Shown: positions 1-64,000 of the stretch, one piece after another
Layout of the letters: every line of letters starts with the position of its first letter
Position numbering within the stretch: the first letter of the stretch is position 1
Origin: Methanobacteriota archaeon
GTDB taxonomy: Archaea; Thermoplasmatota; Poseidoniia; Poseidoniales; Thalassarchaeaceae
Assembly (NCBI GenBank): GCA_004195615.1
Contig: PSPW01000001.1
Location: 146,881 to 210,880, forward strand
Direction: 5' to 3'
Length of the DNA stretch: 64,000 bases
The notes under the pieces: generated by a model
The model's input: the letters and a program-made list of their open reading frames with translations, nothing else
The model's database searches: none
Told to the model about the DNA's origin: nothing
Position numbers and translations under genes: made by a program

Positions 1-1152
1 CCCGATGAACGAGGAAACGGCCCATGAAACCACCATGGCGATGTATGTGGCTCTGACGACCCAGTCCCTAGCCTGTGGTCGAGTCTCCAGGTAGACAAAG
101 GCGGAAATTCCCACGAACCATGCAACCATGGCCGCCTCGTCGGAGAGCAGGGCCAATGCAAGGGCCAGACCGACTGGCATCGCTGGGGTCCTCTGCATTG
201 TGGTCGGGGCAAACCAGCCCACGAGCAGGGCGACCCATAGCCAGAAGGTCAGTCCGAATGGGTGTTGGGAAACCGTCTGCCCTGCAATGATGAACTGCGT
301 CTCGTCGGAGGCGATAATCTGGCAAAATAGGATCGCTGCCACTACTGCTCCGGATCCGTTCTCAATCATTCGCTTGGAGAGACTACGATCAGTGGCGGTG
401 ATGCCGACAAGCACCACTGCGGGCACTAGGAGGCTGGCGTGCTCGGTCTCCCCCCATGAGCTCAGGGACATGAATATCGGGAGTCCGACTGCGGCCCCTG
501 AGGAGAGCAGGTAGAGGACAGCTCTATCGAGCCTGAGGGAATACAGAACCGCAGAACCAGTCAGTAGAACGACTGAGAGTGTGATGAACCCCTCCAATTC
601 CCCTCTGGAGTATTCTAGCCATATCTTCACCCCACTGAAAACGACGGCTAACGGCGCTAGCACCACCACCGTTCTAGGGAGGGTCCCCAGTGAGTGCCTG
701 CGGATTGAGCGGGTGCTGACCTCCATCACCAATAGTATGGCTGCCGTCTGTAGTGCTGCCAACCAGACTGGCATCCACACATCTCCTTCTTGGAACTCTA
801 TCCAGCCCATCTCCGGGCCTGCATAGAATACTGCGAAGCGAGACAGCCACACTGCAGAGAGAGCGCCCATCAGAACTGCGATAGCGCCTCCGTACTCCTC
901 TATCGGATTCTCCACCCTTTCAGCACCGTGTTGGTACCTGAACCACTCGTGCATCCCAATCACAGACACCGCGGTGACTCCAGTTATTATCCCGAGAGTC
1001 AGAAACGAGTAGTCGTCACTGACATTGACTACCGTGACGTAGTATATCGCATAGGCGAGCATTAACCCGCCGGCTACCAAAGATGCGTATAGGCCGACAA
1101 TCGACGCATCGTAATCCGAACGTAGGATTGTGTTTTCTGGGCTCTGACTCAT
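1..1152 (-). CDS. multi-spanning membrane protein, unknown, 3' end outside window
   Basis: From an ATG at 1152 the minus strand stays open for 384 codons up to the window edge, so the C-terminus is missing. The protein begins MSQSPENTIL, followed by roughly a dozen hydrophobic stretches (first ones near residues 16-39, 45-68, 84-108 and 119-139) with short Trp- and Arg-containing loops. It is clearly an integral membrane protein with many helices. I see no catalytic motif and recognise no family; a transporter or a membrane enzyme are both possible. It is transcribed away from the neighbouring tRNA-Phe gene. Confidence 0.7.
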   Translation of the reverse strand, partial: MSQSPENTILRSDYDASIVGLYASLVAGGLMLAYAIYYVTVVNVSDDYSFLTLGIITGVTAVSVIGMHEWFRYQHGAERVENPIEEYGGAIAVLMGALSAVWLSRFAVFYAGPEMGWIEFQEGDVWMPVWLAALQTAAILLVMEVSTRSIRRHSLGTLPRTVVVLAPLAVVFSGVKIWLEYSRGELEGFITLSVVLLTGSAVLYSLRLDRAVLYLLSSGAAVGLPIFMSLSSWGETEHASLLVPAVVLVGITATDRSLSKRMIENGSGAVVAAILFCQIIASDETQFIIAGQTVSQHPFGLTFWLWVALLVGWFAPTTMQRTPAMPVGLALALALLSDEAAMVAWFVGISAFVYLETRPQARDWVVRATYIAMVVSWAVSSFIG

Positions 1153-1262
1153 GCCCTTTCTTATGTAGAGGGGGTTTTCTACTTAGTGCCGGAACGAAAA
1201 AGATTCTCCATTCCTTGGACTAGGAAGGCTTGAAGTCGGGACGGTGGTGGCGAGGATGCTAC

Positions 1263-1338
1263 GGGACTGTAGCTCAGCTGGGAGAGCGCCGCACTGAAGA
1301 TGCGGAGGCCGCTGGTTCAAGTCCGGCCAGTCCCACCA
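1263..1338 (+). tRNA. tRNA-Phe (anticodon GAA), CCA encoded
   Basis: A full cloverleaf can be folded: acceptor GGGACTG/CAGTCCC, D-stem GCTC/GAGC, anticodon stem CCGCA/TGCGG with loop CTGAAGA (anticodon GAA), T-stem GCTGG/CCGGC with loop TTCAAGT. The discriminator A at 1335 is followed by an encoded CCA at 1336-1338. The minus-strand rph gene ends at the very next base, so the two genes converge with no spacer. Confidence 0.95.
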
Positions 1339-2199
1339 TCAACTTGCATTCGAGACGATGTCGGACTGTAGTTTATGCAACTTGGAAATGCCTGCCTCTG
1401 CCGCATCGATTAGCGAATCCAGTTCCTTCCTAGAGTAGGTTGCCTCCTCTCCCGTTCCCTGGACCTCGACGAAGTCTCCTGCACTGGTCATCACCACGTT
1501 CATATCCACATCTGCATTACTGTCCAAGATATAATCCAGATCAGTCCAGACCTGTCCATCGACCATTCCCACGCTGAGAGCGGCCACATCATTGGGCATC
1601 ACTGAAATCTCGTGGGAATCCATCTCTTCCTGGTTGAGGGTTTCCTTCTTCGACCCCTTCCTAATCTCCTCCCTAGTCAGTCTCTTTTCCTTTGGAAGGC
1701 ACTCGCCAGAGGAAATAAGTCTCCTCACAGCGAGCCTGAGTGCGATGTTTGCAGCCGTGATAGAAGCGCATCTAGTCCCTCCGTCAGCATTCAGAATGTC
1801 ACAGTCCACGGTTAGGGCAATTGGGCCAAGATGCTCAAGGTCGACCGCCCCCCTTAGCGATCTTGCCACTAACCTCTCAATCTCCATTGTCCTACCCTTG
1901 GCCCCACTGCGTTCCCTGCGGAATCGGGTGTCGGTTGATCCCGGTAATAGAGAGTATTCGGCATGAACCCAACCTCTATCTGAATCCCGTGGGAACCATC
2001 TTGGGAGTGATGGTGCCTTGGTGACGCACACCAGGACCTGAGTATTTCCCTGATGGTAAAGCAGAGATGCGAGTGCATTGGGGGTGAAGTCTAGCTTGAC
2101 CTCGATTTCCCTGATTTCATCGTTTTCTCTTTCGGTACTGCCCACACCTGTCTTCACCTTCGCCATGTCCATGCGAAACCAGTCCCTCAGATGAATCAT
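1339..2199 (-). CDS. rph: ribonuclease PH, bacterial type
   Basis: A phosphorolytic 3'-5' exoribonuclease that would trim tRNA or other RNA 3' ends. The sequence follows bacterial RNase PH more closely than archaeal exosome Rrp41: GNTQVLV near residue 51, PRWF...GWVHAEYSLLPGSTDTR, GRTMEIERLVARSLR, TVDCDILNADGGTR, and the catalytic-region block DLDY..DSNADVDMNVVM with both conserved Asp. Two oddities: the N-terminal RPDGR-type motif is replaced by TERENDEIR, and about 25 charged residues are inserted before DVAALSVG. The ATG overlaps the mogA stop (ATGA), so the two are translationally coupled. The fold is secure; an exosome subunit is a less likely alternative. Confidence 0.85.
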   Translation of the reverse strand: MIHLRDWFRMDMAKVKTGVGSTERENDEIREIEVKLDFTPNALASLLYHQGNTQVLVCVTKAPSLPRWFPRDSDRGWVHAEYSLLPGSTDTRFRRERSGAKGRTMEIERLVARSLRGAVDLEHLGPIALTVDCDILNADGGTRCASITAANIALRLAVRRLISSGECLPKEKRLTREEIRKGSKKETLNQEEMDSHEISVMPNDVAALSVGMVDGQVWTDLDYILDSNADVDMNVVMTSAGDFVEVQGTGEEATYSRKELDSLIDAAEAGISKLHKLQSDIVSNAS

Positions 2200-2753
2200 T
2201 CGCGTCGTGCATGAGGGGGCCGGAAGGAGACTACGACCTCAGGGTCAGTCGTGATGTAGGGTCCGCCAATCAAGTCCACGCAGTAGGGAACAGCAGCAAA
2301 AATTGAGTCCAGAATCTCCCGGATAGATCTTGGAGAGCCGGGGAGGTTGATTACCAATGAGGAGCCCCTGATTCCAGCTGTCTGCCTCGAAAGCATCGCA
2401 GTGGAGACATACTGCATCGAAACGGAACGCATCTGTTCTCCGAAACCGGGCAGCATCCTATCGCACACTGACTCGGTTGCCTCTGGTGTTACGTCTCTTG
2501 GAGAAGGTCCGGTGCCTCCGGTAGTCACAACTACGGAGCAGCCCTGATTATCGATTAGATCGGCGAGGGCCTCCTCTATGGATTCCTTGTCATCGGCTAC
2601 AAGCCTCCTAACAGCTTTCCACTGTGATGTCACGGCATCTCGGAGGAATGATTCGATAGTCGGTCCACTGAGATCATCGTACTCTCCCGAGCTAGCGCGA
2701 TCAGATGCAGTCAACACTCCGAAAAGACATAGTTCAGAATCTGCCATTACCAA
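2196..2753 (-). CDS. mogA: molybdopterin adenylyltransferase (MogA/MoaB family)
   Basis: The MogA/MoaB fold adenylylates molybdopterin before metal insertion in molybdenum or tungsten cofactor synthesis. Visible signatures are LTASDRASSGEYDDLSGP near the N-terminus, the central VVTTGGTGPSPRDVTPEAT block (TTGGTG and the Pro-Arg-Asp-Val-Thr-Pro motif), and the INLPGSPRSIRE segment of the family. Length (185 aa) is typical. It is the first gene of a two-gene unit with rph. moaC and moaE of the same pathway lie at 49.1-50.0 kb. Confidence 0.9.
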   Translation of the reverse strand: MVMADSELCLFGVLTASDRASSGEYDDLSGPTIESFLRDAVTSQWKAVRRLVADDKESIEEALADLIDNQGCSVVVTTGGTGPSPRDVTPEATESVCDRMLPGFGEQMRSVSMQYVSTAMLSRQTAGIRGSSLVINLPGSPRSIREILDSIFAAVPYCVDLIGGPYITTDPEVVVSFRPPHARRE

Positions 2754-2981
2754 TCCGTAGAGGCATCCAGAGAAAACGCCGTCGGTACCTCATGAATCCC
2801 ATGGGCACGTTCAAAGACCGTCGATTCGAAGAATCATCTCCGGAGGTAATGAGGTGCCGAGTCTTCCCCAACACGCACTGACAATCGTTTCCCTAGCAAC
2901 GTCTTGTCTGGTGCATTTCTGGCCAAATGAATCGTTGGTTGAAATAGTCTCGTCACCCAATCTCTGACACAGGTGATAGAC

Positions 2982-4673
2982 ATGAGTGACCAAACGACGT
3001 ATACAAACCAGATCGCAGTAGTGAAGCAAGAGTGCCCAGAAGCCGATGAAGGAGAAATAGGCAAGGAGTTCGCGAGGTATGAGGTGGATTTCCTTATTCC
3101 TCCAGAGGATGCTTTGAGATCAGTAATCAGGAAGTTCCAGGCAGCCACAGGAGTAGAAATTTCGACCAATGCTTCCACTCCTGTACGCGAGGAGAAAAAG
3201 GTCCAGAGTTTCTCAGAGTTGGGAGCTGATGACAGGAATGTGTCAATCGAGGTTGCAGTGGTTTCGTACACACCTAGAACTCAGATGGTTAGAGGAGAGG
3301 AGAAACAGATAGCTTTCGGTTGGATCGAAGACAATCCATGGGAGGCGAGTTCAGAGAGAGTTCGGTGGGACTACAAGGACTGGGGCAACAAGGGCGAAAC
3401 CATGACTCCGGGTTCTGTGATTCGACTAGAAGGGGCCTCGGTTAACGAATGGAATGACAAGCGATCTATCAACATCAACAGAACCACCAGAGTAACTGTC
3501 CTGAAGGAAGGAGGAGGTTCTGCCCCTCCGACTAGTAATGAGCCACTGAGTATCGCTAGAGCCTCTGAAGTAGAGGGTTTCGTCAATGTAGTCGGGAGAG
3601 TTTTATCTGCCAAACCTGATGTCATCGTAAGGAAAGACGGAAGTGGCGAGATCCCAATAGTTAGAGGGAAGATTTCTGATTCTTCGGGCAGCATCAGTTT
3701 CCTGTCTTGGAAGGAGTTCGAGCATGAAGTAGGGTCGTTGGTGAAGATTGTAGGGGCTTCGATCCGGAAGTTTCACGAAACTCCAGAGATCCAAATCAAC
3801 GATGGTACTGTGATTGAAACGTATCACGATACAGCATTCCCAGATGTTAATGAATTAGTTGAGTCGGAGAAGGTGAGTATTGCCGATCTAAGGAATGGGA
3901 TGAGAGACATCTCGATTACCTTACAGGTTGAGAGTTGGACCCAGAGGACGTTCGAAACTCAAGATGGCAGTTCCAAAACCGTGAGAAGTGGTGACATAAT
4001 GGATCCTACAGGAAGATGTAGACTCACAGCTTGGTGTGAATTCGACCCAAAACCTGGCGATTCCATTAGGATTGAAGGTGGAAGAGTGCAATTTTGGCAG
4101 GGCTCTCCGGATTTGGTAATCGATAACCTCGACCAGGTCTCGAGTCTTTCGGATGTCCCGTGGGAGAAGATAGATCCGGAGAATCACTGGGTCGAGGTCG
4201 ATTTGACAAGTGTTACACAGGGAGGTTCACGTAGAGGGATTTCAACGGCCGGAACGATTGTAGCGATAAACAGCGGTTCGGGAATAATAGAGAGATGCCC
4301 GGATTGCAGAAGGATGCTAAGGGATGGTACTTGCTCAGAACATGGACCTCAGAAGGGAGAAGAAGATTTGCGTCTCCGCTTTGTATTAGATAATGGAGTT
4401 TCAAATGCAAACTTATTCCTCGGCAAGGAACCCGCAGAGGAATTCCTCGGAATGAGTATGGAAGACGTCAAGAGTGAGATATCTAGCATTGGCAAGGAGG
4501 TTTTCGTTTCCAATCTGAGGACGCGCGTCCTAGCCCGAAAGATGGTAGTGCATGGGAGATGCTCGGTTGACGACCAGGGGGCGATGTTGTTTGCCGATAA
4601 GGTGGAGATAGCAAATCCGAAGCCGGCAGAAGAGGCCGAAGAAGTGATGCAGAGATGGGATGTGATACTTTGA
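2982..4673 (+). CDS. rpa: replication protein A, multi-OB-fold single-strand DNA-binding protein
   Basis: Archaeal RPA binds single-stranded DNA in replication and repair. The 563-residue protein contains repeated OB-fold-like segments (roughly residues 70-165, 180-275, 285-375 and 390-530), each with the VEVxSxxxxR...DxxG.......W pattern. A zinc-finger insert CPDC...C..HG lies near residue 435. Start: an in-frame GTG at 2973 would add three residues, but AGGTGAT at 2971 is a good ribosome-binding site for the ATG at 2982. The stop overlaps the start of the next gene by one base (TGATG), matching the known rpa-rpap arrangement. Confidence 0.85.
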   Translation: MSDQTTYTNQIAVVKQECPEADEGEIGKEFARYEVDFLIPPEDALRSVIRKFQAATGVEISTNASTPVREEKKVQSFSELGADDRNVSIEVAVVSYTPRTQMVRGEEKQIAFGWIEDNPWEASSERVRWDYKDWGNKGETMTPGSVIRLEGASVNEWNDKRSININRTTRVTVLKEGGGSAPPTSNEPLSIARASEVEGFVNVVGRVLSAKPDVIVRKDGSGEIPIVRGKISDSSGSISFLSWKEFEHEVGSLVKIVGASIRKFHETPEIQINDGTVIETYHDTAFPDVNELVESEKVSIADLRNGMRDISITLQVESWTQRTFETQDGSSKTVRSGDIMDPTGRCRLTAWCEFDPKPGDSIRIEGGRVQFWQGSPDLVIDNLDQVSSLSDVPWEKIDPENHWVEVDLTSVTQGGSRRGISTAGTIVAINSGSGIIERCPDCRRMLRDGTCSEHGPQKGEEDLRLRFVLDNGVSNANLFLGKEPAEEFLGMSMEDVKSEISSIGKEVFVSNLRTRVLARKMVVHGRCSVDDQGAMLFADKVEIANPKPAEEAEEVMQRWDVIL

Positions 4674-5596
4674 TGTCTGCATCCGGAAGTCGAAGGGGGA
4701 GGCAGAGTGCGGTTCGCATTTTTGCTCAGGAATACTCGGAGTCGTCACTTATTGAGAGGGGAGTTGGTGAATACGACCCTAGTTTCATTATCACTAAGTT
4801 AGGAGCCAAGGTGAATCGATGCCTAGTCGGTGGGGGACTAGAGAGGATGGAGAGAAGAGATGGTGACTCTGGGCCTTTCTATCGAGGTCAGATCAGAGAC
4901 CCTTCGGGTACTCATTACTTCGATGTGGCCCCTTTCCAGCCTGAACTTCATCCTGACGCAGAGGAGTTGCTAGCCAGATTCGAGACGGGGGACTCAATCC
5001 TTGTCTCCATAGTAGGTAGACAGAAGGCAAACGAGTCGGAGGATGGTGGAATTTTCACCTCAATTCGGGCCGAAAGCTTCACCGAAATAGATCTCGAAAC
5101 CTACAAGTCATGGATGGTGGAGGCTGCTGATGCCACCCTAAGAAGACTCGATGCCTATTCTTCATCCCAAGGGGTGGAGTTGACTGAGGAGGGATTCAGG
5201 AACGCAGGAATTCCGAGAGATCTTATGGCTGGATTGATGAAGTCTCGAGAACATTACTCGGAATTTGATACCGAGGCCTACAAGGTATGGATTCTCAAAG
5301 CATTTTCAAGGGCCCTTGGGAGGGCAGAAGAATCATTTGAAGTAATCATTAGCAATGATTCGGAACCAGAAGAGGAAACATCGAAACAGGCAACCGATAG
5401 TGCTAATCCAAGAGATGTAATCTTAGGAATTCTAACCTCAAATGGGGGAGATCTGGTAGAATACGACGCCCTTGTTGGGGCGTGCATTTCTGCTGGTTCA
5501 TCAAGAGAGGAGGCAGAGGACGCTATAGAGCACCTCAAGGACGTCAGTATGGAAATCTCTGAGCCTCGTTTCGGTTTTTTCTCGATTTCCTCATGA
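4673..5596 (+). CDS. RPA-associated protein (Rpap, OB-fold)
   Basis: The partner protein encoded directly after RPA in many Euryarchaea (COG3390 type). It begins MSASGSRRGRQSAVRIFAQE. An OB-fold follows with FYRGQIRDPSGTHYFDVAPFQP and IVSI-type strands, up to about residue 150; the C-terminal half is helical with an acidic linker (SEPEEETS) and a final winged-helix-like stretch (DVILGILTSNGGDLVEYDAL). The ATG at 4673 overlaps the RPA stop; an upstream in-frame ATG at 4655 lies inside RPA and is less likely. Context and the OB-fold make the assignment good; the biochemical role within RPA is not shown by the sequence. Confidence 0.8.
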   Translation: MSASGSRRGRQSAVRIFAQEYSESSLIERGVGEYDPSFIITKLGAKVNRCLVGGGLERMERRDGDSGPFYRGQIRDPSGTHYFDVAPFQPELHPDAEELLARFETGDSILVSIVGRQKANESEDGGIFTSIRAESFTEIDLETYKSWMVEAADATLRRLDAYSSSQGVELTEEGFRNAGIPRDLMAGLMKSREHYSEFDTEAYKVWILKAFSRALGRAEESFEVIISNDSEPEEETSKQATDSANPRDVILGILTSNGGDLVEYDALVGACISAGSSREEAEDAIEHLKDVSMEISEPRFGFFSISS

Positions 5597-5603
5597 TTGT
5601 TTC

Positions 5604-6548
5604 CTAGACATTGTTAGAATCTAGTGAAGATAATTTCGATCTGATTCTATTGATTGTGGTCTCCGAGTCTTCCACTAGTGGATTGGATTCATCGCCCGAT
5701 ACCAGTGTTGCACCCTTAACCTCAGCGATGTTAGTCGCGACCATGATCACTCTGTGTCTGACGAATTGCTCGATAATAGGCCACCCTCTCCTATCGGCCA
5801 GGCGTAGAAGGAGGTCCTTCTCAGACTCACCCCAAGAGCCTCCATGACCTCGAAGAATGGTGCCTACCATCCTCTCCAAGTCACCCACCCTTGCATGAAT
5901 GGTCAGGAGGTCCCCCTGCACTTGGCTAGGTTGGTTGTCCAATCCTATCAATAACGAGTCACTGGCATCCTCAAGCAAGGCTTCCGCTGGGGCAGCATGG
6001 AAAATCTCACCCACAATCTCAGGAGTTGTTGCCTCTTCCACCTTGACTTCTGATTCAAGACTCTGGAACAACGAAGATTGGAGGCCGTTCCTCCTCAGAC
6101 TCCGCTTGATTCGCCCCCAGCCATTCATCTGACTTGTCAGCACTCCGGCCACCCTCCCCATCAGCACGGTCCTATTGCCAGTCAGATCCAGCTCTAGTTT
6201 CTTGCACATCTCATGCAAGTCATCCCTGTTCATCTCGGCCAAATTCTCGATGGTCATCCTCCTTGAGTCGTAATTCAAATGTAGCCATAGCCGTTGTCTC
6301 CTCTCCTTGTGCGATCCCGATGACTTGATTCCAAAGATCTTCAGGACGTCCCCCATTTCCTTGTGAGACATCGCTTGGATTCCTTCCCATGACAGGTCCA
6401 AATCAGAGAGGATTTGGCTGCTGATCAAACGTGCTCGGAGAACTTCGACTGAGCCGGACTTAGAGATTCCTGAACTCTCCGCTCTCTTTCTCAGATTCTG
6501 AAGACGCTCGGTGAATAACGAGTTCAGTAAATTCGAGTCAACTCTCAT
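5604..6548 (-). CDS. SAP-motif protein, unknown function
   Basis: Three successive helix-extended-helix segments resemble SAP motifs (known for DNA binding): LRKRAESSGISKSGSVEVLRARL near residue 20, MGDVLKIFGIKSSGSHKERRQRL near 65, and LHEMCKKLELDLTGNRTVLMGRV near 110. The C-terminal half has no recognisable domain. The ATG at 6548 has a GAGGGG ribosome-binding site. An in-frame ATG at 6674 would overlap the upstream gene by 29 bases and adds low-complexity residues, so I prefer 6548. It follows the HMBS-like gene on the same strand and converges on the RPA operon. A role in DNA binding is inference only. Confidence 0.7.
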   Translation of the reverse strand: MRVDSNLLNSLFTERLQNLRKRAESSGISKSGSVEVLRARLISSQILSDLDLSWEGIQAMSHKEMGDVLKIFGIKSSGSHKERRQRLWLHLNYDSRRMTIENLAEMNRDDLHEMCKKLELDLTGNRTVLMGRVAGVLTSQMNGWGRIKRSLRRNGLQSSLFQSLESEVKVEEATTPEIVGEIFHAAPAEALLEDASDSLLIGLDNQPSQVQGDLLTIHARVGDLERMVGTILRGHGGSWGESEKDLLLRLADRRGWPIIEQFVRHRVIMVATNIAEVKGATLVSGDESNPLVEDSETTINRIRSKLSSLDSNNV

Positions 6549-6645
6549 GATTACAATCGCCCCTCGTGAGGGTTCCTTAGTTATCGGTTGCCCTGAACGA
6601 GACGTGTAAATGCGGGTTTGAGTTGTGCTCGATAGTGGCGGCTGA

Positions 6646-7710
6646 CTATTCAAGAAGGAACGGAGGTGCGTCATCGTCAGTGGGATGATCTCGAGGAACT
6701 TCTCTAGTGGATTCGGTAACCAGGACCCTCCAGTCCATCAGAAGCGCGATTACGGCCCTCTGGTACTCGCTCATAGCTACCAGCCTCTCCAGAGATAGTG
6801 TTCTCCTTCCATCTTGGGACAGGGTTTCGATTCGTATCTCGACCCTGACCTCGTCATGGTATATCTCTCCGTCTGGATCATGACAGGATTGCTCCAAGAC
6901 CAAGTCGCGATTCGCCTCTGCCTGTCTGAGAATCGCACCTACTTGCCTATGCCTCACTTCCAGGCCCACAAAATCGTGAATTGAGGGATCCAAGTCCCCC
7001 ATTATCCTGCTTTGAGTCCATAGTACAGTATTGCCTTCTGGTTCAGTGAGCTTTGCAGCTAAGCGATTCGGGTACCCGACGCGAGAAACTACAGCGATTA
7101 GGTCGGAATATGGACGGGGAACGAAGTATGGTGCGCCTCGCTCCTTCGGTTGAGGCATTAGCGTGTGCCTCCTCTCGGTTTGCCCTGTTCCATCGTATTC
7201 GGCTCTGGAAATTACGAAACCGTCAATTTCTCCTTTATCCAGTAGTTCGGCCAACTTTCTGAGGAGATCTCCGGAATCTGCAGGGAGTTTGAATCCAGGG
7301 ACAATACTCTCCAATTCTTCGGAGGAGGTTGCCTGTAAGTCTGGCCGAACTCTGAGCAACTGTCTACGAACCAATCCAGAATCTGAGACGATTATTGCGG
7401 ATTTGGGCTGGTACATCAGACGATCTGGAGAAACTAGAACCAGGCTTGGCCTCCTAGGAGTCCTGGCTCCGATAACCTGGCATCCCCTAGCCGAAATCTC
7501 CCCTTCCCTTCCGATAATTTCAGTTGCTGGAATCGCCAAGAGGTCGAGGTCGCCTTCGGAAAGAGACTCAATGCCTGACTCAAATCCCTGGACAGAAGTA
7601 ACGGAGTGTTCGAGTCCTTCAAAGTCCATAGATTCGAAGTGAGCGGAAACCTGCGACGATACTTGGCAAGAAGGCGAATTCATAGTCCCCACAACTATCC
7701 TGTTTTTCAT
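6646..7710 (-). CDS. divergent porphobilinogen-deaminase-like protein
   Basis: The first 210 residues follow the two-lobed HemC / periplasmic-binding fold: MKNRIVVGTMNSPSCQVSSQV, then DLDLLAIPATEI where HemC has DLAVHSLKD, then IIVSDSGLVRRQLLRVRPDL resembling the HemC GTSSLRRxxQL...RPDL block, and LRKLAELLDKGEIDGFVISRA resembling RLRKLDEGEYDAIVLA. The cofactor-binding Cys domain of true HemC is not recognisable, and the C-terminal 120 residues are unfamiliar. The start at 7710 is set by GAGGTG six bases upstream; a 39-residue longer form from 7827 would run into the divergent gene. An active deaminase is uncertain. Confidence 0.5.
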   Translation of the reverse strand: MKNRIVVGTMNSPSCQVSSQVSAHFESMDFEGLEHSVTSVQGFESGIESLSEGDLDLLAIPATEIIGREGEISARGCQVIGARTPRRPSLVLVSPDRLMYQPKSAIIVSDSGLVRRQLLRVRPDLQATSSEELESIVPGFKLPADSGDLLRKLAELLDKGEIDGFVISRAEYDGTGQTERRHTLMPQPKERGAPYFVPRPYSDLIAVVSRVGYPNRLAAKLTEPEGNTVLWTQSRIMGDLDPSIHDFVGLEVRHRQVGAILRQAEANRDLVLEQSCHDPDGEIYHDEVRVEIRIETLSQDGRRTLSLERLVAMSEYQRAVIALLMDWRVLVTESTREVPRDHPTDDDAPPFLLE

Positions 7711-7771
7711 CGCATCCACCTCAAGGGAGGGAGCACGCCTCGTACCCATTCTGAGCGGCGTGCGCACCCGT

Positions 7772-7779
7772 TGATATAT
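7772..7779 (+). promoter_or_regulatory. TATA-like element upstream of prenyl synthase gene
   Basis: TGATATAT lies about 27 bases before the ATG at 7803, the spacing expected between an archaeal TATA box and the transcription start. The mRNA would then be leaderless or nearly so. There is no ribosome-binding site before this ATG, which agrees. Confidence 0.5.
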
Positions 7780-7802
7780 GCGACCCCTAGACTGGAGACA
7801 CC

Positions 7803-8786
7803 ATGGAAGCGGAAAATATCGAGTCAATGACGCTAGATTCGATCAAGAACTTCGTAGAGGAGGCCATCGAAGAGTTGGTCCTCGAGAAAATTAGTTCTCC
7901 CCTCGATCAGCCAGTGATGTCAATTGCTAGGGATGTCCTCCTCGGAGGGGGAAAGAGGTACCGCCCTATCCTAGTTATCCTGTCATACAAAGCTGCAGGA
8001 GGAGAGAGCTACAGAGAGATACTAGATCTTGCTTTGTCTGCAGAGCTAATACACACAGCAACCCTGGTTCACGACGACGTATACGACCAGTCAAAAATGA
8101 GACGAGGAAAACCGACTATCCACACCACACACGGGGTCTCGCATGCAATTATCTCCGGGGACTACCTATTCGCACTAGGTTTCGAATTCGGGGCCAAGTA
8201 TGACGAAAGAGTGGTTGGCAAGGTAAGGGACAAATGCGCAGGAATAGCATCTGGAGAGATTCGGCAGTTCGAGCACATCCATGATCTTAATACCAGTCCA
8301 GAAGACTACTACGAAATTATCGATGGAAAGACAGCGGGGCCCTTCGCCTCGGGGTGCAAGTGCGCAGCAATGATAGCAGGATCAAGTGAGGAAATATCCG
8401 ATGCATTGGAGAGTTATGGCAAGGAACTGGGCAGGGCCTTCCAACTTGTGGATGACATTCTTGACTTGGTTGGGGGGGACCTCATCGGCAAACCCCGGGG
8501 AACGGATGTCCACGAGGGGAAGATGACGCTGCCGATCATCTACGCACTCACAATGCTGCATGGAACCGACAGAGAACACCTCAAGGATGTTCTAACCAAC
8601 TTCGGAGATGACAGACTGCATGAGTTGGTCGAACTCCTTGAACGGGCGGGTTCATTCGAATATGCGAAATTACTGGTTTCTAACCATGTCGAAAGAGCAC
8701 TGACCCATATCGAAACACTACCCGCGTCGGATGAGAAGGACTTACTGAGGGAGATTGCAATGATCTCGGAGTCCAGAACAAACTAA
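7803..8786 (+). CDS. idsA: polyprenyl (geranylgeranyl) diphosphate synthase
   Basis: A trans-prenyltransferase that condenses isopentenyl diphosphate with allylic diphosphates to build the C20 chains of archaeal lipids. It has GGGKRYRP near residue 40, the first aspartate-rich motif DDVYD near 90 followed by RRGKPTIH, and the second, DDILD, near 215 within QLVDDILDLVGGD, then GTDVHEGKMTLP. Length (327 aa) is normal. Product chain length cannot be fixed by eye. It is followed 14 bases later by the reductase that saturates geranylgeranyl chains, so the two form a lipid unit. Confidence 0.92.
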   Translation: MEAENIESMTLDSIKNFVEEAIEELVLEKISSPLDQPVMSIARDVLLGGGKRYRPILVILSYKAAGGESYREILDLALSAELIHTATLVHDDVYDQSKMRRGKPTIHTTHGVSHAIISGDYLFALGFEFGAKYDERVVGKVRDKCAGIASGEIRQFEHIHDLNTSPEDYYEIIDGKTAGPFASGCKCAAMIAGSSEEISDALESYGKELGRAFQLVDDILDLVGGDLIGKPRGTDVHEGKMTLPIIYALTMLHGTDREHLKDVLTNFGDDRLHELVELLERAGSFEYAKLLVSNHVERALTHIETLPASDEKDLLREIAMISESRTN

Positions 8787-8800
8787 CGGAGGAGCTTCCC

Positions 8801-9901
8801 TTGGGCGAGGAGAAGTACTGGGATGCTATAATCATCGGAGGAGGCCCTGCAGGCAGTACCGTTGCAAGATATGCTGCAGAAGGGGGATTGAGTGTCTTAG
8901 TTGTTGATGCGAGAGATTCCATCGGTTCGCCACTACAATGCGGAGAATTGGTACCGACTAACGAGGAAATGAGGAGACTGTGCCCGAATGTTCCAGAAAT
9001 GGACGATCTGTTCAGAACTCCCGAGAATGCAATCTCTAGCACATCCAAGAAGATGAGGATTGTCAAGCCAAATGGCATAGGGATGGAATTCGATTTTGAG
9101 GGAATGGTGCTAGACAGAGTCGCGCATGATGAGGCCTTGGTCGAGCTTGCTTCCTCAAAGGGTGCAGAATACCTCCTAGGAAACCGTGTCAAGAGTGTCG
9201 AGGAAGATTCGGTTTTACTATCCAATGGCGTGAAATTGAGAGGTAAGGTGATAGTTGGGGCTGGTGGACACAATGACCCAATAAGAAAGCGATACTGGAG
9301 TGAGAGGTCTCTGAACATCCCGGTCAAATTCGCCCTAAAGGATGGAGATCATACCGATGCTTTAGAGTTGCAATTCGGCTCTGTGGCACCGGGTGGATAT
9401 GCCTGGGTCTTCCCCAAAGAGTCAGGCTCGAATATTGGCTTGGGAATACAGAGAAGGATGTCCAAGGGAAAGAGTCTGGAGGATTACGCAAACCATTTCA
9501 TTGACCACTTCGAAGGAGAGGAGACATTCAGAGGGGCCGGATATCTGCCGATGTCAGGTACTATTCGTTCATTTGTCAAAGGAAAATACATGCTAGTCGG
9601 GGACTCGGCAGGGATGGTCTTGCCATCAAACGGAGCAGGCATCACTATCGCCATGATAGGAGGCAGAATTGCAGGAGAAGTGATTTCTGAGCACATCAAT
9701 GGCGGCGTGGATCTGAAGGAATATGAGAAGAGGTGGGAAGTTCAGATGGGGAGTGTGATGCGGAACTCGAAGAGAGCTTTTCGCATTGGGAACCTGATGT
9801 TCAGATTTCCCGATTGGCTCCTGAATATTGCATTCAATCGCCTGACAAAGGGGATGATTTGGAGAGGCGTGACCTGCCGGAGAGTCTTCTGGCTATTCTA
9901 A
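8801..9901 (+). CDS. geranylgeranyl reductase family FAD enzyme
   Basis: The FAD-dependent family that reduces geranylgeranyl double bonds in archaeal membrane lipids. The N-terminus has the Rossmann motif IIIGGGPAGSTVAR with the acidic strand end VVDAR, and PLQCGE, characteristic of the family. GAGGHNDPIR and the second FAD contact YMLVGDSAGMVLPSNGAGI (near residue 265) follow. The start is TTG at 8801, preceded by GGAGG nine bases upstream; no ATG fits. Its last four bases overlap the end of the converging methyltransferase gene. Digeranylgeranylglycerophospholipid reduction is the likely reaction, given the upstream prenyl synthase. Confidence 0.85.
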   Translation: MGEEKYWDAIIIGGGPAGSTVARYAAEGGLSVLVVDARDSIGSPLQCGELVPTNEEMRRLCPNVPEMDDLFRTPENAISSTSKKMRIVKPNGIGMEFDFEGMVLDRVAHDEALVELASSKGAEYLLGNRVKSVEEDSVLLSNGVKLRGKVIVGAGGHNDPIRKRYWSERSLNIPVKFALKDGDHTDALELQFGSVAPGGYAWVFPKESGSNIGLGIQRRMSKGKSLEDYANHFIDHFEGEETFRGAGYLPMSGTIRSFVKGKYMLVGDSAGMVLPSNGAGITIAMIGGRIAGEVISEHINGGVDLKEYEKRWEVQMGSVMRNSKRAFRIGNLMFRFPDWLLNIAFNRLTKGMIWRGVTCRRVFWLF

Positions 9902-10605
9902 GGCGCGCGAGCGGACCATATTGTTGCCATGCCTGGGAAAATTGCTCGGGCTCTAACATCGACGAATCCGATCTCCTTCAACATCGAGACATAATCCCTA
10001 GTGGTTCCGAATTCAGAGTAGGTCTTGGTGAGCCACTTCCATGGATGATCTCTCTGGCCGCATACAATCCTGGCGTAGGCACCCACCCAGACCTTCATCC
10101 ACAGAATCCCTAGGAAACCGTGAACTCGGTTAATCTTCGCTGGATCTACAATGATGATTGGGGCACCCGATCTGAGGACCCTCAGGGACTCGGAGAGGCC
10201 GGCTTTCTTGTCATACCAGTCCCTAAATGAGAACAATGAACATAGTGCGTCGAAGGAATCATCATCAAAGGGAAGTTTTTCAGCGATGCCCTCGACAAAA
10301 AGTGCCGGAGCATCTCCTCTTTCCTTTCGAGACTTGTTCACCCTTTCCTCAGCTGCTGCTAGCATCTCCGGAATTGGGTCGAGGCAGACTAGTTCCCTAC
10401 CGACAACGTCCTCGGCGAAGCTTCCGGGACCACAACCCACCTCCAGGATCTTACCCTCGGGCAGCATCTTCCTAACCATTCGGCGCCATCTGGAAACCTG
10501 CCCCAGAGTGGCGAAGCGATTGATTCGGTCATAGACGGGGATGGTGGCTAATAGATTTCTCTGGAGTTCACCCCAATCCTCGGCACCCATGCCATGTGCG
10601 TCCAT
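9898..10605 (-). CDS. UbiE/MenG-like SAM-dependent methyltransferase
   Basis: Class I methyltransferase with motif I EVGCGPGSFAEDV near residue 55, the acidic CLDPIPEM loop, and motif VALCSLFSFRDW. LRVLRSGAPIIIVDP follows, similar to the UbiE/MenG quinone C-methyltransferases. Length (235 aa) agrees. Proximity to isoprenoid genes and the respiratory chain elsewhere in the window is compatible with menaquinone methylation, but this family also methylates other small molecules. The substrate is therefore inference. Confidence 0.7.
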   Translation of the reverse strand: MDAHGMGAEDWGELQRNLLATIPVYDRINRFATLGQVSRWRRMVRKMLPEGKILEVGCGPGSFAEDVVGRELVCLDPIPEMLAAAEERVNKSRKERGDAPALFVEGIAEKLPFDDDSFDALCSLFSFRDWYDKKAGLSESLRVLRSGAPIIIVDPAKINRVHGFLGILWMKVWVGAYARIVCGQRDHPWKWLTKTYSEFGTTRDYVSMLKEIGFVDVRARAIFPGMATIWSARAP

Positions 10606-10737
10606 ACCCCCTCCTCAGAGAAGGCCATATTTGGAAGGTTCCCGAGAGGGTGCGTGAGCGGAGTCAAACTAGTGTAATGCGCGAGGTTATCATCATAAAC
10701 TCCTCAACTGTCGCCAATGCACCGTAGGTGTATAGAA

Positions 10738-11052
10738 ATGGGACGAGAAGAGGTTCTACGAGCAATAAAACAAGCCGAGAGTGAGGCAAAGGAAACAATA
10801 GCCAATGCAGAATCAAAGGCCACAGAGATTGTTGCCAAGGCAAGACTGGCGGCCACAGAGATTATCCAAGCCGGAAGAACAGACTCGGAAACCAATGCTC
10901 AAACTATGATTTCGGAAGCGAGGAGTGCGGCCGAGAGCGAGGCGCAGAAAGTCTCCAAAGAAGGAGACTCAACGATCGGTTCGATTCATGATGGCGGAGA
11001 GGGAAGTAGAGAAGTAGCAGTGAACGCGATTCTTGATGCATTCAAGTCCTGA
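10738..11052 (+). CDS. atpH: A-type ATP synthase subunit H
   Basis: Part of the peripheral stalk. The protein starting MGREEVLRAIKQAESEAKETI is a long Ala/Glu/Lys-rich coiled coil typical of AhaH, which pairs with subunit E. The ATG at 10738 follows AGGTGT and is preferred to an in-frame ATG at 10717. It is the first gene of the nine-gene ATP synthase operon, 17 bases before subunit I. Confidence 0.85.
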   Translation: MGREEVLRAIKQAESEAKETIANAESKATEIVAKARLAATEIIQAGRTDSETNAQTMISEARSAAESEAQKVSKEGDSTIGSIHDGGEGSREVAVNAILDAFKS

Positions 11053-11069
11053 AATCCTAGAGGAATTAG

Positions 11070-13136
11070 ATGTCACAAGTAAATACCCAGCAGATGGGCC
11101 GGATGGTTGCTGCTGGGAACAAGGAGAAATTAGGAAAAGCAGTGGAGATTCTAGCTCGTCTTGAGGCGATGCACATCATCGATTACGATGGTAGCGAAGA
11201 TGGTTTCTCATTAGGGTCACCAGAAAAGGGATCGGAAGAGGTGGGACGAGGACTAGTCAAGGCAAGAGCTGCTGCTTCGGTAGTGGAGACATCGGGGCCG
11301 GCAAGTCCAGTTCCAGAGGGCCCGGTCAGGGATTCGCTGGGAAGTGATCTTCCCGCCAAGATAGAGGAGGTCCTTTCAGATAGCTCAAGAATTGATGATT
11401 TGGATAATGAAATCTCCTCTCTCCTAGAAGAGGAGACCGGACTCTCACAAATAGCCCCCCTGGGTATAGACCTCGAACTGCTCGGCGGGTACGAGTCGAT
11501 TACTTCCTTCGTGGGTACGGTGGAGAACGTGCATGAGGCCAGAGAGGCAGTTGGTTCAGGGTTAATCATCGAAGGGAAAGCAGGCAAGTCTGGATTAGTA
11601 GCGGTCTTCGTGAGGAATGAGGATTCTGGGCAAGCTTCGATGAAACTAGAACAAGCTGGCTTCGAATCAATTCAGATTCCCGAGGGAGAAGGATCCGCCG
11701 CTGCTCGCCTATCAGAAGTCAGAAAGGCCAAGGGCACTCTAGAAGGGGAGAAGTACGATTTGGAAAAGAGAATCGACCAATGGAGCAAATCGAATGGAGA
11801 GATGCTACTGTGTGGATTGGAAGTCCTGGAAAGGGACCACGATGTATTGACGACCCCAGTTAGAATCGCAGTTTCTGAACATGCCTTCGTCATCGATGGC
11901 TGGGTAGCAATGGGAAGGTCTGAAGAAGTACAAAGTTCCCTAAAGGAGGTTTGTCTATTCACCGAGATCACCCCCTTCGAAATGGAAGCAGGTGGAGGCG
12001 GTCATGGCCATTCTGACCACCATCACAGTCAGAAGATGCCTCCGATAGCATTCCAGGAGAGAAGTTCCAGCAGACCAATGGAGCTGCTCACCGATGCAGT
12101 GGGCAGACCTGCCTACGGAAGAATCGATCCAACCATCTTCATGTTCATCACATATCCGATATTCTTCGGAATCATGCTAGGGGATATGGCATACGGCCTC
12201 GTCACAATGGGATTGGGTGCACTTCTAATAAGGAGATCTGGCACTAACGAGATGCTCAAGCTGGGTGGAAAATTCCTGATCTACATTGGATTCGGTTCCG
12301 TAGTCTTCGGGTACTTGTACGCAGAGTTTGCTGGATGGGAAATTTTCCCGCATCACGGTTCTAACCCGGCGGCCGGAGTCCTCCAAATTCTCTATCCAAG
12401 TATTCCGGAGGGGATGTACCACGCATGGGATGCTTCCCTCCCACTTGGGATAGAGTTGGCTTTCCCGTTCCACAGAGTGGTAATGGTCGATGATCATGGA
12501 AATCTAGAACATCTGATCCTACTAACTATCTACTTGGGTGTAATTCACGTATTCCTAGGACTAGTAATCGGATTCAGGGACATAATGCTGTTCGGAAACG
12601 GTCATGGCGGTTTCGGATTAGTCTGTGCCTTCTTTGAGAAGGGGGCCTGGATGATTCTACTCGTTGGTGGCTTCATGTTTTCATATGGCTTCATCGGACC
12701 GTCCGAGTGGATGATGCAACCGGGAGCAGCGATCGCGATTTTGGCCACCATAATGCTAATGTGGACCCTGTACAAATATCACGGAGTACCGTTCCCGATC
12801 AACATTGGCCTCGCACCCATAGAAGCTGTTGGAATGGTGCCCACGGTGATTTCTTATGTCAGATTGTTTGCGGTCGGAGTTGTGGGGGTTAAGATTGCGG
12901 AGACGGGTAATAACATGCTATTCGACAAGGTCAGCTTTGACGAGCCGTTGATGGCCATTGGCCTCTTAATAGGCTGGTTGGCGGTACAGTTCTTCGCTTG
13001 GGGACTGGGAGTCTTCAGTCCAAACATTCACGCTGCAAGACTGCACTTTGTAGAGTGGATGAAACAGTACTACGACTCAAGCGGGGAGGCTTTCAACCCA
13101 TTCGGCCTCAGAACACAATATGTGGAGGTTGACTAG
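11070..13136 (+). CDS. atpI: A-type ATP synthase subunit I (a-subunit, proton half-channel)
   Basis: The membrane stator subunit of the rotary ATP synthase. The cytosolic N-terminal half (about 330 residues) is alpha/beta with coiled-coil parts; a His-rich linker GGGGHGHSDHHHSQ lies near residue 315. The C-terminal half has about eight membrane helices, including PTIFMFITYPIFFGIMLGDMAYGL and the conserved VISYVRLFAVGVVG segment with the channel Arg. Length (688 aa) is typical. The His-rich linker is unusual but could be a flexible, metal-touching loop. Confidence 0.92.
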   Translation: MSQVNTQQMGRMVAAGNKEKLGKAVEILARLEAMHIIDYDGSEDGFSLGSPEKGSEEVGRGLVKARAAASVVETSGPASPVPEGPVRDSLGSDLPAKIEEVLSDSSRIDDLDNEISSLLEEETGLSQIAPLGIDLELLGGYESITSFVGTVENVHEAREAVGSGLIIEGKAGKSGLVAVFVRNEDSGQASMKLEQAGFESIQIPEGEGSAAARLSEVRKAKGTLEGEKYDLEKRIDQWSKSNGEMLLCGLEVLERDHDVLTTPVRIAVSEHAFVIDGWVAMGRSEEVQSSLKEVCLFTEITPFEMEAGGGGHGHSDHHHSQKMPPIAFQERSSSRPMELLTDAVGRPAYGRIDPTIFMFITYPIFFGIMLGDMAYGLVTMGLGALLIRRSGTNEMLKLGGKFLIYIGFGSVVFGYLYAEFAGWEIFPHHGSNPAAGVLQILYPSIPEGMYHAWDASLPLGIELAFPFHRVVMVDDHGNLEHLILLTIYLGVIHVFLGLVIGFRDIMLFGNGHGGFGLVCAFFEKGAWMILLVGGFMFSYGFIGPSEWMMQPGAAIAILATIMLMWTLYKYHGVPFPINIGLAPIEAVGMVPTVISYVRLFAVGVVGVKIAETGNNMLFDKVSFDEPLMAIGLLIGWLAVQFFAWGLGVFSPNIHAARLHFVEWMKQYYDSSGEAFNPFGLRTQYVEVD

Positions 13137-13181
13137 ATCAGATTCCAAGCCTAGGCTTGACAAAATAAGGAGGAAAAAAGA

Positions 13182-13496
13182 ATGAACAACAGAAAAACAA
13201 TAACTGGAAGGAGTACCTTGATTGCCCTATTCTCGTTTGCAATGTTTGCATCCGTGGTTTCGGCAGCAGAGGGAGATGCAGATACGACGTCGTATCACTG
13301 GGATGCAGCAAAGCTTGGCGCTGGAATGGCACTAGGACTAGCAGGAGTCGGTACCGGGCTAAGCCAAGGGCCGATTGGAGCAGCAGCAGTAGGAATGATT
13401 GCCGAGGATCAGAGCAAGTTCGTTCTTGGGCTGATCTTCACCGCCCTACCAGAGACCATCTTACTGTTTGGGTTCCTTGCACTATTCCTGCTCTGA
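13182..13496 (+). CDS. atpK: A-type ATP synthase subunit K (proteolipid, c-ring)
   Basis: The rotor ring subunit. The first 29 residues look like a cleavable signal peptide (LIALFSFAMFASVVSAAEG). Two membrane helices follow: LGAGMALGLAGVGTGLSQGPIGAAAVGMIAED and KFVLGLIFTALPETILLFGFLALFLL. The ion-carrying Glu lies in ALPETI of helix 2. Only one hairpin is present, so it is the eight-kilodalton type after processing. A strong AGGAGG ribosome-binding site precedes the ATG, which fits the need for many copies. Confidence 0.92.
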   Translation: MNNRKTITGRSTLIALFSFAMFASVVSAAEGDADTTSYHWDAAKLGAGMALGLAGVGTGLSQGPIGAAAVGMIAEDQSKFVLGLIFTALPETILLFGFLALFLL

Positions 13497-13535
13497 GCAG
13501 TGTGCAGTATCCAATACGGATTAGGAGGTTAGAAT

Positions 13536-14096
13536 ATGACACTTGATGAATTAGCGACCGAGATTTCCAGCCAGGCAGAAGGGGAGGCAAAAGCCATTGT
13601 CGAGATGGCTCAAGCGGAGGCGAAAAGAATCGAAGATGAGGCTCGGAGTGAGGTCTCTGAGGTCTCCTCGATTTCTTCGATCAAGGCGGAAAGAGATAGC
13701 GCGCAGTTGTCTGTAGAGGTAGTTGCCTCTGCTAGACAAGCGAATCAGAAGAGGGCACTAATCGCTCAGAGAGAGGAATTGGATGCCACATGGGAGACTG
13801 TGAAAGAAGAGGTTGGCTCGCCTAAAATGAAGGGAAGGAAGCAGATTCTCGACTCTTTGGTTAAAGAGGCTAGCAAATCGAAGTCTGGAATGGTTATGAG
13901 GCCTGTTTCTTCAGACAGGGCAACTCTGTCCAAGAGTGGTTTCACCATGGGTGACGACATCGATGGCCTAGGTGGTTTCGTCCTAGAATCAAAGGACGGT
14001 TCTACCGTGTTGGATTTCAGGTTCGACTTCCGATTGGAAGCAGCATGGAAATCTATCCTTGGGGAAGTAAACAGGATCCTATTCGGAGAACAGTGA
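13536..14096 (+). CDS. atpE: A-type ATP synthase subunit E
   Basis: Peripheral-stalk partner of subunit H. The N-terminal 80 residues form an Ala/Glu/Lys-rich coiled coil; the C-terminal globular part includes GGFVLESKDGSTVLDFRFDFRLEAAWKSI, the signature of archaeal and vacuolar subunit E. Length (186 aa) is normal. An AGGAGG-type site precedes the ATG at 13536; nine bases separate it from subunit C. Confidence 0.88.
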   Translation: MTLDELATEISSQAEGEAKAIVEMAQAEAKRIEDEARSEVSEVSSISSIKAERDSAQLSVEVVASARQANQKRALIAQREELDATWETVKEEVGSPKMKGRKQILDSLVKEASKSKSGMVMRPVSSDRATLSKSGFTMGDDIDGLGGFVLESKDGSTVLDFRFDFRLEAAWKSILGEVNRILFGEQ

Positions 14097-14105
14097 GGGA
14101 GAGAG

Positions 14106-15158
14106 ATGGCAAGGTCGCTGAACGGTCGTTCAAATCTATACAACGCTTCTGCGCGGGCTAAGGCACGCAAGGCTTCGCTGATTGATACGACAAGGATGCG
14201 GCAACTTGTGCAACAAGGTCCAGACTCCATTGGAGCCAGCATTGGTGAGATGGGTTACAGGGCGGAGATGGACATCTACGGTTCAAGGATGAGTGGGGCG
14301 GATGCGATAGAAGCGGCGCTCTTCCACAATCTTGACAACGATCTGGCAGGAGTCTTGAAATTCTGCCAGGGGCACCTGAAATCCCTAGTAGCGATTTACG
14401 TAGAGAGGTTTGACTACGATAAGGCTAAGACTGTTCTAAGAGCGATAAATGGCGGAGCATCGGATGAAATTATTGAGACCCAGATACTCCCTCCTGAGAA
14501 TCCAAGGAACGCCCCTTGGTTGAATATTATTAGAAATACCGAAGGGCTTCAGGAGGCGGTCGAGGCGATGTCAGGAACATCATGGGGAAGGACGTTGTCC
14601 AAACTCGATGCTGATTCCACTCTAGAGGATATGGAAAATGCATTGGACTTGCAATACTTCTCCGATGCTCTGAAGGCTATGAAAGGAAGGGATGGTGGCC
14701 CTAGACTCAGGAAATATCTCAGAATGGAGATAGACCACAGGAATGTAATAAACGAATTCCGAGCCATTAGGATGGGGATGACAACCGAAAAGCGTCAATC
14801 TATGGTCATCCCAGGAGGGAAGATTGACGCCGGGACAATGAGGCAGGCCTGCCAGGCAGAGAGCGACGAAGAGCTAATCGAGACCCTTCGAAGAAGTAGC
14901 TCGTTCGATGACTCTGGATTTGATGAGGCAATGGCAGAATCGGAAAGAATGGGTAGTTTAGACCCGTATGCAGAACTTCTCTCCCATCAGAAGCACAGGA
15001 TTCTGAAGAGGTTCGCCCACCTTAGCCCGATCTCCCCTTTCCCGATTATACACTATATTGAGAGGAAGACTCTGGAAGTAAGGAATCTGCGTTTGCTCGT
15101 GCGTGGCAAAGCAGTTGGCCTATCGAGCGAAGTACTGGAAGCGCACATGGACTACTGA
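14106..15158 (+). CDS. atpC: A-type ATP synthase subunit C
   Basis: The funnel-shaped subunit linking the central stalk to the c-ring. The sequence is all-helical with the family pattern: YNASARAKARKASLID at the start, IEAALFHNLDNDLAGVLKFC, EIDHRNVINEFRAIRMGM near residue 210, and the C-terminal SPISPFPIIHYIERKTLEVRNLRLL characteristic of AC39/subunit C. Length (350 aa) is normal. It sits between E and F as in other Euryarchaea. Confidence 0.9.
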   Translation: MARSLNGRSNLYNASARAKARKASLIDTTRMRQLVQQGPDSIGASIGEMGYRAEMDIYGSRMSGADAIEAALFHNLDNDLAGVLKFCQGHLKSLVAIYVERFDYDKAKTVLRAINGGASDEIIETQILPPENPRNAPWLNIIRNTEGLQEAVEAMSGTSWGRTLSKLDADSTLEDMENALDLQYFSDALKAMKGRDGGPRLRKYLRMEIDHRNVINEFRAIRMGMTTEKRQSMVIPGGKIDAGTMRQACQAESDEELIETLRRSSSFDDSGFDEAMAESERMGSLDPYAELLSHQKHRILKRFAHLSPISPFPIIHYIERKTLEVRNLRLLVRGKAVGLSSEVLEAHMDY

Positions 15159-15167
15159 GGTGATGAG

Positions 15168-15467
15168 ATGGAAATTGCAGTAGTAGGCCCCTTGGAATTC
15201 ACACTAGGATTCCAACTCGCAGGCGTAGAAAACCTGTACAACCCGTCTGATGACGAAGAGATGGCGGAGATTCTCCGGAATCTCCTCAATCAGGCAGAAG
15301 TAGGAGTTGTTGTAGTGGACAACTTCGATTTAATGAGGCTCCCGGAGAGGTTGCGTTTGCAACTCTCTGAGAGCATTACGCCCACTGTATTGGGCATAGG
15401 GGCCGAGGAGGACAATACCCTCCGAGAGTCGATTAAGTCGGCACTTGGTGTCGACCTTTGGAAATAA
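15168..15467 (+). CDS. atpF: A-type ATP synthase subunit F
   Basis: Central-stalk subunit of about 100 residues. It has the start MEIAVVGPLEFTLGFQLAGV, VGVVVVDNFDLMRLPERLRLQLSESITPTVLGIG in the middle, and the short C-terminal helix LRESIKSALGVDLWK, all matching NtpG/AtpF-type subunits. GGTGATG precedes the ATG at 15168 and sits nine bases after the subunit C stop. Confidence 0.88.
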   Translation: MEIAVVGPLEFTLGFQLAGVENLYNPSDDEEMAEILRNLLNQAEVGVVVVDNFDLMRLPERLRLQLSESITPTVLGIGAEEDNTLRESIKSALGVDLWK

Positions 15468-15494
15468 GATTCGAACAATAAAGGAAGTGAAAAA

Positions 15495-17237
15495 ATGAGT
15501 GAAGAAAATGGAGTAATATACCGGATTTCCGGACCAGTTGTAACAGCGATAGGGATAGCACCTCGAATGTACGAGGTGGTGAGAGTCGGGAATGAAGGTT
15601 TGATGGGAGAAGTAATCGAACTGCATGGCGACCAATCAGTGATACAGGTGTACGAAGAGACATCTGGAATCAGCCCCGGGGAACCAGTAGTTAGGACAGG
15701 TCGGACTCTGTCAGTCCAATTGGGTCCGGGCCTTCTGACACAGATCTACGATGGTATCCAGAGACCTCTACCAAAGTTGGAGGAAACAATGGGAGTCTTC
15801 ATCACCCGAGGAGTGGATGCAGACGGACTAGATCTTGAGAAAAAGTGGGAATTCAACCCAGCCATCAAGGCTGGAGACGAGATTTCCGCAGGACAGATCA
15901 TTGGGATCGTTCAGGAAACCGAGACTATCGAGCACAGAGTGATGGTCCCTCCTGGAAAGAGCGGAGTTGTCAAGAGTGTTGAGTCGGGTTCATTCAACAT
16001 CACCGAGACGGTGTGCAAACTAGAGGATGGGACCGAAATTGCGATGATGCAGGAATGGCCTGTAAGGCATCCAAGACCATTCATCCAGAAGTACGCTCCT
16101 GACGTTCCACTGATGACTGGGCAGAGAATACTCGACTTCCTATTCCCACTCGCAAAGGGCGGAACAGCTGGAATTCCCGGGCCTTTTGGATCAGGCAAGA
16201 CGGTGACTCAACAGCAGCTAGCCAAGTGGTCAGACGCCCAAATAGTCGTCTACATAGGGTGCGGGGAAAGAGGTAACGAGATGACTGAGGTTCTCGACGA
16301 GTTTCCACATCTAATTGACCCAAATACGAACACGCCGCTGATGAATAGGACTGTGATGATCGCAAACACATCAAACATGCCAGTAGCCGCTAGGGAGGCA
16401 TCGGTTTACACAGGAGTCACGATAGCTGAATACTTCCGTGACATGGGCTACAATGTGGCCCTAATGGCCGACTCGACAAGTAGATGGGCAGAGGCAATGA
16501 GGGAGATTTCTTCCAGACTAGAGGAAATGCCTGGCGAAGAGGGTTATCCCGCATATCTTTCCAGCAGACTTGCAGAGTTTTACGAGAGGGCCGGCAGGGT
16601 CCAGACCCTAGCAGGCGATGACGGTTCCGTATCAGTTATCGGAGCCGTTTCCCCCCCGGGAGGAGACATATCAGAACCAGTGAGTCAGGGAACATTGAGG
16701 ATAGTTAAGGTGTTCTGGGGATTGGATGCTGGACTAGCGAGGCAACGTCACTTCCCAGCAATCAACTGGTTGAATTCATACAGCCTTTATCCACAGGCCC
16801 TGGATAAGTGGTACAGAGATAATATAGCATCCGACTTCCCAGAGGTAAGAACAGAAATTAGTACTCTACTACAAGTTGAAGCAGAGTTGCAAGAGATTGT
16901 TCAACTAGTCGGTTCTGATGCATTGCCAATTGATCAACAGTTGACTCTGGAAGTTGCCAGGATGATCAGAGAGTACTTCCTGCAGCAGAATGCTTTCCAC
17001 GATGTAGATACTTACAGCGATCTGAAGCTTCAATATGACATGGCGAGGGCAATTCTGAGCTTCCAAGAGGAAGCGAAGAAGGCAATCGCGGGTGGGGCTC
17101 AGCTCGAAGACGTTGTCAACGTCCCAGCAAGGACGGACCTGATGAGAGGCCGCTTTGAGAAGGGATACAATGACAAAATCGGAGATCTGGTGTCTGAGAT
17201 GGGCAAGCAGATTTCTGCTACTATGGGGGCAAACTGA
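15495..17237 (+). CDS. atpA: A-type ATP synthase subunit A (catalytic)
   Basis: The catalytic nucleotide-binding subunit. It carries the P-loop GPFGSGKT near residue 230, the family-specific extension before it ([32 protein letters not shown]), [12 protein letters not shown] with the catalytic Glu, [16 protein letters not shown], and [20 protein letters not shown]. The length of 580 residues shows that the intein found here in some archaea is absent. GTG-free ATG start after GGAAGTG. Confidence 0.97.
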
Positions 17238-17246
17238 GGTGATACA

Positions 17247-18635
17247 ATGAGTGGAAAGGAATACAGAACGATTACAGACGTAAAGGGGCCACTGGTGTTC
17301 CTAAATAAGACTGAACCGGTGTCCTTCGGAGAGATTGTCCAGCTAAGGCTCAGTGATGGCTCAATGAAGAACGGACAGGTTCTGGACACATCTGATGATC
17401 AGGTCATAGTCCAGGTTTTCGAGGGGACAGCATCGATTGACAGGCAAACTGGAGTCAAGTTCCTAGGAGATGTGTTCAAGCTGCCTGTGAGCAAGGGGCT
17501 TATCGGAAGAATTCTTGATGGTGCAGGTAGACCTAGGGATGGTGGACCAGAGATTGTTGCCGACGAGATGGCTGACATCATTGGTGCTGCAATCAACCCA
17601 TACTCGCGACAGAGTCCAAAGTCTTTCATACAGACTGGGATTTCGGCGATTGATGCCTGTACCTCATTGGTCAGAGGCCAAAAACTACCGATATTCAGTG
17701 CTAGTGGATTGCCACACAATGACATTGCATTGCAGATTGCAAGACAGGCAAAGCTGGTTGACAGTGATGATGACTTCGTGGTTGTCTTCTGTGCAATGGG
17801 AATCACAGCGGAAGAATACAACTTCTTTGTTCACGACCTAGAGAGGACGGGTGCACTGGAGAACGCAGCGCTCTTCGTCAACCTAGCAGATGACCCAGCT
17901 GTGGAGAGACTGATTACTCCGAGACTGGCACTAACAGCTGCCGAATACCTTGCTTTCGAGCACGACTATCACGTTCTCGTGATCTACACTGATATGACAA
18001 ACTACTGCGAGTCCCTGAGGCAGATTGGAGCGGCTAGAGAAGAAGTTCCGGGAAGACGTGGTTATCCGGGGTACATGTACACAGATCTTGCAATGCTATA
18101 CGAGAGGGCCGGATTAGTCAAGGGCAAGAAGGGGTCCATCACACAATTCCCCATCCTGACCATGCCCGGTGACGACATCACGCATCCAATCCCTGATCTA
18201 TCAGGATACATCACTGAAGGCCAGATTGTCATCTCGAGAGAGTTGCATCAGAAGGGGATTTACCCACCAATCAATGTCCTCCCTTCACTAAGTCGTCTGA
18301 TGAACGCCGGGATTGGTCCTGGTAAGACTCGTGAGGACCACAAGTCGGTTTCTGACCAGCTTTACGCTGCCTATGCACAAGGAAGGGAGCTCAGGGGCCT
18401 AGTGGCAATTGTCGGCGAAGATGCATTGAACGAGAGGGATCTCCAGATGCTCAAGTTCTCTGATATATTCGAGGACCAATTCCTGAGACAGGGCAGGGAC
18501 GAGGACAGGCCCATCCAAGAAGGAACTCTTGACCTTGCTTGGGACCTACTGTCGAACATCGACACCAAGTTTCTAGTGAGGCTAGAGCAGAAGTGGATTG
18601 ACAAGTATCACCCTACGGACAAGAAGGAAGAGTGA
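17247..18635 (+). CDS. atpB: A-type ATP synthase subunit B
   Basis: The non-catalytic nucleotide-binding subunit. It starts [20 protein letters not shown] and has [37 protein letters not shown] where the catalytic subunit has its P-loop, [40 protein letters not shown], and [30 protein letters not shown]. Length (462 aa) is normal. Nine bases separate it from atpA. Confidence 0.97.
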
Positions 18636-18655
18636 GATAGCAAGGAGAATGTCAC

Positions 18656-19273
18656 ATGGCCCTAGACATCAAACCGACCAGATCTGAGTTGATCAACCTC
18701 AAGAGGAGGATCAAGCAGACCTCTAGCGGATACAATCTCCTGAAGATGAAGAGAGATGGACTATTCCACGAGTTCCGAATCCTACTTTCTGAGATGATAT
18801 CTGCTAGGGAGGAATTGGTTGGCACCTTCAGGGATGCGGTTCAGGCAATCAACCTGGCATCCTCGATAGAGGGTGGGTTATCCGTCAAGAGTGCGGCAAT
18901 AGCCTCATCCAAGCATCCTGAGGTAGAAGTTTCACGGCGCAACATAATGGGAGTGGTGGTACCGAAGGTCGAGGGGCAGAACCTGAAGCTCTCAGCGGAG
19001 GATAGGGGTCTTGGGATGGTGGGGGGCTCGCCCTATATCGACGAGGCAGCGGACTCATACTCACTTTTGGTGGAGAAAGTTGTCAAGGCGGCCGAGATGG
19101 AAGCGACTCTGAAGAGACTGTTGGAGGAGATAGAGGCCACAAAGAGGAGAGTTAATGCGCTTGAATTCAAAGTTATTCCAGAGATGAAAGAGGCTCAGAC
19201 CTTCATCCAACTAAGACTTGAAGAGATGGAAAGAGAGGAAATCTTCCGTCTGAAGCGCTTCAAGAACAAGTGA
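18656..19273 (+). CDS. atpD: A-type ATP synthase subunit D
   Basis: Central rotor shaft, a long antiparallel coiled coil. Visible are the N-terminal KPTRSELINLKRRIKQTSSGYNLLKMKRDGL and the C-terminal TKRRVNALEFKVIPEMKEAQTFIQLRLEEMEREEIFRLKRFK blocks of the family. Length (205 aa) is normal. It is the last recognisable ATP synthase gene; the next gene follows after 51 bases and may still be on the same transcript. Confidence 0.93.
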   Translation: MALDIKPTRSELINLKRRIKQTSSGYNLLKMKRDGLFHEFRILLSEMISAREELVGTFRDAVQAINLASSIEGGLSVKSAAIASSKHPEVEVSRRNIMGVVVPKVEGQNLKLSAEDRGLGMVGGSPYIDEAADSYSLLVEKVVKAAEMEATLKRLLEEIEATKRRVNALEFKVIPEMKEAQTFIQLRLEEMEREEIFRLKRFKNK

Positions 19274-19324
19274 GTTGGACAAGAGTAGGGGTCAAAACTG
19301 ACATCCCTTGAGGAGGGTCAGGAA

Positions 19325-21727
19325 GTGAGCAGCATGCCCGAAGAAATCTTGGTCGATAATGAGACTTGGGGCACACGTGAGCTTCTAGAAGTGATTACCT
19401 CAAGATTCTTCGATCTTGGAAGTGAAGGTGCTTATCCGAATTCCTGGGAAGTTCAGGGAATAGATGGCCGAGAAGTGGGAGAACAGTTACTCCAACTCAA
19501 TGTGCACTTGGACCCAATGGGATTAATCGGTTCGCTAGAGGACAGCAATCCTCCAGTAATGACGATTTCAAGAATGCCTTCGGGAAGTTCGGTAATGGAA
19601 GGCTATCAGCAAGTCGTGCTATGGACTGTGATGGCAGCATTCATGACTCTAGTGGGATCGCATTGGGTTTCTGAATACGAATATGAGGGAGAATCCGGAA
19701 TAAGCGAAATCGTCCAGTCATCCCTCTTCTTCACAATTCCAGTGATGCTTTCATTCTTCCTAGCTAGCTATTGCAGAGTATTGGTGGCAAGGAAGTATGG
19801 AATTGAAATCGGCCACATTACTCCGATTGTCTTCCCAATCCCTACTTGGTGGTCATTCGGAATTATTGGAGCTCTGGGGCAGAGGAAACCGGATCTTGTC
19901 CCAATGCCGAATAGACGAGCCTTGGGCTCAATCGAAGTTACAGTACCAATCGTTCTTTTCTTGGCTGGTAACATTCTGACCATTTTGGGACTCATGATGA
20001 CGCCAAGTAACCCTCCCGAACTCACTGCAGCCCCGACAGTCTTCGACACGAGCCTATTCACAGGTTATCTGGTCGAGACTTGGATGGGAAATGAATTGGG
20101 AATTAGACTACAATGGTTGCATCCAATCGGAATTGCTGGAGTTGGCCTTTCCATCGTTGGATGGGGATTAATGCTCCCAATTCCGGGACTTCCTGGAGAT
20201 AGGTTGCTGTACGCAATTATCGGTCCATCCGAGATGAGGAACGGGCGCACACAGACCTCGATTTTCCTTTTGGTTCTCTTTGTTATGGTAGTGGTATTCG
20301 CAACCGCACAGTGGACCCCTTGGATTTTCCTCGCATTTGTAGCTGCATGGCAGAGATTCAATCCAGACAGTCTGCCTCAGCCAATAATCCTAGACGAACA
20401 TATCGGACTGGAAGAGAGATTCAGAAGTCGTTTCGTAGCAATTGCAGCAATCGTTCTGCTGGCAGGATTACCCGGAACTGTTCCTTCGTACGAAATGGAA
20501 GACTACATTGCTGGAATTTCTACCGATGAATGGCCAGAGGAGTTGCATTTCGAAGCAGGGGTCGGAGAGGAGATTCTCCTAATTCTGGAGCCACGGGGGG
20601 TGATGCCAGTATCAGGCTGGCTACAGTTCAGAGTCGAGGGATCGGACCCAGATGATTGGGGACTGAACTACTCGTGTTCAGAGTTTTCTGAAGTATGCAG
20701 ATTCGATGGATTGACGCAGAATAAAATCCTTGAACTACCAATAGTAATCACACCTCCGGAAGAAGATTTTTCCCCTCACTTACTCAAGATACTTGTTGAG
20801 ATCTCTGGCTTCGAGGTGGAACATCTGATAAAACTCTCAAGCCATGACGATGAGGGTTTTGTTGATTCTTATTGGAACCTTACAGGAGACTCAGAAAATC
20901 CGATTATTTGTTCTGAGATGGATGCTGGAGAAGGAGGAGTGCTTTCCATTGAAGGTTCTTACTGGGAACAAATGAATGGTAGCAATCTGAGTTTTGGAGT
21001 GCAGGAAGTGTGCCTCAGGGGTCACGAAGGGGCAATTCAGAACTCTGATTTATTCGACGGCCAAGGGAGGGTTTTTGGCCCAGTGGTTTACTTAATCAGA
21101 GAAAATTCGACGAGCGGGCCTTGGGCAATTCCGATTGATGGTACAGAGCCACTAATCCAGGTCGAGGATGGACTATGGGTAGTTCCGAGTGAATTTGTAG
21201 CAGTAGGAGACGTCTTCTACCACTCAGACTCTGGCTCTCCATTCTGCCCTTCTAGCGATGTGGCGGCTCAAATTAATACGAGTTCGAACTGGTCTGTAGA
21301 GATGGGGAACTACACTGCTATGAGAATCACGGGAAATCTTAGTGGTGAAGGGACGATTGGTATTGGAACAGAGGGATGGCTTGCATTATGTCACAATGAC
21401 GAAACCATGGAGGCATTCAGCATTAAAGAGTCGGTGGATGTCTATGTCCATCCTAATGGATTGTATCGTGGACTTGATGTAGAGGAAATCATGGTCTTCA
21501 ACAGAGCAGCGGGAAGAATGAATCTTGCTGTAGAATGGCATGGCGACTCTCCGCAAAGCGGAATTTGGGAAGTCTCCATCATCGACTGGATTGAATCTGG
21601 TGATAGCACTTCTATTACAGTGAAGGAGGTAGGCCTTTCAAGTCTCGAGAGAGCGGTGTGGATCACGGCGGATGAGTCGGGAATTACGGTTCATCTTTCA
21701 GCGAGATGCCCCTCGGAGGGATGCTGA
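19325..21727 (+). CDS. inactive site-2-protease-like (M50/EGY) membrane protein with large outer domain
   Basis: Residues 90-350 follow the membrane core of EGY-type M50 proteases: where HELGHYLAARRHG is expected the protein has ASYCRVLVARKYG (near residue 148), then PTWWSFGIIGALGQRKPDLVPMPNRRAL matching the family's GTFGAII...PNRKAL, and PIPGLPGDRLLYAIIG in place of PIGQLDGGRILYALLG. All three zinc ligands (two His and the LDG Asp) are lost, so proteolysis is not expected. About 330 residues after the last helix form an extracytoplasmic beta-rich region with paired Cys (CSEFSEVC). The start is GTG at 19325 behind GAGGAGG. The role is unknown. Confidence 0.75.
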   Translation: MSSMPEEILVDNETWGTRELLEVITSRFFDLGSEGAYPNSWEVQGIDGREVGEQLLQLNVHLDPMGLIGSLEDSNPPVMTISRMPSGSSVMEGYQQVVLWTVMAAFMTLVGSHWVSEYEYEGESGISEIVQSSLFFTIPVMLSFFLASYCRVLVARKYGIEIGHITPIVFPIPTWWSFGIIGALGQRKPDLVPMPNRRALGSIEVTVPIVLFLAGNILTILGLMMTPSNPPELTAAPTVFDTSLFTGYLVETWMGNELGIRLQWLHPIGIAGVGLSIVGWGLMLPIPGLPGDRLLYAIIGPSEMRNGRTQTSIFLLVLFVMVVVFATAQWTPWIFLAFVAAWQRFNPDSLPQPIILDEHIGLEERFRSRFVAIAAIVLLAGLPGTVPSYEMEDYIAGISTDEWPEELHFEAGVGEEILLILEPRGVMPVSGWLQFRVEGSDPDDWGLNYSCSEFSEVCRFDGLTQNKILELPIVITPPEEDFSPHLLKILVEISGFEVEHLIKLSSHDDEGFVDSYWNLTGDSENPIICSEMDAGEGGVLSIEGSYWEQMNGSNLSFGVQEVCLRGHEGAIQNSDLFDGQGRVFGPVVYLIRENSTSGPWAIPIDGTEPLIQVEDGLWVVPSEFVAVGDVFYHSDSGSPFCPSSDVAAQINTSSNWSVEMGNYTAMRITGNLSGEGTIGIGTEGWLALCHNDETMEAFSIKESVDVYVHPNGLYRGLDVEEIMVFNRAAGRMNLAVEWHGDSPQSGIWEVSIIDWIESGDSTSITVKEVGLSSLERAVWITADESGITVHLSARCPSEGC

Positions 21728-22678
21728 GTGAGAGTCGCTATCCTAGGAACTGGCGCTCTGGGTGGCGTCATTGCTGGTTGCTTAGCGGATACTCGTGCAG
21801 AGTTGGTATGCGTATCCCGGGGAAGATCAGCTGAACTTATCGAATCTGGACTAACTATCTTCACCCCAGAAGGATCTATGGAGATGATACCCAGAGAGCG
21901 TTATTTCCTACTTGACAGTGAGAAGGGTCCACTAGAGGAGATTATGTGCGGTTCTTGTGATGTGGCTATTGTCGCTGGAAAAGCAAATTCAACAACTTCA
22001 CTTTCTTCCATAGCAGAAGACATACTGTCGGAAAATGGAGTTGCAGTAAGCATCCAAAACGGTCTTGGACATGCAGGAATTATTGCTAGCAGAGTTGGTT
22101 GGAACAGTGTGATTGGAGGGTCCACCACTCACTCGGCTTGGAGAGATGGGGAAGGTAGCGTGCATTGGACTGGAAGAGGTTCTATTTTCCTAGGTACTAT
22201 GGATGGATCCGAGCCGGATCCGACTACATCAGAGTTTGTTTCTCTTCTGGAAGAGGCTGGTTTGAATCCCAAATGGTCATCCGACATCGAGAAAGAAATC
22301 TGGAGGAAACTGATGATCAACGTCGCGATTAACCCAATATGTGCGATTGCAGGTGTTAGGAACGGGGCTCTGTCCCAAATCCCTGAGCTATGGGCACAAT
22401 CTCTCGAGGCGATGAGGGAAGCAGAATCTGTTGCACGAGCATCTGGGATTGACTTGGGGGCGATGGACAACGAAGAATACCTGAGGAAAGTCGTTACTGC
22501 TACTTCTGAGAATAGAGTCTCGATGCTGCAAGATCTGATGGCAGGAAGGAAAACAGAGATTGATTTTCTTTGTGGAGCAGTAGTTTCCAAGGGCGAGGAA
22601 CTTGGAATCCCGACCCCTAGGAACGAGGTTCTTCTTGCACTGGTGAGGGGTATTGAGATGTCCCAGCACCATGAATAA
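21728..22678 (+). CDS. panE: ketopantoate reductase
   Basis: 2-dehydropantoate 2-reductase makes pantoate for coenzyme A. It begins with the NADP-binding motif MRVAILGTGALGGVIAGCLA, then VSRGRSAELI, VSIQNGLGHAG with the conserved Asn, and the C-terminal WRKLMINVAINPICAIAGVRNG with the catalytic Lys and Asn region typical of PanE. Length (316 aa) is normal. The GTG start at 21728 follows the stop of the upstream gene with no gap. A fused enzyme for the last CoA steps lies at 42.5-43.5 kb. Confidence 0.88.
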   Translation: MRVAILGTGALGGVIAGCLADTRAELVCVSRGRSAELIESGLTIFTPEGSMEMIPRERYFLLDSEKGPLEEIMCGSCDVAIVAGKANSTTSLSSIAEDILSENGVAVSIQNGLGHAGIIASRVGWNSVIGGSTTHSAWRDGEGSVHWTGRGSIFLGTMDGSEPDPTTSEFVSLLEEAGLNPKWSSDIEKEIWRKLMINVAINPICAIAGVRNGALSQIPELWAQSLEAMREAESVARASGIDLGAMDNEEYLRKVVTATSENRVSMLQDLMAGRKTEIDFLCGAVVSKGEELGIPTPRNEVLLALVRGIEMSQHHE

Positions 22679-22684
22679 GAGGCA

Positions 22685-23578
22685 TCAGTGTTGGCAAGAT
22701 GAGCAATAGAAGGTCGACCTGTTAGACTGAACAATTCTCTTGATGGTTCCGAGGCAATCTTCCTTTATGCACCCCAGGCCCTCCCTCCCATAGACTTGGA
22801 AATTATGGACGAAATATCCCATCGCTTCTTCGCCATCTACGCCTCTGAAGTCTTGCAGAGTCGAACCTCCCGCATCGATAGCCTCGGTAATCACATCATG
22901 GGTAGCTGCCGTTATCCTTTCCACTCTGCGTGAGACTCCGGATTGACCGGCTACACTGCTCGCCTTTCTCCTAGGAGAGACTTCTGCTCTGTGCAGAATC
23001 TCACAAACATAGATATTCCCGAGCCCGGCAACAACTCGCTGGTCCAGAAGGGCCGACTTGATTGGTGTACTCTTCCCTCTGAGTCCGTCACCTAGTTCTT
23101 CTGGAACAAGATGATTTGGAGTTGGTTCGGGACCAAGATTGGAAAGCATTTTGTGGCTATCTTGTTTTGATGTAGGGAAGCAGTCCATGAAGCCAAATCT
23201 TCGATGATCGGAGTAAACTGCCTTGCTTCCGTTATCTAGGTGGACGACCACCCAATCATGAGGGCCGTCCCCGCTACCGATCGGAGCTCCGTTAGAGAAT
23301 CTCCCGGGTTTGCTCTCTATTCCTTCTCCGATTAGTGTCCATCTCCCAGACATGCCCAAGTGGCTGAGCCACGTTAGGTCACCTTCTAGACGAATTAGCA
23401 GATACTTTGCTCGACGATCCACTGACTGGATCAAGCGATCCCGAAGTGATGAAACGAAATCTCGTGGGAAGGGAAACCTCAGGTCACTACGCCTGAGGTC
23501 GACTGCCGAAATCTTTCGTCCGAGAAGATGCTTTTCCAACCCAAGGCGGACAGTCTCGACCTCAGGCAATTCTGGCAC
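22685..23578 (-). CDS. mutM: formamidopyrimidine-DNA glycosylase (Fpg/MutM)
   Basis: Removes oxidised purines from DNA. It begins PELPEVETV with catalytic Pro and Glu, has the conserved Lys in RRAKYLLIRL near residue 58, HLGMSGRW, LLDQRVVAGLGNIYVCEILHRAEVSP (the helix-two-turn-helix), and the C-terminal zinc finger C-x4-C...C-x2-C (CIKEDC...CSSC). The family is mainly bacterial, so transfer is likely. It converges with panE seven bases away. Confidence 0.93.
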   Translation of the reverse strand: MPELPEVETVRLGLEKHLLGRKISAVDLRRSDLRFPFPRDFVSSLRDRLIQSVDRRAKYLLIRLEGDLTWLSHLGMSGRWTLIGEGIESKPGRFSNGAPIGSGDGPHDWVVVHLDNGSKAVYSDHRRFGFMDCFPTSKQDSHKMLSNLGPEPTPNHLVPEELGDGLRGKSTPIKSALLDQRVVAGLGNIYVCEILHRAEVSPRRKASSVAGQSGVSRRVERITAATHDVITEAIDAGGSTLQDFRGVDGEEAMGYFVHNFQVYGREGLGCIKEDCLGTIKRIVQSNRSTFYCSSCQH

Positions 23579-23658
23579 GTATATTGGTCATAGAGGTGGG
23601 TCATTACCTTTCGGAATAGTTTCGACAACGTTATCTCTCAATACTTGTTCGTATATTC

Positions 23659-24063
23659 ATGGAGAAGAGTGATGTTCCAGATTGGGTTTCTTCAGAAAAG
23701 TCAACGGAGAATCCTTCTGAGACCGTGATTCTTGAAGGGAGTCCGGCTGTTTCGAACCAAGCTCCAGAGCAAATCTACGTCCAGGGGTATGGTGGCCCCG
23801 GGATGATCCTCCCTCAGACGAATGCAGTTCTGGCCCTAGTCTTTGGTATTCTGGGCTTAGTGATGTGCTCGGTATGCACTGCAGTGCCAGGCCTAATCCT
23901 GGCAAATGGGGCTCTCGCAATAACGAGCAATTACCCCGGACATCCCGACCAAGGAATGGCAAAGGCTGCACAGATTATCTCCTGGATAGGTATTGGCCTA
24001 TTCATACTGCTGATGTTGTTCTATGGGGGGCTGTTTGCAGCCTTACTTCTCGCAGATGCTTGA
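23659..24063 (+). CDS. small membrane protein, DUF4190-like
   Basis: 134 residues. A polar N-terminus of about 45 residues is followed by LPQTNAVLALVFGILGLVMCSVCTAVPGLILANGALA and QGMAKAAQIISWIGIGLFILLMLFYGGL, the two-helix pattern of DUF4190 proteins, which have no established function. Its 3' end overlaps the converging flpA gene by 43 bases. The hydrophobic pattern and family resemblance make it a real gene despite the overlap. Confidence 0.7.
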   Translation: MEKSDVPDWVSSEKSTENPSETVILEGSPAVSNQAPEQIYVQGYGGPGMILPQTNAVLALVFGILGLVMCSVCTAVPGLILANGALAITSNYPGHPDQGMAKAAQIISWIGIGLFILLMLFYGGLFAALLLADA

Positions 24064-24755
24064 GCGCAAGAGAATACCACATGTTGCTCTTCCAATCCAG
24101 TCAAGTCGATTCTCTCTAGCAGAACTAGTTCCGAATCTCTAAGTATCCGCTCCGCCTTCTGGAACCTTGAGTTGTCGTCTCCCTCGGATGACCTCTCGCT
24201 TGCTGCCTTCAAGCTAAGAAGACCGATTCCCCCCGGAGAAAGAAACGTAGTTGCCATTTTTACGAAAGTCTCGGCCTGGTCTGCTATGCTGAGATCCTGA
24301 TGAATCCAATTTGCCTTCCCCCTGATGAATGCGGCGACCTGTGCGGGCTTCCTTGCATCACCTAATACTGGGATCAGTCCCGCTCTCCTATCAGAGAGAG
24401 TTACCAGATCACGGACCATCCGAGGAGATATCTCCACTGCCACCACCTGTCCGCCATGATGGTTATCAGCACCACAAACGAAATCGTGTATATGACTGAC
24501 AGTCCCGCCGCTGGAAGCACCGAGATACAGGCATGTCGAACCCGGATCTGGGAGAAGAGAAGATGGTTGAGCTCTCGTTCTGAGTAATGCAGCGGCTACC
24601 TTAGACTTGGTAGGATCCCATCGCCGCCACTCAATTCTGCCATCTCTTTTCCTCCTTTCACCCCTTACTGAAATTCCTTTCACTGCGTTCCTAGTCCAAA
24701 GGGTTCGCCCTTCTCTTCTGACCCCCCAAACAATAGATTTTGCCTTGTTAGCCAT
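24021..24755 (-). CDS. flpA: fibrillarin-like rRNA/tRNA 2'-O-methyltransferase
   Basis: The catalytic subunit of box C/D RNPs, which 2'-O-methylates rRNA and tRNA using guide RNAs. It has WRRWDPTKSKVAAALLR, the SAM site CLYLGASSGGTVSHIHDFV, VVAVEISPRMVRDL, LGDARKPAQVA with the motif Asp, and IHQDLSIADQAE. Length is normal. It lies four bases downstream of nop5, its usual partner, in a classic nop5-fibrillarin unit. Confidence 0.93.
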   Translation of the reverse strand: MANKAKSIVWGVRREGRTLWTRNAVKGISVRGERRKRDGRIEWRRWDPTKSKVAAALLRTRAQPSSLLPDPGSTCLYLGASSGGTVSHIHDFVCGADNHHGGQVVAVEISPRMVRDLVTLSDRRAGLIPVLGDARKPAQVAAFIRGKANWIHQDLSIADQAETFVKMATTFLSPGGIGLLSLKAASERSSEGDDNSRFQKAERILRDSELVLLERIDLTGLEEQHVVFSCAQASARSKAANSPP

Positions 24756-24758
24756 TCC

Positions 24759-25760
24759 TCACTTCCTCTTGGGGGGTTTAGGGAACTTTGCCTTGATTGC
24801 CTCAATCTCACCATTTATCTCATCTATCTGAGATTTCCCCCATGTCTCTCCATCGAAGTGATCAACTCTCACTGCAATGCTTGCCTTTCCCGCTAGATAT
24901 CGTGCAATCTTTCCCCTGACCCACCTGGGGGATCGGCTCACTTGTGGCATAGAGAAGAGGACGGACCCGTGTTTTGGAGGGGGTGCTCCCCTTCTGTGTG
25001 CAGACATGGCAGCATGAGCACCGAGAACCTGGAGTGAGCCAGAAGGCATCCGAGCGAGCCTCTCCCTCCCTCTGGCTAGGGAGACCAACTTGGCAGCAGA
25101 TATGGGTCCCAGAAGAGCGCTTAGGGATGGGACGTGAAGAGTTGCCATTTCCCTAATCGAGACCTCCAATTGTTCGAGTATGTCGGAAGAAGATGTCACG
25201 GCTAAAGCATGTGAAACCATGGATGACCACTCGGAATCTGAAGGGAGGTGCTTTGGCGGGTTTACTCCAAGTTTCTCTGATGCTTCGACGATGGATTGTG
25301 AAGAGGAGATCGCAGAGGGAATCTCGCCCCTCTGAGAATCAAGGTCAGCCTCGGTGATGAAAAATCCGGCCCACTCAATACAACGTGATTCTGAAGTCGT
25401 CCAAGAGGACCTTGCTTCCAGAGTTGCTGAGACTAACATGTCAAGCCTCCTGTCCATGTCCCCAGAAGATTCGGCGACTCCCATCTTCGCTAATGTCAGT
25501 GTGGCTCTCTGGAAGAGTTCATCCGATTCTTCCGCCTTCGGCCAGTTTGGATCTGATAGAGAACCAAGAGGATTTATTTCGGCATCTGGAAATCTCTCGG
25601 CAAGAGTGATAACTTCTGGAAGTTTTCGACCTTGTTGGATCTTCAATAGTCGTTTAGCCAGGCCAAATGGAGACATTGGGCCGTCCCATACTATCTCATC
25701 GGCAATGTTTCCCTGATCATCGACTACACGTGACAGGCGCCAATCGAAGTGAATTTTCAT
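24759..25760 (-). CDS. nop5: Nop5 (Nop56/58) box C/D RNP core protein
   Basis: Scaffold of box C/D RNPs that binds fibrillarin and L7Ae-RNA. The C-terminal Nop domain is clear: LSALLGPISAAKLVSLA, ARMPSGSLQVLGAHAAM, HRRGAPPPKHGSVLFSMPQV, RGKIARYLAGKASIAVRVD, and a basic tail KFPKPPKRK. The N-terminal fibrillarin-binding half is divergent. I take ATG 25760 (MKIHFDW) because GGAGG stands just upstream; an in-frame ATG at 25778 would add six residues. Confidence 0.93.
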   Translation of the reverse strand: MKIHFDWRLSRVVDDQGNIADEIVWDGPMSPFGLAKRLLKIQQGRKLPEVITLAERFPDAEINPLGSLSDPNWPKAEESDELFQRATLTLAKMGVAESSGDMDRRLDMLVSATLEARSSWTTSESRCIEWAGFFITEADLDSQRGEIPSAISSSQSIVEASEKLGVNPPKHLPSDSEWSSMVSHALAVTSSSDILEQLEVSIREMATLHVPSLSALLGPISAAKLVSLARGRERLARMPSGSLQVLGAHAAMSAHRRGAPPPKHGSVLFSMPQVSRSPRWVRGKIARYLAGKASIAVRVDHFDGETWGKSQIDEINGEIEAIKAKFPKPPKRK

Positions 25761-25884
25761 GGCCCCTCCAACAGGCATGATGGCTTGAACGGTGCGGATT
25801 ATGAATGAAAGAATAAAACGAATAGTTGAATAGTCGGCAGGCTTAGCGTTATTCCGTTCTCGTTAATTCGGTAAGGTGAGAGAG

Positions 25885-26271
25885 ATGTTTTGTCCCGAGT
25901 GTGGTTCTCTTTCCTACCCTGATGAGAGAGGTTGGATTAAGTGCCCAGATTACAAATGTAGCTATGAAGGCCCCCTCTCAGGCGAAGATGGAAAAGGTTC
26001 CGAATTTACCGACCCCATGACAGGAAAGACTATCGATCTGTCCAAGACCACCGCCACCACTGATTCAAAGTCTCTGAAGCATCTGACTGAGGTCGTACAA
26101 GAGGATGGGCCTCAGGGAACTCTTAGAGAGGGCGACTATATCTGCCCTAAGTGCAATGAGAGAAATGCTTACGTCCACTTGCAGCAAACTAGATCCTCTG
26201 ACGAACCGGAGACTAAGTTCTGCACTTGCGCAAATCTCGAGTGCAAGCATAGGTGGAGGGAGTACCAGTAG
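25885..26271 (+). CDS. tfs: transcription factor S (TFIIS/RPB9-like)
   Basis: Stimulates transcript cleavage by stalled RNA polymerase. The N-terminal zinc ribbon has CPECGS...CPDYKC; the C-terminal one has CPKCNERNAYVHLQQTRSSDEPET...CTCANLECKHRWREY. It retains the catalytic Asp-Glu pair (SSDEPET) needed for cleavage. The second ribbon has a slightly enlarged last knuckle (CTCANLEC). A GTG at 25876 is in frame, but AAGGTGAG there acts as ribosome-binding site for ATG 25885. Confidence 0.93.
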   Translation: MFCPECGSLSYPDERGWIKCPDYKCSYEGPLSGEDGKGSEFTDPMTGKTIDLSKTTATTDSKSLKHLTEVVQEDGPQGTLREGDYICPKCNERNAYVHLQQTRSSDEPETKFCTCANLECKHRWREYQ

Positions 26272-26310
26272 ATTATGCTGACTTGGTGCCAATAAGCATC
26301 AAGAGCCTCC

Positions 26311-26316
26311 TATAAA
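26311..26316 (+). promoter_or_regulatory. TATA box candidate of pcn
   Basis: TATAAA lies 25 bases before the pcn ATG. By usual archaeal spacing the transcript would begin within a few bases of the start codon, although GAGGTGAG just before the ATG also looks like a ribosome-binding site. Confidence 0.5.
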
Positions 26317-26340
26317 GTAGATGAGAATCGAGGTGAGCAC

Positions 26341-27087
26341 ATGCTGAGGATTACAGCCAAGCAGCAACTAATGAGAGAAATAGTGGATATCCTATCAGTC
26401 CTGACCTCTGAGGCAAAATTGGTTTGGGGAGAAAAGGGGCTTAGTGTATCCGTAGTAGATGGTTCTCACGTCGCGCTTCTGTCAGCCACGATTGCAGACG
26501 AGTGCTTCGAAACATACGAAGTCGAGCCTGTGGAAATTGGTCTTGACCTTCAGAAGATGCGAGATTTACTTACACTTGCAGGGCCGAGTGATCTCGTTGA
26601 GATCGATTACGACGATGCAGTTGGGGCAATAAACATCAGAGTTGGCGAGGTTCTAATGATTCTCAGAGGAATTGATACCAGTACGATGGACAACCCCAAC
26701 CAACCTATTCTGGAATTCAAGTCAAAGGCCACTATTGACTCTGAGAAGCTTTCGAGGGCTTTGAGAGCTGCGAAGTTTGTAGGAGGAGAAGTGGACCTTA
26801 GCATGGACAAGAATCAACTTGCTGTGTCTGTCACGGTTGAGGCGGGCGAGGGAGTGAATGTGAAGTTCGAGTCAGGAGAGTTAAGCGATCTCATCTGCGC
26901 ATCTCCCACTCATTCAACGTACTCGCTACAGTACCTAGGAGAATTGACAAAGAAGCTTGCTGGAGGTTTCACGGATGTGGTCTCCCTTGAGTTCGAGGAG
27001 AAGTACCCCCTCAGACTTACTTGGATGAGTAACGAAGGTGGAGCGAGGTGGACCTATTTCCTAGCGCCACGTATTGTCAATGACTGA
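26341..27087 (+). CDS. pcn: DNA polymerase sliding clamp (PCNA)
   Basis: Homotrimeric clamp for replicative polymerase and repair enzymes. It has the two-domain PCNA pattern: LMREIVDILSVLTSEAKLVWGEKGLSVSVVDGSHVALL, YDDAVGAINIRVGEV, the interdomain region LEFKSKATIDSEKLSRALRAAKFVGGEVDLSMDKNQL, and the C-terminal YPLRLTWMSNEGGARWTYFLAPRIVND. Length (248 aa) is normal. It follows tfs, a frequent archaeal neighbour. Confidence 0.95.
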   Translation: MLRITAKQQLMREIVDILSVLTSEAKLVWGEKGLSVSVVDGSHVALLSATIADECFETYEVEPVEIGLDLQKMRDLLTLAGPSDLVEIDYDDAVGAINIRVGEVLMILRGIDTSTMDNPNQPILEFKSKATIDSEKLSRALRAAKFVGGEVDLSMDKNQLAVSVTVEAGEGVNVKFESGELSDLICASPTHSTYSLQYLGELTKKLAGGFTDVVSLEFEEKYPLRLTWMSNEGGARWTYFLAPRIVND

Positions 27088-27125
27088 CCCGTGAACTCAT
27101 CAATGCATCCCTCTCCGGACTTCTC

Positions 27126-28211
27126 GTGTCAAGCAGGGTTTGCGTCATCATTCCCACAATAGACAACTCTGTAGAACTGGCAGTAGTGTTAGATGGTCTG
27201 TCGATCCAGACATTTAAAGAAATGGAGGTGGCAGTTGTTGGACCGGCAGGGGACTCTGGAAAACAGGTGACTGAAGACAGGGGATTCAGATATATCGACG
27301 ACAAGGGTTCTAGGAATAGGGCAGATGCCTGTAACGTAGCCATCAAAGAGACAGATTCAGAATTGGTCTTCTTCACTGATGATGATGTTATTGTCCCTCG
27401 GGACTGGGTCGAAAAACTGGAGAGATGGTTTGAACGTTCAGAGGTTTCAGGAGTGGGTGGGCCAAATTTCGCACCTATTGGTGAATCTACCATATGGCAG
27501 ATGGCAATTGATGTTGCTTTCTGCAACAAATTCCTCACTGCTGGGACAAATTACGGCAGAAGATCGGAACGGGATATTGAGGAGGTGGAGCAACTACCAG
27601 GAGTGAACTCTGCATACAGAAGAAAGGTTTTGGAAGAAGTTGGTGGATTTGACCCTGGAGCAATAGGGGCTGAAGATGTAATGCTTGACCACCGAATCAA
27701 GTCAGCGGAACATAGACTCTGGTCAGATGGGAGTGCAACTATATGGCATCGGAGACGGAATCTCAGAAGAGTCAGGAAGCAGATTAGGAACTACGGTCTA
27801 GTTAGGACTCTGGCGGGAAGAAGATATCCTGACCTATGGGGTTGGAGTCATAGTTTGGTTTCTATATTTCCGATTCTTGTATGCATTTCCCTAGCCGCAT
27901 TCGTTTGGGGGTGCCTAAATGGAGGCCTGGCTTGGCCGTCATTCTGGGACATCTCCACTGATTCAGTCCCACTTGGAATAGAAAGGGCATCGGTCCATCA
28001 ATTTCCTACACTGGCAGTCTTGTTCAACATAATTGCTTGGTCCGGAGCAATGCTAGGACCGTCCCCTAACAAGAGCCCTGCTACCGTCATTCTTTCATCG
28101 ATAGTCTCATTCATGCTACTGTGGGATTACGGCATTGGAATAAACAAAGCCAGAATTAGTATCGCAACAGGAAGCCACACTTCCCAGATAGATGACAGAG
28201 ATAGAGACTAG
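27126..28211 (+). CDS. family 2 glycosyltransferase with C-terminal membrane helices
   Basis: GT-A fold transferase: VCVIIPTIDNSVELAVVLDGL at the start, the DDDV metal motif near residue 85, then PGVNSAYRRKVLEEVGGFDPGAIGAEDVMLDHRIKS with the catalytic-region ED. The last 130 residues contain three to four hydrophobic helices. Likely adds sugars to lipid or surface glycans at the cytoplasmic face; donor and acceptor cannot be read. The start is GTG at 27126. It converges with the FGE-like gene nine bases away. Confidence 0.82.
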   Translation: MSSRVCVIIPTIDNSVELAVVLDGLSIQTFKEMEVAVVGPAGDSGKQVTEDRGFRYIDDKGSRNRADACNVAIKETDSELVFFTDDDVIVPRDWVEKLERWFERSEVSGVGGPNFAPIGESTIWQMAIDVAFCNKFLTAGTNYGRRSERDIEEVEQLPGVNSAYRRKVLEEVGGFDPGAIGAEDVMLDHRIKSAEHRLWSDGSATIWHRRRNLRRVRKQIRNYGLVRTLAGRRYPDLWGWSHSLVSIFPILVCISLAAFVWGCLNGGLAWPSFWDISTDSVPLGIERASVHQFPTLAVLFNIIAWSGAMLGPSPNKSPATVILSSIVSFMLLWDYGIGINKARISIATGSHTSQIDDRDRD

Positions 28212-28220
28212 TCAATCAAG

Positions 28221-28949
28221 TTATTTCTTCTCTCTCCTAGGGACCATGCGTCCAGATTCAATATACCAGGTAGGCTGCTTCGGACGCCAAAATAGCATTG
28301 TGAAGATGCTGAAGAATACCCCTCCTAGAATCAGATTCAACCAACCTTCTTGGATGTATCCAGGGTTAGCATTGAAGAAAGCCCAAACGAAAGAAGGGAA
28401 AATTCCTACTATTAGACAAAGCAATATCTCCTCAATCAGTATACTTGAGTAAATGCTCTCCCTGGGGACTTCTATGGGATTGTCACCCCATCCAGAATGT
28501 TCTCTGACTACCAACCTGACTCCATCGGCCGCGGTTCCTCCAGCACTGCCCTGGACGAATACCGTGAGTGTTTCTGCATGGTCCGATTTCCATCTTCGGA
28601 TTATCTTGGGATTTTGGTGGTCATTTACGAAAGGTCTGCCATCACAGGCCTTTCCCCAGTAATCTTGGGCCGAGTCTGCCAAAGATTCTGTAGATCCGTC
28701 ATCGCCCGACAATAGACCTCTTGAGTATGCCAACTGCCATTCAGAATCGGATACAAGTTCCATCTCAGTATCTTCTGTAAGACTAACAGCTTCTTCGAAA
28801 TCTAACGGCCGTTCTGAAATTCGGAATGGGTATTCTACGATGACCTCGTGCCGAGGGCCTATCCCTCCGAACAGAATTGAGCGATTATCGGAACCAACCA
28901 AAACCGAACCAGGTTCAACGAAAACCCAGGGAATCTGGGTTTCATTCAA
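28221..28949 (-). CDS. degenerate formylglycine-generating-enzyme-like domain with two membrane helices
   Basis: Residues 5-150 follow the SUMF1/FGE fold in outline: FVEPGSVLVGSD, GPRHEVIVEYPFRIS, VSDSEWQLAYSRGLL (canonical PTEAEWEYAARGG), DYWGKA and ADGVRLVVRE (canonical GFRLVRD). The conserved Cys pair of active FGE is not seen, so a binding role is more likely than catalysis. Two C-terminal membrane helices (EEILLCLIVGIFPSFVWAFF and LILGGVFFSIFTMLFW) anchor it. I prefer a TTG start at 28949, two bases after the ABC gene stop and behind GGGGGG; ATG 28994 would overlap that gene by 43 bases. Confidence 0.55.
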   Translation of the reverse strand: MNETQIPWVFVEPGSVLVGSDNRSILFGGIGPRHEVIVEYPFRISERPLDFEEAVSLTEDTEMELVSDSEWQLAYSRGLLSGDDGSTESLADSAQDYWGKACDGRPFVNDHQNPKIIRRWKSDHAETLTVFVQGSAGGTAADGVRLVVREHSGWGDNPIEVPRESIYSSILIEEILLCLIVGIFPSFVWAFFNANPGYIQEGWLNLILGGVFFSIFTMLFWRPKQPTWYIESGRMVPRREKK

Positions 28950-28951
28950 GA

Positions 28952-30847
28952 TTATCCCCCCAAGGCACCTAGTTCTCCAGTCTGTATTGACCACTGGGAT
29001 GCGTAGACGTTGTCATTATCGATCAAATCACTGTGTGATCCGCGCTCGACGATTGCACCGTCGACCATTGCAACTATCTCATCGGCATTCCTAATGGTTG
29101 CAAGACGATGTGCTACTGCAATCGTTATTCTCTTATTTCCACCATTTATGTTTCCGAAAAGAGACTCCTGAATGCGTTTCTCCGTCTCTGCGTCAAGAGC
29201 CGCGCTGGCCTCATCCAGAATGAGTAAGTCAGGATCTTTTAGTAGTGCTCGGGCCAAGCTGATTCTCGCCCTCTGACCTCCTGAAAGCATCACGCCCCTA
29301 TCGCCCACCATCGTATCCAAACCATCGGTAAGGTTGGAAATAAACTCAGTTGCGCCGGCGGCTTCTAGAGCACTGAGAATCTGCTCATTGGTTGGTTCGC
29401 GAGCGTAAGCCACATTCTCACCTATAGTTCCAAAGAAAAGAAAAGGATCTTGGGAGACGAAACCGATTCTTTCCCTAATCGATTCTATCTGGAATTCGTT
29501 GATGTCCCTGTCATTGATCATCACTCTTCCACCCTGTGGCTCGTAAAATCTCTCGATCAGTTTCAGTATCGTGCTCTTACCTGCTCCGGTATGCCCCATC
29601 ACCCCAAGGAACTCTCCAGAGGAGGCTGTGAGTGAGATCCCATTTAGGGCATTATTCTCCGATGTTGGATATGCGAAGGAGACGTCATCGAAACGAATGG
29701 ATTCGATAGGGCCCTCGAGAGGAACTGCTCCTTCCTTGTCGAAAATTGAGGGTTCCAAGTCGATTATAGCAAAAACCCTCTTGGATGAAGCCTCTCCTTT
29801 CTGGATTTGGTTTATCAGCATTCCAAGAATAAACATCGGCATAGTCATTCTAGTGGAAATGAGGAGGAATGTAACGAACTGCCCGACAGTTATCTCGCCC
29901 GATTCCATCACCCAACCACCTGCTGATGTGAGTAGCCCGAATGAAATACCTGCAACCACGTATATACCAGGGATAAAGCGATTCCGAACGAATGCAGCTT
30001 GAACAGCTGCGTCGCGGTAATCGCCACTCTGCCTTCCGATTCTTGAAATCTCAAACTCCTTGGCGTTATACGCCTGAACGACAGTGATACCAGTAAGTAC
30101 ATTCTCCAAAATTGCGACTATCCCCCCAGTACTCTCTCTCTGCTTCCTGTACTTCCTCTGGACCCTAGTGGAGAACCAGATGACCATTGGCACGATGATT
30201 ACCAATGGGGCGAAAAGGATTACAGCCAGTTTTGGAGACATCCAGAACATGATGAAGAATGCAGCTGAGAATGTGATAGTGATTCGTATCATGCTAGTAC
30301 TCGCATCTGAGATGATGTCCTCTAGTTGTGCGACATCTGCCGAGAGGACAGACATTAGATTGCCAGTCTGTCTGCTCTCAAAGTACGATGCTTCCATATT
30401 CAATAGCGAGTTAGTTGCATCCATTCGAATATCATGCTGTGCCATATATGCAGTGGATTGCCACATTTGATTGCTAAGACCCTGGAAAAACGCTAGGAAA
30501 GTGAAACAGACCATGATCAAGAGCCCGAATCCCAGTTCTATGGAATCGATGGGGCCTAAGTCTGGGATTGCCTCCCATTTTACTAGTCCCTCGATTGTGG
30601 AGTTCGTGAAGGTCTTGGATTGGTAATAGTCTGCGGCCATTCCGATTGCGATGAACGGAATTAGATCGAATGCACGGGCGCCGGCGTTTGCCAGAATTCC
30701 TCCAAGTGCCTTTTTCCAGTATCTGGTGATGTACGGAACAACCCTCCATATCTTCCTGCCGACTACTTGGCGGTCATCTGCCATCTCCGACATGTCTTTG
30801 CTTAGTGACGTACCTATTGCGGCCCCCTCTTGCTCGGTTGCTGTCAC
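28952..30847 (-). CDS. ABC transporter, fused permease and ATPase (exporter type)
   Basis: One half-transporter of the MsbA/MdlB type that works as a dimer. Six membrane helices span residues 45-345. The ATPase follows: Walker A GHTGAGKST near residue 425, Q-loop VSQDPFLFFGTIGENV, signature LSGGQRARISLARALL, Walker B LLILDEASAALD and the H-loop AVAHRLATI. Exported substrate is unknown; lipid or drug export is usual in the family. It is followed closely by the FGE-like gene, so the two may be co-transcribed. Confidence 0.92.
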   Translation of the reverse strand: MTATEQEGAAIGTSLSKDMSEMADDRQVVGRKIWRVVPYITRYWKKALGGILANAGARAFDLIPFIAIGMAADYYQSKTFTNSTIEGLVKWEAIPDLGPIDSIELGFGLLIMVCFTFLAFFQGLSNQMWQSTAYMAQHDIRMDATNSLLNMEASYFESRQTGNLMSVLSADVAQLEDIISDASTSMIRITITFSAAFFIMFWMSPKLAVILFAPLVIIVPMVIWFSTRVQRKYRKQRESTGGIVAILENVLTGITVVQAYNAKEFEISRIGRQSGDYRDAAVQAAFVRNRFIPGIYVVAGISFGLLTSAGGWVMESGEITVGQFVTFLLISTRMTMPMFILGMLINQIQKGEASSKRVFAIIDLEPSIFDKEGAVPLEGPIESIRFDDVSFAYPTSENNALNGISLTASSGEFLGVMGHTGAGKSTILKLIERFYEPQGGRVMINDRDINEFQIESIRERIGFVSQDPFLFFGTIGENVAYAREPTNEQILSALEAAGATEFISNLTDGLDTMVGDRGVMLSGGQRARISLARALLKDPDLLILDEASAALDAETEKRIQESLFGNINGGNKRITIAVAHRLATIRNADEIVAMVDGAIVERGSHSDLIDNDNVYASQWSIQTGELGALGG

Positions 30848-30922
30848 GGAGTTTCGTAAAGCAAGGTGTGTTTCAATGCTTCAGTCTCAATTAACTAATT
30901 TCTACGCTCATAGAAAGGAAAA

Positions 30923-30997
30923 TGGTGCGCCCGCCGGGATTCGAACCCGGGACAAGAGGTTGGAAACCTCTTGTGATAACCCCTTCACTACAGGCGC
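30923..30997 (-). tRNA. tRNA-Gly (anticodon TCC), CCA encoded
   Basis: On the minus strand: acceptor GCGCCTG/CGGGCGC, D-stem GTGA/TCAC, anticodon stem AGAGG/CCTCT with loop TTTCCAA (anticodon TCC), T-stem CCGGG/CCCGG with loop TTCGAAT. Discriminator A at 30926 is followed by an encoded CCA (30923-30925). The body is 72 bases. Confidence 0.93.
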
Positions 30998-31011
30998 CTG
31001 AACTCGGCGGA

Positions 31012-31020
31012 CGTATAGTA
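31012..31020 (-). promoter_or_regulatory. TATA-like element upstream of tRNA-Gly
   Basis: ATACTATAC on the minus strand lies about 19 bases before the mature tRNA 5' end, as expected for a tRNA with a short leader. Sequence resemblance only. Confidence 0.35.
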
Positions 31021-31079
31021 TCTCTAAATCGATTCGGTTTACTAAGGGATTTGAAAAGTGAGTGCCTGCACGGATTGTC

Positions 31080-31289
31080 ATGATGCTCAGGCAGAGGTTT
31101 GGTATTTTTCTGGTATTATTTTTCCTTCCAATAAATGGGCCTTTGTTGAGGATGCTTATGGAATCAAGGGGGATGCCACTTCCATTAGGGGAATTGCAGT
31201 TCCTAGGAGTATCCCTAGTCATGTTCATTACCGGTTTATTGATGATCTTCACACCAAGATTGAGATTACGCTCAGACTCCATAGAGTGA
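31080..31289 (+). CDS. small two-helix membrane protein, hypothetical
   Basis: From ATG 31080 the frame gives about 69 residues: MMLRQRFGIFLVLFFLPINGPLLRML, a short polar turn, then LQFLGVSLVMFITGLLMIFTPRLRLRSD. Two hydrophobic helices with positive flanks suggest a real small membrane protein. An in-frame GTG at 31062 is an alternative start. Its last 18 bases overlap the end of the converging hydrolase gene. No family recognised. Confidence 0.45.
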   Translation: MMLRQRFGIFLVLFFLPINGPLLRMLMESRGMPLPLGELQFLGVSLVMFITGLLMIFTPRLRLRSDSIE

Positions 31290-32156
31290 TTTTGGCCATT
31301 CTGAATGGACCTTTATCAGCAAAGACTCAACCTCGGATTCTGACCATCCCGACGAGAGCAGACTGGAACTCAATTCGTGAGTTCTTTTTGGGACTGTCTT
31401 TGGACCCAATACTGCTCCCGGCCTATTACTATCGTCGAGATAGTCTGTTTCCATCCCCCAAGGAGCACTGGCCATGCTGACTGTTTCGGTCAGAGTTGCA
31501 ACGCTGCCCTTTCCAACATTGACAGTAGCCGAGAGGCCATGAGTGAAGTCGGAACTAACATCTGGAGGGGCATAATGTCGGATAGCACGGTCCAAACGGA
31601 GTCCTGATGACCTACATAGTTGGCTCAACTCGAAACATGTGTCCCCGCCATTGTCCTCGACGTGTAGTTGGACTGATGTCTTAGCTGAAGATGCCATCGA
31701 AAGTACCTCCAACAGCATTTCGTTTGCTTCATACCAAGTTTCCTCTTCAACTGCGTAATGTGGCCTCCCAACCTCTCCGAGACAATGGGCATCCCCCGAA
31801 TCAATATACTCCAATGCTAAATCAACTGCTTGCAAGTGTAACTCTGAAGATTTCTCTAATCCCAATTCTGCTATCTGATTTTCCCAAGCCACTGGATGGG
31901 GTCCGAGAACAACACCCACATCTAGGTCGTGATTCATACGAATCTCCTCGGCCATGGAAATTGTTTCTGAATAGGCTTCCCTGTACCCTAAAATGTCCGA
32001 TGGCAAGGATTGAGAGAATGCTGGTTTGTGTACGAGCATGAGTCCGGTTCCACCGGATTTCGAGAAGTCGGACACTGCATCTAGGAATCGATGTGACCGA
32101 TCGAGATGCATATGTTGATCAAAAATAGGCCCATTCCACTTTCCTTTATTCAACAT
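31272..32156 (-). CDS. TatD-like metal-dependent hydrolase
   Basis: Amidohydrolase-fold protein similar to the archaeal TatD-related COG1831 group. Metal motifs in order: IFDQHMHLD near residue 12, VGVVLGPHPVAW near 85, LGEVGRPHYAVEEET with the bridging Glu near 125, VQLHVED near 165, and IRHYAPP near 195. Start: ATG 32156 lies four bases after the stop of the upstream gene and gives the family N-terminus; an ORF to 32315 adds 53 unrelated residues. Substrate unknown; nuclease or small-molecule hydrolysis are both possible. Confidence 0.75.
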   Translation of the reverse strand: MLNKGKWNGPIFDQHMHLDRSHRFLDAVSDFSKSGGTGLMLVHKPAFSQSLPSDILGYREAYSETISMAEEIRMNHDLDVGVVLGPHPVAWENQIAELGLEKSSELHLQAVDLALEYIDSGDAHCLGEVGRPHYAVEEETWYEANEMLLEVLSMASSAKTSVQLHVEDNGGDTCFELSQLCRSSGLRLDRAIRHYAPPDVSSDFTHGLSATVNVGKGSVATLTETVSMASAPWGMETDYLDDSNRPGAVLGPKTVPKRTHELSSSLLSSGWSESEVESLLIKVHSEWPKSLYGV

Positions 32157-32160
32157 TTTC

Positions 32161-32682
32161 TCACGCCAACGCGCCTTCTTCGGACAATTTCGAGATCCAA
32201 TATGAGACTGCCATTTCAGCGACCTTTCGAGATGACTGGCCCGACACAATTCCTTTGCCGTTGTTGAAAAGAAGGATTGTACAGTTATGCCTCTTTGCTG
32301 TGATTCGGAGTGCATCTAGCCTGAGGTCGTGTTCTGCATCCTTGAATCGTTCTGCTGCCAGACTGATTAATACAGCTCTTCCAATAGAGAAACTGGCAAG
32401 AACCTCTCCCATTTCTACTACAAGTCCCTTTTCGGAGATGCCGATACTGAGAAGAGTCTCCTCAGCGATTAACGAGGCTGCTTCGTGGTTGGAAATTCCA
32501 TGAATCAGTAATGACCCATCTGTGTCGACGACAATGAGGGCTCTGGGTTCCTCGTGCTCAATTACTGCGAATGCCCCGTTGCTCCTCGCTCCTGCTAATC
32601 TCACGGCATCTGCTAATATGATCGGTTCGGAAGGAATTACTCGGAATGACTGAGTCTCAATATTGATTTCAGAACCGCTCAT
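32161..32682 (-). CDS. divergent TATA-binding-protein-like protein
   Basis: At 173 residues it has the size of archaeal TBP and shows two repeats. In the second, VLASFSIGRAVLISLAAERF...DAEHDLRLDALRI...CTILLFNNGKGIVSGQSSRKVAEMAV follows the TBP pattern VASFDLG..IDL..LA..L.NAEY.PE.FPGL...LIFSSGKIV.TGAKS..EA..AV. The first repeat keeps ALIVVDTDGSLLIHGISNHEAASLI. The FPGL element is lost and only one of the four DNA-bending Phe positions (ILLF) remains, so TATA binding is doubtful. Located between a TatD-like hydrolase and a hypothetical gene, with which it overlaps by four bases. Confidence 0.6.
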   Translation of the reverse strand: MSGSEINIETQSFRVIPSEPIILADAVRLAGARSNGAFAVIEHEEPRALIVVDTDGSLLIHGISNHEAASLIAEETLLSIGISEKGLVVEMGEVLASFSIGRAVLISLAAERFKDAEHDLRLDALRITAKRHNCTILLFNNGKGIVSGQSSRKVAEMAVSYWISKLSEEGALA

Positions 32683-33473
32683 TGCGCCCTCTCCAGTATC
32701 TCGACGAACTCACAGGCAATTAGGCTATTCTCTAGAGTGGGAACATGAGCCTGTTGAACTAGGACTAGTAGGTTTGGGCCGTCTTCTCCCCAATCTCTTG
32801 GTCCGTTATCTCTGAGATTAGAGAGGGCCCCTCTAATTCTGGAGGAAAATCTTGAATCCCTCTCCTTGACGAGTTCCGCAGTCAAACAAAGTGACTCTTC
32901 TATCCACCAAGCAGCACACACTGTTGATGCGGCACCTAAATCTGGATTTGCTAGCCTTGAGTGAGTGACCTTATTAATGGCCTCCTTTCGAATCTTGGAC
33001 CACCTCCTAGATCTTCCTATTGTGGCAAGTAGATTCCTAAATCTGACTTGTTCATCGGCCCATCTGGATTGCCAATCTGCCCACTCTGGGTCATCTATTC
33101 CCGGTTCTATTGCATAAATGGGCATTCCACCTCTAGAGTTCTCAGCGTGTCTGAGAAGTCTGATTCTCTCTGGATCCGGAATAGATGGGCCCTCCAGATC
33201 TAGTTCCGAAAGGTCTCGAACAAGCATTCCAAGAGTAGTTCCAGATGAAGTTGCAGCCACCATGTGTATCCCTGGGTTGGACTTATCCTGCTCCTCTTCC
33301 TCCTTCAGAGAAACTAGTTCATCGGCTGAGGACAGTAGTGCTAAACCATCCCAATCTCTTGGTCTCATCTTCGGAGGCATGCGCACACATGGGAGATAGG
33401 GCCAGAGCAAAACGGAACCACCATTTGGATCCCGAAAGACGGAAGTTTCCCATCTAAGATCTGGCACTCCCAT
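32679..33473 (-). CDS. hypothetical protein, faint TraB-like C-terminus
   Basis: 264 residues, not recognised as a whole. It has an acidic Lys/Glu patch (SLKEEEEQDKS) near residue 57 and several Trp-rich segments (DPEWADWQSRWADE). The end ELVKERDSRFSSRIRGALSN...LLVLVQQAHVPTLENSL resembles the TraB/PrgY C-terminal pattern (ERD..MA..L...VVGAGHVPGI), but the N-terminal TraB motif is absent. It overlaps the TBP-like gene by four bases, so the two are probably co-expressed. Confidence 0.65.
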   Translation of the reverse strand: MGVPDLRWETSVFRDPNGGSVLLWPYLPCVRMPPKMRPRDWDGLALLSSADELVSLKEEEEQDKSNPGIHMVAATSSGTTLGMLVRDLSELDLEGPSIPDPERIRLLRHAENSRGGMPIYAIEPGIDDPEWADWQSRWADEQVRFRNLLATIGRSRRWSKIRKEAINKVTHSRLANPDLGAASTVCAAWWIEESLCLTAELVKERDSRFSSRIRGALSNLRDNGPRDWGEDGPNLLVLVQQAHVPTLENSLIACEFVEILERAQ

Positions 33474-33576
33474 GTTTCTCCGAGGTGCATCGCTCGATTG
33501 AAGTCAGCGGTAAATCTCCGTTTTGTTGTCCCTGAAACTGTAGGATTCAAGGAGTGTGTCGCGCTGAGAGTGTTTG

Positions 33577-34032
33577 ATGAATAGTGACAGACCATTCTCA
33601 GACGAACCAGTAGTGGTGCTGGATGAGGTTTTTCCCGGGCACACAAATGCGCTTAACACCCTATTCGGTGGCAGACTAATGGCCATCATGGATACATCTG
33701 CGGGAATGGTTGCCTCGAAGTTCGCACACAGGAATTTCGTAACCGTTTCTGTAGACGCTTTGAAGTTCAAGAGACCGGCTTTTCAAGGAGACATAATCAG
33801 GACCACGTCGAGAGTAGTTTGGACTTCACCACGAACTGTTGGGGTTCATGTGACTTCCTGTAGGCTATCCCGTTCTGAATGGGTGGGAGAAGAAATCTGT
33901 TCTGGATTCTTCTTCATGGTTGCCATTGACGAGTCTATGAAGCCCGTCGAGATTCCGCAATTTGAACCAAAGTCAGATGATGAGAAGGAGATGTGGGCAC
34001 TAGCAAACGATGCCAGGAACGCCATGCGTTGA
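33577..34032 (+). CDS. YciA-like acyl-CoA thioesterase (hotdog fold)
   Basis: Hydrolyses acyl-CoA to free acid and CoA. The sequence has the YciA/cytosolic thioesterase hallmarks: VFPGHTNALNTLFGGRLMAIMDTSAGMVASKFAHRNFVTVSVDALKFKRPAFQGD with the conserved Asn-x-Gly-Gly and catalytic-region Asp, followed by the V-WTS-R-V strand pattern. Length (about 151 aa) is typical. ATG 33577 is preceded by an in-frame TTG at 33574. Chain specificity unknown. Confidence 0.85.
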   Translation: MNSDRPFSDEPVVVLDEVFPGHTNALNTLFGGRLMAIMDTSAGMVASKFAHRNFVTVSVDALKFKRPAFQGDIIRTTSRVVWTSPRTVGVHVTSCRLSRSEWVGEEICSGFFFMVAIDESMKPVEIPQFEPKSDDEKEMWALANDARNAMR

Positions 34033-34095
34033 AGAGAGGAGCGGCGGGATAAGAAGCATCGCCAAGTGAAGCGATTTCAATAGGCGACCCCCCAT

Positions 34096-34103
34096 GAACT
34101 TAT
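34096..34103 (+). promoter_or_regulatory. TATA-like element before hypothetical gene
   Basis: AACTTATA lies about 30 bases before ATG 34132 in an otherwise GC-rich stretch. The position fits an archaeal box A with a very short leader. Sequence resemblance only. Confidence 0.3.
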
Positions 34104-34131
34104 ACCTTGAATAAACCGCTCGGCGGTTCGG

Positions 34132-35751
34132 ATGGGATTGGCCGAGCCTAATGGCTCGACTGAGAAGAGACAGGCCGAGTTAATCGGCGGTCTCTATTTG
34201 GTCGGAGCGAGAGGGAAGTATTGTGCAGTAATTACTGAGCAACAGCTTACCATAGAAAGGTTCGATGGAAAGGGCATCAGACTTAATTTGGCTGCCATCG
34301 AGAGAATGAGGCATCTCAAGATCCCTATGCTCCCATCGGGCACAGTTATTCTAGGGATTATTTCGATTTACCTGGGAATAACAACCATATTTGCACCAAT
34401 GAGTTGGTTGGCAGTTGGACTAGGAACATCCGTAATTATTGCGAACATAGTTTCTCGTTATTCTATCCTAGCTATAGAAACTGGTTCTGGTGACAGGCAC
34501 CTAGTTTCTGGCAGTGAGGCAACTCTTCTGAAATTATGTCTGATTGTTGATAGAGTAAGGCATGGTAGCGATATGCAAGAGGCTTTGCTGGGTCTGGAGG
34601 ATCTAGAATCCGAACTTCCAACTTTCCCGGCACTCAGAGATGTAACTGGGCAGTTGGGGCAGGCTCCTTTAGCTGCACTCCCGATCACGATTCAAACAAA
34701 CGCAATAGTCAATAAAGAGCAAAGTAACGAGTCAAATCTAGGAATCCGATCAGATTATGATTTGAATATATTCGGCCCTCCATTATCGCCAGAAACTCCC
34801 GAATTGGTGAAGGAAGGGAGTAATGGGGAAGGGGTGTCTGTTCCTAATTCATCCAAGCAGAATGCATACGAGAGAGCATGGGGGGTGCAAGAGGCACCCA
34901 GTTGGTACAAGGAGAAGGAGTCTGATTCAAACGGGAGCACTAGGATTGATTCTGCTTTCTCTGATGCCGCAGAGGGTCTAGACATGTTCTCCCCGGGTGG
35001 ACTATTCGACTCGAATTCAGTCTCAGAAGCCTCCAATACAAAAGACATGGGCCTTTTCGATTTTGAGTTCAACCCTCCTCCAGAACCAGTTGAGAGAACA
35101 CATTCGAGTGCTCAGATGATTAAGCAAGCACATCAAGAATTTGGGGCTCCGACTGAGCCGTTCTTGAATTCCTTGCTACCCCCCCCTACTGAAGAGGCAG
35201 TTAGGGAAGAGTGTAAAGCAGGAGTAGTTAGACAAGCAAAGGCGAAGCAAGAGTTAAGGTCGCAGAGTTTGGATAAACTGAGAGGGATGCCGGCTGCAAA
35301 TTTGGATGACTATCCTGCCTTGAAGGGGCTTGCCTCTACTATGTCTGGAAGCAGGTCGTCTGGTGTGAAGTCGAAAGTTGCGGTATCGGGAGGATGGCTA
35401 TCGCGTCTTTTGGGACCGGGTAGATCCATCGATAGGAGTAAGGGTGGGGATTCAGATTCAACTAATGAGATAGAAACTGAGAGATTCCAGACCACCCAAC
35501 ACATGAGACTGAGGAGTGACCAAGACCACCAGGCAGATGTTAGTTCTCGTTTGAGAGAAATGAGGAAAATCAATCATGCCTCCACTGCTCGGGACAAGCT
35601 CGATTCAATTGTCAGGAGTCTTTCGGGAGAAGAAGAAGCCACCTCCTGTCTACTCGATGGGTCAAATGATTCATTGAGGTTTAATCAACTAAAACCGACC
35701 TCTTCTAAGGAAGATCCACATCCTCTCCCAGGACTCAGAAGATTGGGATGA
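34132..35751 (+). CDS. membrane-anchored protein with long disordered tail, unknown
   Basis: The first 45 residues (GGLYLVGARGKYCAVITEQQLTIERFDG) look like a small PH-like beta domain, split by two membrane helices at about residues 63-103 (TVILGIISIYLGITTIFAP and SWLAVGLGTSVIIANIV). From residue 150 onward the protein is polar and rich in Ser, Glu, Pro and Asp, probably disordered, with a Pro cluster LLPPPTEEA. No catalytic motif. It ends one base before the stop of the converging PfkB kinase. Confidence 0.7.
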   Translation: MGLAEPNGSTEKRQAELIGGLYLVGARGKYCAVITEQQLTIERFDGKGIRLNLAAIERMRHLKIPMLPSGTVILGIISIYLGITTIFAPMSWLAVGLGTSVIIANIVSRYSILAIETGSGDRHLVSGSEATLLKLCLIVDRVRHGSDMQEALLGLEDLESELPTFPALRDVTGQLGQAPLAALPITIQTNAIVNKEQSNESNLGIRSDYDLNIFGPPLSPETPELVKEGSNGEGVSVPNSSKQNAYERAWGVQEAPSWYKEKESDSNGSTRIDSAFSDAAEGLDMFSPGGLFDSNSVSEASNTKDMGLFDFEFNPPPEPVERTHSSAQMIKQAHQEFGAPTEPFLNSLLPPPTEEAVREECKAGVVRQAKAKQELRSQSLDKLRGMPAANLDDYPALKGLASTMSGSRSSGVKSKVAVSGGWLSRLLGPGRSIDRSKGGDSDSTNEIETERFQTTQHMRLRSDQDHQADVSSRLREMRKINHASTARDKLDSIVRSLSGEEEATSCLLDGSNDSLRFNQLKPTSSKEDPHPLPGLRRLG

Positions 35752-36714
35752 TCACAGTCCTACGATTCTGCGATAACTGTCCATTCTAGCATGGTAGAGA
35801 CCCCTCTCGAGACCCTGAAGTTTGTTCGTACCTAGTCCTTGAATTGTAAACGAAGAAGACACAGTCGCGTGAACCATGGCATCCCTCATTGAGTCTAAAT
35901 CATGCAAGACTCCTTTTCTTCCGGACATATTCGCCAAGAGTGCCCCAGCGAAGGAATCCCCGCATCCGGTTGGGTCAACAACTTCAGTAATTGGATAAGA
36001 TGGGAGGGCAATTATCCCACATGGGAGATGTGCAAAAACTCCAGAAGATCCCCGTTTGATTACCAATCCCCTTGGTCCTTGTCCGGCGGATTCTCCTCCG
36101 TGAAGGCAAGCTCCGGACAATATTGGTTTGATAGCCTTCATGAAAATTTCCTCACCAGAAATCGCACATACCTCTTCTTCATTGAGAATTGCCAAGTCTG
36201 CCTTTCTGAGAGCAGAAGAGAGATCCTCAAACTCAGTCTCTATCCACAACATGAATGTGTCAATTGCTGTAATCTCTGAGCTAGGACACTGATCAAGAAC
36301 CATAACCTGGGATGCTGGATGGGTATTGGCACAGAAGAGAATATTCGGGGACCTCCATGGTTGGGGGATTTCAGGAGTAAAGTCGCCTAGAACGTTGACC
36401 TCTGTAGAAATGGTTTCAACGTTCTCCATCGTACCCGAGTATCTTCCCGACCAACGAAATGTCTTACCGGGCAACCTTTCCACACCGGAGAAGTCGATTC
36501 CCAGGCCTTCTAGTTTGGACTGGTGTGAATTAGAGAAGTCTTTCCCAACTGGTGCCACCAAACCCACTCGACGGACCCCTCCTGGGATCTCTGGAAGATG
36601 AAAGGAGGCTGAGACGCCGGCATGAACTGCAGATCCCCCGAGGACATCCGATCCCGTGGTAATTGGCGTTTCTATGTCATCATAACCAATACTGCCAACA
36701 ATGACTAAATCCAA
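35752..36714 (-). CDS. PfkB/ribokinase-family kinase
   Basis: Phosphorylates a sugar, nucleoside or similar alcohol. The N-terminal MDLVIVGSIGYDDIETP and GGSAVHAGVSA set the substrate lid region. ILNEEEV near residue 175 and the PfkB signature VVDPTGCGDSFAGALLANMSG near 245, with the catalytic Asp and anion hole, are intact. Length (320 aa) is normal. It starts one base after the stop of the carboxylase gene is reached, so the two minus-strand genes are adjacent. The substrate cannot be read. Confidence 0.85.
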   Translation of the reverse strand: MDLVIVGSIGYDDIETPITTGSDVLGGSAVHAGVSASFHLPEIPGGVRRVGLVAPVGKDFSNSHQSKLEGLGIDFSGVERLPGKTFRWSGRYSGTMENVETISTEVNVLGDFTPEIPQPWRSPNILFCANTHPASQVMVLDQCPSSEITAIDTFMLWIETEFEDLSSALRKADLAILNEEEVCAISGEEIFMKAIKPILSGACLHGGESAGQGPRGLVIKRGSSGVFAHLPCGIIALPSYPITEVVDPTGCGDSFAGALLANMSGRKGVLHDLDSMRDAMVHATVSSSFTIQGLGTNKLQGLERGLYHARMDSYRRIVGL

Positions 36715-38061
36715 CTAATCACCACCAACTAGCAAATCTGCATGGGTTTCTAGGTAGTCAGTGCTAATTTTCCTTTCTATGAAGTCTGATTCCTGCAATA
36801 TCGCCCTGTGGAGGGGGATCAAAGTATCTACTCCAAGAAGAATAGTCTCTTCCAAAGCAGAGTCTAATCTTCCTATTGCTTGGTTCCTGTTCGGAGCCCA
36901 AGAAATTATTTTGGCGAGCAACGAGTCAAATGCTTCGGGTATCACATAACCAGAGAATCCATGAGAGTCAACCCTGATGCCAGGGCCCCCTGGCCAGTGG
37001 CAATCCCACAATTTTCCCGGAGAAGGTTCGAGAGTTACTGGGTTCTCTGCGTTTATCCGAACCTGGATAGCATGACCATTCAATGCCACTTCTTCTTGGG
37101 TAATTGGTAGATCGGCTCCAGAAGAAACGATGATTCCAAGAGAGACGAGGTCGATTCCTGTTAACATCTCAGTTACTGTGTGCTCCACTTGGACTCGTGG
37201 ATTCACCTCCATGAAGTAGAATTCTCCCTCTGAGTTCCTGAGGAATTCAAATGTCGCTAGACCTCTGTAACCGATAGCTTCCGCCCCTGCTACTACCCTA
37301 GCCCCGATATCTTCTCTTTCGTCTCGACTAATCCAAGGGCCCTCTTCGAGAATCTTCTGGTGCCTTCTCTGAATGGAGCAGCATCTTTCTCCAAGATGGA
37401 TTGCTTTCGAGCCATCCCCGACAACCTGGAATTCAATATGCTCTGCTGAGCTTACATACTCCTCGATAAATACTCTACTATCACCAAAGGCGGACTCTGC
37501 CCTACCTTGGCATAGTCTCAGAGCTGAGTCGAATTCAGACTTTTCATTTACCATCTGCATTCCAATCCCTCCTCCTCCAGAAGCTGCTTTGATCATGATT
37601 GGGAAGCCGATGTCGGAAGCCACCTTTAGTGCCTCCTTAGAATCAGAAATTGGTTGATTGGTCCCCTTTGCTATAGGGATTCCAGCCTTTGACATTATCT
37701 CCCTAGCTGCTATCTTGTCTCCTAGAAGTCTGAGTGATTCAGGAGAGGGTCCTATGAAGGTGATTCCCTCGTCTGCAAGACGTTGTGCAAAGGTTGCGTT
37801 CTCTGAAAGAAAACCATAGCCCGGATGTACTGCATCGGCACCCACCTCTTTGGCGGCAGAGATTATCGCTTCTATGTCAAGATAGGACGCTAGTGGGTCT
37901 TCTCTTGGAATGAAGTAACCCTCGTCCGCAAGTCTAACCGGGAGGGACATCCTATCCTCTCTTCCATGAATTACGACGGATTCGATGCCCAGTTCCCTCA
38001 ATGACCTAACTATCCGTAGTGCAATCTCCCCGCGATTAGCGACTAGAACACGGCGGAACAC
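36715..38061 (-). CDS. accC: biotin carboxylase subunit of acyl-CoA carboxylase
   Basis: ATP-grasp enzyme that carboxylates the biotin of a carrier protein. Clear motifs: RRVLVANRGEIALRIVRS at the N-terminus, HPGYGFLSENA, the glycine loop KAASGGGGIGM, ERCCSIQRRHQKILEE and MEVNPRVQVEHTVTE. At 448 residues it is the bare carboxylase without a fused biotin domain, and neither carrier nor carboxyltransferase genes lie nearby. The GTG at 38061 is the start; no in-frame ATG is suitable. Acetyl- or propionyl-CoA carboxylation is likely. Confidence 0.93.
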   Translation of the reverse strand: MFRRVLVANRGEIALRIVRSLRELGIESVVIHGREDRMSLPVRLADEGYFIPREDPLASYLDIEAIISAAKEVGADAVHPGYGFLSENATFAQRLADEGITFIGPSPESLRLLGDKIAAREIMSKAGIPIAKGTNQPISDSKEALKVASDIGFPIMIKAASGGGGIGMQMVNEKSEFDSALRLCQGRAESAFGDSRVFIEEYVSSAEHIEFQVVGDGSKAIHLGERCCSIQRRHQKILEEGPWISRDEREDIGARVVAGAEAIGYRGLATFEFLRNSEGEFYFMEVNPRVQVEHTVTEMLTGIDLVSLGIIVSSGADLPITQEEVALNGHAIQVRINAENPVTLEPSPGKLWDCHWPGGPGIRVDSHGFSGYVIPEAFDSLLAKIISWAPNRNQAIGRLDSALEETILLGVDTLIPLHRAILQESDFIERKISTDYLETHADLLVGGD

Positions 38062-38103
38062 ATTATCATGCTAGGTGCGCCTTCGTTTGAGTGAATCGGC
38101 CTG

Positions 38104-39399
38104 TCAATATACATCTCGCAGATATCGTTTCTCCGACTTCATCAATCCATTCTCTACGAAATCCTTGGACTCATCGGGAGACATCCCCCCATATTCAGAG
38201 CAGATGTCCATCAGGGTTACATGCACATCTTTGGCCATGTACTGCTTATCGCCACATACGTAGAAATATGCCCCACCTTCAATCCACTTCCATATCTCTT
38301 CACCGTTCTTCTTCATCAAATGCTGGACATAGACCTTCTCAGAACCTTGCCGTGACCAAGCTAGATCATGTTTCGAAATTACCCCTCTGACTTTCCATTC
38401 GTCCATTTCTTCACGGTAGAGATATTCCCCCTCCTCAGTCCAGTCTCCGAAGAAGAGCCAGTTTCTCCCCGAATCCTTGTTTATTTCTCTCTGCTGGATG
38501 AAGGCTCTGAACGGGGCAATTCCAGTTCCTGGTCCGACCATTATGATGTCCTTAGAACCATCCTCTGGTAGGACGAATGATCGAGTTGGAGACATGTAAA
38601 CACCAATCTCAGTAGTGTCGGTTTCGCATCTATCGGCCATGAAACCTGTGCAAAGTCCAGTTCGATCCCTTTCGTGATGATGGTACCGGATTATTGCCAC
38701 AGTTAGGTGGACTGTTCCCTTTTCAAAATCGGGGCTACTAGCAATAGAGTAGAGTCTCGGCTTCAGCCTAGCCATCCCCTCCAGAAGTTGCTGGGGAGTG
38801 AAGACAAAATCAATGAAATCACCCAATGCATCAACATAGTCTCTGGACCAAATGTAATCCTCCATTGAATCATTATTAGAGATTAATTCCTGTAGGAGAA
38901 TCGTCGAATTATCGCCCAATTCCCCCATCTCTACGTAACCCTCTGGGAGATCTTGTTCACTACGGGCTGCCCAGTCAACAATCATTGCTCCGTCGACGGA
39001 CGAGAATCGCCTTCTGGAGGCAATTCGCATCTCTATTTTTGCGGGAGAATCGCTGGATCTCTCAGTGAGTCCCATGAGCCACTTCTTTGAGACTCGATGA
39101 ATCTCGTATCGATCTGTCAACGCTTCCCTAAGTGAGCATTGTCCATGATTAGTTTCGACTTCTTCCTCTCCGGAAAATCCGCAAATCTGTAATACCTGTT
39201 CGACTGAGTCTGGAGGACATCTTGGAATGACTCCAATAGCATCACCCGCCTTGTACTCCAAACCCGAGTTGCCAAGATTGAATACAATATGCCTGGTTTC
39301 CTTCTGCGAAGATTTACCATTTAGAACGTAATTCTCAGTAATGCTGGTGAAATATGGGTTCTTCGTGGACCACTTAGATTTAGTTGATTTGCCTGCCAC
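38104..39399 (-). CDS. CysJ/P450-reductase-like FAD-NADPH oxidoreductase lacking the flavodoxin domain
   Basis: Transfers electrons from NADPH through FAD. It matches the C-terminal two thirds of sulfite reductase flavoprotein: YKAGDAIGVIPRCP near residue 52, FAD motif KPRLYSIASSP near 220, GLCTGFMAD, NADPH motif MVGPGTGIAPFRAFIQQRE near 290, YVCGD and the C-terminal LRDVY. The FMN flavodoxin domain is absent, so it must pass electrons to a separate protein, perhaps a ferredoxin. No sulfite reductase gene is nearby; the partner is unknown. Confidence 0.88.
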   Translation of the reverse strand: MAGKSTKSKWSTKNPYFTSITENYVLNGKSSQKETRHIVFNLGNSGLEYKAGDAIGVIPRCPPDSVEQVLQICGFSGEEEVETNHGQCSLREALTDRYEIHRVSKKWLMGLTERSSDSPAKIEMRIASRRRFSSVDGAMIVDWAARSEQDLPEGYVEMGELGDNSTILLQELISNNDSMEDYIWSRDYVDALGDFIDFVFTPQQLLEGMARLKPRLYSIASSPDFEKGTVHLTVAIIRYHHHERDRTGLCTGFMADRCETDTTEIGVYMSPTRSFVLPEDGSKDIIMVGPGTGIAPFRAFIQQREINKDSGRNWLFFGDWTEEGEYLYREEMDEWKVRGVISKHDLAWSRQGSEKVYVQHLMKKNGEEIWKWIEGGAYFYVCGDKQYMAKDVHVTLMDICSEYGGMSPDESKDFVENGLMKSEKRYLRDVY

Positions 39400-39497
39400 A
39401 AATATCTCTGTTATTTCCGACTTAACTGAGATATATGAACAAATGCGTAAGGTAATGACCTTGAAGCATCAAACGATGGGGTCAAGTCTGGAAGCCC

Positions 39498-40298
39498 TTG
39501 TCGGGATATGTGGCGCGCATCGACTTCCTTGGCACGGGGAATGCTTTCTCACCCCAAGGAAGAATGCATGCTTTGGCACTACTAGATAGCAGAGTCCTAA
39601 TTGATGCCCCTCCGACTCTCCTACCTCAGTTACGAAGGGCAGGGATTTCACCCGGGCAATTGCGGCATGTACTTTTCACACATTGGCACGGAGATCATAC
39701 CTTCGGATTTCCATTCTTACTATTGGATAGGAAATATATCTCAGATCCTTTTGGAGAGAACAACCTAGAGGTGCATCTTAGACCTGGGGGGAGAGAGTAT
39801 CTCTCCGTTCTTTGTGAAATGGGATTCCCGGGCAACCTTGGGGATTCGCTCGGCTCTAGAGTCGATTGGAACCAAAAGGAGTCAGCAATGCTAGGAGAGA
39901 CTGGGTGGAGGTATGAGAGATTTCCAGTTCATCACACTCCTGAAACCGATCCACATGGGTATGAGTTGGTGCATGAAAGTGGGTTCCGCTTGCTCCACTG
40001 TGGTGATTCTGGCCCATGCCCGGAGATAGAAAGTCGCGCAGATAGTGTGGATGTTGCAATATTGGAGATGGGGATGCCGGACATTGGAGAGTTTCCCCAT
40101 CATCACAGGCCTTCTGATGTAATTTCATTCAGTGAGAGATTTCCTGACGTGAAGGTATTGGTAACACACAACTTTGCAAGGTCCCCCAATTGTGAGTCTG
40201 GGTTCGAAATCCCAGAATTGCCCGACCAGATAGTTCAATTGAATGATGGAGATAGTATTGATATTGATGATAATGGGAATTTTATTGTAAATAATTAG
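39498..40298 (+). CDS. metallo-beta-lactamase-fold hydrolase, RNase Z-like
   Basis: Begins IDFLGTGNAFSPQGRMHALALLDSRVLIDA, the RNase Z/ElaC-like strand pattern, with the metal motif FTHWHGDHTFG near residue 62 and further ligand segments FPVHHTPETD, LHCGDSG, EMGMPD...HHRPSD and VTHNF. The long RNase Z exosite arm is not evident, so tRNA 3' processing is not assured; phosphodiesterase or other hydrolysis is possible. The start is taken as TTG 39498; an in-frame GTG at 39510 is the alternative. Confidence 0.8.
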   Translation: MSGYVARIDFLGTGNAFSPQGRMHALALLDSRVLIDAPPTLLPQLRRAGISPGQLRHVLFTHWHGDHTFGFPFLLLDRKYISDPFGENNLEVHLRPGGREYLSVLCEMGFPGNLGDSLGSRVDWNQKESAMLGETGWRYERFPVHHTPETDPHGYELVHESGFRLLHCGDSGPCPEIESRADSVDVAILEMGMPDIGEFPHHHRPSDVISFSERFPDVKVLVTHNFARSPNCESGFEIPELPDQIVQLNDGDSIDIDDNGNFIVNN

Positions 40299-40701
40299 GA
40301 GAAGTTATTTTCCGATATATATATCTGAAACGGAGAAAGGTCTGTAAAATCTAATTTTGAGTTAGAATTGGTCCACATAATCATCTCAGTTGAGAAGCAA
40401 TTTTCTCAATGCAAAGTTAGCTGACTAGGGTGACAATATTTTCCCCATTTGATGTAGAAAGGTCACCAGATAAATAATTGAAAAAGAGAGATACTGAGAG
40501 TAAATACTGACTCTCATGTTCACACAATTCGGTGATTTGAGATTACATACTCTTTCCTAATCAAAATATGTTCAACTATTCAGAAAGCGAGTCACTCTTA
40601 TTACCACAAACACGGTCGCTGTGGAAACCTCACGAGAAGCAACGAACCCCAGAGGGGGGGGAGAATGGCATTTCGTTAGGTTTTTACAGGCGTGAAAAAA
40701 A
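40299..40701. other. 403-base AT-rich gap before orc1/cdc6, candidate replication origin
   Basis: No convincing gene. The gap holds AT-rich runs (GATATATATATC near 40315, TAAATAATTGAAAAAG near 40471), two exact 7-base inverted repeats (TTGAGAA 40390 with TTCTCAA 40403; TGAGAGT 40495 with ACTCTCA 40510), the small palindrome GAGTCACTC at 40589, and at 40619-40661 CTGTGGAAAC followed by a run of eight G. The last resembles the archaeal origin recognition box, a GTGGAAAC core plus a G-string, though the spacing is longer than usual. Position beside orc1/cdc6 supports an origin. Confidence 0.45.
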
Positions 40702-41940
40702 ATGAGAGGAAATATTTTCGAGGAGATTCTCGGTCAGGATAGTCTCTTTGTCGATAGGAGAGCTTTTGACCATGCATTCGAGCCTGCTCGACTACCTCAT
40801 CGGGAGCATGAAGTGGATTCTTTGGTTAGGAATCTAGTTGATGCGTTAAACGGCCATATTCCTTCCAATATGCTGCTCTATGGAGTTCCTGGGTCAGGAA
40901 AAACCGTAGTAACAAGATTCGTTCTTAGTCAACTGAGAGAGAAAGGACTAGAGATGGGGCAGACTGTAAATACTTACGAAATCAACTGTAGGAACGTTGA
41001 CACCAAATATAGAGTAATGCAAACTATGGCAACTCAATTAGCTCAGAGAGGAGATGCTCCAGTTCCATTCACTGGATGGCCGACAGACCGTGTTCTTGAG
41101 ACAGTTGTTTCTAGAATGAGCAGGGTTGGAGGAGTCCATATTATCGTACTTGATGAAGTAGACAATCTAGTCAACAAGGGAGGAGATGATCTTCTGTATG
41201 CGCTAACTAGCCTCAACACCCTACTAGGGAATGGTAGATGCTCAATAATTGGCATTAGTAATGATCTTCACTTCACACAGCACCTAGACCCTCGTGTGAG
41301 TTCTAGACTAAGTCAGGAGGATATTGTTTTCCACCCATATGTAGCTACTGAGATTCAGAACATTTTGAGTGAGAGGGCTTCAATGGGAATCAAAGAAGGG
41401 GTTCTCGATGAGGGAGTAATCAGGCTTTGTTCGGCCCTAGCGGCCCAAGAGCATGGAGATGCAAGGAGGGCTTTGGATCTGCTAAGAATCTCTGTGCAAA
41501 AAGCAGAGCAGAGATCGGAAGGCAGTGTGGACACCAAGCATGTAAGATTGGCACAAAGCCAACTAGAATATGACCAGGTGACACCAGTGATCAAGACGCT
41601 TCCTCTACATCAAAAGTTAGTGCTTTTCTCGATTTGTCTAAATGAGGAAAACGGGTTGAGGAATATTTCGACCGGTGAGGTCTACAGGACCTATGCCGAA
41701 GCCTGCTCAAAGATTGGCACAGAACCACTGACTACCCGGAGAGTCTCCTCATTACTAAACGAGTTAGACACAATGGGGCTGATTATGGCTAGGAATGTAA
41801 GCAAGGGTAGGGGAGGCAGGAGCAAGCAGGTTAACTCGGCGATTCCGAAGGCAATTGACGCAATCGGCCTGATGAGTGAAAGTGAATCACTGGTAAATGA
41901 GGCGGCGATGTCTAAGTACAATCTTCAGGGGCACCTCTAG
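40702..41940 (+). CDS. orc1: Orc1/Cdc6 replication initiator
   Basis: AAA+ initiator that binds origin boxes and loads MCM. It has Walker A GVPGSGKT near residue 60, Walker B IIVLDEVDNLV near 148, sensor 1 IIGISND near 183, the arginine-containing DPRVSSRLSQEDIVFHPY, sensor 2 EHGDARRALDLLRIS near 255, and a C-terminal winged helix (TRRVSSLLNELDTMGLI). Length (412 aa) is normal. ATG 40702 follows a poly-A stretch without a ribosome-binding site, suggesting a leaderless transcript. Confidence 0.95.
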   Translation: MRGNIFEEILGQDSLFVDRRAFDHAFEPARLPHREHEVDSLVRNLVDALNGHIPSNMLLYGVPGSGKTVVTRFVLSQLREKGLEMGQTVNTYEINCRNVDTKYRVMQTMATQLAQRGDAPVPFTGWPTDRVLETVVSRMSRVGGVHIIVLDEVDNLVNKGGDDLLYALTSLNTLLGNGRCSIIGISNDLHFTQHLDPRVSSRLSQEDIVFHPYVATEIQNILSERASMGIKEGVLDEGVIRLCSALAAQEHGDARRALDLLRISVQKAEQRSEGSVDTKHVRLAQSQLEYDQVTPVIKTLPLHQKLVLFSICLNEENGLRNISTGEVYRTYAEACSKIGTEPLTTRRVSSLLNELDTMGLIMARNVSKGRGGRSKQVNSAIPKAIDAIGLMSESESLVNEAAMSKYNLQGHL

Positions 41941-41987
41941 GTTTAGTCCCGGCAACGATTAAACCGAGGCTTCAGGACGGCGGCTCG

Positions 41988-42524
41988 ATGTCAGAGGAAG
42001 GTCAAGAGTGGAAGGAAGCCCTGATGAGGCCCAGCAGCACGCTTTCGGCTGGATTTTTTATTGTTGGAGTTTGGATGGCTTTTCTGACGATAATTAATAT
42101 CGCAGTAGGGGCATATTCCAACGGTAGGAAGGTAAATTGGATTGATTTCATCACCAATGGTGAGAACACTAACTCAACACATGAAATTGCATTGGCATTT
42201 CCGGATGATGTTCTATTCGGATTGCTGAGTTCTTTGCTCATTGGTGCTGGAATTCTGGGGATGGGTGCAGCCAGGGAAGATGGGTTCGGAGGTTGGTTCT
42301 CCGGTTTGCCTCAAGATCGGATGTTGACCAGCATTTTTTCCACAAAGAATGGAATGGGGAGAACCATAGCTAGTTGGATGATTCTTTCGGGTGCTGGGTA
42401 TTACTTGATTTGGAGTGCAATAGAGTCGACATGGGTTGATCCAGGGGTTTACTCGGTAATGATTTCCTTCGTGATGGTTGGACTGGGTCTAAATTTGATT
42501 CAGGATGCAACCTCGGAAAATTAA
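41988..42524 (+). CDS. four-helix membrane protein, hypothetical
   Basis: 178 residues with four hydrophobic segments: AGFFIVGVWMAFLTIINIAVGAY, FGLLSSLLIGAGILGMGAA, IASWMILSGAGYYLIWSAI and YSVMISFVMVGLGLNLI. A polar loop with NGENTNSTHE lies between the first two. No family recognised. It ends overlapping the converging CoA gene by four bases and may be co-transcribed with orc1, 47 bases upstream. Confidence 0.65.
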   Translation: MSEEGQEWKEALMRPSSTLSAGFFIVGVWMAFLTIINIAVGAYSNGRKVNWIDFITNGENTNSTHEIALAFPDDVLFGLLSSLLIGAGILGMGAAREDGFGGWFSGLPQDRMLTSIFSTKNGMGRTIASWMILSGAGYYLIWSAIESTWVDPGVYSVMISFVMVGLGLNLIQDATSEN

Positions 42525-43543
42525 TTGATTTCGAAACCCATCAGAAGATTCCTACACCTATTCTTGGAGTCCTCGTCACACCACCTAATCACCACCCCTT
42601 TACCTGGTTGGCCGTAGATTACTACGGATCCAATTGGGGCCAACGGGTGCAGAAGAAGTGGTGCAAGATCTTCTTCACCGGCGACCACAATCAAGCTAGT
42701 TTCACCATTGTCCAGCCAAGACGAGATTGAGGCTTTGCAAGCCTCTAGAAGTGAGTTTGTCAACGAGCCAGCCGGACTCGCGCACTCCATGAGATTATCA
42801 TACAATCCAGCATTGATGTCACTCGTCTCTGGCCATTCGACTCGTTTGGTTTGCCCATCAATAAATGCCAAATCTGCTGGCCTCCCTGCTTTTTGGAAAC
42901 CCAGAACTGTTACATCACCCACGGCTATTATCGGACCGGTGAAATCTGTAACTTGTGAAATCTGAGAGAGTGCTTCTATTATCGCAATTGAAGTATCTTC
43001 CTCGGGACCCTCAATCAGCTGTCCGAAGGGCTTCTTTAGCTCGGATTCAATCCGAGGCGTCAAGGTTGCATCTGAACCCCTGAATGACTCTGGAATCCAG
43101 GGTTTTCCTTCCCTATCCATCACTCCGGCCCTAATCTGAGAGCTTGAGATTGGGTTGCCATTCCAGGATATAACTCTGTCAACGGAGATGATTTCCAATG
43201 GCTCAAGGCCATTTTCCCCTCTTTGTGAATTTATTTCTAGGCAGTTATCTATTGTCTCATTTGTACAAATTATTGCTGTAGCATGCTGATTTTCAAGAGC
43301 AGGGCCGTATTTGTCACTGAGTAAATGAATTGAAATTCGGGAGGAGTGCGTAGATGTTGCATGTTCCAAATCGGCCTTTCTTTCTTCCCAATTCTTTACT
43401 AGTCTATCCTTTGGCTGGGCAATCTCATCATCTGTAATCCACACCTCAATCTTTTCACACTGAGATAATCCGGTTTCAATTAGAGACATGTGACCTGAAT
43501 GAAATCGATCGAAAGTACCGCCAATCAGTCCGGTTCCGTGCAT
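42521..43543 (-). CDS. fused phosphopantetheine adenylyltransferase and GTP-dependent dephospho-CoA kinase
   Basis: Two consecutive enzymes of coenzyme A synthesis in one chain. Residues 1-155: archaeal phosphopantetheine adenylyltransferase with GLIGGTFDRFHSGHMSLI (the HxGH nucleotidyltransferase motif) and the later ISSSQIR motif in SWNGNPISSSQIRAGVMD. Residues 165-340: DUF359-type GTP-dependent dephospho-CoA kinase with IIAVGDVTVLGFQKAG, LAFIDGQTKR, CASPAGSL, VAGEEDLAPLLLHPLAPIGSVVIYGQPGKG. ATG 43543 gives the canonical N-terminus; the ORF to 43600 adds 19 unrelated residues. Together they convert phosphopantetheine to CoA. Confidence 0.88.
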   Translation of the reverse strand: MHGTGLIGGTFDRFHSGHMSLIETGLSQCEKIEVWITDDEIAQPKDRLVKNWEERKADLEHATSTHSSRISIHLLSDKYGPALENQHATAIICTNETIDNCLEINSQRGENGLEPLEIISVDRVISWNGNPISSSQIRAGVMDREGKPWIPESFRGSDATLTPRIESELKKPFGQLIEGPEEDTSIAIIEALSQISQVTDFTGPIIAVGDVTVLGFQKAGRPADLAFIDGQTKRVEWPETSDINAGLYDNLMECASPAGSLTNSLLEACKASISSWLDNGETSLIVVAGEEDLAPLLLHPLAPIGSVVIYGQPGKGVVIRWCDEDSKNRCRNLLMGFEIN

Positions 43544-43869
43544 CGTCTTCCTACCTATTTGTGGATTTTCTAGTAAGTGTGCCCCGGGGCGTAACGGCAA
43601 CCTTCACTGCTTCGCTCAGGCTCCTGACCCACCCCAGGACGTCTGTCGAACTGCGGGGTAGTCCCTTGATTCATTCTATTCCGTCCTCAGGGGACCTACG
43701 CAATCCGGCCACCCGATTTGCGCCATCGATCATTCTCTCGGAAGAGTCTTGATGGTCTTCGACGGGTGGTCACCCAATCCGTGGTACCGTGTTTCACTCT
43801 CCACCTCCGGCGAGGGGGTTTCGTCCACACGGTGTTGCCGGTTGGGCAATACTCCGCGGGCAGATTTGC
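43544..43869. ncRNA. structured RNA candidate, family not identified
   Basis: A 326-base gap, GC-rich unlike the other gaps, with no convincing gene. It contains many exact helices: CGGCAAC 43595 with GTTGCCG 43834 enclosing the rest; ACCCC 43631 with GGGGT 43655; CCACCCG 43709 with CGGGTGG 43763, within it CCATC 43723 with GATGG 43751 and CTCT-CGGA-AGAG at 43735; ACCGTGT 43786 with ACACGGT 43827, within it CCTC-CGGC-GAGG at 43804. Size and branching suit RNase P RNA or SRP RNA. On the minus strand TCAGG...AGCAG near 43610-43630 faintly recalls SRP helix 8, but RNase P core motifs are not seen. Strand undecided; both flanking genes are on the minus strand. Confidence 0.5.
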
Positions 43870-46494
43870 TCAAGAACCCAACGGTTGCACCGAATCATCG
43901 GTTTCTGATAGTTCCGAGTGGAAGCCAGACTTTCTCAGAATGAGTCTTTCTGAGATATTGATGTCCCCCTCCATCATCATCGTCATTGTAAAATCTGGCC
44001 ATTTCTCACCGGGTTGTGCCAACCATCCCGAAAGCTTGTGAGTTCGGCCAACCGAAGGAGTTCTGTTTGCCTTTACAGATTCCAAGGCATCAAGCAGGTC
44101 CAATAGATGATTGAGGGAGGGTTCTGAAATCCCCTTGAATGGGCGAAGATAGCTCTGCAGAGGTCCAACTAATCCTGGATCACAACCATGGTGTCTTGTT
44201 GATGAAAGTCCAGGGGCCTCGGAAATCTCACCTATCGGACGAAGGACTGCTGAACACCATGGAATTTCGATGTCGAGGAATTTATCTACATCTGGACTAT
44301 TCAATATCATTACTAAGAATTCTGAGGAGAAAGGGGCCCACCAAGAATTTGGGAGGTCGCGAATGAAATGTGAAATATCATCTAGGTTAGCTTCTTTTTT
44401 TCCCGAAGAGTGGTCGTGTAGTCTTGACCAAGTGTTTAGATGATGCCCTTCAGGAAGACCGGACCCTATGTCCCTTATTCGGAGAACAGTTCTGTCAAAC
44501 TCATCTTGAGACCTGTTTTCAATCCTATACAACCACTTGAGGCCGATTAGAGCACCTAGGGATTCTCTAGGAGGATGAGAAAGCCAAGCCTCGACTGCCC
44601 AGCCAAGAATGTCCGAATAAGCCTCCGTGGGCAACCATGCTGAGTTTTGTATGAAGTGAGATGCTAACCAAGCTGCCCCACTATTGGCCTGAGTAGGATC
44701 TATTGCGGGCCATGATCTGAGAAGATTGTCTGGGTCAGCTCTAAGTTTTGAGGTGATGGCTTTCGAGAAAACCTGCTTTACAGATTCTGGGGCTTGATCT
44801 GCAAGTTCGGAAATTCTCTCAATTGGCAGATGGTCCAGATCTAAGAGTGCCATCCACTCGGATTCTAATCTTGTAGATACTCGCTGCCATCTTTGCCATC
44901 TGTTATTTTTTGGGGATGCAATCCAAGCTGCTAGTGGATATCTTGCCTCCATCTGATTTGCCCACTCTTCATCCCCATTGGGGTATTGAGATATTGCGGA
45001 CCTAACTATCGTTACCGATGAAGAATCAATTTCATGATGGAATTCTTCATTCATTGAAGAAATTCCCAATATTTCCCAAGGAGAAATCGTTGTACTCTCA
45101 ACTTCTTCAGAGAAATTTGTTGTTTTTCCCTGTTCAATCATTCTGACGGGGATCGTTTCTCCAGAACTTATGCGGTAACTCAACCATGGCAAGGTTCTGA
45201 TTCGATCGATCTCTAGAGTGTCGAATGAAGAAAAGTGACTAGTCATATTATCCATAATTATCAATCTAAGACTCTGATTGGAAGCGATTCGGGATAGTAA
45301 TGATTCTGGCAATTGGTGCTTTATTTCCATTACCAAAGATGTGCTCTTAGTCTCAATAGACCATCGAATTAGGGACTCGGTTACTGCTTTGCCAAGTCCC
45401 CTGAGATCTATCGATTTAATTCTGGAATCATCGATGGCGAAAGTTCGTCTGCCCCATTCCTTTCTGAATTTCCTAAGTGTTGATTCCTCTACCTTTACTC
45501 TTCTCGAAGTGGAAATGCGATCCCGGAGAGAGTTTAATCTCCTCTTCCTTTCTGTTTCTGAGAGTCTTGGATGAACAATCTCAATCCAATGATCAAGAGC
45601 ACCAATTGGATACTCATTTCCATCCATATCCAAGCCACTCAGATCGGCAATTACTAGGGAGTTTGGCCTTGCCGACCTAAGCAGCACTGAACGTGGGAGT
45701 CTCTCCTTAATGATCGCGGCAACTGGCTGGGATGGCCTAATGTCAGGAGATTTACTATGTGGAGAACCCAGAATCCATTCACCTCGGTGATATGTTGGCT
45801 CATCAAGGGGGGCTCGTTGGATTTGATCTGGTTGAGTAAACCAAACTCCGGGCGTTATGATTGGGCTTGCCTGGGAATCGAGTAGTTTGGCCCTAACTAA
45901 TCCAAAAATCGGAGGTTTGTCGGCATATGACTCAATACTTCCCGGGCCAGCTAATTCTGGTGGTGCATTTAGAACCTCAAAATTGGTTCGATCAAACCAC
46001 CTTGGCAAACGTTCGGAGAGAACTGCCCAGTTCCAAGACACCCATTGGTTTCTGGTAGATGTTGCATTTTCTGGGGAAACCTTCTGGGTCCGGTTTGGAA
46101 TTTGCACCATTGTTTCCTTTGGAGGACTCAAAAAACACAGTGTTAGATTTTCTTCGTCCCTAAAAAGTACACAGCAACTATCTCTGTCTAGTGGTAGGTC
46201 TTGCAATTCCAATACTTTCGACCACTCGTCCTCTTCCAGCATCTCCCAACCCCGCTCGGTTAATCTGATTCTGGCTCCTCTGGAACCTGGAGGGAGGTCA
46301 CTAGTTGCAAGATCGTCGTCTCTCATCCTCTTAATCTCAGCAGAAACGTGGGGCATCCTCAGCTTTGAGTCGGAAGACAATTCTGACACCGTAGCTTCAC
46401 TCTGTGCGAGTCTTGAAAGTAATCTTCGACGGTGCTTGCTTCTAATTTTTTTAGGTGTTTTTTGCTTGTCGACAGAGGAAGGTTCTGACATCAA
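43870..46494 (-). CDS. large protein with N-terminal winged helix, unknown
   Basis: 874 residues. After a basic start (KTPKKIRSKHRRR) a MarR-like winged helix covers residues 18-90 (LLSRLAQSEATVSELSSDSKLRMPHVSAEIKRM, then the wing GARIRLTERGWEMLE). The remaining 780 residues have no recognised domain; they are rich in Trp and Ser, with several LSxRxxRW and PWxxxRI patterns and a helical middle. Perhaps a lineage-specific DNA-binding protein. The gap upstream of its ATG holds an exact ATTTCCA-G-TGGAAAT palindrome, which could be its own operator or an origin box. Confidence 0.75.
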   Translation of the reverse strand: MMSEPSSVDKQKTPKKIRSKHRRRLLSRLAQSEATVSELSSDSKLRMPHVSAEIKRMRDDDLATSDLPPGSRGARIRLTERGWEMLEEDEWSKVLELQDLPLDRDSCCVLFRDEENLTLCFLSPPKETMVQIPNRTQKVSPENATSTRNQWVSWNWAVLSERLPRWFDRTNFEVLNAPPELAGPGSIESYADKPPIFGLVRAKLLDSQASPIITPGVWFTQPDQIQRAPLDEPTYHRGEWILGSPHSKSPDIRPSQPVAAIIKERLPRSVLLRSARPNSLVIADLSGLDMDGNEYPIGALDHWIEIVHPRLSETERKRRLNSLRDRISTSRRVKVEESTLRKFRKEWGRRTFAIDDSRIKSIDLRGLGKAVTESLIRWSIETKSTSLVMEIKHQLPESLLSRIASNQSLRLIIMDNMTSHFSSFDTLEIDRIRTLPWLSYRISSGETIPVRMIEQGKTTNFSEEVESTTISPWEILGISSMNEEFHHEIDSSSVTIVRSAISQYPNGDEEWANQMEARYPLAAWIASPKNNRWQRWQRVSTRLESEWMALLDLDHLPIERISELADQAPESVKQVFSKAITSKLRADPDNLLRSWPAIDPTQANSGAAWLASHFIQNSAWLPTEAYSDILGWAVEAWLSHPPRESLGALIGLKWLYRIENRSQDEFDRTVLRIRDIGSGLPEGHHLNTWSRLHDHSSGKKEANLDDISHFIRDLPNSWWAPFSSEFLVMILNSPDVDKFLDIEIPWCSAVLRPIGEISEAPGLSSTRHHGCDPGLVGPLQSYLRPFKGISEPSLNHLLDLLDALESVKANRTPSVGRTHKLSGWLAQPGEKWPDFTMTMMMEGDINISERLILRKSGFHSELSETDDSVQPLGS

Positions 46495-46745
46495 GAAACA
46501 CCTTCAGAATAAGTCTATGAGGAAGATAGTAATAAAATGTTTGTTTTTGTTACATTTAGTTATATATTTCCAGTGGAAATAAGGAAGCTGCCAACATACA
46601 CTGGAAGAAATAGATAGAATATTGGAATAAAGGTGTCATTATTTGTAACCAAGAAGAAGAAATACATACAGAAGCATTATATCACCATCCGCTATCCTGT
46701 AAAAAGTGGACAACATAGTAATCCCGAAAAGAGTAGAGTGAAAAT
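46495..46745. other. AT-rich divergent gap with origin-box-like palindrome
   Basis: 251 bases between two divergent genes. At 46566-46580 lies ATTTCCAGTGGAAAT, an exact inverted repeat around a central G that matches the archaeal mini origin-recognition-box core TTCCAGTGGAAA. A second, oppositely oriented half, CACTGGAAG, lies near 46599-46607. The flanks are very AT-rich. Either origin boxes for the Orc1/Cdc6 encoded 5 kb away or an operator for one of the two winged-helix genes would fit. Confidence 0.45.
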
Positions 46746-47000
46746 ATGAGGACTACAAGACTAAGACAAAAGATCAAGAAATTCCTGGACGAAAGAGGAG
46801 AAGCAAATACCACTGAAATACTCGAGCATGTGAACTCGACGATGAGGCATGGAACAACCCCTCAACAACTTGGAAATGTACTTTCTAAAGACAAGGACAT
46901 CCTCAAGGTTGCAACCACCAAGAGAGGGGGGGCCCTCTCTGGCAGGTACGAAATATGCGTCTGGCAGGTTCGCCCTGGAGCATTGGATGAAAAGGCCTGA
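46746..47000 (+). CDS. small winged-helix-like protein
   Basis: 84 residues: MRTTRLRQKIKKFLDERGEANTTEILEHVNSTMRHGTTPQQLGNVLSKDKDILKVA then a basic beta hairpin (TTKRGGALSGRYEICVW). The helix-turn-helix plus wing is good, so nucleic acid binding is likely. No named family. It converges on the aldolase gene with no gap (stop at 47000, aldolase stop from 47001). Confidence 0.7.
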   Translation: MRTTRLRQKIKKFLDERGEANTTEILEHVNSTMRHGTTPQQLGNVLSKDKDILKVATTKRGGALSGRYEICVWQVRPGALDEKA

Positions 47001-48023
47001 TTAGGTCTCTAGTTCTTCATTCCAATCGCCACTTCGGGCCAAGCTGTTCATCTTCGCTCTATGGGAGAATGCTAAGCGGCTAGCAGAGTTGGGATCTTCT
47101 ACGTTTTCTGCAGCCCATTTCACTAGTGCATCGGCCTGAAGTGCCCGTCCGTAGGAGTATGATAGTTGCCAAGGATGTTCGACACTCATTTTATTCATCA
47201 GATTGAGATGGGCTGTAGCATCTTCATCCGACTGACCGCCCGAAAGGAATACTATCCCAGAGAGGTTATGCGGGACATGCTTCGTAAGGCACTCGACGGT
47301 CATCCGAGCCACTTCCTCTCTGGAAATTTGGTTATTGCAATCCTTTCCCGCGATAATCATGTTGGGCTTCAAAAGCGCCCCAGGAATATGGACCCCTTGT
47401 TTCTCACATTCTGAGAAGGTAGCATCGAGAATCGAGGATGTTACTTCTTGGCACCGGCTAGCATCATGATCGCCATCCATCAGAACCTCGGGTTCAATGA
47501 TGGGGACTAACCCTTGCTCTTGACAAATTGCAGAATATCTTGCAAGGGCATGCGCATTTGTGGAAATACATGCCGAACTCGGACGACCGTCACCTATTCT
47601 AATTACTGCGCGCCACTTGGCGAATCTTGCCCCCATTGAGAAGTATTCGGCACATCGTTCCCTAAGTCCATCTAGGCCCTCGGTAATCTTTTCACCTAGA
47701 TGATTAGCTAGTTCCTTTGCCCCGGTGTCAACTTTTATCCCTGGTAAAATTCCCCTTCGAGACAGTTCTTCGGGAATTGGAGTCCCATCATTCATCGATT
47801 GACGGATTGTCTCGTCAAATAGAATCACTCCGCTGATTGCTGACTCATAACCATCAGTAGAGAAGAGGTTTGTGCGATATTTCCTTCTGGCATCGGAAGA
47901 AGGCTTCACGCCAACGGCCTCAAGGCGGTTTGACATGGTTCCATTGCTCTCGTCAGCAGCCAGAATCCCCCTTCCGGGAGAAACTAATTCTCTCGCATTT
48001 TTCTCCAATAATTGCCTGTCCAT
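47001..48023 (-). CDS. fructose-bisphosphate aldolase, class I (eukaryote/bacterial type)
   Basis: Interconverts fructose 1,6-bisphosphate and two triose phosphates through a Schiff base. Motifs of the classical class I enzyme are clear: SPGRGILAADESNGTM, RRKYRTNLF, ILPGIKVDTG, GARFAKWRAVIRI with the catalytic-site Lys, EPEVLMDGDH, LLKPNMI with the Schiff-base Lys near residue 220, VFLSGGQSDEDAT and YGRALQ. This is not the archaeal DhnA-type aldolase, so acquisition is likely. The next upstream gene encodes fructose bisphosphatase. Confidence 0.93.
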   Translation of the reverse strand: MDRQLLEKNARELVSPGRGILAADESNGTMSNRLEAVGVKPSSDARRKYRTNLFSTDGYESAISGVILFDETIRQSMNDGTPIPEELSRRGILPGIKVDTGAKELANHLGEKITEGLDGLRERCAEYFSMGARFAKWRAVIRIGDGRPSSACISTNAHALARYSAICQEQGLVPIIEPEVLMDGDHDASRCQEVTSSILDATFSECEKQGVHIPGALLKPNMIIAGKDCNNQISREEVARMTVECLTKHVPHNLSGIVFLSGGQSDEDATAHLNLMNKMSVEHPWQLSYSYGRALQADALVKWAAENVEDPNSASRLAFSHRAKMNSLARSGDWNEELET

Positions 48024-48100
48024 ATGCCTACCTCGATAAAGTGGAAAACGTTCTGAGAAAAGAAACCATCGTCAAACGGATTAGAGATATAAAACGGGGC

Positions 48101-49060
48101 CTATGTCGGAACTATTGTTGAAGAAAAGTAATGATTGTTGGAATTTACATCTATTATCTCTGAATTGACCCTGTGGCTACCATTTTCCAGGATTTCCACG
48201 CACTTTGTCCGACCATCACATACCCCAGAACCGATGAAGACTGAATCGTCGGTAGAGCAAAGTTCGTCTCGGGCCCAGATTCTCTCGATATCTCCGTCGA
48301 TCATTTTCTCTGCCCTCTCTCTATGTCCATCGTTCTTGAAGACAAGTCGGCCTTCGAAGGGAGCACCTAGGCCCCTCAATGCAGTAGCTGTGATCACTCC
48401 TTCAGGGGCGGCCCCAATACCCATTAGCATATCTATTTCTGAATTCGGATCAGCAGCATTTAGGGCTGCAGTGATATCTCCATCGCCAATCAATATAGGT
48501 TTGACTCCGAGATTCTTCAAGTCCCTAATTAGCTCCTCATGCCTAGGCCTATCCATGACTACAACTTGCATTTCCTCGGGTCTCTTGCCTAGTGCTCCAG
48601 AGGCCCCTTCGATGTTGTAGTCAACGTCTGCCTCCAGACTAGTGGCACCAGAAATTTCTGCAGGTCCTGCAATCTTGTCCATGTAACAGTCTGGAGCATG
48701 CAAAAGAGAACCGCGTGGACCTGCCGCGAGTACAGACATCGCATTTGGTAAATCCGAAGCTACGTGATTTGTACATTCTAGAGGGTCGACTGCAATGTCT
48801 ATCGACGGGGCAGTCGGGTCTCCCTGCTTTGATCCTAGAGGCTCGCCGATCCATAGCATTGGGGCATCGTCCCTCTCTCCTTCACCAATGGCAACCCTGC
48901 CATCGAATGGTACTGAGTCGAAGACTGCACGCATTGCTTCAACTGCTGCTCCATCCGCAGCCTTACCATCCCCAAGACCCCTCCATTTGGAGGCAGCAAT
49001 GGCTGCGGCCTCAGTAGCCTTCAGCAATTCAGGTATCAGGTCCGCTGTTGACACGGCCAT
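48101..49060 (-). CDS. glpX: fructose-1,6-bisphosphatase class II (GlpX)
   Basis: Gluconeogenic phosphatase. Motifs: KGDGKAADGAAVEAMR-like start region, IGEGERDDAPMLWIGE with metal-binding Glu and Asp, IDIAVDPLECTNHVA, DKIAGP, VVVMDRPRHEELI, LIGDGDITAAL, and MGIGAAPEGVITATALR. DPLEGT of the family reads DPLECT here, a small change in the substrate loop. Length (319 aa) is normal. It sits beside the aldolase on the same strand; together they bring triose phosphates to fructose 6-phosphate. Confidence 0.92.
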   Translation of the reverse strand: MAVSTADLIPELLKATEAAAIAASKWRGLGDGKAADGAAVEAMRAVFDSVPFDGRVAIGEGERDDAPMLWIGEPLGSKQGDPTAPSIDIAVDPLECTNHVASDLPNAMSVLAAGPRGSLLHAPDCYMDKIAGPAEISGATSLEADVDYNIEGASGALGKRPEEMQVVVMDRPRHEELIRDLKNLGVKPILIGDGDITAALNAADPNSEIDMLMGIGAAPEGVITATALRGLGAPFEGRLVFKNDGHRERAEKMIDGDIERIWARDELCSTDDSVFIGSGVCDGRTKCVEILENGSHRVNSEIIDVNSNNHYFSSTIVPT

Positions 49061-49078
49061 GTGAGAGGGTTAGGGAAT

Positions 49079-49564
49079 TCAATCCTGCGGGTGAGATTTC
49101 TTCTTTCTCAGAACTCTGATATCCTCAATTGACACATCTGGATACTGTCCATCTTCATCCTTCTCAATTGGCTTTAACATGTCCCATGCGCAAAGCAGTC
49201 CTGCACTTACTCCACAAAGGGCCTCCATCTCCACTCCTGTAGTCCAGTGTGTCCGAACTGTAACTGTACAACGCAGATTTCGCCCCTCTATTTTCCAATC
49301 GACATTACAACCCTCAATAGGAATTGGGTGGCAATGAGGAAGGGTGCGAGATGTCTCCTTGACGGCTTGAATTGCTGATATTGTTGAGGCTTCTCGGACA
49401 TCTCCCTTAGGAGAATTACCATTGATGACTAAATCAACAGACTCGGCAGAGAGACGTATTAATCCAGTAGCGGTAGCTTCCCGTTCAACTATTGGTTTTG
49501 AGCCGACATCAATTATTCCAGACCAAGCCTCATCCATTGTCTCACTATGCCTCCGAGAAGGCAC
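49079..49564 (-). CDS. moaC: cyclic pyranopterin monophosphate synthase (MoaC)
   Basis: Second part of the first step of molybdenum cofactor synthesis. Motifs: MDEAWSGIIDVGSKPIVEREATATG, AVKETSRTLPHCHPIPIEGCNVDWKI with catalytic-region His and Lys, VRTHWTTGVEMEALCGVSAGLLCAWDMLKPIEKDEDGQYP, ending with IEDIRVLRKKKS. Length (161 aa) is normal. An in-frame ATG at 49537 is an alternative start. It lies next to moaE on the same strand. Confidence 0.93.
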   Translation of the reverse strand: MPSRRHSETMDEAWSGIIDVGSKPIVEREATATGLIRLSAESVDLVINGNSPKGDVREASTISAIQAVKETSRTLPHCHPIPIEGCNVDWKIEGRNLRCTVTVRTHWTTGVEMEALCGVSAGLLCAWDMLKPIEKDEDGQYPDVSIEDIRVLRKKKSHPQD

Positions 49565-49613
49565 TCACTATTCAGAAGCTCGGAGTCGAAGCAAGAATCC
49601 AGGATTCAATGCT

Positions 49614-50033
49614 TCATCCCAGACCAGACTTCCAGAACTCACCGTCCTCACGAATCTCCTTCTTCCACAAAGGGGCTTGTTTCTTTAACTCAGAAATCAG
49701 CCATGCACAAGCTGTGAAACCCTCCTCCCTGTGAGCGGAACCAACATGAATGCAGACTATGTTTTCACCTGGCTCGACTGAACCAATTCGATGGGCCATG
49801 ACAACAGATCTAACCCCGAACTCAGATAATGCCTCATTTGCGAGTCCCCGAAGAACGTTTGGCAGTTCTTCCGCCCATGCATCAAATTCTAGACTCTTCA
49901 CAGCGAAGCCATCCTCTTTCCCCCTGGTCACCCCTACGAAGCTCACGATGCTACCACAACCCTGTGAATCAATCAGACCTCTCAATTTAGCGATATTGAG
50001 TGGTTTGCTGGCTACCTCGATATGGACGGCCAC
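49614..50033 (-). CDS. moaE: molybdopterin synthase catalytic subunit (MoaE)
   Basis: Inserts the two dithiolene sulfurs with MoaD. Motifs: GSIVSFVGVTRGKEDGFAVKSLEFDAW, MAHRIGSVEPGENIVCIHVGSAHREEGFTACAWLISELKKQAPLWKKEIREDGEFW, including the active-site Lys pair near KKQAPLWKKE. Length (139 aa) is normal. moaD is not visible nearby. The FAD oxidoreductase frame on the opposite strand runs through part of this gene but its real start is outside. Confidence 0.93.
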   Translation of the reverse strand: MAVHIEVASKPLNIAKLRGLIDSQGCGSIVSFVGVTRGKEDGFAVKSLEFDAWAEELPNVLRGLANEALSEFGVRSVVMAHRIGSVEPGENIVCIHVGSAHREEGFTACAWLISELKKQAPLWKKEIREDGEFWKSGLG

Positions 50034-50094
50034 AGCACCCTATGAGATTTCTCGCTTGAAATCGACGGATGACCCAACTGTTCAAGCGAGCATC

Positions 50095-51333
50095 ATGATT
50101 CGCAATATTGTGAGCGACCAAGTGCACGTCCTAGGCGCTGGATTATCTGGATTGTCCGCCGCAACAATACTTGCGCGATCTGGAAAGGAGGTCCATGTTC
50201 ATGAGATTCGGAAAGACAGCGGCGCGAGATTTGATGGTGACTTCCAAGGAATTGAGAATTGGACTAGCGAAGTAGACTTCTTCGACGAGTTGGAAGAATG
50301 GGGTTTTGATTCTAGTGAGTTCAAGTCTGATGCATTCGGGATAATTGACCTCATCCATCCGGATGATGTGATAACCCACCCAGAGACTGATGGTGTGGCA
50401 TTCAGAGTAGTGGAGAGGGGAACAGCAAGTCACACAATAGACCAGGCATTCAAAAGGATGGCTTTGGAATCAGGCGTAATAATCCACTATGGCGTAAGGA
50501 GATCTCCAGAAGACTGCGACATTGTTGCTGCTGGGCCGAAAGAATCCAGCGCAGTTGCGTATGGCGAAATCTTTGAGACGGACCATCGAAACATTGTGGC
50601 CTTCCAACTGAATGACAAATTGGCTCCAGGGGCGTACTCATACTTGATCATCATCGATGGTATCGGCCTTATTTGCACATGCCTGTGGAGGAAGCAGAGG
50701 AATAGTGGACGCTATCTTGACGAGACTATTGCGTGGTATGAGCAGAACTACGAACTGAATAGGAAACCGATAAAGAGAGTTGGGGGCAAGGGTGACTTTG
50801 GACTTCCAACGAAATACATGCATGAAGGAAGATTCTACGTTGGAGAGGCAGGAGGATTGCAGGACTTCATGTGGGGTTTCGGGATGAGGTACGCGATTAC
50901 CAGCGGAGTTCTATCTGCCAAAGCCATACTTGGAGAGTTCGAATACGAGAAAGAAGTCAGGAAGCGTCTATTACCACTAGTTAGGGCCAGTGCAATTAAC
51001 CGATTCCTGATGAACAGAGTAGGAGATAGGGGATTCAAGATGGTGGCAAACCAGTGGATGAGGGATCAGAAGAAGAAAGGAGATGGTCTCAGCTTCATGC
51101 GTTGGCTGTACAAGCCAGGACTGGTGCGAAGAGCACTGTGGCCGATTGTGAAAATTGGCATGCTGAGAAGGAAGGTTCTCACCGATGGAAGAACAGTGCA
51201 CAGGATGCCATTCAGGCGCCCTCTCAAAAGAGACTCTTGGGAGCCAAGTGTGGAAGCAGTAAAAATCCGAGAACATTGGAAATCGGTGAGGAAAGGCGGT
51301 GGAACGCTGTCTTTCAAAGAGTCGGATGCTTAG
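50095..51333 (+). CDS. FAD-dependent oxidoreductase, geranylgeranyl-reductase-like
   Basis: Begins MIRNIVSDQVHVLGAGLSGLSAATILARSGKEVHVHEIR, the Rossmann FAD motif, and has the second FAD contact FYVGEAGGLQDFMWGFGMRYAITSGVLSAKAI near residue 265. The middle matches the substrate domain of plant-type geranylgeranyl reductases only loosely. The open frame extends upstream to 49750 across moaE; ATG 50095 gives the proper N-terminus. The last 100 residues are basic and may touch the membrane. Substrate unknown; an isoprenoid is a guess. Confidence 0.78.
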   Translation: MIRNIVSDQVHVLGAGLSGLSAATILARSGKEVHVHEIRKDSGARFDGDFQGIENWTSEVDFFDELEEWGFDSSEFKSDAFGIIDLIHPDDVITHPETDGVAFRVVERGTASHTIDQAFKRMALESGVIIHYGVRRSPEDCDIVAAGPKESSAVAYGEIFETDHRNIVAFQLNDKLAPGAYSYLIIIDGIGLICTCLWRKQRNSGRYLDETIAWYEQNYELNRKPIKRVGGKGDFGLPTKYMHEGRFYVGEAGGLQDFMWGFGMRYAITSGVLSAKAILGEFEYEKEVRKRLLPLVRASAINRFLMNRVGDRGFKMVANQWMRDQKKKGDGLSFMRWLYKPGLVRRALWPIVKIGMLRRKVLTDGRTVHRMPFRRPLKRDSWEPSVEAVKIREHWKSVRKGGGTLSFKESDA

Positions 51334-51359
51334 CCTAGTTCTGCCTCCGTTTGATTGAT

Positions 51360-52244
51360 ATGGCGGAACTCGCTCGAGTGAGCATGACATCGTGGCCCGA
51401 ACTAAAGCCCATGAAGAACCGCCTCGTAAACTACGGAGTGACTGAAAACGGAGTAGCGATTATCGAACTAGTTTCGGACTCCGACGGAGAGCCATTGGAA
51501 GGAGACAGAACATCGGTAAACACCTACACAAGAGAGATGTGGCATGACATTGACGATGCGATTCTAAACGCTAGATTCGATGATGATGTCTCAGTGATAC
51601 TCCTAACCGGACATGGTGAGAAGTTCTTTTCCGCGGGAGCTAGCATCAAGTACCTCAACAAACTCACTCCCGGGTACAAATATTTCTTCTGCCTGCATGC
51701 CAACGAGACCCTGTCTCGCCTGGAGCAAACACCCAAGTTAGTTATCGCAGCCCTGAATGGCCACACAGTTGGAGGAGGCCTGGAGATCGCCATGGCAGCA
51801 GACATCAGAATCGCTAGGAAGGGAAACTTCCAGGTTGGCCTTCCAGAGGTCTCATTGGGGGTACTGGCAGGAACTGGGGGGACTGCGAGGCTTTCACGAT
51901 TGGTCGGCAAGGCAAAGGCAATGGAAATCATGGTCACTGGCAGGAAGTTCTCCTTCGAGGAAGCAAAGGACATGGACTTGGTGCATGACATCTACGATAG
52001 CATGACTCTCGAGGAATTCCACCAGGACGTCCTTGACTATTCAAGCCGCTTCACGCTACCCTTCGCTGCGGCGAAGGCCATAGGGAACATCAAGCGTAGC
52101 GTGCAGAGCGGAATGGAGATCCCACTAGAGTATCACTTGGCATTGGAGCGGGAATTGCAATCTGACTTGTTCCAGTCAGACGACGCAAAGACGGGGATCA
52201 AGGCCTACGTCGAAAAGCAGACCCCGAGATTCGAAGGGAAGTAG
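51360..52244 (+). CDS. enoyl-CoA hydratase/isomerase family protein
   Basis: Crotonase fold. Visible: DVSVILLTGHGEKFFSAGASIKYL (the first oxyanion-hole segment), VIAALNGHTVGGGLEIAMAADIRIA (second oxyanion Gly and helix), VGLPEVSLGVLAGTGGTARLSRLVGKAKAMEIMVTG (with the Glu typical of hydratases), and a C-terminal helical domain. Length (294 aa) is normal. ATG 51360 is preferred to the in-frame TTG at 51351. A partner 3-hydroxyacyl-CoA dehydrogenase lies at 63 kb, but the substrate cannot be read. Confidence 0.88.
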   Translation: MAELARVSMTSWPELKPMKNRLVNYGVTENGVAIIELVSDSDGEPLEGDRTSVNTYTREMWHDIDDAILNARFDDDVSVILLTGHGEKFFSAGASIKYLNKLTPGYKYFFCLHANETLSRLEQTPKLVIAALNGHTVGGGLEIAMAADIRIARKGNFQVGLPEVSLGVLAGTGGTARLSRLVGKAKAMEIMVTGRKFSFEEAKDMDLVHDIYDSMTLEEFHQDVLDYSSRFTLPFAAAKAIGNIKRSVQSGMEIPLEYHLALERELQSDLFQSDDAKTGIKAYVEKQTPRFEGK

Positions 52245-52245
52245 C

Positions 52246-52725
52246 TCACAACTGATTCTCTAGTTGATTGCTGATTTCATCGAAATTAGCAACAGCAATC
52301 CCGTAGTCAAACATCTCAGAGACCCATCTCTCGTCTTCTGGTGCTGAAGAACAAATTACCTTGATATCACCATACCACTGCATTCTCTGAGAAATTGAAG
52401 TCGTGAGAAACCAATAGTCAACATTCCCATGTATACTGAGTACATCTACGGGTTCATCGATCAACTCGACTGACTTGAAAATCGGTCGGTTGCCGATGGT
52501 AGTCATGGGGTCACTACATTCGTTGCAGAGTCCACACTCTGGACATATCAGAAACACATTCTTACCTAGTTCTTCCAGGAATGCTGATAATTCATAGATG
52601 GTTTCCTCTCCTCCTCCATCAATCCCAACCAATGCCCAATTATCCTGAATTGATGCAATTTCAGCAGCAACCCTACTCTCAGCTTGTCTAATTGTGTGTA
52701 AATCAAATCTACCCATTTGCGCCAT
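52246..52725 (-). CDS. hypothetical protein with Cys cluster
   Basis: 159 residues, not recognised. An alpha/beta start (NWALVGIDGGGEETIYELSAFLEELGKNVFLIC) leads into a Cys cluster CPECGLCNEC near residue 80 that could bind zinc or an iron-sulfur centre. The rest is mixed and acidic. It converges with the hydratase (one base apart) and starts 24 bases before the duplicated regulatory region on the other side. Confidence 0.6.
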   Translation of the reverse strand: MAQMGRFDLHTIRQAESRVAAEIASIQDNWALVGIDGGGEETIYELSAFLEELGKNVFLICPECGLCNECSDPMTTIGNRPIFKSVELIDEPVDVLSIHGNVDYWFLTTSISQRMQWYGDIKVICSSAPEDERWVSEMFDYGIAVANFDEISNQLENQL

Positions 52726-52748
52726 TATTGGTGGGCGACCTCCTAAAC

Positions 52749-52874
52749 ACCTTCTCCGAACATATACGAACTAGGACATGGTGTAATTGTCGACACCTAA
52801 CATGTTCTGGGACCTTCTCCGAACATATACGAACTAGGACATGGTGTAATTGTCGACACCTAACATGTTCTGGG
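52749..52874. repeat. exact tandem duplication of 63 bases with operator-like motifs
   Basis: Two identical 63-base copies (52749-52811, 52812-52874) lie just before the NirK-like gene. Each contains CCGAACATAT (52756 and 52819) and, 44 bases later, ACATGTTCTG (52800 and 52863), a facing pair of the motif that also occurs at 56.06 kb and 60.39 kb. CGACACCTAACATGTTC in each copy resembles CGACCCTAACATGTCC at 60425. A double operator for the downstream gene is the best explanation. Confidence 0.8.
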
Positions 52875-52916
52875 ATTGGGTAATAGTGGCACCATCATTC
52901 GGAGGGGTGAGAGAAA

Positions 52917-54359
52917 ATGAAACCCAAACTAACTTACAGAATGAAGAATGCAATATTGATGACTGTACTGATGATGGGAGCTCCGCTCCTAGCAGGATGC
53001 AGTGGAGGAGATAGGGACAATGTCTACTGCGGAGAGGGAACAAATCTAGTTGGCAATGAGTGTGTTGGCTACAATGAGGTATCCTTCTTCTTACGTGGAG
53101 AGTCCATGACATATTTCGGCGTGGGAGGGGTTATTGATGAGGTGGAAAATCCCGATTTAGAGGTACAAGTTGGAGACAGGGTTTCGATTACTCTGATAAT
53201 GGGGGAAGTGAATCTGCATGACATCTCTGTGGAGTATTTCAACGTAGCCACTGCAAAGTTATCCGCCCTCGACGATCGAGATTCGTTAACTTTCATTGCA
53301 GATGCAGAAGGGACGTTTGCTTACTACTGTAGCGTTCCGGGGCATAGAGCAGGAGGGATGACAGGGAACATCATTGTTGGAACAGGCCAGGGATGGAGTG
53401 AGAGCGTGGAAGCGCAAATTGGTCCAGCACTGGATGTTGATACAGATGATATTGCCCGGGATCCATTGGACGTGCCACCCCCCACTGGGAGGAGTGAGGT
53501 TTCCGAAGTTCACATCTACATGGAAGCTGTAGAAGTTGTGGCTCAGATAGAAGAAGGTACGACATTCACATACTGGACTTACAATGGGACTGTTCCGGGA
53601 CCTATGTTCCGAGCAAGAGTAGGTGACACCGTATTTGTTCACTTCTCCAATCATGAAGACAGCACCATGCACCATAACGTAGACTTCCATGCTGTTACTG
53701 GGCAAGGTGGTGGAGCTGCAGCCACAGAATCAGCCCCTGGAACAACCTCTACTTTTTCGTTCAAAGCCATGCATCCAGGTCTGTTCGTCTACCACTGCGC
53801 CACCCCCGACATACCTACTCATATCAGCAAGGGCATGTATGGGATGATTATGATAGAACCTGAGAACCCTCTGCCTACAGTGGACAAAGAAATCTACATT
53901 ATGCAAGGGGATATCTACACCAAATGGAGGCCGGGTAGTGCGGGACATCAGGAGTTCGATGACAACGCTCTCTTCGATGAGATGCCGACATATGTGGTGT
54001 TCAACGGAAAATTCGCCACATTTACTGGGGAGTCTACAATCGAAGCCGAAGTTGGGGAAACGATGAGAATATACTTCGGAGTCGGCGGGCCAAACACTGT
54101 ATCTTCGTTCCACTTGATTGGAGAGATCTTTGACAGTGTTTACAATCTCGGAGACTTGGTTAGTGCACCCCTACAGAGTGTCCAGACTGTGCTTGTTGCT
54201 CCTGGTGGCGCAGTAGTTGTAGACGTGACCTTCGACGTACCTGCGAATTACATCTTGGTCGATCATTCGTTAACTAGAGCATTTCACAAGGGTGCAGTGG
54301 GAATCATATCTGTCACTGGAAGTGAAGATCCAACGATAATTGACGACAGTGAAAACTGA
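52917..54359 (+). CDS. copper nitrite-reductase-like protein with N-terminal cupredoxin, lipoprotein
   Basis: Lipobox LLAGC near residue 27 predicts membrane anchoring outside the cell. Residues 55-155 form a cupredoxin with type 1 ligands (YYCSVPGHRAGGM and an upstream His in LHDISV). Residues 195-475 match two-domain NirK: HNVDFHAVTGQGGGAAATESAPGTTSTFSFKA, FVYHCATPDIPTHISKGMYGMIMI, SSFHLIG and VDHSLTRAFHKGA. These supply all type 1 (H, C, H, M) and type 2 (three His) ligands, and the catalytic Asp (HNVD) and His (SSFH). It may reduce nitrite to NO, though a multicopper oxidase use is not excluded. GGAGGGGTGAG precedes ATG 52917. Confidence 0.82.
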   Translation: MKPKLTYRMKNAILMTVLMMGAPLLAGCSGGDRDNVYCGEGTNLVGNECVGYNEVSFFLRGESMTYFGVGGVIDEVENPDLEVQVGDRVSITLIMGEVNLHDISVEYFNVATAKLSALDDRDSLTFIADAEGTFAYYCSVPGHRAGGMTGNIIVGTGQGWSESVEAQIGPALDVDTDDIARDPLDVPPPTGRSEVSEVHIYMEAVEVVAQIEEGTTFTYWTYNGTVPGPMFRARVGDTVFVHFSNHEDSTMHHNVDFHAVTGQGGGAAATESAPGTTSTFSFKAMHPGLFVYHCATPDIPTHISKGMYGMIMIEPENPLPTVDKEIYIMQGDIYTKWRPGSAGHQEFDDNALFDEMPTYVVFNGKFATFTGESTIEAEVGETMRIYFGVGGPNTVSSFHLIGEIFDSVYNLGDLVSAPLQSVQTVLVAPGGAVVVDVTFDVPANYILVDHSLTRAFHKGAVGIISVTGSEDPTIIDDSEN

Positions 54360-54385
54360 GGTTGGTATTTATTGGGGTTTATCCA

Positions 54386-54862
54386 ATGAGAATTGCAGCA
54401 TGGTGGCTAATGGCGATCGTTATTTCTCCATTGGCTTCCGGCTGCCTCCAAATGATTGAAGGTTTCGATTGCGATGATGAGTCTGTTGAATTGAACAGCC
54501 GATGCACACCTGGGAGCTGGAACATTGTTGGAATTGACTTCCAAAGTAATGACAAATTTGAAGTGACGGAAGGCGATCTAGTAAGAGTAGTATTTGATCC
54601 GGCAACCTATGGGCATTATATCCCCAATAGCTTCCATTTAGAAGGTTATGAAATCTCACAGGAGATTCCTCCCAATGAAGTAAGAACATTAGATTTTTTA
54701 GCAGATAAAACTGGCAATTTCACATATTCGAGTTCGGGATTGTGTCGCATAGATATCCCAGGAGCTGGAGAGGTAATGGTGGATTGTTCTATCTTCTGTG
54801 GTGAAACAGAGAATGGGAGAGCAGGAGTCATTTCTGTAATGGATGAAGGAACGAGGGGTTAA
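54386..54862 (+). CDS. cupredoxin-like lipoprotein, CuA-related
   Basis: Signal peptide with lipobox LASGC. The domain after it resembles cytochrome oxidase subunit II: PNSFHLEGYEIS (the CuA His position), LDFLADKTGNFTYSSS, and CSIFCGETENGRAGVISV where CuA has CxxxCGxxHxxM. Both Cys and Gly are kept but the second His and Met are not, so a full CuA centre is unlikely; a different copper or redox-sensing site is possible. ATG 54386 follows GGGG. It begins 27 bases after the NirK-like gene, probably in one operon. Confidence 0.6.
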   Translation: MRIAAWWLMAIVISPLASGCLQMIEGFDCDDESVELNSRCTPGSWNIVGIDFQSNDKFEVTEGDLVRVVFDPATYGHYIPNSFHLEGYEISQEIPPNEVRTLDFLADKTGNFTYSSSGLCRIDIPGAGEVMVDCSIFCGETENGRAGVISVMDEGTRG

Positions 54863-54944
54863 TGGTTGCAGTTTGGGATTGACAATTTGAACAAGCAGAT
54901 GTCAGTAATTGATTGCGAAGTTGAGGATGTTTGAGATCTAGAAT

Positions 54945-55382
54945 GTGGAATTGGAGCATAAGGAATTGATAGGAATGGAAATGTTGCAATTCAATATTGA
55001 CAAAATAATGGACAAACGTATAGTTTCCATGGATATGGAAGCCAACGTCACAGAGACGATGGATGCAATGCACGAAGCCGGGGTTTGGTCAATAATAGTA
55101 ACAAAGGAAGGGAGGCCTGAAGGAGTAGTTACTGAGAGGGATCTATTGAGAAGATGCTTCAGACCTGGATTGGACCCGGATTTAGTCAAAGTTGGGCAGA
55201 TAATGAGTTATCCCCTAGTGACCATAGAAATGGGTCAAACGATCGGTTCGGTTCTGGGCCTATTAATGGTGGATGGGATCAGAAGGGCGTACGTAGAAGA
55301 TAGTGAAGGAGAGATAATAGGCAGGGTCACTCAGACGCAATGCCTCAAGGGGACACTTGAAATAATTATGGCTCTTCGGTAA
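54945..55382 (+). CDS. CBS-domain pair protein
   Basis: Two CBS repeats: IMDKRIVSMDMEANVTETMDAMHEAGVWSIIVTKEGRPEGVVTERDLLRR and IMSYPLVTIEMGQTIGSVLGLLMVDGIRRAYVEDSEGEIIGRVTQTQCL. Such pairs bind adenine nucleotides or NAD and act as regulators. GTG 54945 is the ORF start; ATG 54975, preceded by AGGAAT-like sequence, is possible and keeps both repeats. Position between the copper genes and the oxidase operon suggests a sensor of energy state, which is inference. Confidence 0.8.
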   Translation: MELEHKELIGMEMLQFNIDKIMDKRIVSMDMEANVTETMDAMHEAGVWSIIVTKEGRPEGVVTERDLLRRCFRPGLDPDLVKVGQIMSYPLVTIEMGQTIGSVLGLLMVDGIRRAYVEDSEGEIIGRVTQTQCLKGTLEIIMALR

Positions 55383-55400
55383 TTATTCGAAGAATTATAT

Positions 55401-56003
55401 TTATGCAAATCCGCACCAAAGAGAGTTGGAATTTATTGGGAGAAGTGCTAGATCAATTTCCCAAACGCCTGTCCATCCTGAATCCAAACTTAAGTGTGCT
55501 TCAAATGCAGTAGGGGACCACCCCCCATCATGGTCCAGTGAGAAATGAGAGAAATTAGACTCTCCATTCACCTTTCCCGATAATGTGAATTTCTCTCCGA
55601 ACAATGACATTGAAGAAACTGAATCTAATCCTTTTGAACCGGCAACGCTGATATTTTCCCATTTCCCTTCAGTGCTAAGAGTGGCGAAAAAAATGTCCCT
55701 AGAACCTCTTGATTGGTGAGTGATTTCCCCCAATTTCATTTCCCCTTCCCATGTTCCTGCGATTACTATTTCTCCTCCCCCAAGTCTAATCACTTGGTTC
55801 AATGCCATCTTCCCTTCTCTTACTTCGGCAGGGGTTCTAGCTAGTTCCATTTCCCTTAGAGTGTTAAGTTGCTCTTCAGAAAGTTCATTGGAAGAAACCA
55901 CAATAGAGGCATTTGCTCCAGAAAAAATCAACAGAGGCGAGATTGCCAGGAAAATTGGAATGAAAATCAGGATCATAGGAATAAAGTTGAATTTTTCTAG
56001 CAT
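55401..56003 (-). CDS. secreted or membrane-anchored hypothetical protein
   Basis: 200 residues. A hydrophobic N-terminus (FIPMILIFIPIFLAISPLLIFSGANA) is a signal peptide or anchor. The rest is a small beta-rich extracytoplasmic domain (LNQVIRLGGGEIVIAGTWEGEMKLGEI, DIFFATLSTEGKWENI) with repeated GxxF/G-strand pattern like a partial beta-propeller. No family recognised. It is transcribed opposite to the oxidase operon. Confidence 0.6.
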   Translation of the reverse strand: MLEKFNFIPMILIFIPIFLAISPLLIFSGANASIVVSSNELSEEQLNTLREMELARTPAEVREGKMALNQVIRLGGGEIVIAGTWEGEMKLGEITHQSRGSRDIFFATLSTEGKWENISVAGSKGLDSVSSMSLFGEKFTLSGKVNGESNFSHFSLDHDGGWSPTAFEAHLSLDSGWTGVWEIDLALLPINSNSLWCGFA

Positions 56004-56058
56004 TCAGAATCGTCCCTTCAATGTGTAATATTGGTATTGAAGATTACATTCTCACCTC

Positions 56059-56092
56059 ACATGTTCGGTGTTATCGTAAGTCCCGAACAAGT
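56059..56092. promoter_or_regulatory. facing CCGAACATGT-type motif pair upstream of oxidase operon
   Basis: ACATGTTCGG (56059-56068) and CCGAACAAGT (56083-56092) form an inverted pair, 9 of 10 bases complementary, 24 bases apart start to start. The same motif occurs before the NirK-like gene and before the HTH-10 gene. It lies about 60-90 bases upstream of the first oxidase gene. Confidence 0.6.
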
Positions 56093-56149
56093 AAGGCATC
56101 TCGATAATGGGGTCTACGCTTATTCGAATCCGCAGGGAGCGCTTTGAGC

Positions 56150-56953
56150 ATGCTGAAGATTGCAATAGTCGAAGAAGTTGGAATAAACAAAATGAAGAGT
56201 ATTGGAGAGGTACACAATAGTGCAGCACCGATAATGATGGCCCTAGCAATCACATTGTGCTTAGGAGGCCTTCTATTCTGGCCTTTGGCAGTTATCGGTT
56301 TGCCACTACTGGCATTTTCGATCTTCTCCTGGCTGAGGGAGGAGACTCACCTTTGGCCACACCGTCGGAATCAAGGGGGAACTGGTGAATGGGGGGATGC
56401 ATCTTGGGCGATGTTCTGGATTATTGTCACAGAGTGCATTATCTTCGCATCTTTCTTTGCTTATTGGTTCTGGGCACGATGGCACACGGTTAGCTGGGAC
56501 GGGGCAGTTGGAGGCTCTTGGCCTGCTGACGGAGTGGACCTTAATCTGGAGCTGACTGCACTCAACACGTTGATTCTGATATTTTCCGGCATTCTAGTGG
56601 AGAATGCGAAAAAGAAGCATGCGAATGGAAATTCAAATGGATCAATCGGGACCTTAATGGGAGCCATATCTATGGGCGTAATTTTCCTAATAATCCAATT
56701 GTACGAATACAGTACATCTGGGTTTTTGTGGAGTGATCACCCTTATGGGACTGCATTCTACTCACTTACAGGCCTCCATGGGTTACACGTCCTAGCAGGA
56801 TTGGTTGCATTGGCCGTCATTCTGGTATTGGTTAAAGGTGGAATCCTAGGAGTAGAGAGACATGATGGATTCAGAGCGGTAGCGATGTATTGGCACTTCG
56901 TGGACTTTGTCTGGGTTCTTCTTTTCCTTGTTGTTTACTTGGAGGTGATTTAG
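56150..56953 (+). CDS. coxC: cytochrome c oxidase subunit III
   Basis: Seven hydrophobic helices, with family blocks WLREETHLWPHRRNQGG, MFWIIVTECIIFASFFAYWFWAR, LNTLILIFSGILVENA, SDHPYGTAFYSLTGLHGLHVLAGLVAL and FRAVAMYWHFVDFVWVLLFLVVYLEV, the last with the typical WHFVDxVW. ATG 56150 follows GGGAG; an in-frame TTG at 56144 is possible. The stop overlaps the subunit II GTG by one base. The III-II-I gene order is unusual compared with the common II-I-III. Confidence 0.93.
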   Translation: MLKIAIVEEVGINKMKSIGEVHNSAAPIMMALAITLCLGGLLFWPLAVIGLPLLAFSIFSWLREETHLWPHRRNQGGTGEWGDASWAMFWIIVTECIIFASFFAYWFWARWHTVSWDGAVGGSWPADGVDLNLELTALNTLILIFSGILVENAKKKHANGNSNGSIGTLMGAISMGVIFLIIQLYEYSTSGFLWSDHPYGTAFYSLTGLHGLHVLAGLVALAVILVLVKGGILGVERHDGFRAVAMYWHFVDFVWVLLFLVVYLEVI

Positions 56954-57690
56954 TGTACCTAAGCAAGAAAACGTTCGGACTCATCTCCGGAAGCATTGGA
57001 GTCCTAATATTGACTTTCTTCTCCATTTTCAATTGGGGGCGGGGGCTTGGTGGGACTGGTGCGCACGCAGATGTTTATGACGATCTATTCACCCTATATT
57101 GGGGCCTGGGAACTGTTATTGGCATCGGAGTATATTCCTACTTTCTCTGGTTACTGACGACTTCAACAGATGAAGAAGTAGATGAAATGGTGATTGGGAG
57201 GGACCCCGTAGTAAGAGGGGACAGCAAAGTAGCATTCGCAATTGCATTGATAATCACATTCTTCCTCCTTATTCTCTCTGATGCTACATTCGATTCAATC
57301 GATTTCTTCGAAGAACCCGAAACCAATGAGGACTCATTCACAGTGTTTGTAACTGGATACCAGTACTACTGGGAATACCATTATCCAAATGGGTTAAACT
57401 ACACAAGTTCGAATGGGGGGCCATTACGAATCCCCGTAGACGTCCCTGTCGTCTTCGAAGTAAGCAGTGGTGATGTGTTTCATTCGTTTGCCTTGCCCGA
57501 GCATCGCATCAAAATTGATGCTCTTCCGAGTCGAGCCAACATTGGCTGGATTCTGGCAGAAGAAACTGGAGAATATCCAATTCGCTGCTTTGAGCTATGC
57601 GGAGACTATCACTCTCTCATGATCGGACATCTCGAGGTGATGGAACAGGAGGAATTCGATGCATGGTACTCAGGAGGAATGTCATCATGA
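56953..57690 (+). CDS. coxB: cytochrome c oxidase subunit II (CuA)
   Basis: Electron-entry subunit. Two membrane helices (TFGLISGSIGVLILTFFSIFNWG and FAIALIITFFLLILSDATF) frame a domain with a further N-terminal hydrophobic segment; the extracytoplasmic part has FVTGYQYYWEYHYPNG, GDVFHSFALPEHRIKIDALP and the complete CuA motif CFELCGDYHSLMIGHLEV. The GTG at 56953 overlaps the subunit III stop and is preceded by GGAGGTGA; an ORF to 56890 lies within subunit III. The donor could be a cupredoxin. Confidence 0.95.
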   Translation: MYLSKKTFGLISGSIGVLILTFFSIFNWGRGLGGTGAHADVYDDLFTLYWGLGTVIGIGVYSYFLWLLTTSTDEEVDEMVIGRDPVVRGDSKVAFAIALIITFFLLILSDATFDSIDFFEEPETNEDSFTVFVTGYQYYWEYHYPNGLNYTSSNGGPLRIPVDVPVVFEVSSGDVFHSFALPEHRIKIDALPSRANIGWILAEETGEYPIRCFELCGDYHSLMIGHLEVMEQEEFDAWYSGGMSS

Positions 57691-59849
57691 TTAGCAATAG
57701 AAGAATCCGGACGATAGTTTTCGCATTGGCAATTTCTCTGGCGACGGTTTTCCTCCCCCAGTTATCTGCATATCCGACAGGAACCACGGGGGCAGTTTAC
57801 CATGACGGGTGTACCTGCCATGATCGGTTTGCTTCCGAGGAGGTTGAGATATCTCTCAACGGACTTCCTGAGAGTTTCATTGCCGGTGAGGAATACGTGC
57901 TTGAAATTTCCATCATTGGAGGTCCAGAAGAAGGGGGTGAAAATAGTGGGGGATTCAATATGCGCGTGGATATTGGGACACTGTCCACACTCGACAATTC
58001 GGTTCAAATCTCTGATGGGGAGGCGACACACACTGAATCGGGTAACGACCAGCGAACCTGGGATATCCAGTGGAGTGCCCCTGATTCGGATTCTCAATGG
58101 GCATCATTCGTAGTCATTGGAAATTCCGTGGACGGGGATGGAATCAATGATCAGGATGACTCCTGGAATATACAAAAATTCGAATTGTCTGGGCAGAATG
58201 CACGTTCTGGATTGCAAATTGATATCGATGAGCCAGCTTGGCTAGTCATTGTTGGTTCCCTACTATCGATTGCTATTCTCATCATATTGGCACTCTGGAG
58301 GAATGAAGTCTTTGGGATGAATGAGTTGAAACACTGGCTCACCACTACTGATCACAAGGATATCGGAGTGCTTTACCTATGGGCATCGATAATCTTCTCG
58401 GCCATTGGACTGGCACTTTCCGTGTTAATTAGGCTACAGTTAGTTATCCCTGATAACTCGTTCATGACGGGGGGATTATACAACGAAGCAGTAACCATGC
58501 ATGGTGCAGTGATGGTTCTTTTTGCCATCTCTCCGATGGCCTTCGCATTTGCAAATTACATTGTCCCTCTACAGATTGGAGCTAGGGACATGGCTTTCCC
58601 GAGATTGAATGCTCTTTCTTTCTGGACTTTGGTTCTGGGGGGGCTTACGGCTGCATCTGGTTTCTTCTTTGGTGGTGCTGCCGATGTTGGTTGGACGTTC
58701 TATTCGCCATTAACCGATATTGAATACACCCCCGGGTCAGGGGTCTCGCTAGCTGGGGCTGGATTGGTGCTCCTGATTATCTCAGTAACTGGTTCAACGA
58801 TAAACTTCCTAGTCACCATTCTCCGCCACAGAATCCCCGGGATGGATATGCGGCAGATGCCCATGTATACTTGGAACATCCTGTTCACAGTTATCTTGAT
58901 GCTGATAATTTTCCCAGCTCTATTTGGCGCTGTTCTGATGCTAATTGGCGACCGTTTCTTCGATACTCTATTCTTCCATCCAGATATCGATGGGACTACG
59001 TGGTGGTTGCACATCTTCTGGTTCTTCGGTCATCCTGAGGTCTATGTCGTCCTCCTACCTGGACTTGGGATGGCGATGGAAGTCGTCCCCACTTTCGTGA
59101 GGAGAGAGCTTTATGGACGGAATGTCATTATCTGGTCATTGGCTGTTGCAAGCATCATCAGCGTATTGGTATGGGCGCATCACATGTTCATTACAGGAAT
59201 TGATCCGACATTCCGAAAGCTTGAGACGATTGGTACTGAACTGGTCAGCGTCCCATTTGGACTGATTTACCTATGTCTACTTGCAACCTTCTACAAGTCA
59301 AAACCGGATTTCAGCAAACTTCCACTAGCCTTTGTCATGGGGGCGATTGGAATTTTCCTGATAGGTGGAATAACAGGAGTTTACCTCTCCAGTGTTGCCA
59401 TGGATGTGCAACTAAGGGGGACTTACTATCTCGTGGCCCATTTCCACTACACCCTTGGTTCAGTCGCCGTTATGACGCTAGGGGGGATTTACTACTGGTA
59501 TCCCAAGATCTTCGGAAGAATGTTGGACGAGGGTCTCGGTTGGTGGCACTTCTGGTTGACTTTTCTAGGAATTAATATCACATTCATCCCTCTTTTCGGA
59601 TTGTGGGACATGCCAAGGAGAATCTACGTATATCAAGAAAGTGCAGGATGGGGAGATCAGCAACTAGTCTCAACAATAGGGTCAATAATTGTCTTCGTGG
59701 CTCAGCTAATTTTCTTCTGGAACTTCACGAGAAGCATGCACAAAGGGGAAGTTGCTGGGAATGATCCATGGGGGGGCACGACCTTTGAATGGTCTACTTC
59801 TTCTCCGCCGCCGAAGCACAACTTCGAGAAACTTCCAGAAATGAATTAG
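57687..59849 (+). CDS. coxA: cytochrome c oxidase subunit I fused to an N-terminal extracytoplasmic domain
   Basis: 720 residues. After a signal peptide, residues 30-170 form a choice-of-anchor-V/Reeler-like domain: DGCTCHDRFASEEVEISLNGLP, GGFNMRVDIGTLS, FVVIGNSVDGDGINDQDDSW. The oxidase follows: TMHGAVMVLFAISP (low-spin heme His), FWFFGHPEVYVVLLPGLG (CuB His, Glu, cross-linked Tyr), WAHHMFITGIDP (CuB His pair) and VAHFHYTLGS (heme His). The usual K-channel segment reads VSVPFGLIYLCLLAT, without Thr and Lys. ATG 57687 overlaps the subunit II stop (ATGA). Confidence 0.93.
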   Translation: MISNRRIRTIVFALAISLATVFLPQLSAYPTGTTGAVYHDGCTCHDRFASEEVEISLNGLPESFIAGEEYVLEISIIGGPEEGGENSGGFNMRVDIGTLSTLDNSVQISDGEATHTESGNDQRTWDIQWSAPDSDSQWASFVVIGNSVDGDGINDQDDSWNIQKFELSGQNARSGLQIDIDEPAWLVIVGSLLSIAILIILALWRNEVFGMNELKHWLTTTDHKDIGVLYLWASIIFSAIGLALSVLIRLQLVIPDNSFMTGGLYNEAVTMHGAVMVLFAISPMAFAFANYIVPLQIGARDMAFPRLNALSFWTLVLGGLTAASGFFFGGAADVGWTFYSPLTDIEYTPGSGVSLAGAGLVLLIISVTGSTINFLVTILRHRIPGMDMRQMPMYTWNILFTVILMLIIFPALFGAVLMLIGDRFFDTLFFHPDIDGTTWWLHIFWFFGHPEVYVVLLPGLGMAMEVVPTFVRRELYGRNVIIWSLAVASIISVLVWAHHMFITGIDPTFRKLETIGTELVSVPFGLIYLCLLATFYKSKPDFSKLPLAFVMGAIGIFLIGGITGVYLSSVAMDVQLRGTYYLVAHFHYTLGSVAVMTLGGIYYWYPKIFGRMLDEGLGWWHFWLTFLGINITFIPLFGLWDMPRRIYVYQESAGWGDQQLVSTIGSIIVFVAQLIFFWNFTRSMHKGEVAGNDPWGGTTFEWSTSSPPPKHNFEKLPEMN

Positions 59850-60353
59850 TCAGATTATGCCCCCTCGGATTACGGAAACTCCTAGGAGAAAAATCGTAAG
59901 AGAAAGTATTAGATTTACGCGGGCAAAAGTTGATGCGCGTCTTCTTAATTTTCTTGACTCATCGCAGTCACCCTTCTCTGTAAGGCACTTGATTGCCCTG
60001 GGGCCGAAATAGAAATCATGTAATGCCGCCGATATGAAAAGCAGAGCCCCTCCAATCATCTTCCATGCGATTGTGCTAGCTGGTGGATTAGAATGACCCC
60101 CTGCATTGGTGAAAGAATCCCATCCAACAATAATATCAGAGAGGAAGATTCCGGTAATTGAGACGGTCAGGAGGCATGCCCAACCCAACCATCGGAATCT
60201 CAATCCTACATCATTGAGGAAGATAAGATACTCCTCTCGGCTATACTTTTTCTTGGAGTACGGGACTAGGATGGTGACGAAGAAAATCATTGAGCCGATC
60301 CAGATTGCTGCGCCAATGAGGTGCAAGAAGGAAATCATGGTCCAGTTGAGCAC
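59850..60353 (-). CDS. CopD-like four-helix membrane protein
   Basis: 167 residues with four hydrophobic segments: ISFLHLIGAAIWIGSMIFFVTILVP, FRWLGWACLLTVSITGIFLS, IAWKMIGGALLFISAALHDFYFG and LILSLTIFLLGVSVIRGG. The N-terminal His within FLHLIGAAIWIG and the ALHDF His resemble the CopD / heme-binding DUF2214-like proteins. It may take part in copper or heme handling for the oxidase it converges on (one base after its stop). GTG 60353 is the start; ATG 60338 is possible. Confidence 0.6.
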   Translation of the reverse strand: MLNWTMISFLHLIGAAIWIGSMIFFVTILVPYSKKKYSREEYLIFLNDVGLRFRWLGWACLLTVSITGIFLSDIIVGWDSFTNAGGHSNPPASTIAWKMIGGALLFISAALHDFYFGPRAIKCLTEKGDCDESRKLRRRASTFARVNLILSLTIFLLGVSVIRGGII

Positions 60354-60389
60354 ATTATTGTTTCAGAGATCAATAGTTAGAATTCGGTC

Positions 60390-60442
60390 CCGAACATGTT
60401 CGTGACGAAAGTAATCGACCGGGACGACCCTAACATGTCCGA
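60390..60442. promoter_or_regulatory. CCGAACATGT motif pair and palindrome upstream of HTH-10 gene
   Basis: CCGAACATGT (60390-60399) lies within the exact palindrome CGAACATGTTCG (60391-60402). A facing partner ACATGTCCGA (60433-60442) stands 43 bases away, almost the same spacing as the 44 bases in the tandem copies at 52.75 kb. CGACCCTAACATGTCC (60425-60440) matches CGACACCTAACATGTTC there. The site lies between a divergent gene pair, as for an operator controlling both. Confidence 0.65.
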
Positions 60443-60541
60443 TGACAATGGAGCTACACCAAAACAACTCATTGAGGGGATTTGTAACTTCACATTTGTT
60501 TTTCAAAGGACTGCCGGCCTCTGAAATCAGGAGGGGATGCA

Positions 60542-61270
60542 TTGAATAGGTTCATGTTGACCAAACAATGGTTAACTAAATTGCAACACATTCTGATTTC
60601 GGTTCGACTGCCAGAAAACCACTGGGCAGGAGACTCCACGAGGCAATTCCCTCACATAAAGATCACAATTGATGAGCACATGCCACTACCAAAGGGACGT
60701 GGTTCTGCAATTGGTAGAATCTATGGAAGAGACCTATCTAGAATCAGGTCAACTCTGGAAGAGCATCAAGGGATAGAGTCGATTTCATTCTTCGGACAGA
60801 ACGATGAGTGCTTAGAATTCAATATCGTTGTATCGAGAGGAGGAGGTGGATTCGTTCGTCCTCTAATTGAAGCGGAAGTAGTGCCGCAGACTCCTTTCTC
60901 AGTTAGCGATGGTTGGGTCGAATGGGAGTTTTCTACTGACAGGCAGCACGTCAAAGAATTGGTTGGACATCTCAAGAATAGTGGATTGCCTCACAAAATA
61001 CACTCATTGACCAAGGAGGTTACAGAACGCTTGCTGACGCCCCGGCAGCGGGAAGTTCTCGATTTGGCTATAGAATCGGGATTCTACGATTCTCCTAGGA
61101 AAATAACATTGACAAGTCTCGCAGATATTTCCGGAGTATCGAAATCGACACTATGCGAGATGGTTCAGCTAATCGAGAATCACATTGTTCACGAATACCT
61201 GGGAGACATCAGAAGAAGGAGTCCCAAGGAAAAAAAAATTCATAGTAATAATGTAACAAAGAGTGATTAA
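60542..61270 (+). CDS. HTH-10 (bacterio-opsin-activator type) transcription regulator
   Basis: 242 residues. The C-terminal HTH-10 domain is clear: LTPRQREVLDLAIESGFYDSPRKITLTSLADISGVSKSTLCEMVQLIENHIV. The N-terminal 160 residues are a beta-rich domain with HIKITIDEHMPLPKGRGSA and IVVSRGGGGFVRPLIEAEV, as in halophile Bat-like regulators but without a visible PAS or GAF signature. TTG 60542 is supported by AGGAGGGG six to thirteen bases upstream; the ATG between them hits a stop at once. It is the nearest candidate for binding the shared CCGAACATGT motif. Confidence 0.85.
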   Translation: MNRFMLTKQWLTKLQHILISVRLPENHWAGDSTRQFPHIKITIDEHMPLPKGRGSAIGRIYGRDLSRIRSTLEEHQGIESISFFGQNDECLEFNIVVSRGGGGFVRPLIEAEVVPQTPFSVSDGWVEWEFSTDRQHVKELVGHLKNSGLPHKIHSLTKEVTERLLTPRQREVLDLAIESGFYDSPRKITLTSLADISGVSKSTLCEMVQLIENHIVHEYLGDIRRRSPKEKKIHSNNVTKSD

Positions 61271-61295
61271 TATAGTGAATCGGAGTGGAAAGAAT

Positions 61296-62438
61296 ATGGC
61301 AGATTCAGAGGTAGTTCAGAACTATCCTACGAACTTTGAAACATGGATAGATGAATTCAAGGATTGGCAGACACGGATTGGATTCGACCCCTCGTGGTTG
61401 GGAGATTACAGGTTTGATATCAAGTTCGATTGGGACACAGCAGGAAAAGAGATTGAGTTCGGAGATTTCGAAGGGATGCCAAAGTGGGATCGGAGGATGC
61501 AGATCCCCCAACAGAACATCATGGATGCGATAATCACCATGGTGAGTGTCCAAGGAGATACTGAGTTTGCAAGCGTTGAGCAGCAGAATCACCTATTGGA
61601 TACTGCGCCCACAGAGTATGACAAGAAGTCAGCACTTCGGATAATGTGCGAGGAGCAGAGGCACGGATGGCAGATGGCTTACCTTCTTTGCACTTTCTTC
61701 GGGGAACAGGGAGTCAGAGAGGCTGCGAAGCTACTAGAGAGAAACGCACAAGAGGGAACGAGGATCCTAGGTTCGTTCAACGAGCCAATAGATCACTGGC
61801 TCGACTTCTTCATGTTCACGCACTTCATTGACAGAGATGGCAAATATCAGTTGAAGATGCTCAGTACTTCGTCTTTCAAGCCCCTAGCTGCCAGTATGGG
61901 TCCGATGCTCAAGGAGGAATCTTTTCACCTAGGCACAGGAGCAAATGGGCTCAGGAGAATAGTAAAGCGGGGTGTGATTCCATGTGCTCTCGTCCAGAAG
62001 TATGTGAACAAGTGGGTCAGTACCGGACTAGATTTGTTCGGAACGGATGACTCGACCAGCGCGCAATGGGCTTACGTCTACGGGATCAAAGGGCGATACG
62101 ACGAGAGGGAATCGGGAGTGTCAGCGGACAGGGAGCATCTGAACGAAGCCAGTAGGGACCTCTACTTCCAAGAGTTGAGAGAGGAGATGCGGAGGATAAG
62201 TAATGCACGCAAAGAAGGTGAACCAGAGCTCTACATCCCATCCGACAAGTTCCGAAGAGGAATCGGGAAATACTCTGGAATGAACTTCACCGTAGAGGGT
62301 GCCCCTTTCGAGGGCAGCGACCAAGAATGGAAGGAATACCTAGCCACCGTGCTACCAACAGAGGAAGACGAGGATAGGCTGATTAACGACTACTTGAAGC
62401 AGGAATGGATCCAGTATAGAGAGTGGAAGGGCAACTGA
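61296..62438 (+). CDS. BoxB-like di-iron oxygenase (aromatic acyl-CoA epoxidase family)
   Basis: The ferritin-like di-iron core is visible: VQGDTEFASVEQQNHLLDTAPTEYDKKSALRIMCEEQRHGWQMAYLLCTFFGE with EExxH, GSFNEPIDHWLDFFMFTHFIDRDGKYQLKML and the second MLKEESFHLGTGANGLRRIV with ExxxH. The FNEP..DWL.FFMFT.F.DRDGK.QL pattern follows benzoyl-CoA 2,3-epoxidase BoxB more closely than PaaA. At 380 residues it is shorter than usual BoxB (about 470). ATG 61296 follows GGAAAG; a GTG at 61263 is in frame but overlaps the HTH-10 gene. Substrate is inferred only. Confidence 0.75.
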   Translation: MADSEVVQNYPTNFETWIDEFKDWQTRIGFDPSWLGDYRFDIKFDWDTAGKEIEFGDFEGMPKWDRRMQIPQQNIMDAIITMVSVQGDTEFASVEQQNHLLDTAPTEYDKKSALRIMCEEQRHGWQMAYLLCTFFGEQGVREAAKLLERNAQEGTRILGSFNEPIDHWLDFFMFTHFIDRDGKYQLKMLSTSSFKPLAASMGPMLKEESFHLGTGANGLRRIVKRGVIPCALVQKYVNKWVSTGLDLFGTDDSTSAQWAYVYGIKGRYDERESGVSADREHLNEASRDLYFQELREEMRRISNARKEGEPELYIPSDKFRRGIGKYSGMNFTVEGAPFEGSDQEWKEYLATVLPTEEDEDRLINDYLKQEWIQYREWKGN

Positions 62439-62453
62439 TCCGGAGAGGTTTCC

Positions 62454-63017
62454 ATGCAGCATGTCGCTTTGACACTATTCGACAAGGACCTGTGTCGACC
62501 ATTCTTCGATAGGGTCACCACACTATTTCACAAACACCACCACTCCATTGAACAGGATCCTAGTGGGTACGAGAATCTCTTGTACAGGGTTTATCGCCCA
62601 TACACTCCAGAGATGCTTGACACAATTGATCGGTGGATGGATCTCGGAGAGAGGACATGGAGTGCGGAGACGCAAAGGGAGGTTCTTCTATCCCTGTACG
62701 CTATCCGCTATCCGGACACACTGCTGATTGAGAGTCTCACTGACAATGCTAGATCTGACATCCGTAGACTCTCCGCATACCTACACTTCACACATCACAC
62801 ATACTCAATTTGGGACGAGGACACAAGAAAGGGGCTGGGCAGACTAGGGATTGACCTACCAAAGATGGAGGAGGCTGATCCATTCGTTTACGGAGCATAC
62901 ATTTCTTCAATCGAGCTTCTGAAGGACGTCGCCCCTTTCACCTGCTTCCTAGAGCACGACGTCCCTCGGCAGAGGCTGTTCCAGTCTGCTCTGGCCGCAT
63001 ATGGCCGCGAAGGTTAG
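62454..63017 (+). CDS. helical protein of unknown function, downstream of BoxB-like gene
   Basis: 187 residues, mostly helix, rich in His (FHKHHHSIEQ near residue 29, LHFTHHTYSIW near 112, FLEHDVPRQ near 166) and Trp. No metal motif of a known family. It starts 15 bases after the oxygenase stop and overlaps the possible long form of the dehydrogenase by 17 bases, so all three are probably one transcript. Could be an accessory protein of the oxygenase; that is inference. Confidence 0.6.
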   Translation: MQHVALTLFDKDLCRPFFDRVTTLFHKHHHSIEQDPSGYENLLYRVYRPYTPEMLDTIDRWMDLGERTWSAETQREVLLSLYAIRYPDTLLIESLTDNARSDIRRLSAYLHFTHHTYSIWDEDTRKGLGRLGIDLPKMEEADPFVYGAYISSIELLKDVAPFTCFLEHDVPRQRLFQSALAAYGREG

Positions 63018-63051
63018 CACTGCTTATTTCCCGACAGACTATCCGGCACTC

Positions 63052-63930
63052 ATGACGATTCGCAGAGTGGCAGTAATAGGTGCTGGCACCATGGGTTCAG
63101 GAATAGCCCAAGTTAGTGCTCAGACTGGATGGGATACTCGGCTTTTCGACGCCTTTCCTGATTCACTGGAGAATGGCATGGAGAAAATTAACGAATTCTG
63201 GGATAAAGGAATCTCCAAGGGGAAGACTAGTCCCCAGCAGAAGGAGGTTTGGTCAGCCAACCTTAGAGCCACCAGTGAAATGTCAGACGCGGTGGAAGAT
63301 TCAGATATTGTAATAGAAGCGGTTCCGGAGAGGATGGAGCTCAAAAGAATGATTTTCAATGAATTAGAGGGTCTAGCACCTTCGAGTGCGATACTTGCAA
63401 CGAATACATCTGGACTCCCAATCTCGGGGATTGCGTCGCATACAGGTTGTCCAGAGAGAGTGATAGGGATGCATTTCTTTAACCCGGTTCCATTGATGCA
63501 GCTTCTGGAAATCGTTCGCCATGAATTGGTAGACGAAAGTACAGTCTCTACGGCGAAGGAAGTTGGAGAGGCCATGGGTAAGACGACAATTATCGTACGA
63601 GATATACCCGGATTCGCTACGAGCAGATTGGGAGTGGTCCTAGGAAATGAGGCAATCAGGATGTTGGCAGAGGGAGTGGCTTCGGCAAGTGATATTGACA
63701 CTGCAATGCGCTTGGGCTATCGGCACCCGATGGGACCGCTAGAGTTGTCAGATCTTGTGGGCCTGGACGTTAGAAGGGACATATTGAACAGTCTTGCAGA
63801 TGCTTTTGATGATGAGTCTTACAGGCCTCACCCACTTCTGAGAAAGTTGGTGGATTCGGGAGATCTAGGAAAGAAGACGGGTAGGGGCATCTACGATTGG
63901 ACTTCAGGTGAGAAAGTAGAGAGGGAGTGA
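63052..63930 (+). CDS. 3-hydroxyacyl-CoA dehydrogenase
   Basis: NAD-dependent oxidation of 3-hydroxyacyl-CoA. It begins MTIRRVAVIGAGTMGSGIAQVSAQTGW with the Rossmann motif, has VIEAVPERMELK, ATNTSGLPISGIASHTG with the family ATNTSSLPI motif, IGMHFFNPVPLMQLLEIVR with the catalytic-region His and the Asn, and the C-terminal AMRLGYRHPMGPLELSDLVGLDV. Length (292 aa) is that of the short Hbd type. ATG 63052 gives the canonical start; ATG 63001 would add 17 residues and overlap the preceding gene. Confidence 0.93.
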   Translation: MTIRRVAVIGAGTMGSGIAQVSAQTGWDTRLFDAFPDSLENGMEKINEFWDKGISKGKTSPQQKEVWSANLRATSEMSDAVEDSDIVIEAVPERMELKRMIFNELEGLAPSSAILATNTSGLPISGIASHTGCPERVIGMHFFNPVPLMQLLEIVRHELVDESTVSTAKEVGEAMGKTTIIVRDIPGFATSRLGVVLGNEAIRMLAEGVASASDIDTAMRLGYRHPMGPLELSDLVGLDVRRDILNSLADAFDDESYRPHPLLRKLVDSGDLGKKTGRGIYDWTSGEKVERE

Positions 63931-64000
63931 ATTCACCCCATTGCTGACTACCATGTTCCATTGAAGTAGCATTGCCCAGAGCAGGTATCTGTAATCGTTC

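Follow-up and report, generated by a model that had tools for sequence, protein, structure and literature searches.

Few proteins of archaea and eukaryotes are conserved as highly as TBP, and the Poseidoniales belong to the archaeal groups that are most abundant in the surface ocean. In bacterial RNase HIII, a single TBP lobe is fused to a nuclease; the Poseidoniales protein described here differs from that arrangement in being a two-lobed, stand-alone TBP paralogue. The RNase HIII lobe is a case in which the TBP fold is reused outside promoter recognition (PMC4132731). In a wide-ranging study of how TBP evolved (PMC7221094), the animal TBP-related factor TBPL1 (TRF2) is reported to carry Trp in place of Phe at position L5.1 of the N-terminal lobe (N-lobe), and bacterial TBP lobes to carry Tyr or His at L5.1. 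The Poseidoniales protein resembles TBPL1 as a TBP paralogue with an altered N-lobe L5.1, but it is archaeal, it has Asp or Glu at this position and most of its groove changed, and its gene shares an operon with TraB-like and TatD-like genes. With archaeal TBPs (PF00352; 1mp9, 1pcz and 1ais) it shares a predicted two-lobe saddle, the same order of strands and helices, and homology over both lobes. It differs from them in the residues that grip DNA, and a canonical TBP is encoded elsewhere in the genome. No description of this TBP-like family was found in the open-access papers on TBP evolution and Poseidoniales that were searched, and the Poseidoniales genome paper PMC6461757 makes no mention of TBP.

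Identity, predicted fold and distribution

The window, that is the whole stretch of 64,000 nucleotides that was analysed, contains an open reading frame with an ATG start and exact boundaries (Table 1), the product of which had been likened to TBP in the preliminary description on the basis of its length and two repeats. This identification was borne out by sequence profiles and by the predicted structure. The Pfam TBP model (PF00352) matched the 173-aa protein with an E value of 2.4e-6 and a score of 27.7 bits, the gathering cut-off being 22.9; scores against the NCBIfam TBP models were far under their cut-offs. A phmmer search of the PDB with the single sequence recovered archaeal TBPs at an E value of 5e-4 with both repeats covered, and a profile of the 41-member family matched solved TBPs at 1.6e-9 over both lobes. 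The homology of the protein to TBP is far beyond chance. The AF2 model (mean pLDDT 93.2) has strands and helices in the order of two TBP lobes, and the top 44 Foldseek matches in the PDB were TBPs or TBP fusions, headed by the archaeal TBP 1mp9 (E 4.3e-12, TM 0.88, 178 columns, both lobes). What was predicted is the TBP saddle and not some other fold; the saddle is the best-supported fold of the protein, although the orientation of one lobe relative to the other is predicted with less certainty (pTM 0.73).

Table 1. Features of the TBP-like locus, with positions in the window
Feature	Position	Strand	Details	Basis
TBP-like paralogue, 173 aa	32161..32682	-	N-lobe ~residues 1-86, C-lobe ~87-173	Pfam, profile, AF2, Foldseek
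N-lobe	32425..32682	-	FPG stirrup loop deleted; Phe60 equivalent is Asp53; invariant His61 replaces minor-groove Thr	
C-lobe	32164..32424	-	FPG replaced by LDA; retained aromatic is Phe139; invariant Gly92 and Gly142	
ATGA overlap of upstream stop and TBP-like start codons	32679..32682	-		
Upstream partner gene, 264 aa	32679..33473	-	Probable TraB/PrgY/GumN-like fold without the TraB active-site histidines	Model, fold search
TatD-related metal-dependent hydrolase, 294 aa	31272..32156	-	Starts 4 bp past the TBP-like stop codon	

A canonical tbp gene, for which a search elsewhere in the genome had been proposed, was found in the same assembly at L001:388-1746 (-) (G000:C11, about 20050-21410), with two strong repeats scoring 86 and 83 bits. 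The pattern of one strong canonical TBP and one weak paralogue was repeated across 60 relatives, nearly all of which have the canonical protein. The TBP-like paralogue is not the main or only TBP of its genome.

Some further features of the canonical factors were recorded. The canonical TBP at L001:388-1746 (-) has an insert of >200 aa in its inter-lobe linker, which most relatives do not have and part of which resembles virion and tail-fibre proteins of phages (PHROG families, best E 2.2e-9); a related, longer insert occupies the same TBP position in a genome of another genus (L186, G028). All canonical Poseidoniales TBPs examined (L074-L103) carry a C-lobe insertion of ~20-55 aa at the junction of the first strand and first helix. 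Two divergent TFB paralogues (G000:C33:4922-5437 and G000:C7:1645-2157) are present beside the canonical TFB on C16, and one such divergent TFB was seen in nine of 10 sampled genomes of the order's other family. Divergent TFB paralogues were not found in some genomes that have the TBP-like paralogue.

The TBP-like paralogue is single-copy and was detected in 55 of 60 relatives and in all 22 near-complete relatives, with no member outside the order Poseidoniales (Marine Group II) among 293 genomes of the phylum. Weaker matches from outside the order (best E 3.8e-9) were rejected as family members, as they look like ordinary TBPs; those inspected have FPG, or at least its Phe, in one lobe or both. 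A viral origin was also rejected, a pattern scan of viral contigs having revealed no relative of the TBP-like or upstream protein and there being no PHROG match. In a phylogenetic tree, the TBP-like family forms one clade on a long stem. Given that the family occupies the same operon in both Poseidoniales families, it is older than the split between them, and the best reading is that of an ancient paralogue. Among near relatives, dN/dS values of 0.01-0.10 indicate strong purifying selection on the gene. The weak single-sequence scores, such as the phmmer value above, might be taken to reflect a decaying or chance reading frame with an accidental resemblance to TBP, but conservation across the order, the low dN/dS and the strength of the fold match already refute this explanation, the probability of which is negligible.

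Remodelling of the DNA-contacting face

The 41 family members were aligned with Pyrococcus TBP (Pw numbering) and with the canonical TBPs of the same organisms, and the positions touching DNA were taken to be those of known TBP-DNA structures. The loss of FPGL and of three of four Phe residues, noted in the preliminary description, was confirmed by this mapping and extends to the family. The N-lobe FPG loop, including Phe43, is deleted in 41/41 members; the second N-lobe Phe (Phe60) is Asp or Glu in 40/41; and the Phe of the C-lobe FPG (Phe134) is Leu, Ile or Val in all 41, being Leu in the protein described here. The last intercalating position (Phe151) is aromatic in every member (25 Phe, 15 Trp and 1 Tyr). 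Phe is thus found at the four intercalating positions in 0, 0, 0 and 61% of members, respectively, whereas the canonical TBPs of the same organisms have all four.

The rest of the groove is also changed. Asn occurs at the first position of the central minor-groove Asn pair in 46% of members and at the second in 0%; Asn104 is lost, Thr68 is replaced by His and Gln103 by Gly in all members. Across 18 minor-groove positions, the canonical residue is present in a mean of 24% of members, compared with 100% in canonical Poseidoniales TBPs, and the corresponding values for retention of phosphate-contacting Arg/Lys are 34 and 100%. Pw49 and Pw140 have lost their basic residues, and Pw155 is Arg or Lys in 36/41 members (88%). 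The C-lobe stirrup is shortened, with loss of its Pro and FPG, and the mean net charge of the TBP-like proteins is about -5.5. With regard to TFB, the contacting glutamates C.L3.2 and C.L3.4 of PMC7221094 were taken as Pw130 and Pw132; these are Asp in 39/41 and Glu in 16/41 members, respectively, with the intervening Pro deleted and the alignment uncertain around the gap.

Conservation is higher at the concave positions than elsewhere in the protein (entropy 1.20 versus 1.67 bits, p 0.03). A groove that is conserved above its surroundings points to a new ligand rather than to decay, and the combination of remodelling and conservation in the aligned sequences suggests that the concave face has acquired one. 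The C-lobe aromatic (100% Phe, Trp or Tyr) and the largely basic Pw155 leave room for some contact with nucleic acid.

The operon and its other genes

The 4-bp ATGA overlap with the upstream gene is representative of a tight arrangement: the upstream and TBP-like genes are adjacent in every intact locus, either overlapping or 1-14 bp apart. The order of the trio (upstream, TBP-like, TatD-type) is kept in both Poseidoniales families in differing surroundings. An in-frame fusion of the upstream and TBP-like genes in G005 (L023:745-1941) looks like the result of a ~116-bp deletion by which the TBP-like protein has lost its first 34 residues; this single case, possibly an assembly artefact, was left out of the evidence. 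The upstream gene was present in 81 of 82 sampled genomes of the order, a distribution that is the same as that of the TBP-like gene, and had no clear match among the genomes searched outside the order, save one marginal fragment. The sole genome with the upstream gene and no TBP-like match is G056, in which the gene lies 93 bp from a contig end. Mirror-tree comparison of the trio gave a weak partial co-evolution signal (partial r 0.51 in one small set and 0.27 in another), similar to that of neighbouring genes.

The gene had been placed in a non-transcription neighborhood, a description that holds for the operon itself but not for the wider region, where genes for TFS-like (25876-26271), PCNA-like and Nop5-like proteins lie 5-8 kb away; TFS is a transcription factor, and the PCNA-like gene was recognized by reading its translation. 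At 34132-35751 (+), the window encodes a 539-aa protein with no Pfam match above the cut-off, which adjoins the trio in the genus and in some related genera.

Sequence searches of Pfam, NCBIfam and the PDB with the upstream protein gave no family match. The only good Foldseek matches of its model (pLDDT 94.4, pTM 0.92) were to a single Tetrahymena complex IV subunit, represented by three PDB entries and named there as a TraB family protein (7w5z_E), with probabilities of 0.84-0.94, E values of 5e-3 to 1.2e-2 and a TM score of about 0.4. Comparison of an archaeal TraB profile with the upstream family by hhalign was collinear, pairing the upstream PDPE with the TraB PGAE and ERD with ERD (P 0.0042, probability only 8%). 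The GxAH, VEL and GAGH active-site motifs are absent in the 34 upstream members aligned, whereas GTAH and GAGH are nearly invariant in 22 archaeal TraB proteins. Relative to TraB/PrgY/GumN proteins (PF01963), the upstream protein has a predicted fold that is probably similar and collinear motifs, but it is without a Pfam match, has lost GTAH and GAGH and has a much shorter C terminus. It is probably a TraB-fold pseudoenzyme, an assignment that is not secure. A normal TraB is encoded elsewhere in the genome.

The TatD-type product matched PF01026 (E 3.8e-18), and an HxH motif and an ETD near its end are visible in the sequence. In the sister order, a TatD-type gene is present without the pair, beside other genes, which implies that this gene is older than the arrangement and that its link to the pair may be one of co-transcription only. 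In the sister-order loci L176, L178, L179, L181 and L182, it and a gene encoding ~1000 aa, which appears helicase-like by eye, are convergent and overlap by 4 bp.

Proposed function of the TBP-like paralogue

The upstream and TBP-like proteins, which are co-translated and co-distributed, most likely form a complex. The reading towards which we lean, by a modest degree, is that of a neofunctionalised Poseidoniales TBP paralogue whose saddle binds protein within a complex encoded by the operon and which does not act as a TATA-binding, TFB-recruiting promoter factor. Here, the remodelled concave face (His61, Asp/Glu53, Gly92 and the aromatic residue at 139) would bind a protein, and the operon structure suggests that this would most likely be the co-translated TraB-like partner. 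The pair may act as a regulatory or scaffold module away from promoters, with the TatD-type hydrolase of the same operon as a plausible client. The preliminary description had envisaged either a TBP paralogue that has gained a new partner or the use of a TBP fold in another context, and this view gains support from the saddle model, the separate canonical tbp, the order-wide loss of DNA-bending residues and the coupled upstream gene as a candidate partner; that the protein has a new partner, or has ceased to bind DNA, is what we infer from them. In a broader version, the TBP fold, duplicated before the Poseidoniales ancestor, would have become the protein-binding subunit of an order-specific three-protein complex with the pseudo-TraB and the TatD hydrolase, and so a two-lobed cellular TBP wholly out of transcription. 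This is possible, but its chances fall somewhat short of even.

The intact saddle of the predicted structure would also suit a transcription regulator, in which a degenerate TBP pairs with a divergent TFB or antagonises the canonical TBP, either as its dimerisation partner or as a competitor for TFB, an idea comparable to that of the animal TBP-related factors. The order does contain divergent TFB paralogues beside the canonical TFB, and an acidic residue is kept at one TFB-contact position (Asp in 39/41). However, six of eight other congeneric genomes that are >70% complete show the canonical TFB only, yet carry the paralogue; the TFB-touching stirrup of the C-lobe is shorter and has lost its Pro and FPG, the N-lobe groove has gained acidic residues, and the operon partners are non-transcription proteins. 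A regulatory role of this kind is considered unlikely. A similarly low probability is given to a protein that binds nucleic acid mainly through its C-lobe, by analogy with the bacterial RNase HIII lobe on RNA/DNA hybrids, and that might deliver the TatD-type nuclease to its substrate. The C-lobe strand aromatic at L5.1 (PMC7221094), the frequent Arg/Lys at Pw155 and the TatD-type gene directly downstream are consistent with this possibility, but the Asp/Glu and His residues of the N-lobe groove, the missing basic residues at Pw49 and Pw140, the negative net charge and the occurrence of the TatD gene without the paralogue in the sister order argue against it.

For the Poseidoniales, a core transcription factor has seemingly been recycled for another job. 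A TBP paralogue that is strictly maintained across the order without its DNA-gripping residues represents a natural experiment in what the saddle can do without DNA, and its operon partners make the function of the protein directly testable.

Follow-up and report, generated by a model that had tools for sequence, protein, structure and literature searches.

A putative HTH_10-linked operator precedes nitrite reductase, accessory oxidase and BoxB-like units in a Poseidoniales archaeon

In a 64,000-nucleotide stretch of a Thalassarchaeaceae genome (Poseidoniales; contig PSPW01000001.1 of assembly GCA_004195615.1), hereafter the window, one short motif recurs in three intergenic regions that precede genes for a copper nitrite reductase, a cytochrome oxidase and a transcription regulator. 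An initial annotation read this layout as a small electron-transfer regulon, in which the HTH_10 protein controls its own gene and two copper-dependent units. The locus raises the question of whether these sites are one operator, which protein reads it and to what signal the genes answer. The genes concerned, in window coordinates, are as follows.

52917–54359, plus strand: nirK, a copper nitrite reductase whose N-terminus carries an extra cupredoxin domain (TIGR02376; match to PDB 2dv6)
56150–56953, plus strand: accessory cytochrome c oxidase subunit III (PF00510)
56953–57690, plus strand: accessory cytochrome c oxidase subunit II (PF00116)
57687–59849, plus strand: accessory cytochrome c oxidase subunit I, which carries a choice-of-anchor V domain at its N-terminus (PF00115; NF041895)
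59850–60353, minus strand: divergent CopD-like membrane protein (PF05425, 32.7 bits, barely above the cut-off of 32.1)
60542–61270, plus strand: HTH_10 transcription regulator, the proposed operator reader (PF04967, 57.5 bits; orthologues, co-occurrence, structure model)
61299–62438, plus strand: BoxB-like (PaaA/PaaC superfamily) di-iron epoxidase, right behind the HTH_10 gene (PF05138)
62454–63017, plus strand: uncharacterised gene kept behind the BoxB-like gene (synteny; no Pfam match)
63001–63930, plus strand: 3-hydroxyacyl-CoA dehydrogenase of the same conserved cluster (synteny)

NirK scored above the TIGR02376 equivalog cut-off (359.9 versus 296.3 bits), and its best PDB match was 2dv6, over residues 63–476, with the extra cupredoxin domain aligned too; the 2dv6 enzyme has an N-terminal cupredoxin like that of the window protein, but belongs to another organism group and has no link to this regulation. 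Two heme-copper oxidase (PF00115) genes were found in the genome, both at cytochrome oxidase loci. Because a second COX1 thus lies elsewhere and the COX3 orthologue is restricted to genomes with the HTH_10 gene, the cox genes of the window were classed as an accessory oxidase. The protein encoded behind HTH_10 reached 217 bits against a TIGR03225 equivalog cut-off of 499, and is therefore filed as BoxB-like rather than as the BoxB benzoyl-CoA epoxidase. Gene spacing suggests that HTH_10, the BoxB-like gene and the genes downstream form an operon under the third site. The choice-of-anchor V domain of COX1 spans 57687–58250 (NF041895, 91 bits); in many relatives (e.g. L157:9381–9947) a separate choice-of-anchor V gene lies between COX1 and HTH_10, in the position that the CopD-like gene has in the window.

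The operator boxes and the elements that accompany them, all on the plus strand, are listed below; the roles of the promoter-like elements are putative.

52749–52875, plus strand: exact 63-bp tandem duplication in which each copy holds one nirK operator pair (Tandem Repeats Finder, 100% match, 2.0 copies)
52757–52768, plus strand: nirK distal box, copy 1, CGAACATATACG, two mismatches to the core
52797–52808, plus strand: nirK proximal box, copy 1, CTAACATGTTCT, with its centre 40 bp from that of the box at 52757
52820–52831, plus strand: nirK distal box, copy 2
52860–52871, plus strand: nirK proximal box, copy 2
52881–52886, plus strand: promoter-like TAATAG, starting 16 bp past the centre of the nirK proximal box (28-promoter alignment)
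56056–56067, plus strand: cox distal box, CTCACATGTTCG
56084–56095, plus strand: cox proximal half-box, CGAACAAGTAAG
56105–56110, plus strand: promoter-like TAATGG, 16 bp past the centre of the cox proximal box
60391–60402, plus strand: exact core CGAACATGTTCG, before the HTH_10 unit and, on the other strand, before the CopD-like gene
60412–60417, plus strand: promoter-like TAATCG, 16 bp past the centre of the HTH_10 operator
60430–60441, plus strand: second HTH_10 box, CTAACATGTCCG, 39 bp downstream of the first and near the expected transcription start

In the window, the operator unit is a palindrome of 12–14 bp, CCGAACATGTTCGG, with CGAACATGTTCG as its core, and since the unit is palindromic each site is one symmetric box. 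The facing pairs of a 10-base motif described in the initial annotation are all present, and every site named there was found at its position in the three intergenic regions, but each member of a pair is itself a palindromic box. The 10-mer itself occurs exactly twice in the window (56059 on the minus strand and 60390 on the plus strand), the remaining named sites having one mismatch each. Allowing up to one mismatch, 11 matches were found in the window compared to a mean of 3.1 in shuffled sequence, and none of 100 shuffles reached 11 or more. The two pairs credited to nirK were rejected as independent sites, since the region is an exact tandem duplication; the independent loci therefore number three, not four. 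The spacing of 44 and 43 bases noted for nirK and HTH_10 corresponds to 40 bp and 39 bp from box centre to box centre, with 28 bp at cox. The 39-bp spacing before the HTH_10 unit also occurs in four relatives (L157–L160), but cox spacing varies so widely among relatives that we rejected the idea of one constant distance between paired boxes. The nirK and cox boxes are variants with two to three mismatches, and the box at 60391 is exact. Each of the three sites separates a pair of divergent genes, and the 60391 palindrome is hence also ~43 bp before the minus-strand CopD-like gene, which is probably a further target. The three units of the initial annotation (nirK, cox and HTH_10) hence stand, with the third enlarged by the BoxB-like operon and probably by the CopD-like gene.

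The source genome (1.63 Mb in 50 contigs, 92% complete) was searched for the same motif. CCGAACATGTTCGG as a 14-mer with up to two mismatches occurs at seven places, three within ORFs and four intergenic, and these four are the three loci of the window with nirK counted twice. Exact copies of the 10-mer GAACATGTTC number four, one intergenic (60392) and three in ORFs; a perfect copy near the main oxidase (C11:219720) was considered as a regulon site and rejected because it lies within an ORF. In the window, a single 12-mer match with up to two mismatches (35922) falls outside the three loci. The motif, which might have been as frequent inside genes or in random gaps, is thus rare and intergenic here. 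It is close to certain that the sites in the three loci are one and the same operator.

Conservation was assessed in 60 genomes, the window's own and 59 relatives assigned to Thalassarchaeaceae by record titles. An HTH_10 orthologue was present in seven (the window's own and six at 48–58% identity), and all seven had palindromes within 8 kb of the gene. For the 16 genomes with a palindrome match and no HTH_10 gene, the first match checked in each was inside an ORF (16/16), often a recurrent one of ~400 aa, and these matches were rejected as further regulons. Across nine related loci, the core with up to one mismatch was found upstream of COX3 in eight and upstream of the gene preceding HTH_10 in all nine, with 59 other half-site permutations giving 0 matches at these positions. 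The motif is therefore kept at the same loci in relatives, a check that had been proposed together with the original claim. At nirK, one relative has the gene at a different chromosomal place, still with two boxes 50 bp apart (G047/L148), another has a weaker, 3-mismatch box ~50 bp upstream (G031) and the orthologue in G012 (L146) has a half-site only. A very close relative (G021, L101; 98% identity in the flanking enoyl-CoA hydratase) is without nirK, cox, CopD and most of HTH_10, which are absent as one block, while the boxB genes persist. What is left of HTH_10 is a C-terminal remnant located between the enoyl-CoA hydratase and boxB (L101:9780–9990), and no operator remains at the site of the module. 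The layout resembles a naturally occurring loss of the module, or may reflect a misassembly. A scan of named genomes gave 13 loci of the window type, labelled Thalassarchaeaceae, Thalassarchaeum, Poseidoniales or Euryarchaeota. The titles of several module-bearing genomes (ETNP1, ETNP7, Arabian9 and SI053/SI054, the last of which we take to refer to Saanich Inlet) suggest an oxygen-poor origin.

In the sister family, a Poseidoniaceae-type HTH_10 protein has 39–49% identity to that of the window, and boxB again follows directly. The exact core was present in the HTH_10–boxB gap of 54 of 65 such loci, rising to 60 of 65 with up to one mismatch; permuted palindromes gave 0 matches in the same 65 gaps. 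The box-linked site is the common form in this family. Among the 38 Poseidoniaceae-type genomes searched, none had nirK and one had the accessory cox genes. As the site in this family is at boxB, with nirK absent from the searched set and accessory cox found once, a respiratory signal would not be universal. Many Poseidoniaceae-type loci (L170, L174 and L182, for example) have two operators 14 bp apart in the HTH_10–boxB gap, the first of which overlaps the HTH_10 stop codon.

The same operator is known from haloarchaeal denitrification. In Haloferax mediterranei the denitrification motif is CGAAYATDKTYG, with the nosZ and nor versions being exactly CGAACATGTTCG and the nirK version CGAATATGTTCG; when its first base is changed, the nosZ and nor promoters become less active, and the motif is linked to induction under anoxia (PMC10062603). 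The authors of that study report that the genome has no NarO homologue, and suggest one shared regulator yet to be identified (PMC10062603). A later paper draws attention to an HTH_10 gene, E6P09_00735, located within a 12.5-kb nirK–nor cluster that has eight motif copies; the gene itself bears the motif (PMC11218638). This cluster resembles the window in its core, in an HTH_10 gene placed under the motif within the cluster, in NirK as a target and in having several motif copies within ~10 kb. The window differs in its accessory aa3-type oxidase and BoxB-like operon, and belongs to another archaeal lineage.

Our own sequence comparison covered relatives from Haloferax larsenii and other haloarchaea. 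A tblastn search with the window HTH_10 protein matched haloarchaeal plasmids, and nirK-linked proteins aligned over most of its length at ~24–30% identity. Such a homologue was within ~10 kb of nirK in 8 of 10 haloarchaeal nirK loci examined. In these ten loci, the core with up to one mismatch occurred 22 times in 23.7 kb of intergenic DNA versus once in 127.6 kb of coding DNA, and permuted palindromes gave about zero matches. Eight further loci, chosen by the regulator and not by nirK, had 11 intergenic and two coding matches; one of the latter (L254) counts as coding because the annotated start codon slightly precedes the box. Half of the 16 haloarchaeal homologues had a box 45–55 bp before their own start, L254 becoming a ninth after correction; the set includes L256 and L258, which have no annotated nir, nor or nos gene in their vicinity. 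At up to one mismatch, six of the 16 had no near-start box (L243, L244, L249, L252, L255 and L257), and in L250 the box is merely 7 bp from the start. Haloarchaeal homologues with the operator adjoin genes for nirK, nor, nosZ, multicopper oxidase or halocyanin, and not box genes. At one locus, in Halomarina sp. BND7 (L241:3177), the operator precedes an aa3-type oxidase gene with nirK and HTH_10 close by, as in the window.

The strongest evidence at hand that the HTH_10 protein reads the operator is that the self-operator accompanies its gene, and binding to this operator is very likely. The window shares with the haloarchaeal regulon the CGAAYATDKTYG operator (as the exact core at 60391), boxes directly upstream of nirK and a homologous full-length HTH_10 protein with a self-box. 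A PF00115 search of the source genome (92% complete) found no NO-reductase-type heme-copper enzyme. With nor genes absent among the targets, the system is therefore a variant, and not a plain member, of the haloarchaeal regulon.

HTH_10 is the only domain above cut-off in the 242-aa window protein, and no PAS or GAF domain reached cut-off. Sixteen Poseidoniales orthologues share a conserved N-terminal region, in which no conserved Cys was found in the first 150 residues. A structure model (mean pLDDT 86, pTM 0.58) has two domains followed by a C-terminal HTH; by our own reading of strand and helix order these domains would be ferredoxin-like. A Foldseek search of the PDB with this model returned a weak match only (5m86, TM 0.40) and revealed no ligand. 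In nearly all operator-linked proteins the recognition region is [AST]KST, and in two paralogues it is ARST or APTT. A tree of the HTH_10 proteins was poorly supported and did not separate haloarchaeal and Poseidoniales sets forming one clade from exchanged ones.

Alignment of 28 promoters on the operator revealed TNATNG at +16 to +21 from its centre (A/T 93% at +16, G 71% at +21), a pattern that is supportive and carries no formal test, the promoter-proximal box having been picked by hand. At +45 to +49 the same promoters are G-rich, resembling a ribosome-binding site. Poseidoniaceae boxB promoters, aligned separately, have a comparable TAAGG at ~+16. Haloarchaeal boxes lie mainly 45–55 bp before start codons, or at 73–75 and 87 bp. 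In leaderless haloarchaeal transcripts, a box at 45 bp would be positioned immediately before the TATA region, where an activator is expected to bind.

Taken together, these observations suggest a mechanism in which a dimer of the HTH_10 protein (60542–61270) would bind the CGAACATGTTCG palindrome just upstream of the core promoter. With the operator centre 16 bp before the TNATNG element, binding would most likely activate transcription, a direction to which box position and the Haloferax mutants both point. Activation would most likely occur under low oxygen or with nitrogen oxides present, and nirK, the accessory aa3-type oxidase operon, the HTH_10–boxB-like operon and probably the divergent CopD-like gene would be its targets within the window. 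The second HTH_10 box, 39 bp downstream of the operator and near the expected transcription start (in the window and L157–L160), suggests autorepression, so that negative autoregulation is probable. Overall, an autoregulating HTH_10 activator of a low-oxygen or nitrite respiration regulon, reading CGAACATGTTCG, is a likely interpretation of the locus; the regulon first proposed, with HTH_10 acting on its own gene, nirK and cox, is supported in this form, the binding step being predicted. It would be the Poseidoniales counterpart of the regulator–operator pair seen at denitrification clusters of haloarchaea. Points against this interpretation are the six haloarchaeal homologues with no near-start box, the persistence of the boxB genes in G021 after loss of the regulator gene, the half-site at nirK of G012, the boxB location of the sister-family site and the absence of a NarO-like Cys cluster.

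Haloarchaeal precedent and gene content make a low-oxygen or nitrogen-oxide signal the probable one, and we hold with moderate confidence that the regulon answers to it; the box-only layout in Poseidoniaceae leaves room for an aromatic-CoA signal. HTH_10 would then still read the operator, but respond to an aromatic acyl-CoA, the substrate or product of the BoxB-like pathway, with nirK and cox having joined later. In Poseidoniaceae-type loci the regulator indeed has the boxB operon as its conserved neighbour, the operator occupying the gap between the two in 60/65, and the tandem ferredoxin-like domains of the model would suit binding of a small ligand. However, haloarchaeal homologues with the same operator are found at nirK, nor, nosZ, multicopper oxidase and halocyanin genes rather than at box genes, and G012, which has no boxB beside the regulator, keeps its cox operators, so that we regard this signal as unlikely. 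It is a little less likely again that a different DNA-binding protein reads the palindrome and the HTH_10 gene is merely a target. A second HTH_10 protein is encoded in the genome (C11:57604) and the Haloferax mediterranei regulator is formally unproven, but proteins of this second type occur in relatives without operator clusters, whereas the self-operator stays with HTH_10 across two archaeal lineages with differing neighbours.

A copper-responsive circuit would account for the copper link of three of the window units, given that NirK, Cox and CopD need or handle copper. Yet the most conserved site precedes the gene of a di-iron enzyme family, the HTH_10 N-terminal region has no conserved Cys and the Haloferax motif is tied to anoxic induction, which together make such a circuit very improbable; a copper-only regulon was rejected on account of the site at the BoxB-like gene. 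Chance, or a general promoter or repeat element, could be suspected from the partly degenerate and tandemly duplicated nirK sites, but permuted palindromes were close to zero in all sets tested and the sites are confined to intergenic DNA and conserved across lineages, leaving this explanation a negligible probability.

Among known systems, NarO of Haloferax volcanii, also of the HTH_10 family, reportedly regulates denitrification genes when oxygen is low. At its N-terminus NarO carries a Cys-rich sensor motif, and its gene adjoins the nar operon, not nirK or cox. The window regulator has the HTH_10 domain in common with NarO, whereas the Cys cluster is absent from it and its orthologues. The same DNA-binding domain is shared with Bat/DmsR (the 'bacterioopsin activator' family), and a haloarchaeal homologue of the window protein matches the Bat-associated domain PF15915, but Bat has PAS and GAF domains before HTH_10 and the 242-aa protein has neither.

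Marine Group II archaea are abundant and uncultured. In the open-access papers searched, we found nothing on the regulation of respiration in Marine Group II archaea, and no description of such a regulon in Poseidoniales. The present analysis provides a concrete Poseidoniales regulon with a defined operator and named carrier lineages, and names the HTH_10 protein family expected to read the published haloarchaeal denitrification motif, making the proposed circuit testable. On balance, we favour the idea that the HTH_10 family and CGAACATGTTCG form a respiratory switch, ancient or transferred, common to haloarchaea and Poseidoniales, whose reader would be the as yet unproven regulator of nirK, nor and nosZ in haloarchaea and which would have been re-used in Poseidoniales for an accessory oxidase and a probably oxygen-dependent ring-epoxidase operon. 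A bacterial parallel is a SAR11 nirK–cbb3 region from low-oxygen water, where nirK and a terminal oxidase likewise occur together in a streamlined marine microbe; with its cbb3-type oxidase, it parallels the window in gene content only (PMC12816887).

Two further loci bear on the distribution of these proteins. At L183, tandem HTH_10 paralogues occur, one by an accessory cox operon and the other by boxB, and an exact operator core adjoins each of them. A contig labelled Deltaproteobacteria (AH-558-G13; L212) encodes a Poseidoniales-type HTH_10 protein with 39% identity, which may reflect contamination or transfer.
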